DNA from: Herbinix sp.
Lineage (GTDB): Bacteria; Bacillota; Clostridia; Lachnospirales; Lachnospiraceae
Reading direction: 5' to 3'
Assembly (NCBI GenBank): GCA_029238935.1
Contig: JAQZBN010000013.1
Span: 19,089-83,088, forward strand
Length of the DNA: 64,000 nucleotides
In this document: positions 1 through 64,000 of the stretch, piece by piece
How positions within the stretch are numbered: the first letter of the stretch is position 1
Layout: each line of letters starts with the position of its first letter
Made by a program: the position numbers and the translations under genes
The notes under the pieces: model-generated
Told to the model about the DNA's origin: nothing
The model's input: only the letters and a program-made list of their open reading frames with translations
The model's database searches: none

Positions 1-222
1 GCAATCATGGAATTAAGATTGACAAAAAAGATAGCAGGTCGAACCGTATTGCAGTCCAATCTTAGAAAGCATTTCAAATTGAATATCATTGCAGTAGAAA
101 AGGAAGGAAAGACCACGACAGATATCACACCAAATCTAGTTCTAGAAGAAAACGATAGTATTGTGGTAGTAGGAAAAGAGGAGAACATAAAAAAATTTGA
201 GACCTTCTTAATCAGCCGTTAA
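1..222 (+). CDS. C-terminal end of a TrkA/KtrA-type potassium uptake regulator (partial, 5' end outside window)
   Basis: The reading frame is open from base 1, so the ATG at base 7 is almost certainly internal. The visible ~70 residues look like a TrkA-C (RCK_C) domain: an alternating strand/helix pattern with the late motif 'EENDSIVVVGKEENIKKF', typical of the small ligand-binding lobe at the end of Trk/Ktr gating subunits. Such proteins sit on the cytoplasmic face of a TrkH/KtrB channel and gate potassium uptake with nucleotide or c-di-AMP. The NAD-binding TrkA-N domain and the partner channel would lie upstream and cannot be seen. Another RCK_C-bearing transporter remains possible. Confidence 0.7.
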   Translation, partial: AIMELRLTKKIAGRTVLQSNLRKHFKLNIIAVEKEGKTTTDITPNLVLEENDSIVVVGKEENIKKFETFLISR

Positions 223-242
223 ACATGTGATTAAAATGTAAA

Positions 243-277
243 GAACCACCTAGATGCCAATTTGGCACAGGTGGTTC
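243..277. terminator. hairpin between the TrkA-like gene and rsgI
   Basis: GAACCACCT (243-251) pairs perfectly with AGGTGGTTC (269-277). An inner stem TGCCAA/TTGGCA closes over one base. On the plus strand no T-run follows. On the minus strand the hairpin is followed by TTTACATTTT, so it probably ends the sigI-rsgI transcript and may also slow plus-strand transcription of the TrkA-like gene. Confidence 0.6.
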
Positions 278-369
278 ACTACGTGGGGGATTATCGAAAT
301 TTAGTTAATTAGCTTATTTATCGAAAGTAGGAAAACAATATCAACTGTCATATTAATATCTTATGATGA

Positions 370-1662
370 TTAACCATTGTTTTTGCCTTTTGAATTATTG
401 TTTTTGCCATTATCATCACTTTGGCTGTTATTATTACTATTATTGTTTTGTGAATCATCTTTATCGGATTCGGATTGCTCTTTGTCAGATTGATTATTAC
501 GATCATCAGAACCTGGATCCGTTTGGTCTTTTACTGATTTATCGTTCTTTCCATTATTCTTAACATCTTTATCTGCTTGTTCTTGTTGCTTCTTAACATC
601 GTTGTCAGCTTGTTCTTGTTGCTTTTTAATATCTTTATCCGTTTGTTCTTGTTGTTTTTTAACATCTTTATCTGCTTGGTCCTGCTGTTTTTTAGCATCC
701 TTTTCCGCTTGATCTTTCTGTTTTTTATCTTCCTTTTCTGCTTTGTCTTTCTTTTTCTCGTCAGCTTTATTTTGCTTTTCTGCATTTTTCTCAGCTTCTT
801 TTTCGGCTTTATCTATGTTCTTGTCATCCTCTTTAATATCCTGAGTAGAATCTTCTACAAGATCTTCGTTTGAATCTGTAATTGTCTCGTCTTCTACTAT
901 AGTTTCATCAGGAGAGGCATTTTTTCCTAGTTTTTTATTATCCTTTGTTGCCTTCATGATTTCCTTGACCGGCTTATTTAACCAATCCTCGATCTTTATA
1001 CTATCGGGATCGGCAGCACTTGCCTGTAGCTTTTCTATAAGATTTAACTTACCGGGGGTTACTCCAAGAGTATGAGCTTCTTCTACCCGTTCAAGACCTA
1101 CACTGATTGTTTCAATTTGAACCTCATCGCCATGTTCTGAGATAGTTTGTGTTGCAGACTGTTGTAGTTCTTCAGCTAATTCCTCTGCTTTCTCCGGATC
1201 TTTTCCAGAGGTAGCAATCACGATACCACCTTCTGTTTCTCCATCAAAATAACCTTCATCAGCGATTTGTTCAATTGTTTGATCCAATGCATCTTGAATC
1301 GTCTTATTCTCTAATTGTTCTACGTTGACTAGATCTAGAATATCAGATCCGTCATCATTGACAGCATTTACATCGATCACTCGATCAAAGCGATTAATTG
1401 TATATTCGATGGATGGATTAACATCCAAACTTACATAGGAATAGGGACTTGCATATGCCCATGTACCTACACCGCATAATGTGACAAACATTGCTGCAGA
1501 TGCAGCCATAACAGCCAGTTTCTTTGTTATTACTACCTTCTTCTGATCCATCGTTATCTCCTGTCCAATCTCATAATTGTTGTTCTTCACTTTAAGAATA
1601 CAACCTTCATCAGATAGGACTGCTGCATAACCATCTTTGATTTCTACTATAACTGCTTTCAT
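370..1662 (-). CDS. rsgI: RsgI-type anti-sigma factor with a charged repeat tail
   Basis: This is a membrane anti-sigma factor that would hold SigI inactive until an outside signal arrives. Residues 1-45 ('MKAVIVEIKDGYAAVLSDEGC') match the RsgI N-terminal cytoplasmic domain. One membrane helix follows at about 48-70. Next comes the conserved extracellular stretch beginning 'YASPYSYVSLDVNPSIEYTIN', which in this family contains the site of self-cleavage. In place of the carbohydrate-binding or glycosidase domain seen on many clostridial RsgIs, the last ~190 residues are Lys/Glu/Asp/Gln-rich and end in Asn/Ser/Gly, with five 11-residue repeats. The start has GAGGAGAAAGG before it and overlaps the sigI stop by 4 bases, so the pair is translationally coupled. 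Confidence 0.88.
   Translation of the reverse strand: MKAVIVEIKDGYAAVLSDEGCILKVKNNNYEIGQEITMDQKKVVITKKLAVMAASAAMFVTLCGVGTWAYASPYSYVSLDVNPSIEYTINRFDRVIDVNAVNDDGSDILDLVNVEQLENKTIQDALDQTIEQIADEGYFDGETEGGIVIATSGKDPEKAEELAEELQQSATQTISEHGDEVQIETISVGLERVEEAHTLGVTPGKLNLIEKLQASAADPDSIKIEDWLNKPVKEIMKATKDNKKLGKNASPDETIVEDETITDSNEDLVEDSTQDIKEDDKNIDKAEKEAEKNAEKQNKADEKKKDKAEKEDKKQKDQAEKDAKKQQDQADKDVKKQQEQTDKDIKKQQEQADNDVKKQQEQADKDVKNNGKNDKSVKDQTDPGSDDRNNQSDKEQSESDKDDSQNNNSNNNSQSDDNGKNNNSKGKNNG
562..726 (-). repeat. five tandem 33-bp repeats inside rsgI
   Basis: Five consecutive 33-bp units, in frame, encode KKQKDQAEKDA, KKQQDQADKDV, KKQQEQTDKDI, KKQQEQADNDV and KKQQEQADKDV. An 11-residue (hendecad) period suits a long right-handed coiled coil or an extended helical stalk. 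The array is coding, not intergenic, and copy number is likely to vary between strains. Confidence 0.85.
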
Positions 1663-2378
1663 GAGCCTTTCTCCTCTCTGATGTACCGTAAATATTCTGC
1701 GAGATAGGGATACTCTCCGGATAGTATTTCTACCGCTGCTATTATATATTTTCGATGACGTTCTAATATTTTTCGGGGTACATCTGCTTTTTTTTCAATG
1801 ATTTTAAGTGGTAATTGTTGGGTTTGTTTTATTTCGTTGATTAATACGGGATTATCCAAAAGATAATTAACAGCATTGGCACATGCTTTTTTTGTCTTTT
1901 TGGCTTGCGGGGAGCAGTCTGCAAGATCAAAGAAGGAAAAACCGTAGTGGGAGAATATCTCGTTCGCAGCTTCGATTTCTAACTTCAGGGAACTATCTTG
2001 TTTTTGTGACACACGATCAGCTACTGCCATACGGATGGCGATATCTTCTTCGTTTTCCTCCGGTTCGGTGTCAAATACAATAGGGTCAACAGCAATCTCA
2101 GCATGATGCTTTTCTTGGCTTCGGATGTAATCAATCAACCTCCGTCGTATTACAAGTTCTGCAAAACCATAGAAATTGCCTTTCTCCAGTTGATACGTAT
2201 TGATTGCTTGGTGAAAGGCTAACAAAGCGATGGACCATTCGTCATCACTTTTAGTAATATATCTGTGGGTAACCGTAGAAGCGCACTTTAATATAAAGTG
2301 TTCACTTTGCTTTATAATCTGATCTGTCTTTTTGGGATCCGATTTTGCTTCAACAGCTAAGTAATCCAGTTCTCTCAA
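1659..2378 (-). CDS. sigI: RNA polymerase sigma factor SigI
   Basis: This is an alternative sigma factor of the SigI group, which in Bacillus answers heat/envelope stress and in cellulolytic clostridia controls polysaccharide-degradation genes. The region around 'EWSIALLAFHQAINTYQLEKGNFYGFAELVIRRRLIDYIR' is sigma region 2 (core binding and -10 recognition). The C-terminal half carries the SigI-specific helix-turn-helix ('KADVPRKILERHRKYIIAAVEIL'). The ORF track begins at an ATG at 2405, but GGAGGT (2385-2390) lies inside that extension and sits 6 bases before a TTG at 2376-2378. The TTG start is therefore preferred and gives 239 residues (LRELDYLAVEAK...). It overlaps downstream rsgI by 4 bases. 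Confidence 0.88.
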   Translation of the reverse strand: MRELDYLAVEAKSDPKKTDQIIKQSEHFILKCASTVTHRYITKSDDEWSIALLAFHQAINTYQLEKGNFYGFAELVIRRRLIDYIRSQEKHHAEIAVDPIVFDTEPEENEEDIAIRMAVADRVSQKQDSSLKLEIEAANEIFSHYGFSFFDLADCSPQAKKTKKACANAVNYLLDNPVLINEIKQTQQLPLKIIEKKADVPRKILERHRKYIIAAVEILSGEYPYLAEYLRYIREEKGS

Positions 2379-2683
2379 TGGTACACCTCCATAAGCAAAT
2401 TCCAATAGAAACTTGGCGTGTTGTAATATGTCGAATTATATGCATATCACTTTTATTTTAACATGATGTTGGAAAATGGTAAACCTGTAATATATACTAG
2501 ATGGTAAGATGTGATAATATGTCGAGTAATGAAGACAGGGATCTTGGGAATGAACTTGAAATCCTGCACGATTATTTTTGTCATGAATAAACTGGAAATG
2601 AGAATATTTGGATACTTTGCATACTATTACGGTTTAGGCATATCGGTAGGTCTGCTAAAACGGTTAGTATCAAGGAGGTTTTT
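2379..2683. promoter_or_regulatory. divergent control region between sigI and the Cys/Pro-rich gene, with a direct repeat
   Basis: About 300 bases separate two divergent genes. TAATATGTCGA occurs twice in the same orientation (2424-2434 and 2515-2525), 91 bases apart, which could be a regulator site. On the minus strand TATAAT lies in 'gcatataattcg' with a poor -35 partner. I found no CCCCC-type SigI -35 element. The overlapping ORF 2511-2831 is out of frame with the downstream gene and is not believed. Confidence 0.4.
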
Positions 2684-4477
2684 ATGTTTTACGATAATTC
2701 CCGCAACGAGTTTGTATCCGATGTTGGTATCCCCTATCAGGATATCAACTGGTATGACATGGAAGGTCAACCATTTGGTACAGCATCATACTTTAATGCC
2801 ATTATATTTGATAATGCAACGAATATTGTAGATACGAAAGGTGCGATGGCAGTAGGAGGTAATTTTACAAGCCCAAGAGGATTAAGTCTTGCTTATGGTA
2901 ATGAAACAAACCTCACAGGAACAGGTTATTCCCCTAACCATGTAAGATTTTTAGTAGGAGGAAATATAGCAACCGGCGGACCTTTGGTTGTGATAGGCCA
3001 TGTAGTAGCAGGAGGAAGTGCTAGGGTCGCACCCGGAAGTACTTATTTAATTGGAAAAGATTATTCTCCTGCTCAGGAGCAAACACTAGAATACTTGTAT
3101 CAGGCACCTGGAAGCAGTAGATATTGGAGGCCGAGTGACAGAGGAAATCATTATGCAATATCTAGTTATGATGTTCCTCGTTATATACCGGCTTCCAGAA
3201 TCGGTGCTAATGTAACTGAGTTCTTCCAGGATGCCAGAAGTAGTATTACTTATTATAAGAATTGTATCGATGCATTACAGCCGACCGGTACAGTAACGGA
3301 TAATTTCCATGAATGGGTATTAAGAGGCAATAATCCTAGACAAAACGTATTTGTGATTGATGTTCGGCCAACAGGAAGGTTGAATAAAGGCATTCGTGCT
3401 GAAGTTCCTGCGGGAAGTCTTGTAATTGTAAAACTGAGAACTGGAAATAACGCTTATCTGCAATATGGTGTTTGGGGAGAAAGAGAAAAAGTACACAACA
3501 CCTTATATGTATTTGAAGATGCTACGGATATCTGGATGGAAAAATCTTCGGAATTATGGGGCAGCTTCTTAGCTCCGCAAGCAATGTACCATGCACATTC
3601 AACCGGTGGTAATATCAATGGTAATGCAGCATTCCGTGCTCTTGAAGTGCCTGCGACCAGTGGTTTTGAATTCCATTTGTATCCGTTCTCCGGTGGTGTG
3701 GATTGTGTTGCGGTATCTCCGGTGGTTCCAGAAGCTCCAGTGATACCAGAAATACCGGCACCTGAAATTCTTCCGGTACCAGAGGTATTACCTGTACAGG
3801 AATGCCCAGAATGCCCGGCACCTGCTCCATGCCCAACACCGGCACCATGCCCAACACCGGCACCATGCCCAACACCTGCTCCGTGCCCAACACCTGCTCC
3901 GTGCCCTCCACAGGTCCCATGCCCGGCTCCTGTTCCGTGTCCGGAATGCCCTGAAATTCCAGAAATAGAACCAGTGACTTGTCCGTCCTGTCCGGAACCA
4001 ACACCTTGCCCGGATTGCCCAACCTGTCCAGAACCGACACCGTGCCCATCACCAGCTCCGTGTCCAGAATGCCCGACATGCCCAGAATGCCCGACTTGTC
4101 CGGAGGTAGCTCCTGAATACCTCCCATTCCCTGTACCAGTTCCAGTTCCTATCCCATGCCCAGAGCATGAATGCCCAGAATGCCGTGAGTGTGAAGAGTG
4201 TCTGGTATTACCGGGGTATATCTTTGGTTGCATCTCAGGCTGCTGCTGTTATAAACCACATGAGTGGGAAGTGAAATTATATAGTCTTTGTGATAACTGT
4301 GAAACCTTACTATGCTGTGTTAAAGTGGGTTGTTATGGATGTTTTGAATTTGTAGTTCCTTATGATGGATTTTATCAACTGAAGATCTGCCCGATCGGAA
4401 CCTACCGCAGTATCTGTAAACCAAGAGTGACCTTGAAAAATGTTGGTGTATCCGACCTTGTGATCGAATACAACTAA
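2684..4477 (+). CDS. choice-of-anchor A-type protein with Cys-Pro repeats and a Cys-rich C-terminus
   Basis: Residues ~20-345 resemble the 'choice-of-anchor A' / collagen-binding-like adhesive domain ('FNAIIFDNATNIVDTKGAMAVGGNF' at the start; 'SSELWGSFLAPQAMYHAHSTGGNINGNAAF' at its end). Residues ~370-515 are a Pro/Cys stalk built of CPTPAP, CPECPTCPE and related units. The last ~90 residues are a Cys-rich domain containing 'GCISGCCCY' and 'CDNCETLLCCVKVGCYGCFEF'. No signal peptide, membrane helix or sortase motif is visible, although related anchor-A proteins are usually exported. That would suit a protein made in the mother cell and cross-linked onto a spore surface, but this is inference. 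The start is firm: AAGGAGG then five T and ATG. Confidence 0.7.
   Translation: MFYDNSRNEFVSDVGIPYQDINWYDMEGQPFGTASYFNAIIFDNATNIVDTKGAMAVGGNFTSPRGLSLAYGNETNLTGTGYSPNHVRFLVGGNIATGGPLVVIGHVVAGGSARVAPGSTYLIGKDYSPAQEQTLEYLYQAPGSSRYWRPSDRGNHYAISSYDVPRYIPASRIGANVTEFFQDARSSITYYKNCIDALQPTGTVTDNFHEWVLRGNNPRQNVFVIDVRPTGRLNKGIRAEVPAGSLVIVKLRTGNNAYLQYGVWGEREKVHNTLYVFEDATDIWMEKSSELWGSFLAPQAMYHAHSTGGNINGNAAFRALEVPATSGFEFHLYPFSGGVDCVAVSPVVPEAPVIPEIPAPEILPVPEVLPVQECPECPAPAPCPTPAPCPTPAPCPTPAPCPTPAPCPPQVPCPAPVPCPECPEIPEIEPVTCPSCPEPTPCPDCPTCPEPTPCPSPAPCPECPTCPECPTCPEVAPEYLPFPVPVPVPIPCPEHECPECRECEECLVLPGYIFGCISGCCCYKPHEWEVKLYSLCDNCETLLCCVKVGCYGCFEFVVPYDGFYQLKICPIGTYRSICKPRVTLKNVGVSDLVIEYN
3830..3901 (+). repeat. 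18-bp tandem repeats encoding CPTPAP
   Basis: Four in-frame 18-bp units each encode Cys-Pro-Thr-Pro-Ala-Pro. They are flanked by degenerate CPxP and CPECP units reaching from about 3800 to 4210. Third positions vary between copies (ccg/cct, gca/gct), so selection appears to act on the peptide rather than only on recent slippage. Confidence 0.85.
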
Positions 4478-4492
4478 TTCATTGTTCGCATA

Positions 4493-4521
4493 TTGCAGGG
4501 TTGAATTAGAAACGATATAAT
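4493..4521 (+). promoter_or_regulatory. sigma-A type promoter for the DJ-1/PfpI gene
   Basis: TTGCAG (4493-4498), a 17-base spacer, then TATAAT (4516-4521). It is followed 19 bases later by AAAGGGAG and the ATG at 4552. Spacing and -10 are consensus. Confidence 0.7.
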
Positions 4522-4551
4522 AAAGGTAAAAATACGAAAGGGAGTTTCAAA

Positions 4552-5109
4552 ATGGCTAAAGTATATATCTTTCTAGCAGATGGTTATGAGGAGATCGAAG
4601 GGTTAACTGTTGTAGATCTATTACGCAGAGCAGGGATTGAAATTGTAATGGTTTCCTTAACAGGGTCGCTTTCTGTCAAGGGATCCCATCAGATAACATC
4701 TCTAGCGGATAAATTATTCGAAGAGGTAGATTATCAGGATGCAGATATGCTTGTTTTACCGGGAGGAATGCCTGGTACTACGAACTTGATTAGGCATGAA
4801 GGACTGGATGGCTTATTAAAAGAGTTTCATCAAAAAGGCAAATCTTTGGCTGCTATCTGCGCAGCACCAACGGTTCTTGGAACAAAAGGAATATTGAAGG
4901 GGAAAAATGCAATATGCTATCCCGGTCATGAAGATAAACTAGAAGGTGCAACTCTAGTAAACAGTGCAGTAGTGACCGATGGTAATATTATTACTTCAAA
5001 GGGGATGGGAACTGCAATTGATTTTTCCCTTTCAATTATTCAGCATTTTCAAGGTGAGGCAGCAGCGAAGAAAATCTCTGCTTCTATTATGTACCAAACA
5101 ACTGCTTGA
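4552..5109 (+). CDS. DJ-1/PfpI family protein
   Basis: This 185-residue single-domain protein has the class I glutamine amidotransferase-like fold. It opens 'VYIFLADGYEEIEGLTVVDLLRRAGI', carrying the family's conserved acidic residues. The nucleophile-elbow cysteine is C103 in 'LAAICAAPTVLG', followed by 'CYPGHE' and 'VVTDGNIITSKGMGTA', typical of the YajL/DJ-1 branch. Members are assigned to glyoxal/methylglyoxal detoxification or protein/nucleotide repair, and which applies cannot be read from sequence. It has its own promoter and converges on the AGCS symporter with only 7 bases between stop codons and no obvious hairpin. Confidence 0.88.
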   Translation: MAKVYIFLADGYEEIEGLTVVDLLRRAGIEIVMVSLTGSLSVKGSHQITSLADKLFEEVDYQDADMLVLPGGMPGTTNLIRHEGLDGLLKEFHQKGKSLAAICAAPTVLGTKGILKGKNAICYPGHEDKLEGATLVNSAVVTDGNIITSKGMGTAIDFSLSIIQHFQGEAAAKKISASIMYQTTA

Positions 5110-5116
5110 TTCTAAA

Positions 5117-6442
5117 TTAATTTTTTGCGTAAGGAGAAATCTGCTTTCGTAACAGGATGAGACAGATGACATTAGGAATTGTCATAAAAGCATTTACCAG
5201 ATCGGTCATCTCCCAAACCAGATCCAATGTCATAATGGAACCAACAAAAATCATAACAATATAACAGATGCGGTAGGTGCTTATACCGGATTTCCCGAAT
5301 AAGTATTCTACCGCTTTTTCTCCGATATAAGACCAACCGATTAAAGTGGCTATAGCAAAAGCGATTAAGGATAATCCGAGCATCTTATCTCCGAAGGGAA
5401 TTGCCCCAAAAGCAGCAGTTGTAAATTCACCGATCGAAAATCCTGCAACAGATTCAGGATTTTTTAATAGATTGGTTGTAATGACCAAACCAGTGATTGC
5501 ACACATCACAACGGTATCCCAGAAAGTAGCACTCATTGCAATTAACGCCTGTCTGGAAGGGTGAATTGTTTTTGCTTCTGCAGCCAAGATTGCAGCGGAG
5601 CCAAGTCCCGCTTCATTGGTAAATAAACCTCTGGCTATTCCATATCTGGTTGCTGATCGCAGAGTGCTGCCGATAAATCCACCAGCTACAGCAGCGGGAA
5701 GATGATCAGATACAAAAGCAGTTCGAAAGATATATCCAAAAGAGGGAAGAAGATAAGGTATATTAATAGCTATAATAATAAGGCAGCCAAACACATAGAA
5801 AAAACCCATGGCAGGTACGAGTTTGGTACAGATTTTTCCAATGGATTTTACACCTCCTACAATAACCAAACCTACGATTAGTGCTGCACTCATTCCTACG
5901 GCATATTCCGGAAGCCCCCACAGCGTATGAGCGGTTTCAGTGATAGCCCTGGATTGGGTTGAACATCCAACTCCATAAGATGCAATGATGGCAAAGAAAG
6001 CAAAGATAACTGCCAACCATTTTTTATGAAGTCCATCCTCCATAGCAAACATAGGTCCACCTATAAAAGATCCGTCCTCTCTTTTCCTTCTGTAGAGCAC
6101 ACCTAGAAAGCATTCGGCATAAGTGGTAGCCATGCCAAGAACACCGGTAAGCCAACACCAAAAGATTGCTCCGGGTCCACCAAGGGCCACTGCAGTTGAT
6201 ATTCCTACAATATTACCAGTTCCTATGGTTGCAGCCAGAGTGGCAGAGAGAGAGGCAAAAGCACTTAAGTTTCCTTCCACTGATTTATCCGGAGTCACAG
6301 ATAATTTTACCGCTTTCCCTATGTGCCGTTGAACGCCTTTTAGATGTATGGTGAAATAAATATGGATACCGAACAGAAGAATCGGCATGGGAATCCCCCA
6401 GAGAAAGTTGTTAATCGATTTTAAAGTTGTTATTATTGACAT
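5117..6442 (-). CDS. AGCS family alanine/glycine:sodium symporter
   Basis: A polytopic membrane protein of 441 residues, the usual family length, with about ten or eleven hydrophobic segments. Signature stretches include 'LSATLAATIGTGNIVGISTAVALGGPGAIFWCW' (AGCS motif near TM2-3) and 'GLFTNEAGLGSAAILAAEA'. It should import alanine or glycine with sodium. It is transcribed alone on the minus strand, divergent from the MurF/Ddl/VanX operon. D- or L-alanine uptake next to a D-Ala-handling operon may be coincidental, but it is worth noting. Start ATG is preceded by CGAGGACATC. Confidence 0.92.
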   Translation of the reverse strand: MSIITTLKSINNFLWGIPMPILLFGIHIYFTIHLKGVQRHIGKAVKLSVTPDKSVEGNLSAFASLSATLAATIGTGNIVGISTAVALGGPGAIFWCWLTGVLGMATTYAECFLGVLYRRKREDGSFIGGPMFAMEDGLHKKWLAVIFAFFAIIASYGVGCSTQSRAITETAHTLWGLPEYAVGMSAALIVGLVIVGGVKSIGKICTKLVPAMGFFYVFGCLIIIAINIPYLLPSFGYIFRTAFVSDHLPAAVAGGFIGSTLRSATRYGIARGLFTNEAGLGSAAILAAEAKTIHPSRQALIAMSATFWDTVVMCAITGLVITTNLLKNPESVAGFSIGEFTTAAFGAIPFGDKMLGLSLIAFAIATLIGWSYIGEKAVEYLFGKSGISTYRICYIVMIFVGSIMTLDLVWEMTDLVNAFMTIPNVICLILLRKQISPYAKN

Positions 6443-6566
6443 GATGTCCTCGAGATATAGTTTCTATAAATATATGTCATTAAGAAGAGAAGTAGTATTG
6501 ACAGGAAAAAATAGAGAAATAGCTCAGGGAAAAGGTTTTGGCAATAGTTCATAGAAGAACATTATA

Positions 6567-6595
6567 TTGACAAAGAATATACGATAAACTATACT
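6567..6595 (+). promoter_or_regulatory. strong sigma-A promoter of the hydrolase/MurF/Ddl/VanX operon
   Basis: Perfect TTGACA (6567-6572), exactly 17 bases, then TATACT (6590-6595). The expected start of transcription is near 6602, about 30 bases before the TTG start codon. No operator-like dyad stands out. Confidence 0.82.
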
Positions 6596-6630
6596 TTTAA
6601 AAAGTAAGTAATAAAAAAGAAGGTGATTCT

Positions 6631-7407
6631 TTGAAGATTAATATAAAAGGAATTGATACAAATTATATCGTCGAAGGGGAAGGTAAATGTGTCCTGTTAC
6701 TCCATGGTTGGGGTTCTAATATAAAGCTTTTTGAACATATTATATCTTGTCTTGAACGCTCTCATAAAGTAATAGCACTGGATATGCCGGGCTTTGGAGA
6801 TACAGCAGAACCGCCCTGTGCTTGGAGCGTAGATGATTACGTAGATTTTGTATTAGATTTCATGAAAAATTTTAAATGTAAAGATTTAATTTTGCTGGGC
6901 CATTCCTTTGGAGGAAGGGTTATTATTAAAATGAATAGCAGGGAAAATCTCCCATTTGGCGTGACTAAAGTCGTCTTAATAGACAGCGCGGGGATTCTAC
7001 CGAAGAAGAGTATGAAGCAAAAGATAAGAACGAGAATGTATAAGATCGGAAGAACACTTCTATCCATTTCTTTGGTAAGGAAATTGTATCCAAATGCCTT
7101 AGAGGACTTTAGAAAAAGAAATGGTTCAGCCGATTATAATAATGCAACACCTCTTATGAGACAGACCTTAGTGAAGGTTGTAAATGAAGATTTGAAACCC
7201 TTACTGAGCAAGATTAAGGCTCCAACTCTGCTTATTTGGGGAGATAAGGACACCGCAACACCGATTTCGGATGCAAAGTGTATGGAGGAATTAATTCCGG
7301 ATGCAGGTCTTGTTACGCTTCAAGGTGGAAGCCATTTTGCCTACTTAGAACAGCCGTTTCTGGTAAACAAGGTATTAGAATCATTTCTTGGAGTAAAGGA
7401 AGCATAA
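6631..7407 (+). CDS. alpha/beta-fold hydrolase, first gene of a cell-wall-precursor operon
   Basis: This 258-residue cytoplasmic alpha/beta hydrolase has the oxyanion motif 'LLLHGWGSNI', the nucleophile elbow 'LLGHSFGGRVI' (Ser ~90), a late Asp in 'LLIWGDKDTATP', and the catalytic His in 'GGSHFAYLEQP'. The triad is thus complete, with substrate unknown. The start is TTG with AGAAGGTGATTCT before it. It lies 32 bases upstream of a MurF-like ligase, with Ddl- and VanX-like genes following. By position it may hydrolyse an ester or amide related to that pathway, but sequence alone does not say so. Confidence 0.82.
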   Translation: MKINIKGIDTNYIVEGEGKCVLLLHGWGSNIKLFEHIISCLERSHKVIALDMPGFGDTAEPPCAWSVDDYVDFVLDFMKNFKCKDLILLGHSFGGRVIIKMNSRENLPFGVTKVVLIDSAGILPKKSMKQKIRTRMYKIGRTLLSISLVRKLYPNALEDFRKRNGSADYNNATPLMRQTLVKVVNEDLKPLLSKIKAPTLLIWGDKDTATPISDAKCMEELIPDAGLVTLQGGSHFAYLEQPFLVNKVLESFLGVKEA

Positions 7408-7439
7408 TAGGTTGGTAAAGAAAGAATAGGAGTATCAGT

Positions 7440-9005
7440 ATGCAGTTAGCCATTGTTATATTATTTATCATATCATTTCTCGTTAGTTTTACCGTATACG
7501 CGACGTATTTAGTTCATATGTTTCAGCTGAACTCTTATAAACCAAAGGTTCAATTTCATTGGCTTTTTGTCAATAAAGGAAAAATCATTGGTCGAAGCAT
7601 ACTACCGCTCATAATTGGGATCTGGCTTTTCCTTTCTACATGGACGGGTATGACTGCAGCAGTAATACTTAATCTTTTAAGTGTTTATTTTTCCAGAAGA
7701 AAAAATGTGAAGAAACCGCTTGTATACACCAGTAGAATAAAGAGATTATTTGTTTCTATTTTTGTTTTATTTATTGTGGTGCTTATAGCTGCTTTCTTCT
7801 CATTGGATGAAAATAAATTAAGGGTAGTGGTGCTATTTCCTATATGTTATCTTCTGCTACCATTACTTGTATTGTTAGCTAATTTGGTGAATAAGCCGAT
7901 TGAAAAAAGTGTTAATCAGTGGTATATCAATGATGCGAAGAAGATTCTTGCTTCCATGCCAAATCTGACCGTAATCGGTATCACCGGTAGTTATGGAAAA
8001 ACCAGCGTTAAATTTTATCTGAGTAAATTATTATCTGCTCAGTATAATGTATTACATACACCGGAGAGCTTTAATACACCACTTGGAGTAGTTCGGACAA
8101 TACGTCAGGAATTAAGAGCTTTCCACGAGATATTCGTTTGTGAGATGGGTGCAAAGAATATCGGAGATATCAAGGAAATCTGTGATATCGTTCATCCGAA
8201 ACACGGCGTTATTACCTCCATTGGGCCGCAGCATCTGGAGAGCTTCTTAACCGTCGAAAATGTAATCAAAACAAAGTTTGAATTAGCAGATTCCGTCCCT
8301 GCTGATGGTATTGCTTTCTTAAATTATGATAATGAATATATCAGAGGACAAAAAAAATATAAGAATATTGTAAGTTATGGTGTAGAGGAAGAATTTAATC
8401 CAACCTATCTGGCGTACGAAATGAAAACTTCATCAAAGGGTTCCACTTTTAAGATGAAAGATACCGAAGGAAACGAACATACCTTTACGACGAAATTGAT
8501 CGGAAAGAATAATGTAGAAAATGTTGCCGGGGCCATTGCGGTTGCCAATAGCTTGGGAATTCCGATGGATAAGTTAATTCCACAGGTGAAGCAGTTAAAT
8601 CCGGTTGAACACCGTTTACAATTAATTAAAAGAAAAGATTTGGTCATTATTGATGACTGCTATAATTCAAATCCGAGTGGAGCGAAAGCAGCACTGGATA
8701 CTCTGCAGATGTTTGAAGGAGTTAAGATATTATTAACACCTGGAATGATTGAACTTGGCAGCAGACAGTATGAATGTAATAAAACATTTGGAACACAGGC
8801 AGCAGCTGTGTGTGATTATGTAGTGCTTGTGGGAGAGAATCAGACCAAACCGATCTTTGATGGCCTGGTTGAGGCAGGTTTTATAAAAGAAAAAATTCAC
8901 ATTGTATCTAATTTGCAAGAAGGCTTAAAAGCCGTCGATAGCATAAAAGCGTCCGGTCAGGAAAAAGTGGTACTGATGGAGAATGACTTACCGGATAACT
9001 ATTAA
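7440..9005 (+). CDS. membrane-anchored MurF-like Mur ligase
   Basis: Residues 1-~150 hold about five hydrophobic segments, unlike soluble MurF. From ~165 a Mur ligase core follows: P-loop 'GITGSYGKTSVKF' (about 180-192), 'ESFNTPLGVVRTIRQ', 'CEMGAKNIGDI', 'HGVITSIGPQHLESF' and the C-terminal-domain motif 'IIDDCYNSNPSGAKAALD'. That order and the YNSNP stretch are those of MurF, which adds a D-Ala-D-Ala-type dipeptide to UDP-MurNAc-tripeptide. The end '...VVLMENDLPDNY' departs from the usual MurF ending. It sits 23 bases ahead of the ligase gene, so it probably handles that ligase's product. It may be a second, specialised MurF. Confidence 0.82.
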   Translation: MQLAIVILFIISFLVSFTVYATYLVHMFQLNSYKPKVQFHWLFVNKGKIIGRSILPLIIGIWLFLSTWTGMTAAVILNLLSVYFSRRKNVKKPLVYTSRIKRLFVSIFVLFIVVLIAAFFSLDENKLRVVVLFPICYLLLPLLVLLANLVNKPIEKSVNQWYINDAKKILASMPNLTVIGITGSYGKTSVKFYLSKLLSAQYNVLHTPESFNTPLGVVRTIRQELRAFHEIFVCEMGAKNIGDIKEICDIVHPKHGVITSIGPQHLESFLTVENVIKTKFELADSVPADGIAFLNYDNEYIRGQKKYKNIVSYGVEEEFNPTYLAYEMKTSSKGSTFKMKDTEGNEHTFTTKLIGKNNVENVAGAIAVANSLGIPMDKLIPQVKQLNPVEHRLQLIKRKDLVIIDDCYNSNPSGAKAALDTLQMFEGVKILLTPGMIELGSRQYECNKTFGTQAAAVCDYVVLVGENQTKPIFDGLVEAGFIKEKIHIVSNLQEGLKAVDSIKASGQEKVVLMENDLPDNY

Positions 9006-9028
9006 GCTTAGGAAAGGCAGGGGGAAAT

Positions 9029-10213
9029 ATGAAAATCAAAGTTGGAGTATTTTTTGGAGGAAAGAGTGTGGAGCATGAGGTTTCCATCATATCTGCTATT
9101 CAAGCAACTTATTCCTTTAACAAAGAGAAATACGAGATTATTCCCGTTTACATAACCAAAGAAAATCGAATGTTTGTAGGTGAAGAAATCGGCAAGATTG
9201 AAGCTTATAAGAACGTAAAAGGTCTGCTGAAGAACAGCAAGGAAATTATTTTAATTAATGAAAATAATAGATTAAATCTTGTATACTATCCAATTAAAAA
9301 GTTTGGTAACGCTGTATATGATTCCATTGATGTGGCATTTCCGATTGTTCATGGAACCAATGTGGAAGATGGTACCTTTCAGGGATATTTAAAACATTTG
9401 GGTATACCCTTTGTTGGCTGTGATGTATTAGCATCCGCAGTAGGTATGGATAAGTACGTAATGAAGACAATTTTAAAGGAAAGTGGTATTCCGGTACTGG
9501 ATTGCTGTTATTTTGATCAGAAGAGATATCAAAAGGATTCTGATACGATTATGGATGAGATAGAAGCTAAATTAGGTTATCCGGTTATCGTAAAACCTTC
9601 CAATCTTGGTTCAAGCGTAGGAATTAAAGTAGCCAGAGATAGAGATTCGTTATCTGAAGCATTGGAATATGCGTTCCAATATGCGAAGAAAGTACTTGTG
9701 GAACATGCGATCACAGCACTACGAGAGATTAATTGCTCCGTAATTGGTGATTATGAAGAAGCGCTTGCTTCTGAATGTGAAGAACCGATTACAACCGATG
9801 AAATATTAAGCTATGAAGATAAATATCTCTCCGGTGGGAAAGGAAATGGATCCAAGGGAATGTCGTCTACCAAACGTCAGCTACCGGCACAGATTACGAA
9901 AGAGCAGCGGGATACCATACGAGATCTGGCTGTAAGAACCTTCCAAGCATTGGATTGTAACGGAGTAGCCCGTATTGACTTAATGATTGATAAGGATACC
10001 GGAAAGATTTGGGTAAATGAGATTAATACCATTCCTGGCTCTCTGGCTTTTTATTTATGGGAAGCGTTAGGAATGAAATATATTGAGTTACTAGACCGTT
10101 GTGTAAGCCTGGCACTGAAAAGAGACAGAGAGAATAAAGAGATTGTGTATTCCTTTGATACGAACATCTTATCCGGTGTTTCCTTTGGTGGAATGAAAGG
10201 TCTGAAAGGATAA
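9029..10213 (+). CDS. D-alanine--D-alanine ligase family protein (Ddl/Van-type ATP-grasp ligase)
   Basis: An ATP-grasp enzyme joining two D-amino acids for peptidoglycan precursors. Visible landmarks are 'FFGGKSVEHEVSIISA' (E15, D-Ala site 1), 'HGTNVEDGTFQGYL', 'KPSNLGSSVGIKV', omega-loop 'SYEDKYLSGGKG' (K266-Y267) and metal-binding 'VNEINTIPGS'. The Lys-Tyr pair matches Ddl and D-Ala-D-Ser ligases rather than VanA-type D-Ala-D-Lac ligases, which carry an acidic/His stretch there. At 394 residues it is longer than typical Ddl (about 310-350), and the segment after NTIPG ('SLAFYLWEALG') differs from the usual 'MTSHSLVP'-like stretch. The gene lies between MurF-like and VanX-like genes. Confidence 0.87.
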   Translation: MKIKVGVFFGGKSVEHEVSIISAIQATYSFNKEKYEIIPVYITKENRMFVGEEIGKIEAYKNVKGLLKNSKEIILINENNRLNLVYYPIKKFGNAVYDSIDVAFPIVHGTNVEDGTFQGYLKHLGIPFVGCDVLASAVGMDKYVMKTILKESGIPVLDCCYFDQKRYQKDSDTIMDEIEAKLGYPVIVKPSNLGSSVGIKVARDRDSLSEALEYAFQYAKKVLVEHAITALREINCSVIGDYEEALASECEEPITTDEILSYEDKYLSGGKGNGSKGMSSTKRQLPAQITKEQRDTIRDLAVRTFQALDCNGVARIDLMIDKDTGKIWVNEINTIPGSLAFYLWEALGMKYIELLDRCVSLALKRDRENKEIVYSFDTNILSGVSFGGMKGLKG

Positions 10214-10243
10214 TGATTTTTGTTAAAGTAAGATAGGAGTGAG

Positions 10244-10993
10244 ATGATGTATTATAGTCAGCCGATACCAAAGCTGGTTTTCCCTAATGTAAAGGAAGCA
10301 AACACATTGGAGAGTAATGAACCCCTCGTGGATTTTTACCAGATGAGTAAGGGCAATGATCGTATTTATCATGCCAAACCTATGTATTATCAGATGGGAG
10401 TTCATGGTGCATGCTCAAAATGCTATTTAAGGAAAACAGCAGCAGAAAAACTATTTCTGGCCGCATCCTTGTTGCCGGATGGGTTTAAGCTAAAGATATA
10501 TGATGCATGGAGACCTGCATTAGTACAACAAACGTTATATGACCAATATTACAGTATACAAAAAAGATTGCCACAGAATGCACATAAAACAGAAGAGGAG
10601 CTTCGTAATATAACGACGAAGTTCATTTCTTATCCCAGTAAAAATCCATTATTTCCGTTTGTACACTCTACAGGAGGAGCTGTAGACTTAACGATAGTGA
10701 ATGAACTAGGGGAAGAACTGGATATGGGCACCGGATTTGATGATTTTTCTGATAAGGCCAACACCTCTCATTATGAGGACAGTGTCCTAGCAACAGAACT
10801 TACCATGGAGAAAAATACATCTCATTTGATCCGTAACCATCGCCGATTACTCTATCATATTATGTCGGAAGCGGGATTTACGAATTTACCTTCCGAATGG
10901 TGGCATTACGATTATGGTGATCTGTTCTGGGGGTATTACAAAGAGAAACCATCCATTTATCAAGGTATATTTGAAATAACACAGGTAAATTAA
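10244..10993 (+). CDS. VanX-type D-Ala-D-Ala dipeptidase (peptidase M15D)
   Basis: A zinc D,D-dipeptidase homologue of 249 residues. Ligands are visible as H141 and D148 in 'HSTGGAVDLT' and H221 with catalytic E218 in 'EWWHYDYG'. The spacings (7 and 3) equal those in VanX, and the 'YDAWRP' arginine that stabilises the transition state is present. No signal peptide is seen, so it should act in the cytoplasm on free D-Ala-D-Ala, as VanX does, rather than on wall peptides like VanY. It follows the ligase by 30 bases. The first two codons are both ATG (10244, 10247), and spacing from AGGAG slightly favours the second. Confidence 0.88.
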   Translation: MMYYSQPIPKLVFPNVKEANTLESNEPLVDFYQMSKGNDRIYHAKPMYYQMGVHGACSKCYLRKTAAEKLFLAASLLPDGFKLKIYDAWRPALVQQTLYDQYYSIQKRLPQNAHKTEEELRNITTKFISYPSKNPLFPFVHSTGGAVDLTIVNELGEELDMGTGFDDFSDKANTSHYEDSVLATELTMEKNTSHLIRNHRRLLYHIMSEAGFTNLPSEWWHYDYGDLFWGYYKEKPSIYQGIFEITQVN

Positions 10994-11046
10994 TAAGGAT
11001 AAAATAAATAAGAAAATTTAAAATAGGGTACATGGGAGGAAATCTT

Positions 11047-12144
11047 ATGTTAACACAGGAGAAAAAGGAGAAGAACCGGCGAGGTAGAAAATATGCTACG
11101 ATTATGCTTGCCTGTGTCTCTTTTATTGTTTGGCTGGTGATCCTTACAATTAAGTATTTTTTTACGGAGAGCAGAGGAATTTCATTTGATTTTAGTGGTC
11201 TCCTGGATGGGATTTTGGATAATCTCTTGGGTATCCTGCCTCCGATTATCATATTTAATTTTGCTTATGAGTATTTTACTCAGGAGTATGTTTCAGAAGA
11301 GATGTCGGAGCAGATAACACAGACCTTAATGAGCGATCCCAGAGCAATCTCCCGATTTGATAAGGAGGCAAAAAAGAAGTTCGTTCATACAACGCTTCTC
11401 TCGATGTTAAAGGAAGAACAGGGAAATATGGTTTATGAGATGATTAAACCATATATTGATTCTGAATATAACATAAGAAAATACTATAAATATAAGTTTA
11501 CCCTCAGTGAGTATCCGCAAAATCATAAGATTTTTTCTGGTCAGAAATATTACAGAGTACAAGAAAAATTAGCATATAAAAAACTTTATATTGCATCAAA
11601 TAAGTTTAGCAGTAATTTTAAAATAGGCTTTTTTATGGAAGAGATTGAATTAGACAGTGCTCTTAAGAATCAAACTTTCTTATTCCGGGAGGATCTGAAT
11701 ATTGCAGTTTCAGAGCTGAATCAATTAACTCAATTAAATGACAGCCAGAAAAGAGATTTTTTAATCAATGATATGAAGTTAAAGGTCTATATTGATAATA
11801 TAGAAGCAGCCATTAACTTTGTTCAAATCGATGAAAAAGGAATTTTGCTAGATATGCTATGTCAGCAAACAAATACAAGTGAAATCATGGTAGAAGTCGG
11901 TTTCCAAATGCCACAGTTAAAGACAAGAGGGAAAATATTTGCCTCCATTAGTGAACCAACCTTTAGTCCAAATATTGAACTTACCTATCCGGATGACAAG
12001 ATGAAAGTTATTATGATACCATTTTTAAACGGAAGTACTTCCAGTCAAGATGCTATGCATTATGAAGGTATCTGTGAAATCTTAGTTCAGGATGAATGGA
12101 TTATGCCTATGAGTGGTGTAACTTTTATTATTGAAATGAAATAA
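11047..12144 (+). CDS. unknown protein with two N-terminal membrane helices, last gene of the VanX operon
   Basis: I do not recognise this family. Two hydrophobic segments lie at about residues 18-37 and 55-75 ('ILPPIIIFNFAYEYF'), followed by ~290 soluble residues rich in alternating charged and aromatic positions with no catalytic motif I can name. The ORF track starts at 11032, but GGGAGGA overlaps that ATG and sits 6 bases before the ATG at 11047, giving 365 residues. It is 53 bases after the VanX-like gene with no terminator between, and a perfect hairpin ends the unit. It may be a membrane scaffold or sensor for the operon. Confidence 0.6.
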   Translation: MLTQEKKEKNRRGRKYATIMLACVSFIVWLVILTIKYFFTESRGISFDFSGLLDGILDNLLGILPPIIIFNFAYEYFTQEYVSEEMSEQITQTLMSDPRAISRFDKEAKKKFVHTTLLSMLKEEQGNMVYEMIKPYIDSEYNIRKYYKYKFTLSEYPQNHKIFSGQKYYRVQEKLAYKKLYIASNKFSSNFKIGFFMEEIELDSALKNQTFLFREDLNIAVSELNQLTQLNDSQKRDFLINDMKLKVYIDNIEAAINFVQIDEKGILLDMLCQQTNTSEIMVEVGFQMPQLKTRGKIFASISEPTFSPNIELTYPDDKMKVIMIPFLNGSTSSQDAMHYEGICEILVQDEWIMPMSGVTFIIEMK

Positions 12145-12192
12145 ATAGTTATAAAAATAAATAATGATAAAAAAGTAAATATCATACATACT

Positions 12193-12240
12193 AACAATAT
12201 AAGCATTTCTGAGTGTACAGAAATGCTTATATTGTTTTTA
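12193..12240 (+). terminator. strong intrinsic terminator ending the 6.6-12.1 kb operon
   Basis: AACAATATAAGCATTTCTG (12193-12211) pairs perfectly over 19 bp with CAGAAATGCTTATATTGTT (12218-12236) around a 6-base loop. The T-rich end is short. Confidence 0.9.
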
Positions 12241-12360
12241 GGAAGGTAAGAAAATTTACTATTTTATAGTATATAAATTTGTCATATCATCTATGAACTA
12301 TGGGACATTAGTACTATGAGGTGAATTATAGGGAAAATAGTGACATTTTCAATAAAAATG

Positions 12361-12389
12361 TTGACAAATGGAAATATATGGAATATATT
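12361..12389 (+). promoter_or_regulatory. promoter of the 12.4 kb small gene
   Basis: TTGACA (12361-12366), 17 bases, TATATT (12384-12389). The region from 12241 to here is otherwise AT-rich without structure I can name. Confidence 0.75.
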
Positions 12390-12440
12390 TACAGGGTATA
12401 GTAAATTAGTATTAGTTAATCCGTAGAAAGGAGGAATATC

Positions 12441-12797
12441 ATGTACAAAGGAGAGGAGTATAAGATGGATTTTGATATGCCAAATCCTATTAACTCTTTA
12501 TCTAATTATATGAAAGACGGATGCTATTACATATCACCCGAAATCTGCAAGGATATTATAATCGATGCTGGTGTCATTGGTGTTCATATGCCAAAGGCTG
12601 TGAAAAAGATACGATATCAAATGGATACACTCCACGTAATTGAAGATGTAATCCCTGCTTTCCGCTTAATGCAGAGGGAAGTGATGTCTTCCTATTCCAG
12701 CGAATTGGCTGAAAGTCTTGTTAAAGCGGCTGGCAGCGGCAAAGGACTTGAAATAGTAATTGGTTATCCAAAGGTTCTAATATGTAGCGTAAAATAA
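12441..12797 (+). CDS. small protein of unknown function (118 aa)
   Basis: A convincing gene by signals: consensus promoter, AAAGGAGGAATATC before the ATG, and a normal codon pattern. A second RBS/ATG (GGAGAGGAGTATAAG, ATG at 12465) would give a form eight residues shorter. The protein is soluble and mixed alpha/beta, with 'DGCYYISPEICKDIIIDAGVIGVHMPKAVKKIRYQ' in the first half and 'AAGSGKGLEIVIGYPKVLICSVK' at the end. I do not recognise a family. It precedes a spore SASP gene by about 220 bases but has its own promoter, so a sporulation link is only a possibility. Confidence 0.65.
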   Translation: MYKGEEYKMDFDMPNPINSLSNYMKDGCYYISPEICKDIIIDAGVIGVHMPKAVKKIRYQMDTLHVIEDVIPAFRLMQREVMSSYSSELAESLVKAAGSGKGLEIVIGYPKVLICSVK

Positions 12798-13017
12798 ATG
12801 AAAGTTCTTAGTCAATAATCTAAATTATCAAAGAGTGGTTCCCTAAACAAAAATTACCATAATAATTCTCACAAATGCTGTTAACAATATCATTACAAGC
12901 AAAACAAAACGAAATCAATCGCGGTTGATACTTAACATAAAAGCCGCTGAACCTACAAAAAATTGATTTTGTAAATTGGTTGCTTTGATACTAAAAATTA
13001 TGGAGGTGAAAATTATT

Positions 13018-13248
13018 ATGGCAAGTAACAATAACAATAGTGGTTCTAACAGAGCAGAAGTACCTCAGGCTAGAGAAGCATTAGATCGCTTCAAGATGGA
13101 AGTTGCTAATGAAATCGGTGTTCCGTTAAAACAAGGTTACAATGGTGACCTTACTAGCAAACAGAACGGTTCTGTAGGTGGAGAAATGGTTAGACGTATG
13201 ATCAGAAGACAGGAAGAATCCATGTCTGGAACATCAAGCCAACAGTAA
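13018..13248 (+). CDS. alpha/beta-type small acid-soluble spore protein
   Basis: SASPs coat DNA in the dormant spore and are degraded on germination. The 76-residue product contains both family signatures: 'ALDRFKMEVANEIGVPL' with the GPR protease site region, and 'NGDLTSKQNGSVGGEMVRRMIRRQEE'. An Asn/Ser-rich head precedes them. The ORF track starts at 12976, but TGGAGGTG lies 11 bases before the ATG at 13018-13020 (MASNNNN...), which is the natural start. Expression should depend on SigG in the forespore, although I could not identify a clean SigG promoter. The gap 12798-13017 holds nothing else I can name. The protein implies an endospore former. Confidence 0.95.
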   Translation: MASNNNNSGSNRAEVPQAREALDRFKMEVANEIGVPLKQGYNGDLTSKQNGSVGGEMVRRMIRRQEESMSGTSSQQ

Positions 13249-13275
13249 TCGGATAATGAATTAAACATGATTTAA

Positions 13276-13318
13276 AAACATCACCGATTGTGAAAACAAT
13301 CGGTGATGTTTGTTTTTG
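13276..13318 (+). terminator. intrinsic terminator after the SASP gene
   Basis: AAACATCACCGATTGT (13276-13291) and ACAATCGGTGATGTTT (13296-13311) pair perfectly over 16 bp around a GAAA tetraloop, followed by GTTTTTGGG. Confidence 0.93.
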
Positions 13319-13485
13319 GGCTTTTATTCCTGGTTAAATCTAAAATCTGTAAAATATCAACTTCCTATTTCTAATATAATATGTTAAAATATAATTCGTT
13401 AAATTCTTGATAAATGAATTCGAGGCACATGGGATGTGAATAGAATAAATATATTATAGAAGAAGAGAAAGGGAGAATGAATAAC

Positions 13486-14835
13486 ATGGGCAAGTATTTT
13501 GGAACAGATGGTTTTCGAGGAGAAGCAAATATTAATCTTACAGTAACACATGCTTATAAAGTAGGAAGATTCTTAGGTTATTATTATGGACAGGAGCATA
13601 AAGCAAAGATTGTTATTGGTAAAGACACAAGAAGATCCAGTTATATGTTTGAATACTCTTTAGTAGCAGGTCTTACTGCAAGTGGTGCAGATGTATATCT
13701 TCTCCATGTTACTACTACACCCAGTGTGTCTTATGTTGTACGTAGTGAAGGCTTTGATTGCGGTATTATGATTTCTGCAAGTCACAATCCATTTTATGAT
13801 AACGGAATCAAAGTAATTAATGGGAATGGTTATAAATTGGAAGCAGAAGTTGAAGATAAGATTGAAAAATACATAGATGAAGATAGAGATTCCCTTCCGT
13901 TTGCGACCGGTGAAAACATAGGAAGAACAATTGATTATGCAATGGGGAGAAATCGCTACATCGGATATTTAATTTCCTTAGCAACGAGATCATTTAAGGA
14001 TATGAAGGTTGGTCTTGATTTAGCCAATGGAGCAGCGACTTCTGTAGCCAAGGGAGTATTTGATGCTTTAGGTGCTAAGACCTACGTGATACATGGTGAA
14101 CCAAACGGAATTAACATCAATCAAGACTGTGGATCTACCCATATGAAAGAATTACAGAAGTTTGTGATAGAAAATAAGCTTGATGTGGGATTTGCTTACG
14201 ATGGAGATGCAGATCGATGTTTGGCAGTCGATGATAAAGGGAATATTATAGATGGAGATTTAATTCTTTACCTATGTGGCGTATATATGAAAGAACATAA
14301 TGATTTGGCTAATAACACCATAGTTACAACGATTATGTCAAATATCGGTCTTTACAAAGCACTGGATCAAAAAAATATCTCCTATGAGAAAACAGCCGTT
14401 GGTGATAAGTATGTATACGAAAATATGATGGCAAATGGTCACTCCATTGGTGGAGAGCAATCCGGTCATATTATCTTTAGTAAGCATGCTACTACCGGAG
14501 ATGGTATTCTTACTTCTTTAAAGATTATGGAAGTTATGTTGGAAAGTAAAAATACGTTATCTGAACTGCTTAAGGAGGTCGTATTATATCCACAACTTCT
14601 TAAAAACGTTAAGGTTGCAGATAAAAAGGCTGTAAAGGATGATCCTCAAGTAATCAAAGCTGTGTCAATGGTGGAAGAAGCTTTGGGAACGGACGGAAGA
14701 ATTCTTGTCAGAGAGAGTGGAACTGAACCGGTTATCCGTGTCATGGTAGAAGCCCAATCAGAAGACCTCTGTAAACAATACGCAGAACAGGTAATTCAGG
14801 TTATGAAAGACCAGGGACATGTAATATCTGCCTAA
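13486..14835 (+). CDS. glmM: phosphoglucosamine mutase
   Basis: Converts glucosamine-6-P to glucosamine-1-P for UDP-GlcNAc and wall synthesis. The four-domain alpha-D-phosphohexomutase layout is complete: 'KYFGTDGFRGEAN' at the start, the phosphoserine loop 'MISASHNPFYDNGIK' (Ser about residue 99), the metal loop 'AYDGDADRCL', the sugar-binding 'GGEQSGHIIF' that marks GlmM, and the phosphate-binding 'VRESGTEPVIRVMVE'. Length (449 residues) is typical. The track's ATG at 13477 adds MNN. The ATG at 13486 gives the usual family start and lies 10 bases after GGGAG. It stands alone between terminator-bounded neighbours. Confidence 0.93.
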   Translation: MGKYFGTDGFRGEANINLTVTHAYKVGRFLGYYYGQEHKAKIVIGKDTRRSSYMFEYSLVAGLTASGADVYLLHVTTTPSVSYVVRSEGFDCGIMISASHNPFYDNGIKVINGNGYKLEAEVEDKIEKYIDEDRDSLPFATGENIGRTIDYAMGRNRYIGYLISLATRSFKDMKVGLDLANGAATSVAKGVFDALGAKTYVIHGEPNGININQDCGSTHMKELQKFVIENKLDVGFAYDGDADRCLAVDDKGNIIDGDLILYLCGVYMKEHNDLANNTIVTTIMSNIGLYKALDQKNISYEKTAVGDKYVYENMMANGHSIGGEQSGHIIFSKHATTGDGILTSLKIMEVMLESKNTLSELLKEVVLYPQLLKNVKVADKKAVKDDPQVIKAVSMVEEALGTDGRILVRESGTEPVIRVMVEAQSEDLCKQYAEQVIQVMKDQGHVISA

Positions 14836-14941
14836 GTTGGTAACAGGAGGATGGTTATAATAGACTAAAATGGTATCTATTTCCTCCTTTGTTTCTAACC
14901 TTTTTATAAAAATTAAAATTATGGTCTTTACAGAATAAATA

Positions 14942-14950
14942 TGTTATAAT
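14942..14950 (+). promoter_or_regulatory. extended -10 promoter upstream of tig
   Basis: TG-T-TATAAT (14942-14950) is an extended -10 element with no good -35 at 16-18 bases. The start of transcription should fall near 14957, leaving a ~110-base leader before the tig ATG. Upstream, AGGAGGA and TCCTCCT around 14846-14888 could form a weak hairpin ending glmM. Confidence 0.55.
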
Positions 14951-15067
14951 ATACTAATGTCAAATTGTCTGCACTTTGCAGACATAATGTACATTTACGA
15001 GGAGTACCAATTGATGACATTCTCCTGCGAAAATAATAATGTACATATCACAAGGAGGAAATAATCG

Positions 15068-16354
15068 ATGAGTTTACAGGTAGAAAAGTTAGAAAAAAAC
15101 ATGGCTAAGCTAACAATAGAGACATCAGCTGAGGAATTTGAAAGTGCCCTCGAGAAAGCATATGTAAAAAACAGAGGTAAGATTAATGTACAGGGCTTCC
15201 GTAAAGGAAAAGCACCTCGTGCAATTATCGAGAAAATGTATGGAAGCAGTATCTTCTATGAGGATGCAGCAAACGAAATCATTCCGGTAGAATACGAGAA
15301 GGCAGCGAAAGAAAGCGGTCTTGAAATCGTAGCTAGACCTGAAATTGATGTTGTTCAAGTAGAAAAAGGTAAGACTTTTATATTTACTGCTGAAGTTGCA
15401 TTAAAGCCAGAAGTTACTTTAGGTGAATACAAAGGAATTGAAGTAGAGAAAAAAGAAATCTTAGTTACCGAAGAAGATATTCTTGCTCAGATGGATAAAG
15501 AGCGTGAGCAGAATGCCAGAATGATTACAGTAGATAACAGAACAGTAGAACAAGATGACATAACATCCATCGATTTCGAGGGTTTTGTTGATGGAGTTCC
15601 TTTTGAAGGCGGTAAAGGCGAGAACTATTCCTTAACCATCGGATCTCATTCCTTCATTGATACCTTTGAAGATCAGTTAATCGGCAAACCAATCGGTGAA
15701 GAGATTGAAGTTAATGTAACTTTCCCTCAGGAATACCATGCAAAAGAATTAGCTGGAAAACCTGCTCTCTTTAAAGTAACTGTGAAAGAGATTAAAGTAA
15801 AAGAGCTTCCTGCTTTGGATGACGATTTTGCTCAGGACGTATCTGAATTTGATACTCTGGATGAATACAAAGAAAGTATCAAGGCTACAATAAAGGCTAA
15901 TAAAGAAAAAGAAGCAAAAAGAGAAGTAGAAGATACAATCGTAGATAAAATTGTAGAGAATGCTTCCATGGATATTCCGGCAGCAATGATATCAGCACAG
16001 GTAGAACAGATGGCTGATGAATTTGCTCAGAGAATGCAATATCAAGGACTTACTTTAGAACAATACTTCCAGTTCACAGGAATGGATGCAAAGAAATTTC
16101 TCGAGAACTTAAAACCTCAGGCATTAAAGCGTATTCAAACCAGATTAGTATTAGAAGCTATCGTTAAGGCTGAGAATATTACTGTATCTGATGAAGAAGT
16201 AGAGAAAGAATTAACAGAGATGGCGTCTATGTATCAGATGGAGATTGATAAATTAAAAGGTCTGATGGGCGAAAAAGAAAAAGAACAGATTATGATGGAT
16301 ATCGCTGTTCAAAAAGCAGTGGATGTAGTTGTTGACGCTGCAAAAGAAATATAA
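15068..16354 (+). CDS. tig: trigger factor (ribosome-associated chaperone and prolyl isomerase)
   Basis: Binds the ribosome exit tunnel and folds nascent chains. Residues 1-~115 form the ribosome-binding domain, with the contact loop 'GFRKGKAPRAIIEKMYG' (the GFRxGxxP signature). The FKBP-type isomerase domain lies at about 160-240 ('DFEGFVDGVPFEGGKGENYSLTIGSHSFIDTFEDQLIG'), and the remainder is the helical arm domain. Length of 428 is normal. The start has CAAGGAGGAAATAATCG. It is followed 39 bases later by clpP and then clpX, the usual Firmicute cluster. Confidence 0.97.
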   Translation: MSLQVEKLEKNMAKLTIETSAEEFESALEKAYVKNRGKINVQGFRKGKAPRAIIEKMYGSSIFYEDAANEIIPVEYEKAAKESGLEIVARPEIDVVQVEKGKTFIFTAEVALKPEVTLGEYKGIEVEKKEILVTEEDILAQMDKEREQNARMITVDNRTVEQDDITSIDFEGFVDGVPFEGGKGENYSLTIGSHSFIDTFEDQLIGKPIGEEIEVNVTFPQEYHAKELAGKPALFKVTVKEIKVKELPALDDDFAQDVSEFDTLDEYKESIKATIKANKEKEAKREVEDTIVDKIVENASMDIPAAMISAQVEQMADEFAQRMQYQGLTLEQYFQFTGMDAKKFLENLKPQALKRIQTRLVLEAIVKAENITVSDEEVEKELTEMASMYQMEIDKLKGLMGEKEKEQIMMDIAVQKAVDVVVDAAKEI

Positions 16355-16393
16355 TAGAAACTTAGATTTTAAATGTGATAAGGAGGATAACGT

Positions 16394-16975
16394 ATGAGTT
16401 TAGTACCTTATGTCATTGAACAAACGAGCAGAGGCGAAAGAAGTTATGATATATATTCAAGACTGTTAAAGGAGAGAATTATTTTCCTGGGAGAGGAAGT
16501 AACCGATGTATCAGCCAGTGTGATTGTGGCTCAGTTACTTTTCTTAGAATCCGAAGACCCGGGAAAGGACATTAATCTTTATATTAATAGTCCTGGCGGA
16601 TCAGTTACCGCAGGTATGGCAATCTATGATACTATGAATTATATCAAATGTGATGTTTCAACCATTTGTATCGGTATGGCTGCAAGTATGGGAGCCTTCC
16701 TTCTCTCCGGCGGAGCAAAGGGCAAAAGATTTGCACTCCCTAATGCGGAAGTAATGATTCATCAGCCTTCCGGCGGTGCAAAAGGTCAAGCAACTGATAT
16801 CAAGATTGTTGCAGATAATATCATTAAGACAAGAAGAAAGTTAAACGAAATTTTAGCAAAAAATACCGGAAAACCGCTGGATATTATTGAAGTTGATACA
16901 GAGAGAGACTTTTATATGAGTGCGCAAGAAGCACTTGAGTACGGTATCATCGATAGTGTTATTACAAGCAGATAA
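16394..16975 (+). CDS. clpP: ATP-dependent Clp protease proteolytic subunit
   Basis: Serine peptidase that forms the two-ring ClpP barrel and degrades substrates fed by ClpX or ClpC. The catalytic triad is visible: S98 in '[10 protein letters not shown]', His ~123 in 'VMIHQPSGG', and Asp ~172 in '[17 protein letters not shown]'. Length (193) is standard, with the propeptide/axial loop '[23 protein letters not shown]' at the N-terminus. RBS AAGGAGGATAACGT. It is co-transcribed with tig and clpX as judged by spacing and absence of a terminator. Confidence 0.98.
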
Positions 16976-17021
16976 ATGTCAGGGTGTTTTTGCACTACAG
17001 AGAGAATGAGGTGAGTAGGCA

Positions 17022-18317
17022 TTGGCAATAAAAGTAGACGACAGAAAACAGCTGAGATGTTCCTTTTGCAATAAAACACAAGACCAGGTAAGAAAATTGA
17101 TTGCAGGCCCTGGTGTATATATCTGTGATGAATGCATCGAGATCTGCAGTGAAATCATTGAGGAAGAATTTGATGACGAAGCTGTGTCGAATACAGATAT
17201 TAACCTTCTAAAGCCGGCTGAAATAAAAAGCTTTTTAGACCAGCATGTAGTTGGACAGGATGACGCGAAGAAGGTTTTGGCTGTGTCCGTATATAATCAT
17301 TACAAAAGAGTGCTTTCGGAAAAAGACTTAGATGTTGAACTGCAAAAAAGTAATATTCTGATGATTGGTCCAACCGGATCTGGTAAGACATATTTAGCAC
17401 AAACCCTTGCAAAATTGTTAAATGTACCATTTGCAATCGCAGATGCTACTGCTTTAACAGAGGCAGGTTATGTAGGTGAAGATGTTGAAAATATCCTGTT
17501 AAAAATCATTCAGGCTGCGGATTTTGATATCGAACGGGCAGAATACGGAATCATTTATATTGATGAGATAGATAAGATTACAAGAAAATCAGAGAATACC
17601 TCCATTACCAGAGATGTATCCGGTGAAGGTGTTCAACAGGCTCTTTTAAAAATTCTGGAAGGTACGGTAGCATCCGTACCACCACAGGGTGGTAGGAAGC
17701 ATCCACATCAGGAATTCATACAGATCGATACGACGAATATCTTATTTATCTGTGGTGGTGCTTTTGATGGTTTGGAAAAGATTATTGAAGCAAGAATTGG
17801 TCAGAAATCCATCGGCTTTAATGCACAGATCACAGAGAAGCAAAAGAATAATGTTGGTGAGCTGTTCCGTCAGGTAATGCCCCAGGATTTCATTAAGTTT
17901 GGCTTAATTCCAGAGTTTGTAGGCCGTGTGCCGGTCGGCGTAGCACTGGATATGCTGGATGAAGAGGCATTAATTCGCATATTAACTCAACCAAAGAATG
18001 CAATTACCAAGCAATATAAGAAGCTGTTTGAATTAGACGGTGTCGAACTTGAATTTGAAGAAGATGCACTTGCTGAAATTGCAAAGCAATCCTTCAAGAG
18101 AAAGATCGGTGCCAGAGGTCTTAGAGCTATTATGGAAGCAGTTATGATGGATTCAATGTATAATCTTCCTTCGGATACGAAAGCGATCAAATGCATTATT
18201 ACAAAAGAAGCAGTATTAGGAACTGAGCAGCCCAAGGTAATTTTATCAGACGATAATGTTGCAAGGAAAGCGATTGCAAAGCGGTCTTCTAAGAAAAGTA
18301 AGGATGAAATAGCTTAG
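17022..18317 (+). CDS. clpX: ATP-dependent Clp protease ATP-binding subunit ClpX
   Basis: AAA+ unfoldase partner of ClpP. The N-terminal zinc-binding domain has four cysteines (C13, C16, C35, C38: 'CSFCNKTQ...CDECIEIC'). Walker A is 'GPTGSGKT' (about 115-122) and Walker B '[10 protein letters not shown]'. The pore loop 'AGYVGEDVE' and the IGF loop '[12 protein letters not shown]' that docks ClpP are all present. The start codon is TTG, 7-8 bases after GAGGTGAG. It is the last gene of the tig-clpP-clpX unit, and a hairpin follows about 100 bases downstream. Confidence 0.98.
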
Positions 18318-18420
18318 TATTCTGATTTCTTGATACTAGGATGAATGGATAAGATAAATTAATGAAATCCTATAGACAAGATGATTTAGAAAATGAATTA
18401 ACTTGTCACGAATAAAAATA

Positions 18421-18470
18421 AAGCCTGCCGCCGATGAGTTAATTCTGCCGGTGTCAGGCTTTTCTTTTTG
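18421..18470 (+). terminator. terminator after clpX
   Basis: AAGCCTG (18421-18427) and CCG pair with CGG and CAGGCTT (18455-18461) across a 3x3 internal loop, followed by TTCTTTTTG. It separates clpX from ysxC. Confidence 0.75.
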
Positions 18471-18526
18471 ATAGTTACAATAGATGATATAGATGAAATA
18501 CCCAGTAGAAGAGGAGTGTTTAGAAG

Positions 18527-19225
18527 ATGGTAATTAAGAATGTACAATTAGAGACAGTATGTGGGATCACCAGCGTGCTGCCTGTCAATGAGAAACCGGA
18601 AATAGCATTTGCAGGTAAATCAAATGTAGGAAAGTCTTCCTTAATCAATGCTCTGATGAATCGGAAGGCATTGGCTAGGACCTCTGGCACACCTGGTAAA
18701 ACACAGACCATCAATTTCTATAATATCAATGATGCCTTATATTTTGTGGATCTCCCCGGGTATGGTTATGCTTCGGTATCCAACTCAGTAAAAGAAAAAT
18801 GGGGTAAAATGATTGAGAAATATTTGAAAACTTCTGGTCAATTAAAAATTGTATTTCTATTAATTGATATCCGTCATGAGCCTTCCGAAAATGATAAAAA
18901 TATGTATGACTGGATTGTATATCAAGGTTTTCATCCGATTATCATTGCAACGAAATTAGATAAGATTAACCGCAGCCAGAAGGATAAACATATCAAAATA
19001 ATCAGAGATGGGTTGCAAGTAGTTCCCGGAACTAAAATCTTTCCTTTTTCTGCACTTAGTAAGCAGGGTAGGGATGAAATCTGGGATTATATCGATGTAG
19101 TATGCCAGTTAACAGATGAGGTAAAAGTCGTAGAACAGAGGAATAGTAGTACTGAAACTGATATTGAGATACAAGTCGGTGAGGATCGCAGTAACGAACC
19201 AGAGGTTATGATTAAACCAGAGTAA
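18527..19225 (+). CDS. ysxC: ribosome biogenesis GTPase YsxC/EngB
   Basis: Essential GTPase in assembly of the large ribosomal subunit. Motifs are G1 'GKSNVGKSSLI', G2-region 'TSGTPGKTQTINFY', G3 'DLPGYGYA' and G4 'ATKLDKI'. Family length is about 195-200. This one has about 35 extra residues at the C-terminus ('VVEQRNSSTETDIEIQVGEDRSNEPEVMIKPE'), charged and probably disordered. In many Firmicutes lon lies between clpX and this gene, but here only about 210 bases with a terminator do. RBS AGAGGAG, ATG at 18527. Confidence 0.95.
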   Translation: MVIKNVQLETVCGITSVLPVNEKPEIAFAGKSNVGKSSLINALMNRKALARTSGTPGKTQTINFYNINDALYFVDLPGYGYASVSNSVKEKWGKMIEKYLKTSGQLKIVFLLIDIRHEPSENDKNMYDWIVYQGFHPIIIATKLDKINRSQKDKHIKIIRDGLQVVPGTKIFPFSALSKQGRDEIWDYIDVVCQLTDEVKVVEQRNSSTETDIEIQVGEDRSNEPEVMIKPE

Positions 19226-19328
19226 AAATTGGTGGTAGTAAAAAACTTATTTGTTTTGTAATATAAATAAGGATATACAGACTGTATAATTATAACACTG
19301 TTTTGTAAATAGGATTGTAAAAAAAGAG

Positions 19329-19359
19329 AAAGAGCGTTGGCCTAGCCAACGCTCTTTTT
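19329..19359. terminator. bidirectional terminator between ysxC and the DUF4364 gene
   Basis: AAAGAGCGTTGGC (19329-19341) and GCCAACGCTCTTT (19345-19357) form a perfect 13-bp stem over CTA. A-rich and T-rich flanks on both sides let it serve both convergent transcripts. Confidence 0.93.
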
Positions 19360-19882
19360 ACATAGTATCTAGTAAGGAAGAAAGTAAATAGGAATATACT
19401 TCGGAACTTTTATCTTTCCAGTTATTACACATTCTGGCAGCCTCATCTTCGGTAGTAACAATTAGAGTTAAATCAATAAAGGGAGTATCTCGCTCAATAA
19501 CTCTTAAGTGGGCAGCATATTCGCCTTTTTTTATCTGATAGTATTCAGCCGGTGTGGATACTTCCTCCAAGAGATCATATTTATTCTCCTGAAGGTAAAT
19601 CTCGATATCTTCTTTAATACCTGCAGAAATCATATTATCAAAGAGAGATAAGGTTTCAAGTCCGCTTTCGCTAATTCGATACAATGAGCTATTACGGATG
19701 GTTGTTACCTGCACATAGGAATCATCAATTAATTCAGAGATAGCTCTTTGAAGATTGAAGTAATTGGTGTATTCCTTTTCTAAGATGAAAGCCGTTATCT
19801 GAGCATTGGTTAAGGGAAAATTAACCCGGCTTAAAATGTATAAGATCATTAGTTTATAAAGCATAAAAGTATCGGAGTGCAT
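19358..19882 (-). CDS. DUF4364 family winged-helix protein
   Basis: A 174-residue cytoplasmic protein typical of clostridia. The first ~75 residues ('LYKLMILYILSRVNFPLTNAQITAFILE...NYFNLQRAISELIDDSYVQV') look like a winged helix-turn-helix of the PadR/MarR kind. The rest, including 'RDTPFIDLTLIVTTEDEAARMCNNWK', is the characteristic DUF4364 tail. Function is unknown, though a DNA-binding regulator is likely. The track start at 19921 would overlap the upstream gene. TAAGGAGGTAATAACG directly precedes the ATG at 19880-19882, so that start is chosen. It sits 13 bases after the radical SAM gene and is probably co-transcribed with it. Confidence 0.82.
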   Translation of the reverse strand: MHSDTFMLYKLMILYILSRVNFPLTNAQITAFILEKEYTNYFNLQRAISELIDDSYVQVTTIRNSSLYRISESGLETLSLFDNMISAGIKEDIEIYLQENKYDLLEEVSTPAEYYQIKKGEYAAHLRVIERDTPFIDLTLIVTTEDEAARMCNNWKDKSSEVYSYLLSSLLDTM

Positions 19883-19895
19883 CGTTATTACCTCC

Positions 19896-20873
19896 TTATA
19901 ATTCGTGATGGCTGGTATCATATTTACCCTGCCAGGTGTCTCTTTCCTTCATAGTCTGATGAATTTTGTTTAACACAAGCTTTTTATTACTGCTCCATAA
20001 GGGAGCAAGAAGAAGCCGTTTTGGACCATCCCCTGTAATTCTATGAATGATAATATGTTCAGGAAGATGCTCCAGGCAGGAAATAACATAATCAATGTAT
20101 TCATCCAGAGAAAGTACTTCTGGAATAAAGCCGTTTTCATATTCAAGGCCTAAATCAGTTCCTTTTAAGATATGGAGAAGTTGTAACTTGACACCTTGAA
20201 TTGGAAGGCTAGAGATATAGTCAATCGTCTGAAGTACATTCTCTTTGTTCTCCCCAGGAAGTCCAAGAATTGCATGGACTATAACGGAGATACCAATGGA
20301 ATGAAGCTTATGCACAGCACTGTCAAATACGGGCAGAGGATATCCGCGTCGTAGATACCGTGCAGTGTCTTCGTGGATGGTTTGTAACCCTAATTCAATC
20401 CATACTGGCTTGATACGGTTGAGCTTAGCCAGAAGGTCTAAGACATCATCTCCGAGACAATCCGGTCTTGTTGCAATGGATAGAATTACGACATCTGGAT
20501 GATTAATTGCTTCATAAAAAATTTTATGAAGGTAGTCCATCGGACCATAGGTGTTCGTATAAGCTTGGAAGTATGCGATAAACTTATGATCATTAGGATC
20601 TTTGGATAATTTCCCTGCAACTAATAATTTGGCATCCTCGATCTGGTCGTTAATCGTCTTACAACTAGAAGAAGCAAAATCACCGGACCCGCCTTCACTG
20701 CAAAAAATACATCCTCTGCTATCTAAAGTCCCATCTCGATTCGGACAACTCATACCACCGTTTAAGGATATCTTATAAACCTTATTTCCGTAGATTTGCT
20801 TCATCTCATAGTCAAGTGAATGATATCGCCGATCACCCCACTGCATTCGACTTTCCCTAAACACATACGACAT
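19896..20873 (-). CDS. TIGR01212-type radical SAM protein (YhcC-like)
   Basis: A 325-residue iron-sulphur radical SAM protein. The cluster cysteines lie in 'GGMSCPNRDGTLDSRGCIFCSEGGSGDFA' (about 40-65), with the spacing of the YhcC/TIGR01212 group rather than plain CxxxCxxC. Later motifs are 'FIAYFQAYTNTYGP', 'IATRPDCL', 'ELGLQTIHEDTARYLRRGY' and 'VHAILGLPGENKENVLQTI'. The reaction is not established for the family. The first ATG has only a distant AGGAAGG. The Met in 'MQWGDRRYHSLDYEM' has AGGGAAAG nearby and may be the true start (20846). Confidence 0.9.
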   Translation of the reverse strand: MSYVFRESRMQWGDRRYHSLDYEMKQIYGNKVYKISLNGGMSCPNRDGTLDSRGCIFCSEGGSGDFASSSCKTINDQIEDAKLLVAGKLSKDPNDHKFIAYFQAYTNTYGPMDYLHKIFYEAINHPDVVILSIATRPDCLGDDVLDLLAKLNRIKPVWIELGLQTIHEDTARYLRRGYPLPVFDSAVHKLHSIGISVIVHAILGLPGENKENVLQTIDYISSLPIQGVKLQLLHILKGTDLGLEYENGFIPEVLSLDEYIDYVISCLEHLPEHIIIHRITGDGPKRLLLAPLWSSNKKLVLNKIHQTMKERDTWQGKYDTSHHEL

Positions 20874-21001
20874 AATAAAAAACCATGCCTTCCTACAAAT
20901 TGTAAAATAATATGCAACAAGTGCAATAGTTAATAGTGATTAAGAAAATCGCTTCAATTTCATAAACCTAGTGTTACATACTATCTTCATAATTTCAAAC
21001 A

Positions 21002-22150
21002 TCAAATAAAAGATTTTACAGCAGCACTGACAACTTCACATACCCTTGGATCGAAAGGCTGAGGCATGATGTTATCAGCGCTTAAATCTTCCTCGTTTAC
21101 CAACCCTGCAATCGCAATCGCAGCAGCCAGTTTCATATCTTCCGTAATTTGAGTAGCTCGTCCTTCCAAAGCACCTTTAAATATTCCGGGGAAAGCAACT
21201 ACGTTATTCACCTGGTTAGGGAAATCAGAACGGCCGGTTGCAACCACACTTGCACCTGCTTCCTTTGCTAGATCCGGCATAATTTCAGGTACCGGATTTG
21301 CCATGGCAAATATAATAGCATCTTTATTCATGGAAGCAACCATTTCTTTCGTTACAATACCTGGTGCGGATACACCGACAAATAAATCTGCTCCTACCAG
21401 TGCATCAGCCAAAGAACCACTCTTATTCGTTAGATTGGTTACATCAAGCATCTGTTCATGCATCCAGTTCAAGTTCTCATACTCTCTTGATAGAATGCCA
21501 TTTCTATCGCATAGAGTAATATGTTGAAAACCATAAGTCAATAAAAGCTTTGTTATTGCGATTCCCGCTGAACCGGCACCATTTACAACTACACTGCATT
21601 CTTCCTTCTTGCGACCTGTAACTTTTAAAGCATTGATAGCTCCGGCTAATACCACGATTGCAGTACCATGCTGATCATCGTGAAAAACAGGTATCGTAAG
21701 GAGTTTCTTTAAGCGTTCTTCTATTTCAAAACAACGTGGTGCTGAAATATCCTCTAAATTAATGCCACCGAATGCTGGTGCAATCGCTACGATTGTTTTA
21801 ATGATTTCTTCGGTATCCTGTGTATCAAGGCAGATCGGAAATGCATTGACACCACCGAATTCTTTAAATAATACTGCTTTCCCCTCCATTACCGGCATAG
21901 CTGCAAGGGGGCCAATATTTCCGAGTCCAAGAACAGCACTGCCATCGGAGATAACAGCCACAGTGTTAGCCTTTAGAGTATATCGATAAGCTGCTTCCGG
22001 GTTCTTTGCGATTACTTTACAGGGTTCTGCTACTCCGGGAGTATATGCAACAGCGAGATCTTCTCTGGTTTTTACAGAACATTTCGCGGTTGTTTCTAAC
22101 TTGCCCTGCCATTCCTCGTGCAGTTCTAGCGCTTTTTCATTGATCGTCAT
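21002..22150 (-). CDS. NAD(P)-dependent malic enzyme
   Basis: Oxidatively decarboxylates malate to pyruvate. The 382-residue length matches the short bacterial type without the phosphotransacetylase extension. Visible features: 'VAYTPGVAEPC' near the start, substrate/metal residues in 'FGGINLEDISAPRCFEIEERL', 'IPVFHDDQHGTAIVVLAG', the Rossmann motif 'VVNGAGSAGIAITKLL', and 'IFAMANPVPEI'. It is monocistronic on the minus strand, with AAGGTGG nine bases before the ATG. Cofactor preference cannot be judged here. Confidence 0.95.
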   Translation of the reverse strand: MTINEKALELHEEWQGKLETTAKCSVKTREDLAVAYTPGVAEPCKVIAKNPEAAYRYTLKANTVAVISDGSAVLGLGNIGPLAAMPVMEGKAVLFKEFGGVNAFPICLDTQDTEEIIKTIVAIAPAFGGINLEDISAPRCFEIEERLKKLLTIPVFHDDQHGTAIVVLAGAINALKVTGRKKEECSVVVNGAGSAGIAITKLLLTYGFQHITLCDRNGILSREYENLNWMHEQMLDVTNLTNKSGSLADALVGADLFVGVSAPGIVTKEMVASMNKDAIIFAMANPVPEIMPDLAKEAGASVVATGRSDFPNQVNNVVAFPGIFKGALEGRATQITEDMKLAAAIAIAGLVNEEDLSADNIMPQPFDPRVCEVVSAAVKSFI

Positions 22151-22475
22151 TGTATTTTACCACCTTATCCTAATTTTTAATACATCTTTGAAAGATGATA
22201 CCACTGATTGGAAAAATGTTCAAAGTAATCATAACACTTAAAATTAGGTAAATCAAGTAATTCCTATCGATATCAAAACAGGGAAGACAAGAACAAACCT
22301 CATATATTTCTAAGAAAAGGCTTTTCTTTCTTGAAAACAAGGTGTATAATAATAGAAGCATAATTATTGGATAATCTATGGATATTATCCTTCAATATAA
22401 ATATCTATATCATGTCTTTTTATAAATCCGCACTAACTAAGAATAATTTTATATAGAATTAAAGGAGCTGAATAC
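22151..22475. promoter_or_regulatory. 325-base divergent gap between malic enzyme and rho
   Basis: AT-rich, with no ORF I believe. TATAAT occurs at 22345-22350 on the plus strand with only a weak -35. If used, it would give rho a leader of about 120 bases. The ORF at 22170-22361 has no RBS support. I see no hairpin of note. Confidence 0.3.
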
Positions 22476-24272
22476 ATGGAAAAGCAGTATGATTCGATGA
22501 CGCTTGCTAATTTAAGGGAGCTGGCGAAGGAGCGAGGTCTTAAAAATATAACCTCGTTGAAAAAAAGTGATTTGATAGCAGCATTATTAAATTATGATTC
22601 GACCGAACATGCGTCAATAGAAGAAAAGAAGGCTGAAACCAAACAGCCGCAGCTGGAACCCGGAATAAGTACTGTAAGCGAAGATTTACCGTCAGAGATG
22701 AAGCTAAATACTGCTAATATGGAAACTGAACAGAATAATGTACAGAATGTACAGGGTGATGTACAGAATTATCAGAACACAGAACAGGCACCGGTGGAAT
22801 CAGTGGATACGAAGCCAGTGAATAAAGAGGAAATAGTAGCTGAAGTATCAAAAACTTCTGTCAGGGATAACAGAAGTTCAGAAGCAAAGCATTCATCTGC
22901 AAGAGATAATAAAAGTACGGAGATAAAACAGACTCCAATGAGAGAAAATCGATCGGCTGAGAATAGGCAGACACCGGTGAGAGAGAACCGACCAGCTGAG
23001 GCAAAGCAAACTCCGGTTGGGGACGATAAGAAAAGCGAGGAAAAAGCCGTAGAACCTGCTGAAAATATGCAACCTCAGTCAAGAGACGAGAAGCCAGCGG
23101 AAGAAAGAAGACAGAATTCCAGCAATGAGATGGAGCAGTTAGACAGCGGAGAGACCAAAGAAGGAATTCTTGAGGTTTTACCGGATGGTTATGGGTTTAT
23201 TCGTTGCGACAATTATCTTCCCGGAGAAAATGACGTGTACGTATCTCCAGCTCAGATAAGAAGGTTTAACTTAAAGACCGGTGATATCGTAGCCGGAAAT
23301 ACAAGAATACGCAGTCAGAATGAAAAGTTTAGTGCACTTTTATATGTCAAATCAGTCAATAGTTTTCATCCGGTGGAAGCACAAAAACGTAAAAAGTTTG
23401 AAGATCTGACACCAATCTTTCCGAATGAAAGAATTCATTTAGAAACAGCCGGTACAGGGGTGTCTATGAGGATGGTGGATTTAATATCACCTATTGGTAA
23501 GGGTCAAAGAGGTATGATTGTATCCCAGCCAAAGACCGGTAAGACTACTCTTTTAAAACAAATTGCAAAAGCAATTACGCAGAATCATCCTGATATGCGA
23601 TTAATTATACTCTTAATTGATGAGCGGCCTGAGGAAGTAACCGATATCAAAGAATCCATTGAAGGTAAAAATGTAGAAGTAATTTACTCGACATTTGATG
23701 AGCTACCAGAAAATCATAAGAGAGTTTCTGAAATGGTAATTGAACGAGCAAAACGTCTCGTTGAGCATAAAAAAGATGTAGTAATTCTATTAGATAGCAT
23801 CACAAGACTGGCAAGAGCCTATAACCTTACAGTACAGCCCAGTGGTAGAACGTTATCCGGTGGTCTAGATCCAGCAGCACTTCATATGCCAAAGAAATTC
23901 TTCGGTGCAGCCAGAAATATGAGAGAAGGCGGAAGTCTTACCATATTAGCGACTGCTCTTGTAGATACCGGAAGCAGAATGGACGATGTAGTATTTGAAG
24001 AGTTTAAGGGTACCGGTAATATGGAATTGGTTCTTGACCGTAGTTTATCAGAGAAACGTATCTTCCCTGCAATCGATCTTCCAAAGTCCTCCACCAGAAG
24101 AGATGACTTACTGCTGACACAATCAGAGATGGAAGCAAACTATCTGATGCGAAAAGCGCTGGGCGGAATGAAGTCCGAAGAAGCCTTGGAAAGGATTATC
24201 GATATGTTCTTAAGGACGAAAACGAATGCGGAATTTATCGAAATTATCAAAAAGACTAAAATTGTCCTTTAA
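22476..24272 (+). CDS. rho: transcription termination factor Rho with a long disordered insert
   Basis: Hexameric RNA-dependent helicase that ends transcription. Residues 1-42 are the Rho_N/SAP-like domain ('[17 protein letters not shown]'). About 43-225 is a polar insert rich in Gln/Asn/Glu/Lys, with degenerate '[13 protein letters not shown]' repeats. The cold-shock-like RNA-binding domain starts about 228 ('[36 protein letters not shown]'). The ATPase follows with '[16 protein letters not shown]', '[12 protein letters not shown]', '[15 protein letters not shown]' and the R-loop/arginine region '[21 protein letters not shown]'. E. coli Rho is about 419 residues, so the 598 here are largely explained by the insert. 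RBS AAAGGAG. It is followed by rpmE. Confidence 0.96.
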
Positions 24273-24381
24273 GGTATTGCAATAGCGAATAAGCTATGCT
24301 ATAATTAGAAAGCTGTTTATTAGATTGGAATTATTATATAAACCAATATATAATATTATTTGATTGTAAAGAGGTGAAAAC

Positions 24382-24591
24382 ATGAAAGAAGGAATCCATC
24401 CACGTTACTTTCAGGCGAAGGTTGTTTGCAACTGTGGTAATGAATTTGTAACAGGTTCAACAAAGAATGATATTCACGTTGAAATTTGCTCCAAATGTCA
24501 CTCATTCTACACAGGTCAGCAGAAAGCTTCTGCTGCTCGCGGTGCTATTGATAAGTTCAACCGCAAATATGGTTTAAGTCAAGATAAATAG
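24382..24591 (+). CDS. rpmE: 50S ribosomal protein L31 (zinc-binding form)
   Basis: A 69-residue L31 with the C+ pattern: cysteines in 'VVCNCGNEF' (C16, C18) and '[15 protein letters not shown]' (C36, C39) for one zinc. The rest matches type A L31. C+ forms can act as a zinc store that is replaced by a C- paralogue under zinc shortage, and no paralogue is in this window. It lies 110 bases after rho with AGAGGTGAAAAC as RBS. Confidence 0.97.
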
Positions 24592-24686
24592 AGTGGTAGA
24601 AGTGAACTTCTATTAACGGGAATTAGGCTTGATTATTCGTGCGACTGCACGTTACTCATTTAAAAACTATAAAGCGTTAAAAATCG

Positions 24687-24717
24687 GGTTGAGGTTCTAG
24701 AATCTCAACCTATTTTT
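24687..24717 (+). terminator. terminator after rpmE
   Basis: GGTTGAGGTTCTAGAATCTCAACC is a near-perfect palindromic hairpin (24687-24710, one G.T-type pair) followed by TATTTTT. Confidence 0.85.
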
Positions 24718-24723
24718 AAATAT

Positions 24724-24752
24724 TTGAAATTAATTGTAAAATTTATTATAAT
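24724..24752 (+). promoter_or_regulatory. promoter for the DUF1385-prmC-prfA-trmH unit
   Basis: TTGAAA (24724-24729), 17 bases, TATAAT (24747-24752), directly behind the rpmE terminator. Confidence 0.78.
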
Positions 24753-24828
24753 AGGAATGACACATAAGGCGTTATCTATCAAAGTACCTTCAGGATAGAA
24801 AATGAAAGAAAGGTTCAGGTGTGCATAG

Positions 24829-26037
24829 ATGAAACCATCAGGAATTGGTGGCATGGCTGTTATCGAAGGCGTAATGATGAAAAACAAGGACGAGTACGCC
24901 GTAGCAGTTAGAAAGCCGGATAATGAAATTGTTGTGGAAAAGAAAGCTCATGCTAGTTTTTCAGACAAAGTCAAGTTGTTTAAGTTGCCGATCTTTAGAG
25001 GAATGCTGGCATTTGTCGATTCCATGCTGATTGGAGTTAAGATCTTAAGTTTTTCTGCCAGTTTTTTTGAAGAGGAAGAAGAAACTAACCCTGATAAAAA
25101 GAACAAGTCGGGGGTAAAGAAAAAGGATGAAAAGAATTCTACTAAAAAGGACTCTGATAAAAACAAGAAGGATGCAACCGCTAAGGACAAACATGGTCCG
25201 GTAAAAGAAGAACAGAGCACCAATACTTTGATGATGGCAGCAGCGGTGTTTTTATCAATTATGATTGCTGTTACTTTGTTTATGATACTTCCTTTCTTGG
25301 CTTCTCAGTTATTAGTTAAGGTAATATCCAGTAGTTTAGTATTATCATTAATTGAAGGTGTATTACGTATCAGTATCTTTGTTGGTTATATCATGGCAAT
25401 CTCCCAGATGCCAGATATTAAACGAGTATTTATGTATCACGGCGCAGAACATAAGACAATTAATTGTCTTGAAAACGGATTTGAGTTAACAGTAGAAAAT
25501 GTAAAATGGCAGTCTAAACAGCATAAAAGATGTGGGACAAGCTTTATGTTAATTGTTATGTTTATCAGTGTTATTTTCTTTTTATTCATATCCGTAGATA
25601 ATTTTATTCTAAGAATTGTTATTCGATTATTATTAGTACCTGTCATAGCTGGTGTATCTTATGAGTTTATAAAACTGGCAGGCAACAGTAACTCGAAGAT
25701 TGTGCATATCTTAAGTCAGCCGGGTATGTGGATGCAGTCCTTAACGACAAAGGAACCGGATGATGATATGATTGAAGTCGCAATTCGTTCTGTCGAATCT
25801 GTATTTGATTGGAGAAGCTTTTTAGAAACTTCAGCTGCAGATGATAAAACTCAGAAGAAATTAAAAAGTAGTGAGAATCTAGCTTCTAAGGCTGAAACGT
25901 CAACGCAATCCAATACCGGAACAAAGACGACTGCTGCATCGGTAAAGTCAAAGAGTGCAGATAAGTCTGAGGAAGAGGATGATGAGATCCTTAAGGCTTT
26001 GGATAAATATTTGGATTTGAATAATAAAAATAATTAG
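24829..26037 (+). CDS. DUF1385 family membrane protein (YqhQ-like)
   Basis: Opens with the family signature 'SGIGGMAVIEGVMMKNKDEYAVAVRKPDNEIVVEK'. Three or four membrane helices span about 140-270, with 'DIKRVFMYHGAEHKTINCLENG' and 'KRCGTSFMLIVM' between them, both conserved in DUF1385. Two highly charged low-complexity regions are added: about 83-130 (Lys/Asp-rich) and a C-terminal tail of ~60 residues. Biochemical function is unknown. The gene regularly sits just before prmC-prfA in clostridia, as here. The RBS is weak (AGGTGTGC). Confidence 0.9.
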   Translation: MKPSGIGGMAVIEGVMMKNKDEYAVAVRKPDNEIVVEKKAHASFSDKVKLFKLPIFRGMLAFVDSMLIGVKILSFSASFFEEEEETNPDKKNKSGVKKKDEKNSTKKDSDKNKKDATAKDKHGPVKEEQSTNTLMMAAAVFLSIMIAVTLFMILPFLASQLLVKVISSSLVLSLIEGVLRISIFVGYIMAISQMPDIKRVFMYHGAEHKTINCLENGFELTVENVKWQSKQHKRCGTSFMLIVMFISVIFFLFISVDNFILRIVIRLLLVPVIAGVSYEFIKLAGNSNSKIVHILSQPGMWMQSLTTKEPDDDMIEVAIRSVESVFDWRSFLETSAADDKTQKKLKSSENLASKAETSTQSNTGTKTTAASVKSKSADKSEEEDDEILKALDKYLDLNNKNN

Positions 26038-26081
26038 GAACTTTTGAATACAGAAAATGTATTCTTCTGTGAGGATACTTC

Positions 26082-26912
26082 ATGGAAACGTATAAGGATT
26101 TATTGCAGGATGCCCGTAAGGTCCTGAAGGAACATGGAATAGCAGATGCTGATGTAGATGCATGGTATCTGCTTGAACATGTTTTCGGGATAAACAGGGC
26201 AAACTATTTCCTGAATCAGGAAGTGCAGGTTGCAGAGAGAGACAGGAATCAATATCTGAAATTAATAAATAGAAGAGCAACCCATGTACCGCTTCAATAT
26301 ATTATAGGAAAACAGGAATTCATGGGGCTAGAATTTATGGTAACGCCGGATGTTCTTATACCGAGACAGGATACGGAAGTTTTGGTGGAGGAAGTACTCA
26401 AATTATGTAAAGGAAAACAGGTGCTTGATTTGTGTACCGGATCCGGTTGCATTATCATAAGTCTTGCAAAGCTATCCACCTTAGAAAGGGCTTTCGGGTT
26501 GGATATTTCAGAGAATGCATTAAGAGTTGCATCGGACAATGGAAAACTGCATAATGTAGAAGTGCAGTGGATACAAAGTGATTTATATGAAAAATTGGAG
26601 GGGAGATTTGATATCATTATTTCAAATCCACCTTATATCCCCAGTGAGGATATTGAGAGTTTAATGCCGGAGGTAAAAACCTATGAACCAAGGATGGCCT
26701 TGGATGGAGCAGAAGACGGACTTAAATTTTACCGTAACATTACCGAAGGTTTGCATAAGCATTTAAAGAAAGATGGATTTATTTTCTTTGAGATTGGTCA
26801 TAATCAAGGTAACGATGTAAAGGAAATCCTGCAGAATGCGGGATTTTATGATGTGCAGATAATCAAAGATTTAAGTGGACTTGACCGCGTCGTCGTAGGT
26901 AATAGGCGCTAA
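26082..26912 (+). CDS. prmC: peptide chain release factor N5-glutamine methyltransferase
   Basis: Methylates the glutamine of the GGQ motif in release factors, raising termination efficiency. An N-terminal helical substrate-binding domain precedes an SAM-binding Rossmann domain with '[17 protein letters not shown]' (motif I) and the catalytic 'ISNPPYIP'. Length (276) is normal. Its substrate gene prfA begins 22 bases downstream, a near-universal pairing. RBS GTGAGGA. Confidence 0.96.
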
Positions 26913-26934
26913 ATATAATGGAGGAATTCAGGTT

Positions 26935-28008
26935 ATGTTTGATAAGTTAGAGGATATTTTAATACGATTTAAGGAATTGGAAGACGAGATGTTAGATCCC
27001 TATGTCACCAATGATACGAACAGGTATCGCAAGCTTCGGAAAGAACTCGCAGATCTAACCGATATTGCTGAAAAATACAAAGAATATAAAAATACCAAAG
27101 CTCGGATGGAAGACAGCTTAACCATGTTGGACGAAGAAAGTGATGAAGAGCTTCGCGAGATGGCAAAAGAAGAGTTAAACGAGTGTAAGGCTAATATTGT
27201 AAAAATCGAAGAAGAATTAAAAATATTATTACTCCCGAAGGACCCCAATGATGACAAGAATGTTATCGTAGAAATCAGAGGTGGTGCAGGAGGAGATGAA
27301 GCAGCCTTATTTGCAGCTGAATTATATCGAATGTACGTGCAGTATGCAGACCGAAATCGTTGGAAGATAGATATGATGAACCTAAACGAGAACGGCATTG
27401 GTGGTTTTAAGGAAGTTATCTTTATGATTAACGGAAAAGGTGCTTACTCAAAACTTAAATATGAGAGCGGTGTACATCGTGTACAGAGAGTTCCGGTAAC
27501 AGAGTCCGGTGGACGTATTCATACCTCCACAGCAACGGTTGCAATTATGCCGGAAGCAGAAGAGGTTGACGTGGAACTGGATATGGGTGACTGTAAGTTT
27601 GATGTATTCCGTGCATCCGGTAATGGTGGTCAGTGCGTTAATACTACGGACTCTGCCGTTCGTTTAACCCATATACCTACTGGTATTGTTATCTCCTGTC
27701 AGGATGAAAAATCACAGCTAAAGAATAAAGATAAAGCTCTTAAAATACTTCGTTCCAAATTATATGAGTTAGAATTGGAAAAAGCACAAAGTGCAGAGGC
27801 AGAAGCAAGAAAAAGTCAGATTGGTACCGGAGATCGTTCCGAGAAAATCAGAACCTATAATTTCCCTCAAGGTCGTGTAACAGATCATAGAATAAAGCTG
27901 ACAATCCATCAGTTGGAAGCAGTCATGAATGGAGATCTACAGGAAATTATCGATAGTTTAACAGCAGCTGATCAGGCTGCAAAGCTTACGAATATGCAAG
28001 AGGAATAA
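26935..28008 (+). CDS. prfA: peptide chain release factor 1
   Basis: Reads UAA and UAG at the ribosome. The anticodon-like tripeptide PVT is in '[17 protein letters not shown]' (RF1 type; RF2 has SPF). The catalytic GGQ is at residues 231-233 in '[18 protein letters not shown]'. The residue after GGQ is Cys where many RF1s have His. Length of 357 is standard, with the helical N-terminal domain intact. RBS TGGAGGAATTC. Confidence 0.97.
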
Positions 28009-28014
28009 TAGGAT

Positions 28015-28815
28015 ATGAAACCAATGATTAGCAGTATCAGTAATCCGAGAATGAAAAACTTAATATTACTGCAGAAGAAGGCAAAGGAAAGAGAAGAACA
28101 GGGTGTCTTTGTAATAGAAGGACGTAAAATGTTTGAGGAAGCCAAAGAAGCAGGGGATCTTCTGATGAAGACTTATGTTTCTGAAAGCTTCTATCATGCC
28201 AAAATGCAGGAAGATCCGATGTATTTTGAGGATACGGATATGGAACTCGTGACCGATGCTGTGATGAAAGAGGTTTCTGAGACAAAAACACCGCAGGGGA
28301 TACTGGCTTTGGTGAAAGCTCAAGGTTATACCTTAGAACAGATCATCAAGGCACCGTATGCCAGTCTGTTATTATTAGAGGATATAAGGGATCCCGGTAA
28401 TCTGGGTACCATACTTCGCAGTGCGGAAGGTGCAGGTATCACAGGAGTCATTTTAAATAACTCCTGTGTAGATATTTATAATCCTAAAGTAGTTCGATCT
28501 ACGATGGGTTCCATCTACCGGGTTCCTTTTTATTATGCGAAGGATTTTGAAGAAGCTATTGAAGAGATGAAGGAAATGGGAATTCGCATCTACGCCGCAC
28601 ATTTATCAGGAAAACCCTATGACAGCGATGGTAATTTTACTGAAAAATGTGCCTTGCTTATTGGAAATGAAGCTAATGGCTTATCACCGCAAATCAGCGC
28701 GAAGGCAGATGCATTGATTAAAATTCCAATGGCGGGTAAGGTAGAATCATTAAATGCTGCGGTTGCAGCAGCAATACTTATGTATGAAATCGCTAGACAG
28801 CGTAGGAATGCATAA
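28015..28815 (+). CDS. TrmH/SpoU family RNA 2'-O-methyltransferase
   Basis: A knotted SPOUT methyltransferase, 266 residues. The N-terminal ~100 residues form the RNA-substrate domain ('SNPRMKNLILLQKKAKEREEQGVFVIEGRKMFEEA'). The catalytic core holds motif 1 'LEDIRDPGNLGTILRSAEGAGITGVIL' (conserved N and R), motif 2 'ALLIGNEANGLS' and motif 3 'IPMAGKVESLNAAVAAAILMYE'. It probably modifies rRNA, with target nucleotide unknown. It begins 6 bases after prfA, so is co-transcribed with it. Confidence 0.93.
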   Translation: MKPMISSISNPRMKNLILLQKKAKEREEQGVFVIEGRKMFEEAKEAGDLLMKTYVSESFYHAKMQEDPMYFEDTDMELVTDAVMKEVSETKTPQGILALVKAQGYTLEQIIKAPYASLLLLEDIRDPGNLGTILRSAEGAGITGVILNNSCVDIYNPKVVRSTMGSIYRVPFYYAKDFEEAIEEMKEMGIRIYAAHLSGKPYDSDGNFTEKCALLIGNEANGLSPQISAKADALIKIPMAGKVESLNAAVAAAILMYEIARQRRNA

Positions 28816-28844
28816 GAAAAGATGGGATAAAAGGAGCTGTTGCC

Positions 28845-29576
28845 GTGGCTATCGAAGTATTTAACAGGTATGAAAAGAAGTATATCATTACAGATGAAAT
28901 GTATCATTCCATTGCGCCGATTCTGGAAAACTATATGGAAACAGATGACCATAGTAGAAATGGTAACTTCTATAATATATGTAGTATCTATTATGATACT
29001 CCAGACGCTGAGCTTATAAGAAAGTCGATTGAGGGTCCGGTATATAAAGAGAAATTACGGCTTCGAAGTTATGGAGTGGTCAAGCCTGAGGACAAGGTCT
29101 ACCTGGAGATTAAGAAAAAGTTCAACGGCATTGTGAATAAAAGAAGAACAGGAATGCTTTTAAAGGAAGCCTGTCAGTTCTTGGATACGCTGGTAAAGCC
29201 TGAGCCAAAACCCTATATGAACAGTCAAATCCTAAGTGAAATTGACTATTTACTTCATCGTTATTCATTAATTCCTTCCTTGTTTATATCCTATGACCGA
29301 CAAGCGATGTTTGGAAAAGAAGATGATAGCTTTCGCATCACCTTTGATACCAATATCAGAACCCGCCGTTATGAACTTGGTTTGGATAAGGGAAATTACG
29401 GAGATGAGCTGTTGCCCTCCGGGTTGTGGTTGATGGAAGCAAAAATGGAGAATACTGCTCCGCTTTGGTTTGCCAAACTTTTGTCAATGTCCCAAATATA
29501 TCCCGCACACTTCTCAAAATATGGTACGGAATATAAAAGGATGCTCGAGCAGAAGGGATTAGAGAGCAAACAATAG
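28845..29576 (+). CDS. VTC-type polyphosphate polymerase domain protein
   Basis: A 243-residue protein with the triphosphate-tunnel fold of the VTC4 catalytic domain: 'FNRYEKKYIITDEMY' at the start, 'YNICSIYYDTPDAELIRKSIEGPVYKEKLRLRSYG', 'VYLEIKKKFNGIVNKRR', 'LFISYDRQAMFG', 'RITFDTNIRTRR' and 'LMEAKMENTAPLW'. The basic and acidic residues that line the tunnel are present. Bacterial members are annotated as polyphosphate polymerases but few are proven. The start is GTG with AAGGAGCT before it. It is followed 26 bases later by a DUF4956 membrane protein, a common pairing. Confidence 0.88.
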   Translation: MAIEVFNRYEKKYIITDEMYHSIAPILENYMETDDHSRNGNFYNICSIYYDTPDAELIRKSIEGPVYKEKLRLRSYGVVKPEDKVYLEIKKKFNGIVNKRRTGMLLKEACQFLDTLVKPEPKPYMNSQILSEIDYLLHRYSLIPSLFISYDRQAMFGKEDDSFRITFDTNIRTRRYELGLDKGNYGDELLPSGLWLMEAKMENTAPLWFAKLLSMSQIYPAHFSKYGTEYKRMLEQKGLESKQ

Positions 29577-29602
29577 TCGATAAATGGAAAGGGGATTTAC
29601 TT

Positions 29603-30292
29603 ATGTTTGATTCAATATTTAATAGTGCAGATACTTTGGAGGTATCCTTAGGAATAAATTCTACACTGATCAGTATTATAGCCTCATTATTATTTGGATT
29701 GGCTATAAGCAGTACATATTACTTTATGACATCAAAGAGAGATCGTTCCGTAAATTTTATTGTTAGTCTTATCATTCTTCCAGCAGTGATTAGCGTAGTT
29801 ATTATGCTAGTCGGTGGCAACATTGCAAGAGCTTTTTCCATGGCAGGAGTCTTTACCTTGGTTCGTTTTCGAAGCGTACCGGGAGATTCCAAGGATATCT
29901 CACTGATTTTCTTAAGTATGGCTGTAGGTCTTACCACAGGGATGGGCTATCTCACCTTTGGTGCAGCCATCACGGTTATTCTATGTCTTGTTATTCTTAT
30001 AAGCAGTAAAATATTAAAGTCAAGCAAAGGGGCCGAAAAGCAACTGAGAATCATTATTCCGGAAGATATGAACTACCACGGTGCTTTTGACGATTTATTT
30101 GAAAAATATACCACGGTACATGAGATGCAAAGGGTTAAGACAGCAAACCTGGGCACCTTGTTTGAACTTACCTATCGAGTGATATTAAAAAATGATGCTG
30201 CTGAAAAAGAGTTTATTGATGAACTCCGCTGCAGAAACGGAAATTTAAATATCATGCTCAGTATATTCAGTAAAAATGAAATTCAACTATAG
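29603..30292 (+). CDS. DUF4956 membrane protein
   Basis: A 229-residue protein with about four membrane helices in the first ~140 residues. The conserved stretch 'GGNIARAFSMAGVFTLVRFRSVPGDSKDISLIFLSMAVGL' resembles the MgtC-like cytoplasm-edge motif of DUF4956. A soluble ferredoxin-like C-terminal domain follows. It partners VTC-domain genes in many Firmicutes, often with a CotH-like kinase, and no CotH gene is nearby here. The polymer made by the partner may be exported or sensed by this protein, but that is inference. RBS GGAAAGGGG. Confidence 0.85.
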   Translation: MFDSIFNSADTLEVSLGINSTLISIIASLLFGLAISSTYYFMTSKRDRSVNFIVSLIILPAVISVVIMLVGGNIARAFSMAGVFTLVRFRSVPGDSKDISLIFLSMAVGLTTGMGYLTFGAAITVILCLVILISSKILKSSKGAEKQLRIIIPEDMNYHGAFDDLFEKYTTVHEMQRVKTANLGTLFELTYRVILKNDAAEKEFIDELRCRNGNLNIMLSIFSKNEIQL

Positions 30293-30335
30293 ATAAAAAT
30301 ATAGTAAAAGTCTGCAATTTATTATAACATAAAAC

Positions 30336-30387
30336 AAGCTGATCAATTTTAGCTCATGGATAAATGACTAAATGGATCAGCTTTTTT
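30336..30387 (+). terminator. terminator after the VTC/DUF4956 pair
   Basis: AAGCTGATC (30336-30344) pairs with GATCAGCTT (30375-30383), followed by TTTTAAT. The loop is long (30 bases), so stability is moderate. The rest of the 30293-30620 gap is AT-rich and holds the unresolved promoter for the NfeD gene. Confidence 0.65.
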
Positions 30388-30620
30388 AATGGTTGGTCAT
30401 ATGGTTCTCTTATTCGTAATAAATAGGAATGAAAGATTAAAGTGAAAATAAATTCATATTTATACTAAAGTTTGTTATCCTATGATTTATGGTAATATTA
30501 TTAGTGAATTAGTTAGCGATGTAACAGATTAAAAGTAAATTAGAAAACGGACCGAAGCCTTGTATTCTCCTATGCAATCATTTACAATAAAAATACTTAA
30601 TCTTGAAAGGAGGGTATTGT

Positions 30621-31061
30621 ATGACAAACTCTATCTATTGGCTTATTATACTTGCAGTATTGATATTTATAGAAATAATTACTTTGGGGTTAACAACGAT
30701 ATGGTTTGCAGGGGGAGCACTGGTGGCATTTATCGTATCCCTATTCATTGATAATTTGTTATTAGAAATTGTTTTATTTATTGTGGTATCCTTAATTTTA
30801 TTGTTCTTCACAAGACCGGTGGTGATGAGATATTTCATTCCGAATAGGATAAAGACGAATTATGAGGGGGTTATTGGAAAAGAAGCCCTGGTAATCCTTG
30901 ATATTGATAATATCAAAGCAACCGGACAGGTGACTGTAGATGGCGTTGAATGGTCAGCAAAATCATTAGATAATAATATGATCGAAAAAGGGAAGAGAGT
31001 TATTGTGCAAGGAATTGTAGGAGTAAAATTAATTGTAACAGAAAGAAAAGGAGAGGTATAA
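30621..31061 (+). CDS. NfeD family membrane protein (short form)
   Basis: A 146-residue protein with three to four membrane helices ('IYWLIILAVLIFIEIITLGLTTIWFAGGALVAFIVSLF') and a C-terminal OB-fold domain ('VIGKEALVILDIDNIKATGQVTVDGVEWSAKSLDNNMIEKGKRVIVQGI'). Short NfeD proteins work with a neighbouring SPFH/stomatin protein at membrane microdomains, and that gene follows after 1 base. The track begins at a TTG at 30603, but AAAGGAGGG lies within that extension, 7 bases before the ATG at 30621. Confidence 0.92.
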   Translation: MTNSIYWLIILAVLIFIEIITLGLTTIWFAGGALVAFIVSLFIDNLLLEIVLFIVVSLILLFFTRPVVMRYFIPNRIKTNYEGVIGKEALVILDIDNIKATGQVTVDGVEWSAKSLDNNMIEKGKRVIVQGIVGVKLIVTERKGEV

Positions 31062-31062
31062 T

Positions 31063-32010
31063 ATGAGTGGTTTGGAAATTACAATCATTACGGTCATTAT
31101 TTTAGCATTGCTTTATCTTGCATCCTGTATTAAAATCGTTCCACAGGCAAATGCATATGTTGTTGAGAGACTTGGTGGTTATCAAAGTACCTGGGACGTT
31201 GGAGTTCATCTGAAGCTTCCAATCATTGACCGCGTCGCAAAGAAGGTTAATTTAAAGGAACAGGTTGCTGATTTTGCGCCTCAGCCTGTAATAACAAAGG
31301 ATAATGTAACAATGCGTATTGATACAGTAGTATTTTATCAGATAACAGATCCAAAGTTGTATGCATACGGTGTTATGAATCCGATTATGGCCATTGAAAA
31401 TCTGACTGCCACTACCTTACGTAATATTATCGGTGATCTTGAACTAGATGAGACCCTTACGTCCAGAGAAATTATTAATACAAAGATGAGAGTGTCCTTA
31501 GATGTAGCTACAGATCCTTGGGGCATTAAGGTAACCCGTGTGGAACTAAAGAATATCATTCCTCCAGCTGCAATTCAAGATGCGATGGAGAAGCAGATGA
31601 AAGCAGAGCGTGAACGAAGAGAATCAATTTTAATTGCAGAAGGTGGTAAGAGATCCGCAATACTAGTAGCGGAAGGCAAGAAGGAATCAGCTATTTTGGA
31701 AGCGGAGGCTGAAAAGGAAGCTGCCATCCTAAGAGCTGAAGCAAAGAAGGAAGCAACTATTCGTGAAGCGGAAGGTCAGGCAGAAGCAATTTTATCTGTT
31801 CAAAAAGCAAATGCAGAAGGTATTCGTTTCTTAAATGAAGCAGCTCCGAATAGCGCAGTTATTCAATTGAAGAGCCTCGAAGCTTTTGCAAAAGCCGCGG
31901 ATGGAAGAGCAACAAAAATTATTATACCCTCAGAAATTCAAGGGTTAGCAGGTTTGGTAAAGTCCTTGGTAGAAGTTGGTAATGAAGGTACATTGGATCA
32001 TAAGGAGTAG
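31063..32010 (+). CDS. SPFH/band 7 (stomatin/paraslipin-like) protein
   Basis: A 315-residue membrane scaffold protein. One N-terminal membrane helix leads into the SPFH domain ('IVPQANAYVVERLGGYQSTWDVGVHLKLPIIDRVAKKVNLKEQV', 'TKDNVTMRIDTVVFYQITDP'). A long Glu/Ala-rich coiled coil follows ('AEGKKESAILEAEAEKEAAILRAEAKKEATIREAEGQAEAI') and then a conserved tail. It is paired with NfeD, as usual. The role is thought to be organising membrane regions or protein quality control. Confidence 0.94.
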   Translation: MSGLEITIITVIILALLYLASCIKIVPQANAYVVERLGGYQSTWDVGVHLKLPIIDRVAKKVNLKEQVADFAPQPVITKDNVTMRIDTVVFYQITDPKLYAYGVMNPIMAIENLTATTLRNIIGDLELDETLTSREIINTKMRVSLDVATDPWGIKVTRVELKNIIPPAAIQDAMEKQMKAERERRESILIAEGGKRSAILVAEGKKESAILEAEAEKEAAILRAEAKKEATIREAEGQAEAILSVQKANAEGIRFLNEAAPNSAVIQLKSLEAFAKAADGRATKIIIPSEIQGLAGLVKSLVEVGNEGTLDHKE

Positions 32011-32092
32011 ATTTTTTCGAAATGGAATTGTATGAAACATAATAAAAGTTAATAGATATCATAGAAATCAGTAAAACAAATAAAAAATGACG

Positions 32093-32126
32093 AGAGTAGT
32101 AATATCAGCGATGATAGTACTACTCT
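32093..32126. other. hairpin without a clear T-run
   Basis: AGAGTAGTA (32093-32101) and TACTACTCT (32118-32126) form a 9-bp stem. No T-run follows on the plus strand, while the minus-strand flank is T-rich. It may weakly end the NfeD/SPFH unit. Confidence 0.4.
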
Positions 32127-32201
32127 TCAAAATTGTTGGGAAGAATATGGAAAAGATTACGGCTTTATGAACGGATTAAGAAAAAATTAAGATTTATTTA
32201 C

Positions 32202-32230
32202 TTGATATTGGACTGGTGATAGGATATTAT
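32202..32230 (+). promoter_or_regulatory. promoter of the LtaS-like gene
   Basis: TTGATA (32202-32207), 17 bases, TATTAT (32225-32230). Transcription would begin near 32237, after the first ATG in the ORF track, which argues that the true start codon lies downstream. Confidence 0.6.
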
Positions 32231-32294
32231 AATGCATAGCTTTACAAGACATAATGTGAGATGGGCCGCTCATATGGGAGGGATTTTTAATTTT

Positions 32295-34172
32295 ATGGAA
32301 AAGATTAAGAACTTGTTGAAATCACCGAATATAATAGTTTTGTTTTTTGCATTAAAAATGATGGTATATTATTATCTTATAGAAGTAAATCGTATGGAAT
32401 TGCTGCTGATATTACTTAGCATTGGAGTTTGGAGTGTTATATTTGTATGCTTTGCAAGATGCGGATTAAAGAGAAAGAAGGGAATTTTCTTAGTGATTTA
32501 TTCCCTGCTCAGTTTGCTTATGTTCTCCGATACCATGTATTTTAATTACTATAATCAGACGGTATCTATCAGGCAGTTATGGCAAGCAGCCAGTGTTACT
32601 GCAGTACCAAAAAGTTTTATTGCTACATTAATTCCGGCCAGTTTTTTACTTTTTGTTGATATTCCCTTTGTATATCATTATTTTAAAAAGGACATCGCTA
32701 AAGTTAACCAACATAGTTGGTCTTTAAAGAGGGAAATAAAATATGTGGTCTATGGACTGACCGCATTTGTAATAACAATAATAGCAAATCCATTTCATTC
32801 AGCTGCGATTGAACGGGTAAACAGTATGGAGTTTTTTACGAACCATGTCAATGATATCTGTGAAACGATAGCAAACAACATTGCTCCGGAGGAAATGGAG
32901 GAAGATGAGATTCTCGATGTTGTGAGCGAAGTTGCAGAGGAAAATGAAGAACCGGTAATATCTCGTTTTAAAGGCATAGGAGAAGGCAAAAATCTGGTTG
33001 TAATACAATTAGAAGCTTTTCAGGATTTTGTCTTAAATAAAGAGTATAACGGCCAAGAGATTACCCCTAACCTCAATCAGCTGCTGAAAGAGAATACCAT
33101 TTATTTTGATCAATATTATTCAAACATTGGAAAAGGGAATACCTCCGACGCTGAATTTTCAACCTTAAACAGCTTATACCCAATCATTGATGGGGAAAGT
33201 TATCGATTATACGAGCAGAACACTTACAATGGTCTTCCTTGGGCAATGAGAGATCATGGCTACTATTCCTTTGCAGTACATGGATTTGAAGGACAGTTCT
33301 GGAACAGAGAGAATGCTTATCCTTACCAGGGATTTCAGGATTTTATCAGCATGGAGGATCTAAATCAGGATGAGATCATCGGACTTGGTGTATCGGATAA
33401 ATCAATGTTTCATCAGTTGGTACCGATTTTAAAGGAAAAGCAAAGTCCATTCTTCTCCTTCGTCATAACTCTGACCAATCATCATCCTTTCGTTTTGGAT
33501 GAACAATATCGTTCTCTTTTGCTGACAGAGGAGGATAAGGATACCAAATTTGGGGCATATTTAGAAACAGTACGTTATACAGACGAAGCATTAGGCCAGT
33601 TTATAGCTGATTTGAAAGCAGCAGGGTTATATGAAAATACGGTAATTGCATTGTATGGTGATCACCATGGATTAAACTGTGGAATGGAAGATGTTTATGG
33701 AAGAGTCAGCGAATTTATCGGAAGATCCTATGATTATGATGAAATGTTAAATGTACCATTAATCATACACGTTCCAGAATCTGATGTGAATGAGACAATT
33801 CATACAACAGGCGGACAGATTGACTTCTTCCCTACGATTGCAAATGTTATGGGGCTGTCTCTTGGAGATCAAACATTTATCTTGGGTCAGGATCTTGCAA
33901 ATGCAAAGGAAGGTTTCGTTGCATTTACCTCCTACCTATTTGAAGGATCCTTTGCGAAGGATAATGCAATGTTTGAGATATCCAGAGGAGGTATCTTTGA
34001 GGGCAGTAGAGCGTGGGAGATTGGTACCGGTACTGTGCTGGATGCATCTCTTTATAAAGCCGAATATGATAAGGCAATTCTATTAAAGAAAACATCGGAA
34101 GAAATATTGCAACAAAACCTGATTGCAAATTATATCACACATGAAAATGAAACTGAACAAACAATACCGTAA
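32295..34172 (+). CDS. LTA synthase family sulfatase-fold membrane protein
   Basis: Resembles lipoteichoic acid synthase: four or five N-terminal membrane helices, then an extracellular alkaline-phosphatase-like domain. Metal and catalytic residues are visible: Glu in 'VVIQLEAFQDFVLN', the Thr nucleophile in 'NIGKGNTSDAEFSTLNSLYP' (about 283), and Asp/His in 'ALYGDHHGLNCG', with a further His in 'TNHHPF'. It should transfer glycerol-phosphate or a related group to an envelope glycolipid. The track start (32232) overlaps the predicted promoter. The ATG at 32295 follows GGGAGGG at a longish 12 bases and gives about 625 residues. The start remains uncertain. Confidence 0.88.
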   Translation: MEKIKNLLKSPNIIVLFFALKMMVYYYLIEVNRMELLLILLSIGVWSVIFVCFARCGLKRKKGIFLVIYSLLSLLMFSDTMYFNYYNQTVSIRQLWQAASVTAVPKSFIATLIPASFLLFVDIPFVYHYFKKDIAKVNQHSWSLKREIKYVVYGLTAFVITIIANPFHSAAIERVNSMEFFTNHVNDICETIANNIAPEEMEEDEILDVVSEVAEENEEPVISRFKGIGEGKNLVVIQLEAFQDFVLNKEYNGQEITPNLNQLLKENTIYFDQYYSNIGKGNTSDAEFSTLNSLYPIIDGESYRLYEQNTYNGLPWAMRDHGYYSFAVHGFEGQFWNRENAYPYQGFQDFISMEDLNQDEIIGLGVSDKSMFHQLVPILKEKQSPFFSFVITLTNHHPFVLDEQYRSLLLTEEDKDTKFGAYLETVRYTDEALGQFIADLKAAGLYENTVIALYGDHHGLNCGMEDVYGRVSEFIGRSYDYDEMLNVPLIIHVPESDVNETIHTTGGQIDFFPTIANVMGLSLGDQTFILGQDLANAKEGFVAFTSYLFEGSFAKDNAMFEISRGGIFEGSRAWEIGTGTVLDASLYKAEYDKAILLKKTSEEILQQNLIANYITHENETEQTIP

Positions 34173-34186
34173 GGAGATCCTATAGC

Positions 34187-35401
34187 ATGAAACAAACCAT
34201 TGACCTAAGTAAAGAATATGGAATTGTGTTAGAAGGCGGTGGAGCCAAAGGCGCTTATCAGATTGGAGTCTGGAAAGCGCTTTTGGAATATGGAGTAAAA
34301 ATCAAAGGTATTGCCGGTGTATCGGTTGGTGCTTTAAATGGAGCCTTAATTTGTATGGGTGATTATGAAAAAGCCGTAGACATCTGGCAGAATATCAGCT
34401 ATTCAAAGATTATGAATGTCGATGACAATGAAATGGATAAATTAATAAGCGGTAAGCTGAAAAGCTTAAGCTTACAGATTGTTCGAAAAGAAAGTAAGAA
34501 ATTCCTCATTCGTGGGGGGTTGGATATCACTCCGCTCAAGGAGTTAATGAAAGACACTATAGATGAGAAAAAGATAAAAGAATCAGAAATAGAATTTATT
34601 ATGGGAACATTTTCTCTGAGTAATATGAAAGAAATAGAGATTTCATCAAAGGAAGCGGAAGAGGGGTATCTTAAGGATTACTTACTGGCCAGTGCTTCCT
34701 TTCCTCTGTTTAAGAACGATAAATTGCTCGGTAAGAAGTATCTGGATGGCGGTATTGTAAACAATGTTCCAATTGATATGTTATTAAACAGAGGGTATAA
34801 AGATATTATAGTAGTTCGAATTTATGGGCCAGGATTAGAAAAGAGAGTTAAGATACCGGAGGATGTAAACATAATTGAAATCTCTCCAAGATGTAACCTC
34901 TGCAATGTTCTGGAGTTTAACAAGAAGAAAGCAGCAAGAAATATAAATTTAGGGTATTATGATGCTAAACGGAACTTGGAGGATCTTGCAGGTTGTTCTT
35001 ATTATATTGATGTGAAATGCTGTGAAAAGGAATATCTAAATCGGCTGACCGTAATAGATGATGATATGATTGTACAACTATTAACCGCATATAAGCAGGA
35101 AATAGGTAGCAGTGAACGTAATCTACGTACTTTACTTGAGAATGTTTATCCTCAGATGGCAGGGGCTTTTCGGTTAGACAAGAATTGGTGTTATCAGGAT
35201 TTATATTATGCACTGTTGGAGTATGCAGCTAAAAAGTTAAAAGTGCCAAGATTTTGTATTTATCAGGAGGAAGAGCTTATTGAAAAAATTGATGGAAAGT
35301 TAGCTCAAAAAGTGGAAGAGCAGATGGAGAATCTCTTTTTGAAACTGGTTCAATCCATAATCAACCATAAACAGAATACAAGCCAAAGCAATCTCTCATA
35401 A
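34187..35401 (+). CDS. patatin-like phospholipase
   Basis: A cytoplasmic serine/aspartate lipid acyl hydrolase of 404 residues. The oxyanion loop 'VLEGGGAKGAYQIGVW', the nucleophile motif 'IAGVSVGALNGAL' (GxSxG) and the catalytic aspartate in 'YLDGGIVNNVPIDML' are all intact. The catalytic domain ends by about 250, and the rest is a helical extension with no clear match. It begins 14 bases after the LtaS-like gene, which suggests a shared role in membrane-lipid turnover. RBS AAGGAGATCC. Confidence 0.92.
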   Translation: MKQTIDLSKEYGIVLEGGGAKGAYQIGVWKALLEYGVKIKGIAGVSVGALNGALICMGDYEKAVDIWQNISYSKIMNVDDNEMDKLISGKLKSLSLQIVRKESKKFLIRGGLDITPLKELMKDTIDEKKIKESEIEFIMGTFSLSNMKEIEISSKEAEEGYLKDYLLASASFPLFKNDKLLGKKYLDGGIVNNVPIDMLLNRGYKDIIVVRIYGPGLEKRVKIPEDVNIIEISPRCNLCNVLEFNKKKAARNINLGYYDAKRNLEDLAGCSYYIDVKCCEKEYLNRLTVIDDDMIVQLLTAYKQEIGSSERNLRTLLENVYPQMAGAFRLDKNWCYQDLYYALLEYAAKKLKVPRFCIYQEEELIEKIDGKLAQKVEEQMENLFLKLVQSIINHKQNTSQSNLS

Positions 35402-35416
35402 ATTAAGTGTTTGGTA

Positions 35417-35445
35417 TTGACATTCCTGAGAAAAAAGAATAATGT
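35417..35445 (+). promoter_or_regulatory. promoter of argF
   Basis: TTGACA (35417-35422), 17 bases, TAATGT (35440-35445). No obvious ARG box or T-box leader is present in the ~60 bases before the ATG. Confidence 0.65.
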
Positions 35446-35506
35446 ATAAATAAACATTTTGAAGTATAAATATTAATACATTGTTTTGATGATTAGGAGG
35501 ATGTAT

Positions 35507-36445
35507 ATGAATTTAAAAGGACGTAGTTTTTTAACTCTAAAGGATTTTTCTCCGGTGGAAATTGAATATTTACTCGATTTATCAGCAGAGCTGAAACAAA
35601 AGAAGAAAAATGGGATCCTAGGTAGCAGCTTAAAGGGAAAAAATATCGCTTTAATATTTGAAAAACCATCGACCAGAACCCGCTGTGCGTTTACCATTGG
35701 TTGCATCGATGAAGGCGGACATCCGGAATATCTGGGTAAAGATGATATCCAATTAGGGCATAAAGAAAGCATAGAGGATACTGCGAGAGTTCTTGGAAGA
35801 ATGTTTGATGGAATTGAATTTCGTGGGTTTAAACAGGAGACGGTAGAGAAATTAGCTAAATACAGCGGTGTTCCCGTATGGAATGGATTGACAGACAGTT
35901 ATCACCCTACTCAGATTCTGGCGGATTTTTTAACTTTGAAGGAGCAGTTTGGAAGATTAAAAGGGCTGAAGCTTGTATATACCGGTGATGGTCGTAACAA
36001 TATGGCAAATAGTCTTATGATCGGCTCCACTAAATTAGGTATTAATTTTACAATATTAGCTCCTAAGAGCCTGTGGCCGGAGGAGACTTTGGTAGAGATC
36101 TGTAAAGGGTATGCTCAAACATCGGGTAGTAAGATTACGATCTCGGACTCTCTAGAAGCAGTGGAAGGTGCTGACGCTGTATATACCGATGTTTGGTGCT
36201 CCATGGGAGAAGAACATCTGGCAGCAGAGCGTATCGAGCAATTAAAGCCCTACCAGGTAAATAAAGAATTAATAGCAAAGACGAAAAAAGCAGAAACTGT
36301 ATTTTTGCATTGCTTACCAGCGGTTAAGGGAAATGAAGTGACCGAAGAGGTCTTTGAACAATTTGCCAACGTAATATTTGATGAAGCAGAAAATAGGATG
36401 CATACGATTAAAGCAGTAATGGTAGCAACCTTAGGAAATTATTAA
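35507..36445 (+). CDS. argF: ornithine carbamoyltransferase
   Basis: Makes citrulline from ornithine and carbamoyl phosphate. Motifs are the carbamoyl-phosphate site '[12 protein letters not shown]', '[14 protein letters not shown]' (HPTQ), '[14 protein letters not shown]', 'DVWCSMGEE' (here WCSMG, for ornithine) and '[14 protein letters not shown]'. The track start adds seven residues. AGGAGG (35495-35500) lies 6 bases before the ATG at 35507 (MNLKGRSF), giving 312 residues. No other arginine gene is adjacent, so it may serve arginine synthesis or a dispersed deiminase pathway. Confidence 0.95.
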
Positions 36446-36466
36446 TACCAAGGAGTAATATAGTCC

Positions 36467-36751
36467 ATGGATAAACTATATCAATGGTTGATTAGAATCC
36501 GGAACATTTTAAATATAGTTCAAGTGCTTTTAGGAATTGCTTTAGTACTATTGATTTTCTTACTGGTACAAAGTCCGGCGAATCAAAATATTCTGCTGTT
36601 GGCCTTTTGTGTTGGTGGAGCAATGAATATCTTCAATGGAATTAAGACAGTAGAAGATAAAAAACGGAAAAATATGGGCTATTCTTACATTCTGTTTGGT
36701 CTTTGTATGATTATACTGGGTATTGCAATCGTTAAGAGGAATCTGGTATAG
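36467..36751 (+). CDS. small membrane protein of unknown function (94 aa)
   Basis: Three hydrophobic segments (about 14-36, 41-57 and 72-89) separated by a basic loop 'KTVEDKKRKNMGY'. I recognise no family. The RBS AAGGAGTAATATAGTCC is good, and the gene sits 21 bases after argF and 35 bases before the next small gene, so it is probably in one transcript with argF through dusB. Confidence 0.7.
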   Translation: MDKLYQWLIRIRNILNIVQVLLGIALVLLIFLLVQSPANQNILLLAFCVGGAMNIFNGIKTVEDKKRKNMGYSYILFGLCMIILGIAIVKRNLV

Positions 36752-36786
36752 TAGAAAGAAAAAAAGATAGCAGGAGGAGCATGAGA

Positions 36787-37143
36787 ATGTATCAGGATAG
36801 AGTGGTTTTATGTGCCAGTAGTGCTTATGATAAAAAATTTTATATGAATGATGATTTTGACACCTTGCCGGAACAGATTAAAAATGAGCTTAAGATTATG
36901 TGTGTGCTATATACAGAGGATGTAGGAGGTGTACTTACCTTAGAATATGATGAGGATGGTACCCTTCTCTTTTCTGTAAATCCCAAAGAAAATGATTTTA
37001 GCTTTGATGAGATTGGAAGCGTATTAAAAATAAAAGAGTTACAACGAACAAAATCGGAATTGCTGGAAGCCTTAGAGATTTTTTATAGGGTATTCTTCTT
37101 AAATCAAGATCCAGCAGATTTACTTGATGAAGAGGAGGAATAA
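36787..37143 (+). CDS. small conserved-type cytoplasmic protein (possibly DUF6145)
   Basis: About 118 residues, acidic, ending in '[11 protein letters not shown]'. '[58 protein letters not shown]' resembles a family I recall only as a Lachnospiraceae DUF (perhaps DUF6145), and this is not certain. AGGAGG (36772-36777) is 3 bases from the track ATG at 36781 but 9 from the ATG at 36787, so the latter is preferred. The 3' end of the gene contains the RBS (GAGGAGG) for coaX. Confidence 0.68.
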
Positions 37144-37144
37144 G

Positions 37145-37924
37145 ATGTTATTAGTAATTGATGTAGGTAATACCAATATAACGCTGGGTGTATTTGAAGG
37201 GGAAGCCTTAAAGGCGAGCTTTCGTATGACAACGCAGGTTCCGAGAACCTCGGATGAATATGGCTTATTACTTTGTGATTTAATAAAGTCTCGGAATATG
37301 AAAGTAGAAGAGATGGAAGCGGTTATCATCGCATCGGTAGTTCCTAAAATCATGCATTCCTTAGCATCTGCAATTGTAAAGTATTTAAAGACAACCCCAT
37401 TGATTGTTGGTGCTGGAACTAAGACCGGTATTAAAGTGTCAGCGATTAACCCCAAAGAAATCGGTGCTGACAGGGTGGTAGATGCAGTGGCAGCATATGA
37501 AATATATGGTGGTCCAGTACTTGTCATTGACTTTGGAACCGCTATCACGTATGATTTAATTACTGCGGATGGAACTTTCCTTGCGGGAGTAACGAGTCCG
37601 GGTCTTCGTATCGCAGCCAACGCGTTATGGAATGATACAGCAAAGCTTCCGGAGATTGAAATTGCAATGCCGGATACAATCTTAGCGAAGGAGACAGTAA
37701 CCAGTATGCAAGCAGGTCTTGTATTTGGATGCATTGGTCAGACGGAGTATATTGTAAAAAGAATGTTAGATGAATCCGGTATCAAACAGTGTAAAGTAAT
37801 TGCAACCGGAGGACTTGGCAAGATTATATCAGATGCAACCGATGTAATAGAAATATACGATCCTGATTTAACCTTAAAGGGATTACGAATCATTGCAGAA
37901 AAGAACAAAGTATTTGGAAAATAG
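37145..37924 (+). CDS. coaX: type III pantothenate kinase
   Basis: First step of coenzyme A synthesis. It has the ASKHA fold with phosphate-1 motif '[18 protein letters not shown]', 'AIIASVVP', '[13 protein letters not shown]', the phosphate-2 motif '[15 protein letters not shown]' and '[14 protein letters not shown]'. Type III enzymes need a monovalent cation and resist CoA feedback. The track start at 37124 overlaps the previous gene. GAGGAGG followed by AATAAG places the start at the ATG at 37145, 1 base after the upstream stop. Length of 259 is usual. dusB follows after 8 bases. Confidence 0.95.
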
Positions 37925-37932
37925 GAGTAACC

Positions 37933-38907
37933 ATGAGTTTTTATATAGGTAACATTAAGATAAATGGGAATTTGATCTTGGGACCAATGGCAGGAGTAAC
38001 TGACCTGCCATTTCGTTTATTATGTAAAGAAAAAGGGGTAGATTTAGTTTATACCGAGATGGTGAGTGCGAAAGGGATACAGTTTCGTAATCAAAATACG
38101 GAAAGCCTTTTAACAGTTGCAGAAGAAGAACGTCCTGCAGCGATTCAGTTATTTGGATCGGACCCAGTTATATTAAGTGAAACAGCAAAAAAGATAGAGA
38201 ATCGGAACTTTGATATACTAGATATTAATATGGGGTGTCCTGTACCTAAGGTAGTCAATAATGGGGAAGGCTCCGCATTGATGAAAAATCCTAAGTTAAT
38301 AGGTGAGATCGTATCAAAGGTAGCAAAAGCGATTAGGAAGCCGGTAACCGTTAAAATTCGTAAAGGGTTTCAAGCGGATTGTATTAATGCAGTGGAAGTT
38401 GCTAAAATAGCAGAAGATAATGGTGCAGCAGCGATTGCCGTCCATGCCAGAACCAGAGAACAATATTATAGTGGTAAAGCTGATTGGGACATTATAAGGC
38501 AGGTAAAAGAGGCAGTAGCAATACCAGTCATAGGCAGTGGGGATATTGTAACTCCGGAAGATGCTAAGCGAATGCTTTGTGAGACAGGCTGTGACGGACT
38601 TATGATAGCAAGAGGAGCGAGAGGTAACCCATGGCTTTTTGAACAAATTAAAAGCTACCTAAACGAAGGTATCTTGCTACCGAGACCGGAATTTGGCCAG
38701 GTTCAAGAAATGATATTACGCCACGCTGCATTAGCCGCAGATTATAAAGGTGAATATACTGGTATCAGGGAAATGCGTAAGCATGTAGCCTGGTATACAA
38801 CTGGATATCCCGGATCTGCAAAGCTACGAAATAGGGTCAATGAGATCGAAACAATGGAGGATCTTAGGCGACTCTTAAAGGAATATCGTGATTATGTTGA
38901 AAATTAA
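37933..38907 (+). CDS. dusB: tRNA-dihydrouridine synthase (DusB type)
   Basis: A flavin enzyme that reduces uridine in tRNA. The TIM barrel shows 'LGPMAGVTDLPFRLLCKEKGVDLVYTEMVSAKG', the catalytic-cysteine motif 'DINMGCPVPKVVNNGEGSALM', 'VTVKIRKGF', 'VHARTREQYYSGKADW' and the FMN-phosphate motif 'GDIVTPEDA...GCDGLMIARGARGNPW'. Length of 324 is normal. A coaX-dusB neighbourhood is common in clostridia. Confidence 0.95.
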   Translation: MSFYIGNIKINGNLILGPMAGVTDLPFRLLCKEKGVDLVYTEMVSAKGIQFRNQNTESLLTVAEEERPAAIQLFGSDPVILSETAKKIENRNFDILDINMGCPVPKVVNNGEGSALMKNPKLIGEIVSKVAKAIRKPVTVKIRKGFQADCINAVEVAKIAEDNGAAAIAVHARTREQYYSGKADWDIIRQVKEAVAIPVIGSGDIVTPEDAKRMLCETGCDGLMIARGARGNPWLFEQIKSYLNEGILLPRPEFGQVQEMILRHAALAADYKGEYTGIREMRKHVAWYTTGYPGSAKLRNRVNEIETMEDLRRLLKEYRDYVEN

Positions 38908-38976
38908 CAAACAAAACGATATAAATGAGAATATCTTATCAATAATAACAAATATAAAGTATATTATTAAAAACAG

Positions 38977-39004
38977 TTGATTTTTTCTATAAAAAAGTAT
39001 AGTA
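38977..39004 (+). promoter_or_regulatory. likely asd promoter
   Basis: TTGATT (38977-38982), 16 bases, TATAGT (38999-39004), about 58 bases before the chosen start. No lysine riboswitch or T-box structure precedes it. Confidence 0.5.
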
Positions 39005-39061
39005 TACATTCTAGAAAGACAAATGTATGCGGTACGAGAACATTGCATGGAGGAATTGGGA

Positions 39062-40144
39062 ATGGATAAGTTAAGAGTTGGTATCCTTGGGGGTACCGGA
39101 ATGGTTGGGCAGCGTTTTATCGCTTTACTGGAGAATCACCCTTGGTTCGAAGTTGTTACAGTAGCCGCAAGCCCAAGAAGTGCTGGTAAAACCTATGAAG
39201 AAGCTGTGGGTAATCGTTGGAAGATGGTTACACCAATGCCGGAAAGCGTTAAGAAGCTGGTTGTTATGGATGTAAATGACATTGAAGCGGTAAGCAGTAC
39301 GGTTGACTTTGTATTCAGTGCCGTTGATATGACAAAGGAAGAAATAAAAGCCATAGAAGAAGCATATGCTAAAACAGAAACACCGGTAGTATCTAATAAC
39401 AGTGCTCATCGTTGGACACCGGATGTACCTATGGTGGTTCCTGAACTAAATCCTGAACATTTTGAAGTAATCGAGACCCAGAAGAAGCGTCTTGGTACAA
39501 CAAAGGGCTTCATAGTGGTGAAACCTAACTGCTCAATACAAAGCTATACTCCAGCACTTCATGCATTGAAGGAATTTGGTCCTAAGGTAGTGGTAGCAAC
39601 CACCTATCAGGCAATATCAGGAGCAGGTAAGAATTTTGCTGATTGGCCGGAGATGTTAGATAATATCATTCCTTATATTGGTGGAGAAGAGGAAAAGAGT
39701 GAAGAAGAGCCGCTTCGTATCTGGGGTAAAGTGGTTGATGGAAAGATCGTGAAAGCAGATGGACCAATCATTACAACCCAGTGTATTCGTGTACCGGTAA
39801 CGGACGGACATACAGCTGCGGTATTTGTAAGCTTTGAGAAAAAGCCTACGAAGGAAGAAATTTTAAAAGCATGGGCTGAGTTTAAAGGACTTCCTCAGGA
39901 ACTCGACTTACCAAGTGCTCCAAAACAGTTTATAAAATATTTTGAAGAAGATAACCGTCCTCAGGCAAAATTAGATAGAGACTACGAGAATGGAATGGGT
40001 GTTACCGTAGGAAGACTACGAGAAGATAAAGTATATGATTATAAGTTTGTGGGATTATCTCATAATACTGTCCGTGGAGCAGCCGGTGGTGGCGTATTGA
40101 CTGCTGAATTGTTAAAAGCACAGGGCTATATTGTAAAAAAATAA
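39062..40144 (+). CDS. asd: aspartate-semialdehyde dehydrogenase
   Basis: Reduces aspartyl phosphate in the pathway to lysine/diaminopimelate, threonine and methionine. The NADP fold 'VGILGGTGMVGQRFIALLENHPWFEVV' opens the protein. The active-site cysteine is C157 in 'VVKPNCSIQSYTPALHAL', with 'TYQAISGAGK' and the substrate residues in 'TQCIRVPVTDGHTAAVFV' following. It is of the archaeal/fungal-like longer class by these motifs. The track start is 13 codons upstream. GGAGGA (39049-39054) lies 7 bases before the ATG at 39062, giving 360 residues. It is monocistronic, ending at a 23-bp hairpin. Confidence 0.95.
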   Translation: MDKLRVGILGGTGMVGQRFIALLENHPWFEVVTVAASPRSAGKTYEEAVGNRWKMVTPMPESVKKLVVMDVNDIEAVSSTVDFVFSAVDMTKEEIKAIEEAYAKTETPVVSNNSAHRWTPDVPMVVPELNPEHFEVIETQKKRLGTTKGFIVVKPNCSIQSYTPALHALKEFGPKVVVATTYQAISGAGKNFADWPEMLDNIIPYIGGEEEKSEEEPLRIWGKVVDGKIVKADGPIITTQCIRVPVTDGHTAAVFVSFEKKPTKEEILKAWAEFKGLPQELDLPSAPKQFIKYFEEDNRPQAKLDRDYENGMGVTVGRLREDKVYDYKFVGLSHNTVRGAAGGGVLTAELLKAQGYIVKK

Positions 40145-40150
40145 AAAGAT

Positions 40151-40209
40151 AAAAGGTGTCAGGCACCCTTACAGAATTCTTACATTTGTAAGGGTGCCTG
40201 ACACCTTTT
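40151..40209. repeat. perfect 23-bp inverted repeat containing GGTGTCAGGCACC
   Basis: AAAAGGTGTCAGGCACCCTTACA (40151-40173) is mirrored exactly by TGTAAGGGTGCCTGACACCTTTT (40187-40209) around 13 bases. It lies between convergent asd and a minus-strand gene, and the outer A and T runs suit a bidirectional terminator. The stem is far longer than a terminator needs, and the GTGTCAGGCACC core looks like a dispersed intergenic repeat unit rather than a plain terminator. Confidence 0.8.
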
Positions 40210-40219
40210 GGTATTCCCT

Positions 40220-40918
40220 CTATTTGAATAAATATCGAATGTATTCAATGGCATTTTCAGAATGTTTGGAGTTAGCAACAATTCCAAGAACATAAGGATC
40301 GGAAGGAGTCGTACTGTTCTGATACAACTTGGTATTGGTTAAATAAACACCGTAAACACCGTTTTCCTTTGTATCTTCCATCTCGGAAGAAAAGAAGCTA
40401 TCCGTTAGATTACTGTAAAGGTCGGTTGGCATCGCATCGGATAGTTCAACGAGATAACCATAATATGCATAGGATTTGAATTCTGATTCTGGTGCAATGA
40501 TAACATCTACCTCTGAGGAAGCAATGTATGTAGTCAAGGCTTGCTTCATGTTCATTGTATAGTCTCCGGTTTGATTGAAAAAGAAGGAAGAATTTAAATA
40601 AACTTCCTGGGTCTCGGGATCTAACTGCAGTACATCCGAAAATTCGGCTTCCACCTGCTCCAATACGTCGTCGGGAAGGGGGTTATTAATCATAGCGGCA
40701 TAAAATACCGTATCAACATTTGGCGTTATGATTGTATGTATTACATAAATCAAAAATGCGATTCCAGCTACAGAAGCAATAAAATGTATTTTATAATATT
40801 CCCATAAGTAAGCTCTTTTTTCTCGAAAAGACATTTCTTTTAATTTTTGCTTCTCTGATTGCTCTATTCTTGGCTGATAGATATCAGCTTCATCATTTAA
40901 TCTTGTTTCCTTGGGCAT
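40220..40918 (-). CDS. single-TM exported protein of unknown function (232 aa)
   Basis: A charged cytoplasmic head ('RIEQSEKQKLKEMSFREKRAYLWEYYKIHF') leads into one membrane helix (about 48-68). About 160 extracellular residues follow, with 'VDVIIAPESEFKSYAYYGYLVELSDAMP', which recalls a periplasmic-binding-type lobe, though no family is claimed. The track starts at a TTG. GAGG lies 7 bases before the ATG at 40918 (MPKETRL), which is preferred. It ends 10 bases from the large inverted repeat and lies about 165 bases after the gene at 41083-42699, which is also a single-TM exported protein. The two may form one unit. Confidence 0.68.
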   Translation of the reverse strand: MPKETRLNDEADIYQPRIEQSEKQKLKEMSFREKRAYLWEYYKIHFIASVAGIAFLIYVIHTIITPNVDTVFYAAMINNPLPDDVLEQVEAEFSDVLQLDPETQEVYLNSSFFFNQTGDYTMNMKQALTTYIASSEVDVIIAPESEFKSYAYYGYLVELSDAMPTDLYSNLTDSFFSSEMEDTKENGVYGVYLTNTKLYQNSTTPSDPYVLGIVANSKHSENAIEYIRYLFK

Positions 40919-41082
40919 GGTCAAACCTCATTTCTATTTCATTCGTGTAAAATAAAATTTGAGTTCTATCAAATTAAAAACAGTTTATCATAGATACTCA
41001 GTGAAAAAAAGAAATTTCTTATAAAATATATCTTAAAAATTAAATAACAGATTTTTATTATCAATACATACGAAAACAAGAT

Positions 41083-42699
41083 CTAGTTAGCATTAAACCA
41101 AGGAAGAAGATCCATAAGTTTTTCTGATCCAAGTTTTTCGGATAGGGTAGTGAAAACCTCTTCTGTATGAATGGCAGCAAGATATTCATCTAGTTCATTC
41201 CATTCATAACTCTGCTCTGTATCAGCCGGTATGGTAAAGGAGTAGTCCTTCAGCTTTTCCAAAGAAGAAGTCAAGGTAATTAGTGATGCATTGCCCATCT
41301 GAAGTTTGAATACAGATTGCTGAAGGTTATTATCATCCATTAGTTCGAATAGAACCTCCGTACCCATAAAGGAGGGAGAGGTGATCCGAATAGAACCTTG
41401 ATAAAAGTCCTGACCTTCTACAACTGTTGAGGCTACATTGTTAAATTGTATATCGAAAGAATAGCCAGATTGCAGCGTAGTAGCGGCGATCGGTGCAATT
41501 ACCAGGTTACCCATACCATCATAGAACCCATTTTTATAAGTAATTGATCCAACAAAATGAATCAGCTTTTTACCCTCTTGATTAGCAACATATACATCGA
41601 GAGCAGCATGGTTAAGATTTCTTGTAATCATATAACCAAAGGTAGAAGGTGTATCCTCTAATAGATCAGAACCAAACCGTTTTACTTCCCTACCGATAAT
41701 ATTACCGCGATGATCAACATTGATTATTATTTGAAGGGCAATATCCTCTGAAGGGGAAGGATATACCGAATCGAGGTATAGGATACTTCGTTCAATTGTA
41801 GAGACATAATCCTCCTTTGTTATGGATAAGCTAGGAAGAAGCTTTAGCAGCAAAGGATCTTTTTTTGCCTCTGTAAGGATTGCTGTAAGGAAATCATATT
41901 GTTCTTTCTCAGAAAAGGAAAGAGTTAACTTTGTAGTTTTGTCAGTCAATTCACCAACGGTTAGAGAATAATTTTTCTCCATCGTTACATTCGATGTTCT
42001 GTTAAGATAAAGATCACGGTAACGAGAAAGGAAGTTTGTAACTTCTTCTGTGGTAGGAGCAGCTTCCAGATGTTCAGTAGGATTATCTAAGCCAAGAACA
42101 GCAGAAGTAATCTTTAAAAAGGAAGGGGAAATTTCAGGGGAACGAAGAAATAGTTCCTCCATCAGGTTAAGGGTGTACATTTCGAGGGAAACCAGAGATT
42201 TTCGATTGATACCGAGGGATAAGGAGGACTTAGTATTGCTTCCGCTCTTTGCTGCAAGGATATCTGCTTGAAACGATTGTAATGATATACCCAGATTAGC
42301 TTCAAACTCCTCTGGATTTACATCGGTATAGGATTTTAATAAAGCTAAGACCGTAGGACGATCGAAGGTAAGTTCGGAGGTTAACTGGTATGCCTGGGGT
42401 TCTTTTCCAGCGAAAAATTTAGAATTATATGCTTCACTAAGTTGATCAATGGATTTCGTCAAGGCCATTTCTTCTACATAACGATAATATTCGGCGGGGG
42501 TTTTCGTTGCCAGAGCGAAGGAATTAGCAAGGGTAGGCGAAAAGCCATAAGCTGTAATCCCAGCGGATAGAATAAGAAATAATATCAAAAACAATAGAAA
42601 ACTTCTTTTATGAGAGTACTTGCTCTTTTTTGAGGTTTTGAACGTAGTGTCAGGTACCTGATGTAAAGATGAGCGCGTAGTTGTTTCGGGGTCTAGCAT
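41083..42699 (-). CDS. large single-TM extracytoplasmic protein of unknown function (538 aa)
   Basis: A Ser/Lys-rich cytoplasmic head of ~32 residues, one strong membrane helix (about 33-52, 'FLLFLILFLILSAGITAYGF'), then ~480 extracellular residues. Family-like stretches are 'KTPAEYYRYVEEMALTKSIDQLSEAYNSKF' and 'IINVDHRGNIIGREVKRFGSD', with beta-rich repeats later ('LQSGYSFDIQFNNVASTVVEGQDFYQGSIRITS'). I do not recognise a named family. There is no catalytic motif and no lipobox. Divergent from GH94 cellobiose phosphorylase across 212 bases. Start ATG with AAGGAGAATCCT before it. Confidence 0.75.
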   Translation of the reverse strand: MLDPETTTRSSLHQVPDTTFKTSKKSKYSHKRSFLLFLILFLILSAGITAYGFSPTLANSFALATKTPAEYYRYVEEMALTKSIDQLSEAYNSKFFAGKEPQAYQLTSELTFDRPTVLALLKSYTDVNPEEFEANLGISLQSFQADILAAKSGSNTKSSLSLGINRKSLVSLEMYTLNLMEELFLRSPEISPSFLKITSAVLGLDNPTEHLEAAPTTEEVTNFLSRYRDLYLNRTSNVTMEKNYSLTVGELTDKTTKLTLSFSEKEQYDFLTAILTEAKKDPLLLKLLPSLSITKEDYVSTIERSILYLDSVYPSPSEDIALQIIINVDHRGNIIGREVKRFGSDLLEDTPSTFGYMITRNLNHAALDVYVANQEGKKLIHFVGSITYKNGFYDGMGNLVIAPIAATTLQSGYSFDIQFNNVASTVVEGQDFYQGSIRITSPSFMGTEVLFELMDDNNLQQSVFKLQMGNASLITLTSSLEKLKDYSFTIPADTEQSYEWNELDEYLAAIHTEEVFTTLSEKLGSEKLMDLLPWFNAN

Positions 42700-42845
42700 A
42701 GGATTCTCCTTCTGATGATGAAAAATTTATGTACTATTTCATACTACTACATTTTATAAGATTAATAAATGGAGAATGCTGTAAGAGAGAAAACATTCGA
42801 TCGTTTATATTGGCTTTATACATGAAAGTGTACTTTAGGCAAAGA

Positions 42846-42874
42846 TTGAAATGGATATAAATGTATATTATAAT
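42846..42874 (+). promoter_or_regulatory. promoter of the cellobiose phosphorylase gene
   Basis: TTGAAA (42846-42851), 17 bases, TATAAT (42869-42874). AAGGAGGAACTAGCT precedes the ATG. No inverted operator or catabolite-control site is evident. Confidence 0.8.
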
Positions 42875-42911
42875 GGATAGGGTATAAATAAGTAATAAGG
42901 AGGAACTAGCT

Positions 42912-45350
42912 ATGCAATTTGGATTTTTTGATGATTCAAAGAAGGAGTACGTTATTACAACTCCGAGAACACCGTATCCTTGGATCAACTATTTAGGATC
43001 ACAAGATTTTTTCTCTTTGATCTCTAACACAGCGGGGGGGTATAGTTTTTACAAGGATGCAAAGTTAAGAAGAATCACCAGATTTCGTTATAATAATGTT
43101 CCCTTGGATTTAGGTGGCGGGCGTTATTATTATATTTACGATGAAGGTGATGTATGGTCTCCAGGTTGGGCACCGATGAAGAAGGAATTAGAGCATTATG
43201 AATGCAGACATGGTATGGGATATACCAAGATTACCGGTGAACGAGGTCAGGTTGAGACTGAAGTAACGTTCTTTGTTCCAATCAACTATAATACAGAAAT
43301 TCATAAGGTAGTGGTAAAGAATAAGTCCAAGCAGGCAAAGAAGATCAAATTGTTTTCATTTCTTGAATGGTGCTTATGGAATGCGCAGGACGATACGACC
43401 AATTTTCAGAGAAATTTTAACACTGGAGAAGTAGAGGTAAAGGGATCTGCTATTTATCACAAGACAGAGTATAAGGAGAGAAGAAATCACTATGCCTTCT
43501 TTTCTGTTAATACCGAGATAGCAGGATTTGATTCCGACAGAGAAAGTTTTATTGGGACGTATAACGGATTTGATCATCCACAAGTGGTACTTGCGGGTCA
43601 GTCTAATAATTCTGTGGCAGACGGATGGTCACCAATCGCCTCTCACTGCATCGAAATAAACTTAGCAGCAGGGGAACGAAAAGATCTTGTTTTCCTTATG
43701 GGATATGTGGAGAATGTATTGGAAGAGAAATGGGAAAGCAAAAATGTAATTAATAAGAAAAAAGCAGAGGAAATGATGGCTGCATTCTCTACAACAGAAG
43801 CAGTGGATAAGGCATTCGCAGAATTGGGGGAGTACTGGGATACACTTTTATCAAAATATACCATTCAATCTGCAGACGATAAATTAAATCGTATGGTTAA
43901 TATATGGAATCAGTATCAATGTATGGTAACGTTTAATTTATCCAGAAGCGCATCCTACTTTGAGTCCGGTATTGGAAGAGGAATGGGATTTCGGGATTCA
44001 AATCAGGATTTACTGGGCTTTGTCCACCAGATACCGGATCGGGCAAGAGAGAGAATTATTGATCTTGCTTCAACTCAGTTAGAGGATGGAGGAGCATATC
44101 ATCAGTATCAGCCGCTGACGAAGAAGGGAAATGATGAGATTGGCGGTAATTTTAATGATGATCCTTTATGGTTAATCCTTGCTGTAGTCGCTTATATCAA
44201 AGAAACCGGTGATTTTAGTATCTTAGATATCATGACACCGTTTGATAACGATGAAAGTACAAGTACACCATTAGCCGATCATCTGAAACGTTCCTTTGAT
44301 CATGTCATTCATAATGTCGGACCACACGGACTTCCATTGATTGGCCGTGCTGACTGGAATGACTGTCTAAATTTAAACTGTTTCTCTACCGAGCCGGGAG
44401 AATCTTTCCAGACGACCACCAGTAAGGACGGAAGAGTAGCGGAATCCGTAATGATCGCGGGTATGTTTGCTTATATCGGTGAGGAATATGCAAAGCTAAT
44501 GGAACTTACCGGTAATCAAGATGAAGCAGACCGTGCTTATAAAGAAGTTATAAAAATGAGAGAAATCATTATGGAGCATGGCTGGGATGGAGAATGGTTC
44601 CTCCGTGCTTATGATGATTATGGTAAGAAGATTGGCAGTAGCGAATGTGAAGAGGGTAAGATCTTTATTGAGTCCCAAGGCTTTTGTATTATGGGTAAAT
44701 GTGGTATTCAGGATGGGAAAGCATTGAAAGCGCTAGATTCCATTGAAGAACGTTTGGGAACCAACTATGGTCTTGTATTGAATAACCCTGCATTTACAAA
44801 ATATTATGTTGAATATGGTGAGATCTCTTCTTATCCGGCAGGTTATAAAGAAAATGCGGGTATCTTCTGCCATAACAATGCATGGATCATGGTTGCAGAA
44901 GCGTTAATGGGCAGAGGGGATAAAGCCTTTGATTATTATACAAGAATTGCGCCGGCATATACGGAGGAATATTCTGAAACTCACCGGATGGAACCCTATG
45001 TATACTCCCAGATGGTGGCAGGTAAGGATGCAAAGAGGTTTGGAGAAGCAAAGAACTCTTGGCTTACCGGAACGGCATCATGGAACTTTGTTGCAATTAC
45101 TCAATATATTCTTGGGATTAAACCGGAATACAATGGATTGATGATTGACCCATCCATACCGAAGGACTGGAACGAATATAGTATTACCCGTGAGTTCAGA
45201 GGAGATACTTATCATATTACCGTTCAAAATCCGAAGCATGTGTGCAATGGTGTATCCAAATTATCTGTCGATGGTACAGAGGTTTCAGGTAATATTATTC
45301 CTGTAGCGGGAGATCAAAAGCTTCATGAAGTGATTGTTGTCCTAGGATAA
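42912..45350 (+). CDS. GH94 cellobiose phosphorylase
   Basis: Cytosolic phosphorolysis of cellobiose to glucose-1-phosphate and glucose, saving ATP during cellulose use. At 812 residues it matches clostridial cellobiose phosphorylases. The N-terminal beta-sandwich begins '[30 protein letters not shown]'. The (alpha/alpha)6 barrel carries '[22 protein letters not shown]', '[15 protein letters not shown]', and '[15 protein letters not shown]' with the likely catalytic acid at D481 or D484. The phosphate-site stretch is '[17 protein letters not shown]'. There is no signal peptide. Specificity for cellobiose over chitobiose or longer dextrins is inferred from overall similarity. It is monocistronic with its own promoter and terminator. 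Confidence 0.92.
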
Positions 45351-45365
45351 ATATTAAAATCGATG

Positions 45366-45399
45366 GAGACCGGTAATTTTATATCCGGTCTCTTTTCTT
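45366..45399 (+). terminator. terminator after cellobiose phosphorylase
   Basis: GAGACCGG (45366-45373) pairs with CCGGTCTC (45385-45392), followed by TTTTCTT. Confidence 0.88.
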
Positions 45400-45524
45400 G
45401 GGTGCAACATGAGAAATAACGATGGATGTATCTTGTTTATCTTAAGAACAAAAATATCTGGAAAAGAGATAGGGAAATGGTGTATACTGTCTATAGAGTC
45501 AGATGATAGGAGGATATCACTAGA

Positions 45525-46415
45525 ATGAAAAAGTTCTTAAGCATTATAGTTGCAGTATTACCTGCCTTAGCGGCATTTGGAATTCAAGTTTTAGGGGCTA
45601 TTTTATTTTTAATCTTTTATGGAATTATATATTTTCTCACCACCGGTATAAGCGCAATCAACTCCGGTGATGGAGATGTTGCATCCTCATTGGAGGATTT
45701 TGTGAACAATGTATTATTATCAACGGAAGTGAATTATCTTGGATCAGCCTTATCCATTGTACTATGTGGAGTGGTTTTTTACTTTTGGTATCGAGGCATA
45801 ACCCGTAATGAAGCAAAAGTAAAACTTCGTAGTATTTGTACCGGTAAAAATATCGGATTGCTGGTTTTGCTCGGATTGGGTAGCCAATTTTTAATATCAG
45901 GACTCTTATCCATGATACTACCCTTTATGGAGGATCTTCTTACCGACTATGCAGAAACCATGGAACTGTTGCAGAGTGGAAATACTATAGTAGTAGTGTT
46001 ATTGACGGTATTGATTGCTCCAATTTGTGAAGAATTAATCTTTCGTGGTGTGATTTTACACAACTTAAACCGTCAGCTTCCTTTTCTGGCCGCCAACCTG
46101 ATACAGGCAGCATTATTTGGTATTTATCACATGAATATTGTCCAGGGAGTTTATGCCTTCCTATTGGGTTATGTTCTTGGGTATGTATTTTATAAATTTA
46201 GAACTATCGTTGCACCTATTGCTCTTCATATGATAGTAAACAGTAGTGCATTCCTGATAGAGCTATTTCCAAGTTATTATTTTGTCTTTATTCTCTTCCT
46301 GGTGATTGGTGCAATTGCGATGTTCGTTGCTATATTCTTCATTCAAAAGACAGAAGCACCGATTATGGTGATGAAGACAAAGATAAGTTCTTATGGAGAC
46401 TTTGACGATAACTAG
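45525..46415 (+). CDS. CPBP family intramembrane glutamic endopeptidase
   Basis: An Abi/CAAX-type membrane protease of 296 residues with about eight membrane helices. Motif 1 is 'APICEELIFRGVILHNL' (EExxxR), motif 2 is 'ALFGIYHMNIVQG' (FxxxH) and motif 3 'PIALHMIVNSSAFL' (HxxxN/S). All catalytic positions are present. Bacterial members act in bacteriocin immunity, peptide maturation or unknown processes. The gene is followed about 200 bases later by a VanY-like gene but is not clearly in an operon with it. RBS ATAGGAGGATATC. Confidence 0.92.
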   Translation: MKKFLSIIVAVLPALAAFGIQVLGAILFLIFYGIIYFLTTGISAINSGDGDVASSLEDFVNNVLLSTEVNYLGSALSIVLCGVVFYFWYRGITRNEAKVKLRSICTGKNIGLLVLLGLGSQFLISGLLSMILPFMEDLLTDYAETMELLQSGNTIVVVLLTVLIAPICEELIFRGVILHNLNRQLPFLAANLIQAALFGIYHMNIVQGVYAFLLGYVLGYVFYKFRTIVAPIALHMIVNSSAFLIELFPSYYFVFILFLVIGAIAMFVAIFFIQKTEAPIMVMKTKISSYGDFDDN

Positions 46416-46621
46416 GAAAACCCACTAAGTATGTTATTGATAGGTATCTAAAAATAATCATTGCAGAAACTGTAATGGTTATTTTTTTATTCAAACAGCA
46501 TGGGCAAACTCTTTATTTTTCTTTCTTCGATAAAATATGCTTTCTTTGATTAAATATGGGATAGTTATGGGTAGAATAATTAGTGCCATTATTAAATCCA
46601 ATGATTAAAGAAGGATGTATT

Positions 46622-47530
46622 ATGTCTAGTAAAGAAAAACGAAAACAATTTTTAGTTCATAAGAATCGGATTATATTATATACAATATTGAGCTTAGTGC
46701 TATTCGGAGCAGCTTTTTCCTGGCTTTTATATCAGGTAAGACCTGACATTGTCTTTGGCTTTCGGGATTACTTTACTCCAAGAGATGAGATTATCTTGGA
46801 GGAATATGAGATTAAGCAACTAACCTTAATCCAAGCCTCCACCTATATTGTTACGAGACAAGAGGAGGTGAGCTATAATAATAATCTTCTACTAGTGAAT
46901 AACAACTACAAAGTAGCTGATGATATAACGCTACAGCTGGTTGAGATTGGAGAGACTGGATTGCTTTTAGACAAGGAAGTAGTGGAACCTTTGAACCACC
47001 TACTTGCTACGGCAGAGGAAGTTACCGGACAGCACATTTATTTATCCTCTGCCTATCGTACCGGTGAAAGACAAGCTGAGTTATATGAGGATGACCCTAA
47101 GATTGCTGCAGAACCCGGCATGAGTGAACATCAAATAGGTTTGGCAGCAGATTTGATAGTTAAGAATTTTGGACAAAGAAGGTTTGTTAAAACAGAGGCT
47201 GGTAAATGGGTGAATCAGAATTGTTGGAAATATGGATTTATTATACGTTATCCTTTTCTTCGTAAGGATGTCACCGGGTTTGCCTATGAGCCTTGGCATA
47301 TTAGGTATGTTGGTCTTCCACATTCGGAAATTATATATCACAATCGTTTAACCTTAGAGGAGTATAATTCAATGTTGGAGACAGGACATTTTTATCAGTA
47401 TCATAATTATGTATTTGGAGCTGTATCCGGCCCGGATATACAAGTTCCGCAAGATCTTAGAAAAGTCACTGTTTCTAGTGATAATACCGGAAGATATATC
47501 ATAACAGGCATTGTATTAGGACAAGAATAG
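46622..47530 (+). CDS. VanY-like D-alanyl-D-alanine carboxypeptidase (peptidase M15B)
   Basis: A membrane-anchored zinc D,D-carboxypeptidase of 302 residues. One N-terminal membrane helix (about 16-35) leads to an extracellular domain. Zinc and substrate residues appear in 'HIYLSSAYRTGERQAELYE', 'PGMSEHQIGLAADLIV' (His and Asp) and 'AYEPWHIRYVG' (Glu and His). It should trim the terminal D-Ala from wall peptides. It has the VanY rather than VanX layout, complementing the cytoplasmic VanX-like enzyme at 10.2 kb. The track start is 13 codons upstream, but AAGAAGGATGTATT places the start at the ATG at 46622. Confidence 0.9.
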   Translation: MSSKEKRKQFLVHKNRIILYTILSLVLFGAAFSWLLYQVRPDIVFGFRDYFTPRDEIILEEYEIKQLTLIQASTYIVTRQEEVSYNNNLLLVNNNYKVADDITLQLVEIGETGLLLDKEVVEPLNHLLATAEEVTGQHIYLSSAYRTGERQAELYEDDPKIAAEPGMSEHQIGLAADLIVKNFGQRRFVKTEAGKWVNQNCWKYGFIIRYPFLRKDVTGFAYEPWHIRYVGLPHSEIIYHNRLTLEEYNSMLETGHFYQYHNYVFGAVSGPDIQVPQDLRKVTVSSDNTGRYIITGIVLGQE

Positions 47531-47642
47531 ACTTAGGGGAAGGGGGTTTTTCATATTTTTTCTTGCAATCCCAATAGAAATCATTTATTATGTATAATAC
47601 AATTGAATAATGAGAGTGAATTCATAAGTGAGGAGTGAAATT

Positions 47643-49214
47643 ATGCTGAAACGAAATGTAACTAAAATCCTTTTCCTTATCGCGTTATTAACTATTGCAC
47701 TCTACGGATGTAGTGGCAACAAGGAAAATACCAATGAGGAAAATACTCCTGCAGATGAGAATCAGTCTTCTGCTGAACCTACCTATGGCGGTTCAGTCAC
47801 AGTTGGAATCACACAGGATCTGGATAGTCTTGACCCACACAAAGCAGTAGCGGCAGGAACTAAAGAGGTTTTATTCAACATTTTTGAGGGCTTAGTTAAG
47901 TTCGATAAGGATGGAAATTTAGTTCCCGCAGTAGCAGAACGTTATGAGATATCTACCGATGGTATGGAGTATACCTTTACCCTTCGGGATGGAGTGAAGT
48001 TTCATAATGGGAACCCTGTTACAACGGATGATATCGTATATTCTATAAAACGAAGTGCCGGAATGCTTACGCCAGTTGATCCATTGGTTGTGGTAGAGTC
48101 GGCGCTTTCTGTCATTTCTGAAGTAACAGCCGTAGATGAAAAGACGGTAAAGATTACTCTTAGTAAAGCAGATACCGAGCTGCTTTCCTATCTAACCTGT
48201 GCAATTATCCCCGCTGATTACGATGCACTAGATACAAAACCTGTAGGTACAGGCCCCTTTCAATTTGTATCCTACACCCCATTGGAAAGCATCGTTATGG
48301 AGAAGAATGAAGATTATTATGTAGAAGGAGTTCCCTATTTAGATCAGGTAACCTTTAAAATGTCTGCGAATACAGATGCTGCATTTTTGGAATTAAGTGC
48401 AGGTTCGATCGATATTCTGCCTTACCTGACGGATGCTCAGGCAGCACAGATGCCGACCGGATATCACTTAGAGGCAGGCAGTATGAATCTTATTCAGGGA
48501 ATGTTCTTAAACAATGGCGTGGAACCTTTTAATAATCCAACCGTCAGAAAAGCCCTCAGCTATGCAATCGATCGTCAGGCTATCATTGATATGGTAGGCG
48601 GAGGACGTGGTGATGTCATTGGAACGAATATGTTCCCCGGATTTAAAAAGTACTATAACGCAGATTTGGATACCTACTATAACTATGATATTGAAAAAGC
48701 AAAAGCATTACTTGCAGAAGCAGGATATCCCGATGGTTTTACCTTTACTGTTACGGTGCCATCCAATTATCAGTTTCATGTAGATACAGCTCAGGTAATC
48801 GTAGAGCAGTTGAAGCAGATCGGTGTAACGGCTGAGATACAATTAATTGAATGGGCTAGCTGGCTATCCGATGTTTATGCAGGAAGAAATTATCAAGCGA
48901 CGGTAGTAGGTCTTGCAGCGGAAGTTGCACCAAGAAAAGCATTGGAGAGATTTCAATCCGATGCAGATAATAATTTTTTGAATTATAAAAATGAAGAATT
49001 TGACCATATCTATGGTTTAGGTGAAAATACCACCGATGAAAATGAAAAAATAGATTATTACAAACAGATGCAGACCTTATTAACTGAGGATGCAGTTGCA
49101 ATTTATATCCAAGACCCATATCAGCTCACAGCGGTTAGTGACAAATTGGGCGGATATACCTATTATCCAATCTATGTACAGGATATGTCTCTGGTATATC
49201 ACAAGGGCGAATAA
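47643..49214 (+). CDS. oligopeptide/dipeptide ABC transporter substrate-binding lipoprotein
   Basis: A family 5 solute-binding protein of 523 residues. A short basic head and hydrophobic core end in the lipobox 'LYGCSGN', so the protein is lipid-anchored outside the membrane. The family signature is 'LVPAVAERYEISTDGMEYTFTLRDGVKFHNGNPVTTDDIVYSIKR'. It delivers peptides, or less often other ligands such as nickel or sugars, to the permeases that follow. The track begins at a GTG. GAGGAG (47630-47635) lies 7 bases before the ATG at 47643. First gene of a four-gene operon. Confidence 0.93.
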   Translation: MLKRNVTKILFLIALLTIALYGCSGNKENTNEENTPADENQSSAEPTYGGSVTVGITQDLDSLDPHKAVAAGTKEVLFNIFEGLVKFDKDGNLVPAVAERYEISTDGMEYTFTLRDGVKFHNGNPVTTDDIVYSIKRSAGMLTPVDPLVVVESALSVISEVTAVDEKTVKITLSKADTELLSYLTCAIIPADYDALDTKPVGTGPFQFVSYTPLESIVMEKNEDYYVEGVPYLDQVTFKMSANTDAAFLELSAGSIDILPYLTDAQAAQMPTGYHLEAGSMNLIQGMFLNNGVEPFNNPTVRKALSYAIDRQAIIDMVGGGRGDVIGTNMFPGFKKYYNADLDTYYNYDIEKAKALLAEAGYPDGFTFTVTVPSNYQFHVDTAQVIVEQLKQIGVTAEIQLIEWASWLSDVYAGRNYQATVVGLAAEVAPRKALERFQSDADNNFLNYKNEEFDHIYGLGENTTDENEKIDYYKQMQTLLTEDAVAIYIQDPYQLTAVSDKLGGYTYYPIYVQDMSLVYHKGE

Positions 49215-49234
49215 ATCTAGGAGGTGAAGGTAGG

Positions 49235-50176
49235 ATGAAATATATCATAAAAAAAATCATTACTCTCATTATGACTTTGTTGTTGGTCTCCATCTTTACC
49301 TTCACTGCATTTCAATTAATCCCCGGGGATAGCGCAACTGCTATCCTCGGTATGGAAGCTACCGAAGACGCCAAGGAAGCTCTTAGAGAGGAGCTTGGTT
49401 TAAATAAAAGTATACCGGAACGGTATCTGAACTGGTTATTAGATGCTATAAAAGGCGACTTTGGTACCTCCATACAGTATAGTGATATGCCGGTTCATGA
49501 ATTAATCCGTGATCGACTTACTGTGACGGTGTATCTCGCATTGATTTCTTTTGCGTTCATCATCATCATCTCCATTCCTCTGGGAATTCTGACCTCAAAG
49601 AAGAAGGATGGTTTTCTGGACAGGGTAATTACCTTTTTTACACAGCTTTCTATGGCAGTTCCACCGTTCGTCCTGGGCATAATGATTATTTTGCTCTTTG
49701 GTATTATATTAAAATGGTTTACACCGGGGAAATTCGTTCATCCTAGTGATAGCCTTTTTGGTTTTTTTCGATTTATCATTTTTCCTGCCATAGCAGTTGC
49801 TATTCCCAAGGTGGCTATGCTGGTTAAGTTCCTCCGCAGTTCGATCCTAAGGCAGAAGGATATGGATTATGTGCGGACTGCAAAAAGTAAGGGAATGAAG
49901 GAAGACGATATCCTTTATCATCATGTATTAAAAAATGCATTGATTCCTGTTATAACATTTCTGGCAATGATGCTTGCTGACCTACTGGCAGGAATCATAT
50001 TAATAGAACAGGTATTTAACTTGCCTGGATTAGGAAGACAATTGGTAGTTGCCATCGGAGGCAGAGATTTTTCTGTGGTACAGGCAATTATTTTATATAT
50101 TGCAGCAGTAGTCGTGGTAATTAATTTTATCGTAGATATTTTGTATCAATGGATTGATCCCAGAGTGGCAAATTGA
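49235..50176 (+). CDS. oligopeptide/dipeptide ABC transporter permease (DppB/OppB type)
   Basis: A 313-residue inner-membrane permease with six predicted helices. It begins 'MKYIIKKIITLIMTLLLVSIFTFTAFQLIPGDSA', the typical OppB start, and has the ATPase-docking EAA-like loop 'DYVRTAKSKGMKEDDILYHHVLKNALIPVITF'. It starts 20 bases after the binding protein with AGGAGGTGAAGGTAGG as RBS. It pairs with the next gene to form the channel. Confidence 0.95.
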   Translation: MKYIIKKIITLIMTLLLVSIFTFTAFQLIPGDSATAILGMEATEDAKEALREELGLNKSIPERYLNWLLDAIKGDFGTSIQYSDMPVHELIRDRLTVTVYLALISFAFIIIISIPLGILTSKKKDGFLDRVITFFTQLSMAVPPFVLGIMIILLFGIILKWFTPGKFVHPSDSLFGFFRFIIFPAIAVAIPKVAMLVKFLRSSILRQKDMDYVRTAKSKGMKEDDILYHHVLKNALIPVITFLAMMLADLLAGIILIEQVFNLPGLGRQLVVAIGGRDFSVVQAIILYIAAVVVVINFIVDILYQWIDPRVAN

Positions 50177-50214
50177 TCTGGATGAGTGGAATTCATAAAG
50201 AATAGGAGTGGGGA

Positions 50215-51021
50215 ATGATATCTTTCAAGAGAAAAAACAATACGAATTTCATAATCGGATGTATTATGACAGGAGTAATTGCTCTGTTTGTCCTTGTCGG
50301 TGTATTCTATACACCCTATGATCCAAATCAAATGAATGGCAGTTTAAAGAATGTATCTCCCAGTCTTTCACATCTGTTTGGTACTGATAATTTTGGTAGA
50401 GATATCTTCAGCCGCGTCATGGAAGGAGCAGGAACCACTTTTATGATCGCAGTTATTACAGTATTGATCGGAGCTGGAATTGGGATACTTCTGGGAGCAG
50501 TGACCGGATATTTTGGGGGTGTACTGGATGAAGTTCTGATGAGGGTAAATGACAGCGTAACTTCATTTCCCAGCATACTTTTAGCACTGGTATTTGTCAG
50601 TATTCTGGGAGCAGGTACTTATAATATCGTCCTAGCTCTGGGTATTATCTTTATACCCAGCTTTGCCCGTGTTGTACGCAGCGAGTTTTTAATTTATCGA
50701 GAGATGGATTTTGTGAAGAATGCAAAGCTGATGGGAGCGGGACATCTTAGAATTATGTTTGTCCATATACTACCAAATACAAAACCAATTCTGCTTACAT
50801 CCCTAATGATTGGTTTTAATAATGCAGTACTGGCAGAAGCAGGTATGAGTTATCTGGGACTGGGGGTACAACCCCCTCAGGCAAGCCTTGGAAGAATGCT
50901 ATCGGAAGCGCAAGCCTATCTGCTCTATGCCCCTTGGTATGCCTTGGCTCCGGGTTTAATGATTGTAATGACGGTTCTTTCGGTGAATTTAATGAGTGGA
51001 GGTGCCGTGAATGAAAGATAA
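50215..51021 (+). CDS. oligopeptide/dipeptide ABC transporter permease (DppC/OppC type)
   Basis: A 268-residue permease. The N-terminal signature 'HLFGTDNFGRDIFSRVMEGAGTTFMIAV' is that of OppC, and the docking loop is 'DFVKNAKLMGAGHLRIMFVHILPNT'. 'AGMSYLGLGVQPPQASLGRMLSEA' is also family-typical. Slightly shorter than usual (about 280-300). Its last 11 bases overlap the start of the fused ATPase gene, so translation is coupled. Confidence 0.95.
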   Translation: MISFKRKNNTNFIIGCIMTGVIALFVLVGVFYTPYDPNQMNGSLKNVSPSLSHLFGTDNFGRDIFSRVMEGAGTTFMIAVITVLIGAGIGILLGAVTGYFGGVLDEVLMRVNDSVTSFPSILLALVFVSILGAGTYNIVLALGIIFIPSFARVVRSEFLIYREMDFVKNAKLMGAGHLRIMFVHILPNTKPILLTSLMIGFNNAVLAEAGMSYLGLGVQPPQASLGRMLSEAQAYLLYAPWYALAPGLMIVMTVLSVNLMSGGAVNER

Positions 51022-52705
51022 TCCAGTGTTACAGGTAGAGGATTTAACCATTGGGTTTCCTGGGAAGAAAGGAATGAATACGGTACTGGATCATGTTACT
51101 TTTTCTTTAGGAGAAGGGGAGATACTAGGTATTGTAGGAGAGTCCGGATCCGGTAAGACCATGACGGCATTAACGGTAATGGGATTACTACCGGCGTCAG
51201 CGCAGAAATTGGGAGGCAGTGTAATTTTTTTAGGCAAGGAACTGCTTACGATGTCTAAAGATCAACTGCGAGAATTAAAAGGAACCCAGGTAGCAATGAT
51301 CTTTCAAGAACCGATGACTTCCTTTAATCCGCTATTAACCATTGGAGTGCAGGTAGAGGAGATGCTTAAACTCCATACGAAATTAGATAAGGAAGAATAT
51401 AAAAAACGTACTTTGGATGCTTTCACGGAAGCAGGATTGCCGGATGCGGAAGAGATTTATCATAAGTATCCCCATCAGTTATCAGGAGGAATGCGCCAAA
51501 GAGCTATGATTGCTATGGCCATGATTGCCGGACCGAAGCTTCTGATTGCGGATGAACCGACTACAGCTCTGGATGTAACGATTCAGGATAAAATATTAAA
51601 GTTATTAAAGAATATAAATCAAACCCATGGAACTACTATTATCTTGATCTCTCATGATCTGGGAGTCATAAAAAGCATCTGTCAAAGAGCGCTGGTAATG
51701 AAAGATGGACAGTTAATGGAGGAAGGCCCGGCAAAGGAATTACTACTCCATCCGAAAACTGATTATACGAAGGAATTGGTGGCAGCAGTGCCAGCAGCTT
51801 GGTTGAAATCAGTTGGAGAGAAGGAAGATCTAGTACAGCAGAAATCAAGTGATGGGAAGAATAAATCTATTAGGCAAAACAACTTAATGCAACAGGACAT
51901 CGATCAGCAGTTGATCAAAACAGAAGACGAAATAGAAACGGAAGCAGCACTTCTTACCGTAGAAGCATTGCAGGTCTATTATCCTGAAAAATCGAAAGGA
52001 ATATTTTCAAAAAAAGGGAAGAAACATGTTGTTAAAAATGCCTGCCTATCTCTGAAAAAAGGAGAAGCATTGGGGATTGTAGGAGAAAGTGGCTGCGGAA
52101 AATCAACACTTGCAAAAGCAATTGCCGGCTTAATTAAGGATACAGAGGGTAATATTCGGTTTATAGCAGAAGGGTCATCGAAAAAGGCATTAGGAAGGCC
52201 ACAGATGGTATTCCAGGATCCCTATGGTAGTCTTAATCCGGTGAAGAAGGTAGGCTGGATATTAGAAGAACCATTAAAAGTTCATGGGGGCTTAACTGCA
52301 CAGGAACGAAAAGATAGGGTTGTAGAGGTAATGAATCAAGTAGGGCTGAAAGAAAAGCATCTGGATCGTTATGTTGCTCAATTAAGCGGAGGACAGAGAC
52401 AAAGAGTTGCTATTGCAGCAGCATTTATACTCCATCCCGATATCATTATCTTAGATGAACCGGTATCTTCTCTGGATGTTACCGTTCAGGCTCAGATTTT
52501 AAAACTTCTTAAACAGTTACAAAAGGAATATCAATTATCCTATCTTTTTATCTCCCATGATCTGAATGTTATTTACCAGATGTGTGATCGGGTGTGTGTG
52601 ATGTATCAGGGAGAGATTGTAGAAACCCGTACTACCCGTGAGTTGTTTCATCATCCGAATCATGCGTACACAAAGGTTCTGCTGGATGCAGCATTACCGG
52701 AATAA
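51011..52705 (+). CDS. fused peptide ABC transporter ATPase (DppD-DppF in one chain)
   Basis: Two complete ABC domains in 564 residues. Domain 1 has Walker A 'GESGSGKT', signature 'LSGGMRQRAMIAMA' and Walker B 'LLIADEPTTALD'. A polar Gln/Asp-rich linker (about 270-315) follows. Domain 2 has 'GESGCGKS', 'LSGGQRQRVAIAAA' and 'IIILDEPVSSLD'. Domain 1 resembles DppD and domain 2 DppF, which are separate genes in the classical operon. The fusion enforces a heterodimer. It overlaps the upstream permease by 11 bases. No hairpin terminator is seen after the stop. Confidence 0.94.
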   Translation: MKDNPVLQVEDLTIGFPGKKGMNTVLDHVTFSLGEGEILGIVGESGSGKTMTALTVMGLLPASAQKLGGSVIFLGKELLTMSKDQLRELKGTQVAMIFQEPMTSFNPLLTIGVQVEEMLKLHTKLDKEEYKKRTLDAFTEAGLPDAEEIYHKYPHQLSGGMRQRAMIAMAMIAGPKLLIADEPTTALDVTIQDKILKLLKNINQTHGTTIILISHDLGVIKSICQRALVMKDGQLMEEGPAKELLLHPKTDYTKELVAAVPAAWLKSVGEKEDLVQQKSSDGKNKSIRQNNLMQQDIDQQLIKTEDEIETEAALLTVEALQVYYPEKSKGIFSKKGKKHVVKNACLSLKKGEALGIVGESGCGKSTLAKAIAGLIKDTEGNIRFIAEGSSKKALGRPQMVFQDPYGSLNPVKKVGWILEEPLKVHGGLTAQERKDRVVEVMNQVGLKEKHLDRYVAQLSGGQRQRVAIAAAFILHPDIIILDEPVSSLDVTVQAQILKLLKQLQKEYQLSYLFISHDLNVIYQMCDRVCVMYQGEIVETRTTRELFHHPNHAYTKVLLDAALPE

Positions 52706-52843
52706 ATAGGAGTTACAGATAAATTACTTAACGAATGATAGAAATATCAATTGTGTTTATTCCATATTATTAATTAAAGTAATAGAAATATTGACATTAT
52801 ATATTATAAAGCTAAAAAAGTATTATGAATGTAAAAAATAGTA

Positions 52844-52872
52844 TTGACGTCAATACTACATTGTGTTATAAT
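52844..52872 (+). promoter_or_regulatory. strong promoter of the infC-rpmI-rplT operon
   Basis: TTGACG (52844-52849), 17 bases, TATAAT (52867-52872), with an added TG one base before the -10 (extended -10). Transcription should begin near 52879, about 320 bases before the start of infC. The stretch 52706-52843 before it is AT-rich and featureless. Confidence 0.85.
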
Positions 52873-52878
52873 TGGTTT

Positions 52879-53197
52879 GCTGTGGATATTGTATAACAAT
52901 ATTTCATAGAGAAAGAAGAGTATCCATCTCTCACCCATAGCGTAACTTGATTACAGTGAACGGGTCAATGCGAATTATATAATATTTCTAGAAATATATA
53001 ATATTTCTATATGAAATAAGTATGTTAAGAGCTTGTAGGTGGATATCTTTGTATCCACCTTTTTTATTTATAGTAAGTTAAATTAGATTGATAATTCAAC
53101 TTGCAGTGGAGGTGCTCTTATCGTTAAGAGATCTCTGCATAATATGAAAAGCTGAAACTAAGAGATGTGAAGATTTAACCTATGGAGGTGCAGTACT
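52879..53197 (+). ncRNA. structured infC leader, probably an L20-type autoregulatory leader
   Basis: About 320 bases of untranslated leader precede infC, ending at the RBS GGAGGTG (53184-53190). It contains an attenuator hairpin at 53037-53060. TATCCATC (52921-52928) can pair instead with the terminator's left arm GGTGGATA (53038-53045, one G.U), an apparent antiterminator. In low-GC Firmicutes the infC-rpmI-rplT operon is known to be controlled by L20 binding such a leader. Placing this RNA in that class is inference from position and architecture. A second GGAGGTG-like site lies at 53109-53115 with no ORF attached. Confidence 0.65.
53037..53070 (+). terminator. attenuator hairpin in the infC leader
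   Basis: AGGTGGATA (53037-53045) and TATCCACCT (53052-53060) form a 9-bp perfect stem over TCTTTG, followed by TTTTTTATTTA. Its position within the leader, about 140 bases before the gene, marks it as a regulatory rather than end-of-gene terminator. Confidence 0.87.
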
Positions 53198-53704
53198 ATT
53201 AGCGATTTAATGATTAATGAACAGATCAGGGACAGAGAGGTTCGCCTGATTGGTGAAGACGGCGAACAACTAGGCATTATGTCAGCGAAGGATGCAATGA
53301 AACTTGCGAAAGATGCTAATCTTGACCTTGTAAAGATTGCTCCTACAGCGAAGCCACCTGTTTGTAAGATTATCGATTACGGTAAATACAGATATGAATT
53401 GGCTAGAAAAGAAAAAGAAGCCAAGAAAAAGCAGAAAGTTACTGAAGTAAAAGAAATTCGTCTAACACCGAATATCGATGAAAATGACTTGAATACAAAA
53501 GCAGGTCAGGCCAGAAAGTTTATAACCAAGGGTGATAAAGTAAAAGTGGCTTTACGTTTCCGTGGTCGTGAGATGGCTCATACAGCAGCCTCAAAAGCTA
53601 TCCTGGATAACTTTTTCTCAAAGCTTGAAGATGTAGCAGTAGTTGAAAAACCTGCAAAGCTGGAAGGAAGAAGTATGATTATGTTCTTAACAGAAAAACG
53701 TTAA
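53198..53704 (+). CDS. infC: translation initiation factor IF-3 with an apparent AUU start
   Basis: IF-3 binds the 30S subunit and checks start-codon pairing. The N-domain is 'INEQIRDREVRLIGEDGEQLGIMSAKDAMKLAKDANLDLVKIAPTAKPPVCKIIDYGKYRYE', the linker is Lys-rich, and the C-domain includes 'DLNTKAGQARKFITKGDKVKVALRFRGREMAH'. The track ATG (53210) is 19 bases from GGAGGTG (53184-53190). ATT at 53198-53200 is 7 bases away and in frame, reading ATT-AGC-GAT-TTA-ATG. An AUU start, which IF-3 itself discriminates against, is the classic infC autoregulation device in E. coli. With it the protein is 168 residues. Confidence 0.9.
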   Translation: MSDLMINEQIRDREVRLIGEDGEQLGIMSAKDAMKLAKDANLDLVKIAPTAKPPVCKIIDYGKYRYELARKEKEAKKKQKVTEVKEIRLTPNIDENDLNTKAGQARKFITKGDKVKVALRFRGREMAHTAASKAILDNFFSKLEDVAVVEKPAKLEGRSMIMFLTEKR

Positions 53705-53799
53705 AATACTCAATATAACAGCAATCAAACGGTTGTAAACAGCACAGGATTAAAGCAGCATTCCGTAAGGCTGTATTAATTATTAAGGAGGAAACATCA

Positions 53800-53997
53800 A
53801 TGCCAAAATTAAAAACAAGCAAAGCAGCAGCGAAGCGTTTCAAAAAAACAGGTACCGGAAAACTTAAGAGAATGAAGGCTTTCAAAAGTCATATCTTAAC
53901 TAAGAAATCCGCTAAGAGAAAGAGAAATCTCAGAAAAGCAGCTATGACAGATGCAACTAATGTAAAAAACATGAAGAAGATCTTACCATATCTGTAA
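53800..53997 (+). CDS. rpmI: 50S ribosomal protein L35
   Basis: A 65-residue basic protein with the L35 pattern '[47 protein letters not shown]'. Middle gene of infC-rpmI-rplT. RBS TAAGGAGGAAACATCA. The 95-base gap after infC holds no clear terminator. Confidence 0.98.
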
Positions 53998-54022
53998 GAG
54001 ATTGATGAAGGAGGAATAGAAA

Positions 54023-54379
54023 ATGGCAAGAGTTAAAGGCGGATTAAACGCTAAGAAAAGACATAATAAAGTGTTAAAGCTGGCTAAGGGTTACAGAGGT
54101 GCCAGATCAAAACAATATAGAGTAGCAAAGCAATCAGTTATGAGAGCTTTAACTTCTTCTTTTGCAGGCAGAAGAGAAAGAAAAAGACAATTCAGACAGT
54201 TATGGATTGCAAGAATTAATGCAGCTGCAAGAATGAACGGTTTATCTTACAGCAAATTAATGCACGGCTTAAAATTAGCTAACGTTGATGTCAACAGAAA
54301 GATGTTATCTGAGATGGCAATCAACGATGCTGCAGGCTTCACTGCATTAGCAGAAGTTGCTAAGTCTAAATTAGCTTAA
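54023..54379 (+). CDS. rplT: 50S ribosomal protein L20
   Basis: A 118-residue helical rRNA-binding protein ('[43 protein letters not shown]', '[41 protein letters not shown]'). It nucleates large-subunit assembly and in Firmicutes represses its own operon by binding the leader RNA. RBS GAAGGAGGAATAGAAA, 25 bases after rpmI. A strong terminator follows. Confidence 0.98.
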
Positions 54380-54398
54380 GTAAATCTTAAACATAAAT

Positions 54399-54449
54399 AG
54401 AGGGGCTGATGTTCAACTAAGTAATTGGTTGAGCATCAGCCCTCTTTTT
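54399..54449 (+). terminator. terminator of the infC-rpmI-rplT operon
   Basis: AGAGGGGCTGATGTTCAAC (54399-54417) pairs with GTTGAGCATCAGCCCTCT (54428-54445) with one bulged G and one mismatch, followed by TTTTG. It faces the convergent PII-like gene. Confidence 0.92.
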
Positions 54450-54503
54450 GCCATATAAACATAAATGCTGATTCCTTATAGTTTAGCAACACGCCTTACT
54501 GTC

Positions 54504-55211
54504 TTAATTAATCTCACCGGAACCTAGTCCTAGGGTAGCATTTACCGGGAGGGAAAAACATACACCTTTACCTTCGGTAGATAGACCTAATTCATGGGTG
54601 ATATGCTCCATAATCTTTGCTCTGATTTCTCTGGGAGCAAGAATTAAGACGATATCCTTTTCCTGTGAAATCGTTATTCCAAGAAATCTTGACGCTTCTT
54701 CAGAACCTAGCCCTCGTGCATGTAATAAGGTTCCTCCGGTGGCACCGGCAGCTTTGGCTACCTCCATAACCTCATTAAAATAACCGGAGGTAACAATAGT
54801 TAATATCAAATCAAAAGGCTCATTTTGTGTCATACGAGTCTCCTCACTTTCAAATTTTGTAGATTGATCAGCCTGATTACACAGCTTCGATAAATAGCTA
54901 CTAATACTGGATAAAGGAAGGGTAAATGCAATACCGGTTCCGGGTTTTGAAAAAAACAAATCTTTTTTTAACAGTTCGAACATATGGTGAGACATAGTTT
55001 CGGTGAGAATACTCAAGATAACAGCTTTTTTCGTATCAGTCAGGCCCAATGTATCAAGAAGTTCAGAGTCAGCAGAACCATGTCCGTGCATAATCATTTG
55101 GATGGGAAGGGTTTTCTTAAGATATAAATCTGCTACTGCTTTACTCATATTATAGTCAATAATTGTAACTAAAAATTCTATTTTGTTCGTATTAGATGGA
55201 TGGTGTTCCAT
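54504..55211 (-). CDS. tandem PII-like protein, partner of the DUF1538 transporter
   Basis: About 235 residues in two similar halves. The second ('PFDLILTIVTSGYFNEVMEVAKAAGATGGTLLHARGLGSEEASRFLGITISQEKDIVLILAPREIRAKIMEHITHELGLSTEGKGVCFSLPV') reads as a PII-family domain. The first ('KIEFLVTIIDYNMSKAVADLYLKKTLPIQMIMHGHGSADSELLDTLG...KPGTGIAFTLPL') has the same strand order and ending. PII domains sense nucleotides or metabolites and bind transporters. The track start at 55244 is early. GGAGG then ACCATA places the start at the ATG at 55211, overlapping the transporter's stop by 20 bases. Confidence 0.78.
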   Translation of the reverse strand: MEHHPSNTNKIEFLVTIIDYNMSKAVADLYLKKTLPIQMIMHGHGSADSELLDTLGLTDTKKAVILSILTETMSHHMFELLKKDLFFSKPGTGIAFTLPLSSISSYLSKLCNQADQSTKFESEETRMTQNEPFDLILTIVTSGYFNEVMEVAKAAGATGGTLLHARGLGSEEASRFLGITISQEKDIVLILAPREIRAKIMEHITHELGLSTEGKGVCFSLPVNATLGLGSGEIN

Positions 55212-56919
55212 TATGGTCCTCCTGTTTATATTCAAGGCGGTCATTACTTAATGTGCATGTTTCGGCATCATCATTATACTCTTGCCCTATAGTATGATTC
55301 AAGTTCATTTCCATTTCTTTTTCAATGGGGGTAACAATTGTTGTTACATCTGGTTCTATATTGTTATCAACGTTATATTCCACAAAAGTCATCTCGTATA
55401 TGATATCATCATTTAAATCAATGATACTATCTTCCATCAAAGGATGAGAAACAGCATCCTCTGTAACTCTTCGTGCCTTGATTTGGTATACAATTCCTAA
55501 GATTTGTATGGTGATCAAAGGGGTCATGGCCACCATAGCCACAATACCAAACGCGTCTGTGACCATGTTACCTCCGACAGCTTCACAAGCACCCATGGCA
55601 AAAGGCATAAGGAAAGTGGCGGCCATAGGACCAGAGGCAACTCCACCGGAATCAAAGGCGATGGAGGTGAATAATGATGGGACAAAAAATGTTAATGTTA
55701 ACGCGATTAGATATCCCGGGATAAGTAAGTAAAAGATGGAGATACCGGTGATAACTCGAAGTAAGGCTAAACCAACAGAAATCGCTACTCCTATCGATAA
55801 ACTAAGGCCCATAGCTTTTCCAGAGATAGAGCCTTCGGTAATATCCTCTACCTGTTGCTTTAACACATGGACCGCTGGCTCTGCGGCTACAATAAAATAA
55901 CCCATTACCATTCCTAAGGGGATAAGGAGCCATACATAGGAGCTTCCTGCTATTTTTTCACCCAGATAATAACCGGCAGGCATAAATCCTACATTAACAC
56001 CAATTAAGAACAAGATCAAGCCCAAAAAGGTATAGATAATACCAATGATAATTTTCGCTAAAGGTTTCTTCTGTAAACGGAGGGTAGTGATCTGAAACAG
56101 AAGAAAGAATAAAATAATAGGAAGTAAAGCGAAGGATACTTCCTCCACGTAATGGGGAGTGTTAGTAACAAAGGAAAGTATGACTTCGGTAAAATTCTGA
56201 AAATCAGGAACGGTTACCGGAGAATAGCTATTTTGGGAAGAATTATAAAACATACCTAAGATAAGTACCGTCATAATTGGACCGACAGAGCATAAAGAAA
56301 CCAATCCAAAGCTATCTTCTTCTGCAGTATTATCTCCACGTACCATGGACAGACCTACACCTAAGGCCATGATGAAGGGAACTGTAATGGGACCGGTGGT
56401 GACACCTCCAGAATCAAAAGCAACAGCCAGAAAGTCCTTATCCGTAAAGCTAGCTAATAGGAATACAATTAGATAAAGGAAAATCAAAATGTAGGATAAT
56501 TTGATCTGAAGTAAAATTCGTAGAAAAGAAACCACAAGAAAAATTCCGACACCAATAGCCACGGCAACGATCAGAACCATGTCGGGAACAGCCGGGGTTT
56601 GTCTGGCTAATACCTTAAGGTCTGGTTCAGCGATGGTAATGAAGACACCGATGATAAAGGTTACAATAATAATGAGGGGTAATTTCCGTGACTTTGTTAG
56701 ATGCGCGCCTATCTTTTCACCCATGATCATCATGGAGATATCAGCACCTAGGGTAAAGAGAGACATGCCCAGGATTAGAAGAAGTGATCCAATCAAAAAT
56801 AACACCATAATATAAAGGGGCATTGGTGCAATCGTAAAATGAAGTATAAGAACGATTACAGTGATGGGAATAACAGAAGATAGAGATTCCCTTAGTTTGG
56901 TAGTAAGTAGTTGTTGCAT
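55192..56919 (-). CDS. DUF1538 family membrane transporter (two-domain, UmpAB-like)
   Basis: A 575-residue polytopic protein made of two homologous halves. 'AVAFDSGGVTTGPITVPFIMALGVGLS' in the first is echoed by 'SIAFDSGGVASGPMAATFLMPFAMGAC' in the second, and 'GVFITIAEPDLKVLARQ' by 'GYFIVAAEPAVHVLKQQ'. That is the DUF1538 duplication. Split members (UmpA/UmpB) have been reported as sodium(potassium)/proton antiporters, but whether this fused form does the same is inference. A ~100-residue acidic cytoplasmic tail follows the last helix. The downstream PII-like gene overlaps its end. Confidence 0.88.
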   Translation of the reverse strand: MQQLLTTKLRESLSSVIPITVIVLILHFTIAPMPLYIMVLFLIGSLLLILGMSLFTLGADISMMIMGEKIGAHLTKSRKLPLIIIVTFIIGVFITIAEPDLKVLARQTPAVPDMVLIVAVAIGVGIFLVVSFLRILLQIKLSYILIFLYLIVFLLASFTDKDFLAVAFDSGGVTTGPITVPFIMALGVGLSMVRGDNTAEEDSFGLVSLCSVGPIMTVLILGMFYNSSQNSYSPVTVPDFQNFTEVILSFVTNTPHYVEEVSFALLPIILFFLLFQITTLRLQKKPLAKIIIGIIYTFLGLILFLIGVNVGFMPAGYYLGEKIAGSSYVWLLIPLGMVMGYFIVAAEPAVHVLKQQVEDITEGSISGKAMGLSLSIGVAISVGLALLRVITGISIFYLLIPGYLIALTLTFFVPSLFTSIAFDSGGVASGPMAATFLMPFAMGACEAVGGNMVTDAFGIVAMVAMTPLITIQILGIVYQIKARRVTEDAVSHPLMEDSIIDLNDDIIYEMTFVEYNVDNNIEPDVTTIVTPIEKEMEMNLNHTIGQEYNDDAETCTLSNDRLEYKQEDHNGTPSI

Positions 56920-57069
56920 GTGTTCACCTCGTGTTTTCTAGCGTTTATTAGCTGGTGACAGAATGTTCATACCGCTTGCTTATATTTAGTTTAAAGGAAA
57001 AAAGCGATATAGGCAATAGTATATTTTATTTTGTATGGAAAATGTACATAGAATAGCCAATGGAATCAT

Positions 57070-57098
57070 TAGACGTTACCTCAAAAATGGTTTATAAT
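57070..57098 (+). promoter_or_regulatory. possible promoter of the beta-helix gene
   Basis: TAGACG (57070-57075), 17 bases, TATAAT (57093-57098). The -35 matches only four of six positions. The rest of the 56920-57121 gap is featureless. Confidence 0.5.
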
Positions 57099-57121
57099 AT
57101 AACTAGAAAGGACGTGATCAT

Positions 57122-59518
57122 TTGACTAACAACGAACGCATAACTATAAAATTATACTTAAAAACCCTCCGGTGGATCACAGCATTTATTATTACATTCG
57201 TAATATTTCAGGTTTCTTTACCTACTGGTGTCATAGCAAAAGGATCTTCAGTCAAAGTGTATACGGTTAAATCTACCAGTGCTCCCTATCAGAATCATTA
57301 TATCAAATCCACTAGTTATAATAGCAAGACGAAACCCTATTATATGCTCCGTTCTTATATGGAACAGTTGGAAAAAGACGGAGGGGGAACCTTGATTCTT
57401 AAGAAAGGTTCTTATGTGATAACAAATACCCTCTATATCCCATCCAATGTTACCTTGATATTAGAAGATGGTGTTACCATTAGTAAGGGAAGTATCACCG
57501 GAACTAGTAAGCTTTTGCCATCAAAATCTTTATTCCAACTGGTTCCACCAAGCAAAGCACAGACTACCAAACAATTAACAAAATACAATAGTTCAAAGAA
57601 CGTTACGTTCAAAACAGATGGGAAAGCGATCATTGATTTAAACTACGAAAAGGATGCAACAGCCATTATTCTGGGGCATAATGAGGACATTACCATAAGC
57701 GGTATCACTTTTCAAAAGATGTATGAGGGAAACTTTATTAAAATAGGTGCATCACAGGATGTTACCATCAAGAAGAATATCTTCCGCTACCATAAGGACT
57801 CTGAGAATAATGCAAAGGAAGCGATTGCACTGGAAACTCCGGATGAGAAAACAAAAGCATTTGTATATCCCTGGAGTAAGAGTGATAAGACAGCTAATTC
57901 CAATATTATCATAGAAGAGAATGAATTCTTTCAATTAGAGAGAGCGATCGGTAGTTCCAAATACACCGAGAAGGTTTACCATAAGAATATCAGTATTTTA
58001 CATAACAAGATCTCCAAAACAGATTCCCATGCCTTGAGGATGATAAATTGGGAATATGCAAAGATTAAGAATAATCGGTTTTCAGATATTTCGAACAAGG
58101 ATGGATCCTTAAAAGCAATCCTGATCAGTGGAGGAAAGTATCCTACAATATCGAATAATGAATTTTCTAATTCCGATCGCCCGATTCAGATTATGCCTTG
58201 GAAGAACAATAATAATGGAAGCAGCTATCGAACAACCTACAATACGATCAATGAAGCAAACAAAGCAGATATGTTAAGGAATACCTTAGTTAATATGAAG
58301 GAATATTATATCCGGTACAATAAAACCTATAACGAGTTCACAAAGGATACCGAGAAGTGGGAATTTATTGATCTTACGGCAACACAATTTATCATAACGC
58401 CATCCAGTGAACCTTATCAAAATTATTTTACTAATTATAGTACCTATAATAACAATACGAAGCAATATTACATGATTCGTTCCTATCTCGAGCAGCTTGA
58501 GAGGGTAGGTGGAGGAACACTTTCCTTTCAATCTGGCACTTATGTTATAACCAATACTCTTTATATTTCGTCGAATATTAATATAGTATTGGAAGATGGA
58601 GTAGTCATAAGAAAAGGAAATGATACGAGCAGTGCCCAAATGGAAGACTCCAAATCGATCTTTCAATTAGCCGCTCCTACGAAATCTAAGACCGCTGGAG
58701 CATACGGCGGATATAAGGGAGAGACGAACATTCATTTTCAGGGCAATGGCAAAGCAATCATTGATTTAAATTACATACAGGATGCAATCGGAATTGTGAT
58801 GGGACATAACACGAACGTTACGATCTCCGGAATTATCTTTCAGAATATGTACAGCGGACATTTTATTGAATTGGATGCTTCAAAGGATGTAACAATTGAG
58901 AAGAATATATTTCAAAATCATAAGGCCTCGGCTTCGGAAATCAAAGAAGCAATCAACATTGATACACCGGATAAGAATACTGGAGGTTTTAACGCAGTAT
59001 GGACCAACTATGATTGTACCCCAAACAAAGATATATTAATTCGTAATAACGTATTTGATCATCTAGAACGAGCCATAGGAACGCACAAATATTCCGAGGG
59101 GAAATACCATGAAAATGTGCAAATCTTAAATAATAAAATATCCAATACCTCCTCTGATGCAATAAGAATTATTAATTGGAAAAATCCTGTAATCAAAGAA
59201 AATGAAATTATTATGGTTGCTGAGGGAAAAGGAAATGACCGGGCAATATTAGCCAGTGGTGTCATTAATCCCATTATTACAGATAATTTCTTCATGGATG
59301 TAACTCGACCAATTCAATTAATGCCTTGGAAGAATAATGGAACCGGAAGTAGTTATGCGATTACCTATAATTCGGTTACTTATGATAATATCCTTCTGAT
59401 GCTGAAGAATTATCTTCGTAGAGTGGAAGAGAGATTTATCCGGGTCAATAATACCTATAATGTTTTTGACAGGAATACCGACCGGTATTATTATTCCAAT
59501 CAATATACCGACTACTAA
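57122..59518 (+). CDS. secreted right-handed beta-helix protein with two duplicated modules
   Basis: A 798-residue exoprotein. A signal peptide with a long charged head ends near 'PTGVIA-KGS'. Two modules of ~370 residues follow: 'SAPYQNHYIKSTSYN...YYMLRSYMEQLEKDGGGTLILKKGSYVITNTLYIPSNVTLILEDGVTI' and 'SEPYQNYFTNYSTYN...YYMIRSYLEQLERVGGGTLSFQSGTYVITNTLYISSNINIVLEDGVVI'. Each continues with parallel beta-helix rungs ('NVTISGI.FQNMY..HFIELDASKDVTIEKNIF') and ends '..RPIQ.MPWKNN..GSSY'. The layout is that of pectate-lyase-superfamily proteins, but no catalytic set is evident. No surface anchor is seen. The start is TTG after AAAGGACGTGATCAT. Confidence 0.83.
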   Translation: MTNNERITIKLYLKTLRWITAFIITFVIFQVSLPTGVIAKGSSVKVYTVKSTSAPYQNHYIKSTSYNSKTKPYYMLRSYMEQLEKDGGGTLILKKGSYVITNTLYIPSNVTLILEDGVTISKGSITGTSKLLPSKSLFQLVPPSKAQTTKQLTKYNSSKNVTFKTDGKAIIDLNYEKDATAIILGHNEDITISGITFQKMYEGNFIKIGASQDVTIKKNIFRYHKDSENNAKEAIALETPDEKTKAFVYPWSKSDKTANSNIIIEENEFFQLERAIGSSKYTEKVYHKNISILHNKISKTDSHALRMINWEYAKIKNNRFSDISNKDGSLKAILISGGKYPTISNNEFSNSDRPIQIMPWKNNNNGSSYRTTYNTINEANKADMLRNTLVNMKEYYIRYNKTYNEFTKDTEKWEFIDLTATQFIITPSSEPYQNYFTNYSTYNNNTKQYYMIRSYLEQLERVGGGTLSFQSGTYVITNTLYISSNINIVLEDGVVIRKGNDTSSAQMEDSKSIFQLAAPTKSKTAGAYGGYKGETNIHFQGNGKAIIDLNYIQDAIGIVMGHNTNVTISGIIFQNMYSGHFIELDASKDVTIEKNIFQNHKASASEIKEAINIDTPDKNTGGFNAVWTNYDCTPNKDILIRNNVFDHLERAIGTHKYSEGKYHENVQILNNKISNTSSDAIRIINWKNPVIKENEIIMVAEGKGNDRAILASGVINPIITDNFFMDVTRPIQLMPWKNNGTGSSYAITYNSVTYDNILLMLKNYLRRVEERFIRVNNTYNVFDRNTDRYYYSNQYTDY

Positions 59519-59698
59519 TAAGACTGCCACCTCTTGTATCATTAGGATTATATTAAAATTACATAAAGCTCATTAGAAATGACATTTGTAACTTGAAAGA
59601 AGCATATGGATACAGTATGATATGAGGGTAGGAATTGCTTTTTGTGGTTATTAGTTCCAGAGGCAAATTCCTGAATATAAGTATCTAGGGAGGAAGTT

Positions 59699-60391
59699 AT
59701 GCGTAATAAATTAGGTAATATACTGTGGGGATTATTTTTTATTGTAATTGGTGCCGGATTTGCAGGAGAAGCCTTTGAGCTTTGGGATTTTGAATTATTT
59801 TTTGATGGTTGGTGGACGCTGTTTATCATCGTTCCTTGCACCATCAGTATCGTGCAGAACGGTTTCAGAAGCGGAGCATTGATTGGCTTAATTATTGGTA
59901 TTCTGCTATTCTTATCCTGTCAGCCAGGTATTGATTTTGATCTTTCCAAACTGATTGTTCCTGCAATCTTGGTTATTATCGGCTTTAGGCTCATCCTCCG
60001 TGATTCATTCCATCACAGAAGAATACAGGGTGAGGGAAAGTTTAATGCTGGTAATACAACCTATCATAGTGATACAGAGCATAGTGCGGTATTTAGCTCC
60101 AACACGATCGTAGTTGATAATGAACCATTCAATGGAACCAATCTAAATGCTATCTTTGGAGCTATCCAATTAAACTTATCCAATGCTATCATTGATCACG
60201 ATGTTGAGATTAGTGCCTCTGCAATCTTTGGCGGTATTGATATCTATGTACCCAGAGGTGTGAAAGTGAAAACAAACAATGTTCCGATCTTTGGGGGTGT
60301 AAGTAATAAAACAGTGAAAAATACAGATCCCAATGCTCCAACCATTTATCTGAACTCGACCTGTATGTTTGGAGGCATTGATATCAAATGA
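59699..60391 (+). CDS. LiaF-like membrane protein
   Basis: A 230-residue protein: three or four membrane helices in the first ~105 residues ('GNILWGLFFIVIGAGFAGEAFELWDFELFFDGWWTLFIIVPC'), then a soluble beta-solenoid C-terminal domain ('NAIFGAIQLNLSNAIIDHDVEISASAIFGGIDIYVPRGVKVKTNNVPIFGGVSNK'), the LiaF_C pattern. In Bacillus LiaF restrains the LiaRS envelope-stress system. No LiaRS genes are in this window. It overlaps the next gene by 4 bases (ATGA). RBS AGGGAGGAAGTT. Confidence 0.88.
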   Translation: MRNKLGNILWGLFFIVIGAGFAGEAFELWDFELFFDGWWTLFIIVPCTISIVQNGFRSGALIGLIIGILLFLSCQPGIDFDLSKLIVPAILVIIGFRLILRDSFHHRRIQGEGKFNAGNTTYHSDTEHSAVFSSNTIVVDNEPFNGTNLNAIFGAIQLNLSNAIIDHDVEISASAIFGGIDIYVPRGVKVKTNNVPIFGGVSNKTVKNTDPNAPTIYLNSTCMFGGIDIK

Positions 60392-61242
60392 ATAGCTTTC
60401 AAAGAGTAGTTAAATATTGTGCGATTGCATTTGCAGTAGTATTAGCGGTTGGTATTATTTCAGGTATTGTCAGTGCTACGATTGCCGTTGTTTCTGGAAT
60501 TGGTAGTGGTTTTTCCTCGAATGAAGAGGATAGAAAAAATTTTGCTGAGAACTTCTCCGATGTAGAACGACTGGATATCAATAATTCTACCGGTACCTTA
60601 GAGATAAAGACAGGAGACACTGTAAGAGTGGAAGCTGAAAATGTCAGAGAAAGTTTTCGTGCTAAGGTAACGGGGAATGGAACCTTAGAAATTGAATCAG
60701 ACAATAATTTCATTGACTGGATTAATGGTTTTTTGAATGGTAATAATCCTTTTAAAGGAGAGAAAATTACGGTTTATCTTCCAGAGGAGCTTTTATTAGA
60801 GAAAGCGTTTATTGATTGCGGAACAGGAAATGTTACCATTGAAAAGTTGAACACCGAAAGATTGGAATTAAATGCCGGTACGGGAAATATGAAAGCCTCC
60901 GATATCGTTGCTCAAAAGGCGGATATTGATGGAGGAGTAGGCAATATTGATTTAATGAATGTCTCACTTACGGATGCAGAGATTGATTGCGGAGTTGGAG
61001 AGATGGAAATTGACGGTGAAATTCTTGGTCATAGCTCCATTGACTGCGGTGTGGGTAATGTTGATATAAAATTAGATGGAAGATATGAAGATTACGACCT
61101 GGATGTTGAATCAGGTTTGGGCTCCGTTTATATTAACGGGGAACGTGTAAAAGAAACGAAGAAAAGTAATTCCCAGAATGATGACCTTTCCTTAGAAGTG
61201 GATGGGGGACTTGGTAATATCAGATTGGATTTTGCTTATTAA
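60388..61242 (+). CDS. DUF4097 (LiaG-like) membrane-anchored beta-repeat protein
   Basis: A 284-residue protein with one N-terminal membrane helix (about 10-35). It is followed by a beta-solenoid of repeating strands such as 'IDCGTGNVTIEKLNTERLELNAGTGNMKASDIVAQKADIDGGVGNIDLMNVSLTDAEIDCGVGEMEID', with a near-regular Asp/Gly-turn period of about 20-22 residues. The DUF4097 family includes LiaG. It is translationally coupled to the LiaF-like gene, so the two likely act together at the membrane surface. Exact function is unknown. Confidence 0.85.
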   Translation: MNSFQRVVKYCAIAFAVVLAVGIISGIVSATIAVVSGIGSGFSSNEEDRKNFAENFSDVERLDINNSTGTLEIKTGDTVRVEAENVRESFRAKVTGNGTLEIESDNNFIDWINGFLNGNNPFKGEKITVYLPEELLLEKAFIDCGTGNVTIEKLNTERLELNAGTGNMKASDIVAQKADIDGGVGNIDLMNVSLTDAEIDCGVGEMEIDGEILGHSSIDCGVGNVDIKLDGRYEDYDLDVESGLGSVYINGERVKETKKSNSQNDDLSLEVDGGLGNIRLDFAY

Positions 61243-61325
61243 TTTAAATAATGAATAATTTTTTAAAATCAAGGATAATTCTTGCAAACTTTGGATACAA
61301 ATATTAAAATAAGAAATAAAAGTAG

Positions 61326-61360
61326 GGGACGTTAAACATCATATAACGTCCCTCATTTTC
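61326..61360 (+). terminator. terminator after the LiaF/LiaG-like pair
   Basis: GGGACGTTA (61326-61334) pairs with TAACGTCCC (61344-61352), followed by TCATTTTC. The stem is good and the T-tract modest. Confidence 0.7.
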
Positions 61361-61411
61361 TGAAGCCATTTATACAGCCAGTGTTGACATTGAGAAGCAA
61401 GGGAGATTACG

Positions 61412-62791
61412 ATGAGTAAGAAGAATATACTTGGATTAATTTTATTTGGAGGCATCACCACGTTGAGTTTGTTTATCGGCGTTCATTTTATGATAAACAA
61501 TGACACAGATACGAATAGTAAAAGTGAGTCTAACCGAGTAGAATATACCAATGATGATATCCTAGAGGAAACGCAAGAGAAAAGTACTGAATCAGTTAAG
61601 AAAGATTTGGCCTTAGATGATACCGAAAATATTCTTACCAGTGAACCCTGGTTAGCTGCAAATCCTACGGAAGGAAACGGAACGCAGGATACCGTTCAAA
61701 GTGAAGAAGATCAGCCTATCAATGGGGATGTGGACCAAACTGCTTCTGCTCCTTTAGACTCTCCGGTGGACGGAGAGGATTTCGTGGATAATGATTCGGC
61801 AACGGATGTTATGAGCGGTAACAAAACCGGTGGTATTAAGAAAACAGAGGAAGAGGACAACTCTATTGATACTTTTGGTGAAGTCTCACCAGGAGAAGAA
61901 GCACTACAATTAATCTACGATTGTACGGCAGTTGACTATGAATCCTATATTCCTGAAATGATTTTATCAAGTAAGATTGAAACTGCTTTAGATATCAATA
62001 ATCCATCAATTAAAGTAGATGCAACCGCAGCTATTTTATTTGATGCTGACACCAAAGAAGTTCTATATTATAAAAATCCAATTGATGCAGTATTTCCAGC
62101 GAGTACTGCAAAGCTCCTTACTTCCCTCGTTGCACTGGATTGGTGTACTTTAGAGGAAGAAGTTAAGGTAGGAGATGAGGTAACGATGATTGCATCAGAT
62201 TCTACAAAAGCTTATCTAAAAGAAGGACAAATATTAACAGTGAAATCCTTACTGGAAGGGATGCTTCTTCCTTCCGGAAATGATGCGGCTTACGTCATGG
62301 CTACCTATGTTGGGAGAAAATCTTTAAAGGATAGTAGTATCAACAACAAGGATGCGGTAAAAGAGTTTATACGTCTCATGAACAAAAAGGCAAAGGAGTT
62401 AGGAGCGGTAAATTCCTGCTTTATGACACCGGATGGTTATGATGCGATAGGTCAATATACAACAGCTTATGATATGGGACTCATTGGACTTACAGCTTCT
62501 AAAAATGAAACGATTACTGAAATTAGCCAGTTAGATACCGGTAGAAATATATTTATCAGTGGGGAAGATGTAACTTGGACAAATACCAATGCACTAATCA
62601 AAGAGGGAAGCGGAAAGTTTTATTCCTATGCTATTGGGTTAAAAACAGGAACCAGTACCATGGCAGGCAGATGCATTATAGCAGCGGCTCAAAAAGATGG
62701 GAAAGAAGTAGTCTGTGCAATTATGGACTCCACATCATCCGGCAGATGGGACGATGCCATCGAGCTTTTGGATTATGGTCTAAACCATTGA
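61412..62791 (+). CDS. serine D-alanyl-D-alanine carboxypeptidase (PBP5/DacA type, S11)
   Basis: A penicillin-binding protein that trims wall pentapeptides. An N-terminal membrane helix (about 5-27) is followed by ~140 acidic, Ser/Thr/Asp-rich residues likely to form a flexible stalk. The S11 domain has 'FPASTAKLLTSLVAL' (S231-x-x-K234), 'LPSGNDAAYVMA' (SxN) and 'LKTGTSTMAGRCIIAAA' (K411-T-G). The usual C-terminal domain and amphipathic membrane helix of PBP5 are missing, since the chain ends about 45 residues after KTG. Anchoring is therefore N-terminal, the reverse of E. coli PBP5. RBS AAGGGAGATTACG. Confidence 0.9.
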   Translation: MSKKNILGLILFGGITTLSLFIGVHFMINNDTDTNSKSESNRVEYTNDDILEETQEKSTESVKKDLALDDTENILTSEPWLAANPTEGNGTQDTVQSEEDQPINGDVDQTASAPLDSPVDGEDFVDNDSATDVMSGNKTGGIKKTEEEDNSIDTFGEVSPGEEALQLIYDCTAVDYESYIPEMILSSKIETALDINNPSIKVDATAAILFDADTKEVLYYKNPIDAVFPASTAKLLTSLVALDWCTLEEEVKVGDEVTMIASDSTKAYLKEGQILTVKSLLEGMLLPSGNDAAYVMATYVGRKSLKDSSINNKDAVKEFIRLMNKKAKELGAVNSCFMTPDGYDAIGQYTTAYDMGLIGLTASKNETITEISQLDTGRNIFISGEDVTWTNTNALIKEGSGKFYSYAIGLKTGTSTMAGRCIIAAAQKDGKEVVCAIMDSTSSGRWDDAIELLDYGLNH

Positions 62792-62956
62792 GTTAAGTCA
62801 TAAAAGTTACAGATGGAAAAGAGAAAATAAAGATAGTAGTCAAAAGTTAAATCGAAGTGATACTTATGCGTATTAGCTTGACAACTAACATAAGACTGAT
62901 ATTCGAGGTATTAAATTATATACACAAATAATAAGTTTCTACAGGGGAGGATATAC

Positions 62957-63865
62957 ATGGAAGGGAATCCGTTAGGATCTAAAAAATTAATGAATCGAGT
63001 ATGGCTTGCTCTCTTTGGTATGGGGGTAGCGGTGATAGGGGTTCAATTTCTGGTACAATTTACTTTAGAGACATATGCTCCGAGTATTCTAGAGATGGAA
63101 TGGTATACATGGGTGCTTACAGCAATAAGCTTTGCGGGAGTAGGACTTCCGGTATTTTACCTTTTATTAAAGGGGGTACCGGATTCGACCCGGAGGCCGG
63201 TTAATAAATTAGGAATACTACCATTTATCGTTATTTTTTTAATCTGTATTGCTGCCATGTACATAAGCAATCTGTTTGGACTTCTGGTGAATGCAATTTT
63301 AGCTTTTATCAAAGGTGCACCGATCATAAATCCGCTGGAGGATGTTATCTTGTCCGGTAATATGGTATTAACATTCCTTTATGGAGTAATTGTTGCGCCG
63401 ATCGTAGAAGAAACAATCTTTCGCAAGATATTATTAAATAAGGTACGCCGATATGGTGATCTTCCGGCCATACTGGTTTCTGGGTTTGCATTTGGTTTAT
63501 TTCACATGAATTTATCTCAGTTCTTCTATGCAACGGTGCTTGGAGCTATCTTTGCTTATGTTACTTTAAAAACCAATACGATTAAATATTCTATACTGAT
63601 GCATGTCTTAATTAACTTTATGGGAACAACAATATCACCTTTATTGATAAAGGCTAACAGTTTATATCTTATGATGTTGTTTGGAGGTTTTATTCTTACT
63701 GCAGTAACATCGGGAGTCGTATTATTTATCATATATGTGCGCCATGTTCAACTGGAAAAAGGAGAAGAAATCCCAGAGAGAACATCGCATATATTTTTGA
63801 ATCCTGGGATGATTCTGTTTACGCTTCTTTGTTTTATTCATATGGTTCTGGTGGTATTGCAGTAG
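62957..63865 (+). CDS. second CPBP family intramembrane glutamic endopeptidase
   Basis: A 302-residue polytopic protein, about eight helices. Motif 1 is 'VAPIVEETIFRKILLNKVRRYG' (EExxxR), motif 2 'GFAFGLFHMNLSQFF' (FxxxH) and motif 3 'SILMHVLINFMGT' (HxxxN). It resembles the 45.5 kb protein in layout but is clearly diverged. Alone, with RBS ACAGGGGAGGATATAC. Substrate unknown. No bacteriocin or peptide-pheromone gene is adjacent. Confidence 0.92.
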   Translation: MEGNPLGSKKLMNRVWLALFGMGVAVIGVQFLVQFTLETYAPSILEMEWYTWVLTAISFAGVGLPVFYLLLKGVPDSTRRPVNKLGILPFIVIFLICIAAMYISNLFGLLVNAILAFIKGAPIINPLEDVILSGNMVLTFLYGVIVAPIVEETIFRKILLNKVRRYGDLPAILVSGFAFGLFHMNLSQFFYATVLGAIFAYVTLKTNTIKYSILMHVLINFMGTTISPLLIKANSLYLMMLFGGFILTAVTSGVVLFIIYVRHVQLEKGEEIPERTSHIFLNPGMILFTLLCFIHMVLVVLQ

Positions 63866-63933
63866 GTTAAGCATTTATGTTTATAAAAATATCAGTAGAA
63901 GATGATAGTGTCAAGATTTATGTGTAAATAGAT

Positions 63934-64000
63934 TTATGAGTACTTCAGAATAAACATCTCCTGAAGATCATCATAAGCCATAGCAAAACCTCTAAGCTTT
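63934..64000 (-). CDS. C-terminal fragment of a minus-strand gene (partial)
   Basis: On the minus strand an open frame enters from beyond the window edge and ends at a TAA (63934-63936), reading KLRGFAMAYDDLQEMFILKYS. Residue composition is protein-like, but 21 residues are too few to name a family. It converges on the CPBP gene. Confidence 0.45.
   Translation of the reverse strand, partial: KLRGFAMAYDDLQEMFILKYS

Follow-up and report, generated by a model that had tools for sequence, protein, structure and literature searches.

A putative spore-surface adhesin with a proline-rich stalk and a cysteine-rich foot in Herbinix sp.

The gene at positions 2684 to 4477 (+) of the window, the 64,000-nucleotide stretch of Herbinix sp. 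DNA analyzed here, probably encodes a spore-surface adhesin that is made by the mother cell late in sporulation, its head directed outward and its foot fixed in the coat or exosporium. We infer sigma-K control, spore location, cross-linking, orientation, and ligand; such an adhesin may help spores of plant-digesting bacteria to stick to things. The spore surface of Lachnospiraceae is little known. The gene provides a named candidate whose architecture is clear, whose promoter allows a direct test of when it is expressed, and whose head has a plausible ligand.

Gene, head domain, and orthologues

The open reading frame is an intact single gene that encodes 597 amino acids from an ATG start, preceded at a spacing of 5 nt by the ribosome-binding site AAGGAGG (2672–2678, +). 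An equivalent site is found in the orthologues, with a strong ribosome-binding sequence before nearly every start (33 sequences). The gene is present as a single copy in its own genome (157 contigs, 8% estimated contamination), and comparison with PHROGs gave no match pointing to a phage origin. Residues 30–337 (2771–3694, +) were assigned to the choice-of-anchor A (CAA)/pAdhesive_15 head family, with E = 3.3e-32 and 112.8 bits for PF20597 (curated cut-off 23.8), the sole Pfam family matching the protein, and E = 1.1e-29 and 104 bits for TIGR04215 (curated cut-off 29). The adhesive-type domain proposed in the first-pass annotation was thus borne out far above both cut-offs. The 40 cysteines comprise one in the head (C194), one at its edge (C341), 24 in the stalk, and 14 in the C-terminal 97 amino acids; the orthologues likewise contain one cysteine within the first 330 residues. 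Prediction of the full-length structure was poor (pLDDT 47).

Orthologues were identified in 31 of the 34 sampled genus members and in one of the 27 other genomes of the same sample; several of the relatives are uncultured assemblies. Judged by the curated family matches and by the occurrence of one orthologue per genome across the genus, with 63 to 72% head identity, the architecture of the window gene is not a product of chance. Named genomes with orthologues also include Lacrimispora algidixylanolytica, L. amygdalina, and Konateibacter massiliensis. An orthologue very similar to those from Lacrimispora is carried by a record titled Paenibacillaceae bacterium (L034, SVDU01000010.1), whose organism name is probably wrong. 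Three genus members that have spoIVA and dpaB (G014, G019, and G021) gave no match to the gene, which has either disappeared from some lineages or escaped detection because assemblies are incomplete; the gene thus appears not to be needed for sporulation. Comparing its presence with that of sporulation genes within the genus was uninformative, as nearly all members have both spoIVA and dpaB (dpaB gave no match in the incomplete assembly that contains the window). A literature search retrieved no direct record of Herbinix spores, and many relatives are uncultured.

Absence of an export signal and the upstream promoter

The first-pass annotation had noted that the protein lacks a signal peptide and an anchor, and this proved to be common to all orthologues. 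The 33 sequences with an N-terminus showed no signal peptide, LPXTG motif, or transmembrane segment. By hydropathy, the only measure used for signal peptides, the maximum over 12 N-terminal residues was 1.01–2.05, and no 19-residue segment exceeded 1.80. The orthologues begin with a short polar stretch followed by GIPYDDINWYD or a similar sequence. In contrast, most of the remaining CAA proteins in the order begin with signal-peptide-like sequences (hydropathy 2.2–3.6), often together with LPXTG-like tails (SPKTGE/LPQTG-type sorting sequences at the C-terminus in several), whereas the family studied here has neither and ends in a cysteine-rich part of its own. Signal peptide and surface anchor, although usual in CAA relatives, lie outside the definition of the domain. 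An upstream start that would add a signal peptide, named beforehand as a finding that would speak against the annotation, was rejected: the in-frame extension of about 31 codons contains no ATG, GTG, or TTG, overlaps the promoter, and shows no conservation.

The −35 element of the gene is GCAC (2566–2569, +), and the probable −10 region is GAATAAACT (2585–2593, +), in which AATAAACT lies 16 nt after GCAC. A further block, TGAGAATA (2599–2606, +), follows just 3′ of the −10 region and is kept in most orthologues. In an anchored alignment of 33 upstream regions, GCAC-N15-GAATAAACTG-N3/4-TGAGAATA stood out as a block amid weakly conserved DNA, with peak information content at GAATAAACT. The arrangement GCAC-N15/16-GAATAAACT was exact in 25 of the 33 orthologues with fixed spacing, and GCAC-N15-GAATAAACT extended at fixed spacing into Lacrimispora and Konateibacter, where the surrounding DNA is not conserved. 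Elsewhere the exact promoter occurred at no other gene of the genome that contains the window and, apart from this gene, gave only a few stray matches in 61 genomes.

The interpretation of this promoter was calibrated on known mother-cell genes of the same genus. At the cotJ operon, each of the 14 unclipped loci carries GCAC-N16-CATAAnATA, and dpaA mostly has GCAC or TCAC-N17-CATATAATG, whereas the sigma-E gene spoIVA has ATATCATA...GCATATCTT without GCAC. YabG, considered as a further sigma-K calibrator, was absent from the sampled genus members. In Clostridioides difficile, the −35 element is AC for sigma-K and ATA for sigma-E with similar −10 elements, and the sigma-K regulon includes dpaA, cotJB2, and bclA genes (PMC3789822). 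As GCAC is common to cotJ and many dpaA genes and absent from spoIVA, the −35 element of the gene is, by this comparison, of the sigma-K type. The assignment of the −10 element to AATAAACT is likely: compared with a CATAnnnT-like box, expected 16–18 nt downstream of the −35 element, the ATA and the T match, and the first base is A rather than C, a deviation that is itself conserved. Sigma-54 and sigma-H promoters were also considered by eye and rejected; there is no −12 TTGC, and distant orthologues do not retain the AGGA-like stretch. In the leader upstream of the gene in G013 (L029), tandem copies of TATCAAGGAGGTAAAACCTCCGTTATAAG were observed, in each of which the ribosome-binding sequence pairs with CCTCC in a possible hairpin.

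Two other readings of the upstream region bear on the timing of expression. If the block were a promoter for sigma-A or another factor with TGAGAATA as −10 element, expression would not be specific to sporulation, and a promoter scan indeed lists TTGTCA-N16-GAGAAT at 2578–2605 (9 of 12). We nevertheless consider this very improbable, given that a conserved −35 element at the right distance is absent, that the distance from GAATAAACT to TGAGAATA varies, and that L038 loses TGAGAATA yet keeps GCAC-N15-GAATAAACT. The divergent sigI-rsgI pair, which lies beside the gene both in the window and in many genus members, could be taken as a sign of a vegetative surface adhesin that leaves the cell by nonclassical export, perhaps under this adjoining carbohydrate-sensing pair. 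Control by SigI was rejected because the same promoter is retained beside other neighbors where sigI-rsgI is not adjacent (L006, L011, L025, L028, L030, and Lacrimispora). With no known export route and a −35 element equal to the sigma-K type, a vegetative adhesin appears quite unlikely. Conserved absence of an export signal, the sporulation genes of the genus, and the GCAC element shared with cotJ and dpaA together favor the outer spore layer made by the mother cell over the unusual export route, the two options that the first-pass annotation had offered, and so lend support to the former.

With regard to the neighboring genes, the listed TTG start of sigI (1659–2405, −) at 2405 adds nine residues; a TTG near 2378, after GGAGGTGTACC, is probably the start, as the orthologues begin with MRELD. 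The shared intergenic region contains a Spo0A-box-like TGTCGAA (2429–2435) upstream of sigI.

Stalk and C-terminal domain

The proline-rich stalk comprises residues 342–500 (3707–4183, +) with 61 prolines and 24 cysteines. The CPTPAP/CPECP stalk described in the first-pass annotation applies to the window protein but not to the family: among the orthologues, stalk length ranged from 101 to 202 amino acids and cysteine number from 2 to 33, and several had nearly cysteine-free PAPAP/PTPPPR stalks. The dense cysteine-proline stalk of the window protein lies towards one end of this range. The "dozens of cysteines" were confirmed by count, whereas the emphasis on those of the stalk was misplaced, as they are evolutionarily dispensable and the cysteines of the C-terminal domain are not.

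The spacing of the stalk cysteines is highly regular. Pooled over all orthologues, which are not independent of one another, 355 of 367 gaps between successive cysteines (97%) were multiples of three, mainly 3 or 6; the corresponding values were 12% for proline, 24% for alanine, 43% for glutamate, and 46% for threonine. Nearly all cysteines share one phase in most orthologue stalks; in the window stalk 20 of 23 gaps were multiples of three, and phase shifts are present (majority phase 0.50). A polyproline-II helix has three residues per turn. Thus, if the stalk adopts this helix, the spacing places the sulfurs on one face, where they possibly form a ladder for cross-links. The period of three could have arisen without selection by expansion of 9- or 18-nt repeats (3- or 6-residue units); the one-face geometry of a polyproline-II stalk holds with either repeat expansion or selection.

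The C-terminal cysteine-rich domain (residues 501–597; 4184–4474, +) contains 14 cysteines and seven predicted β-strands. All complete orthologues retain it apart from one in which it is broken by Ns, and every complete copy has 11–16 cysteines; in a set of seven sequences the invariant residues include C506, C516, C520, C522, C578, H526, and W528. AlphaFold2 modeling from the seven sequences gave the seven strands with a pLDDT of 87.8 and a pTM of 0.77. No Pfam family matched the domain at E 10, and a Foldseek search of the PDB gave no match at E 0.001. The domain was detected in nine of the 392 genomes sampled from the order, each of which also encodes the head, and a class-wide sample added one weak fragment outside the family (E 5e-4); in neither sample was it found joined to a different head. 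This domain is the conserved foot of the molecule, which makes it, and not the stalk, the likely anchor.

Proposed assembly and comparison with known systems

In the favored model, a spore-surface adhesin, sigma-K RNA polymerase would transcribe the gene, as its promoter suggests, and the protein would be translated without a signal peptide within the mother cell. None would be needed, since the developing spore lies directly within the cytoplasm of the mother cell; other proteins of the coat and exosporium are known to be made in this way. The C-terminal β-domain would serve as a foot, fixed in the coat or exosporium through disulfides or metal, and the stalk would form an extended polyproline-II spacer whose cysteines, spaced every 3 or 6 residues, could zip neighboring stalks together along one face. 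The CAA head would face outward and bind a surface glycan, for which cellulose or a related plant polysaccharide is the foremost candidate, based on the one family member tested for binding.

Alternatively, the product might be an inner coat or structural protein whose cysteine-rich portions form a layer, with the head acting purely in assembly and not as an outward adhesin: CsxA and ExsY are cysteine-rich spore proteins that build cross-linked layers (PMC7333573), and the outward direction of the window protein's head is itself a proposal. The combination of a head, a long spacer, and a conserved terminal cysteine domain suggests display rather than tiling, and the head is nearly cysteine-free and belongs to a family that is otherwise surface-displayed, so that we regard this alternative as unlikely. 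The high cysteine content, and a stalk that could bind metal, would also suit a cytoplasmic metal-binding or redox-buffer protein; a stalk cysteine number between 2 and 33 among orthologues, the unfitting CAA head, and the sigma-K-like promoter make this extremely improbable.

Several spore systems resemble the proposed adhesin in part. BclA-type exosporium nap filaments are made by the mother cell and carry a head on a proline-rich, low-complexity rod of variable length, as proposed here. BclA has a collagen-like GXX rod, a C-terminal head, and an N-terminal anchor. In the window protein the order is reversed and the stalk is CPxPxP/CPxCP; the Pfam scan gave no collagen family indicative of a GXX repeat. 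CsxA, ExsY/CotY, and CdeC/CdeM are cysteine-rich spore proteins for which assembly via disulfides is known or proposed, and the window protein resembles this type in being cysteine-rich without a signal peptide; they show no sequence family match to it and have neither adhesive head nor proline stalk. CsxA-like proteins form disulfide-linked exosporium layers decorated with filaments (PMC7333573), which would provide a setting for a cysteine-rich foot. Ena (DUF3992) appendage subunits are all-β, cysteine-linked domains of about 100 amino acids made in the mother cell (PMC12921279 and, in part, general knowledge); the C-terminal domain gave neither a DUF3992 match (Pfam, E 10) nor a PDB fold match (E 0.001).

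Among CAA (TIGR04215)/pAdhesive_15 (PF20597) surface proteins, with which the window protein shares its head, Jonah-1 of Acanthamoeba is a cellulose-binding lectin of the outer cyst wall, and the Jonah CAA fold resembles ice-binding β-helices (PMC6541295, PMC11423589). Like the window protein, Jonah-1 has a single CAA domain and a low-complexity segment, which is rich in threonine, lysine, and cysteine (PMC6541295), and it belongs to the outer layer of a dormant cell, as proposed here. It differs in being eukaryotic, in having a signal peptide and an N-terminal cysteine-rich part, and in lacking a cysteine-proline stalk. By analogy with Jonah-1 alone, cellulose binding is a candidate function of the window head. 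A supplement legend in PMC6541295 mentions a "spore coat protein" of Bacillus that has a CAA domain, and our literature search found no paper tying a CAA protein to clostridial spores.

A more far-reaching proposal, which we put forward tentatively and consider rather doubtful, is a distinct class of spore filament, in which polyproline-II stalks, zipped to their neighbors by a one-sided cysteine ladder, each carry a cellulose-binding CAA head that keeps spores of plant-degrading clostridia on their substrate, with stalk cross-linking tuned by lineage. If the gene product is indeed a stalked spore adhesin, it would show a route to such a structure other than collagen, in which the number of cysteines along one side of a proline rod sets the cross-linking density, and by which spores of plant-fiber degraders could keep hold of fiber.

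A second CAA group without a signal peptide was also observed (L112–L115). Its members, about 414–426 amino acids where complete, start with NFGLA and end in a short cysteine tail (e.g. CICRCNK); they are possibly another spore protein family.
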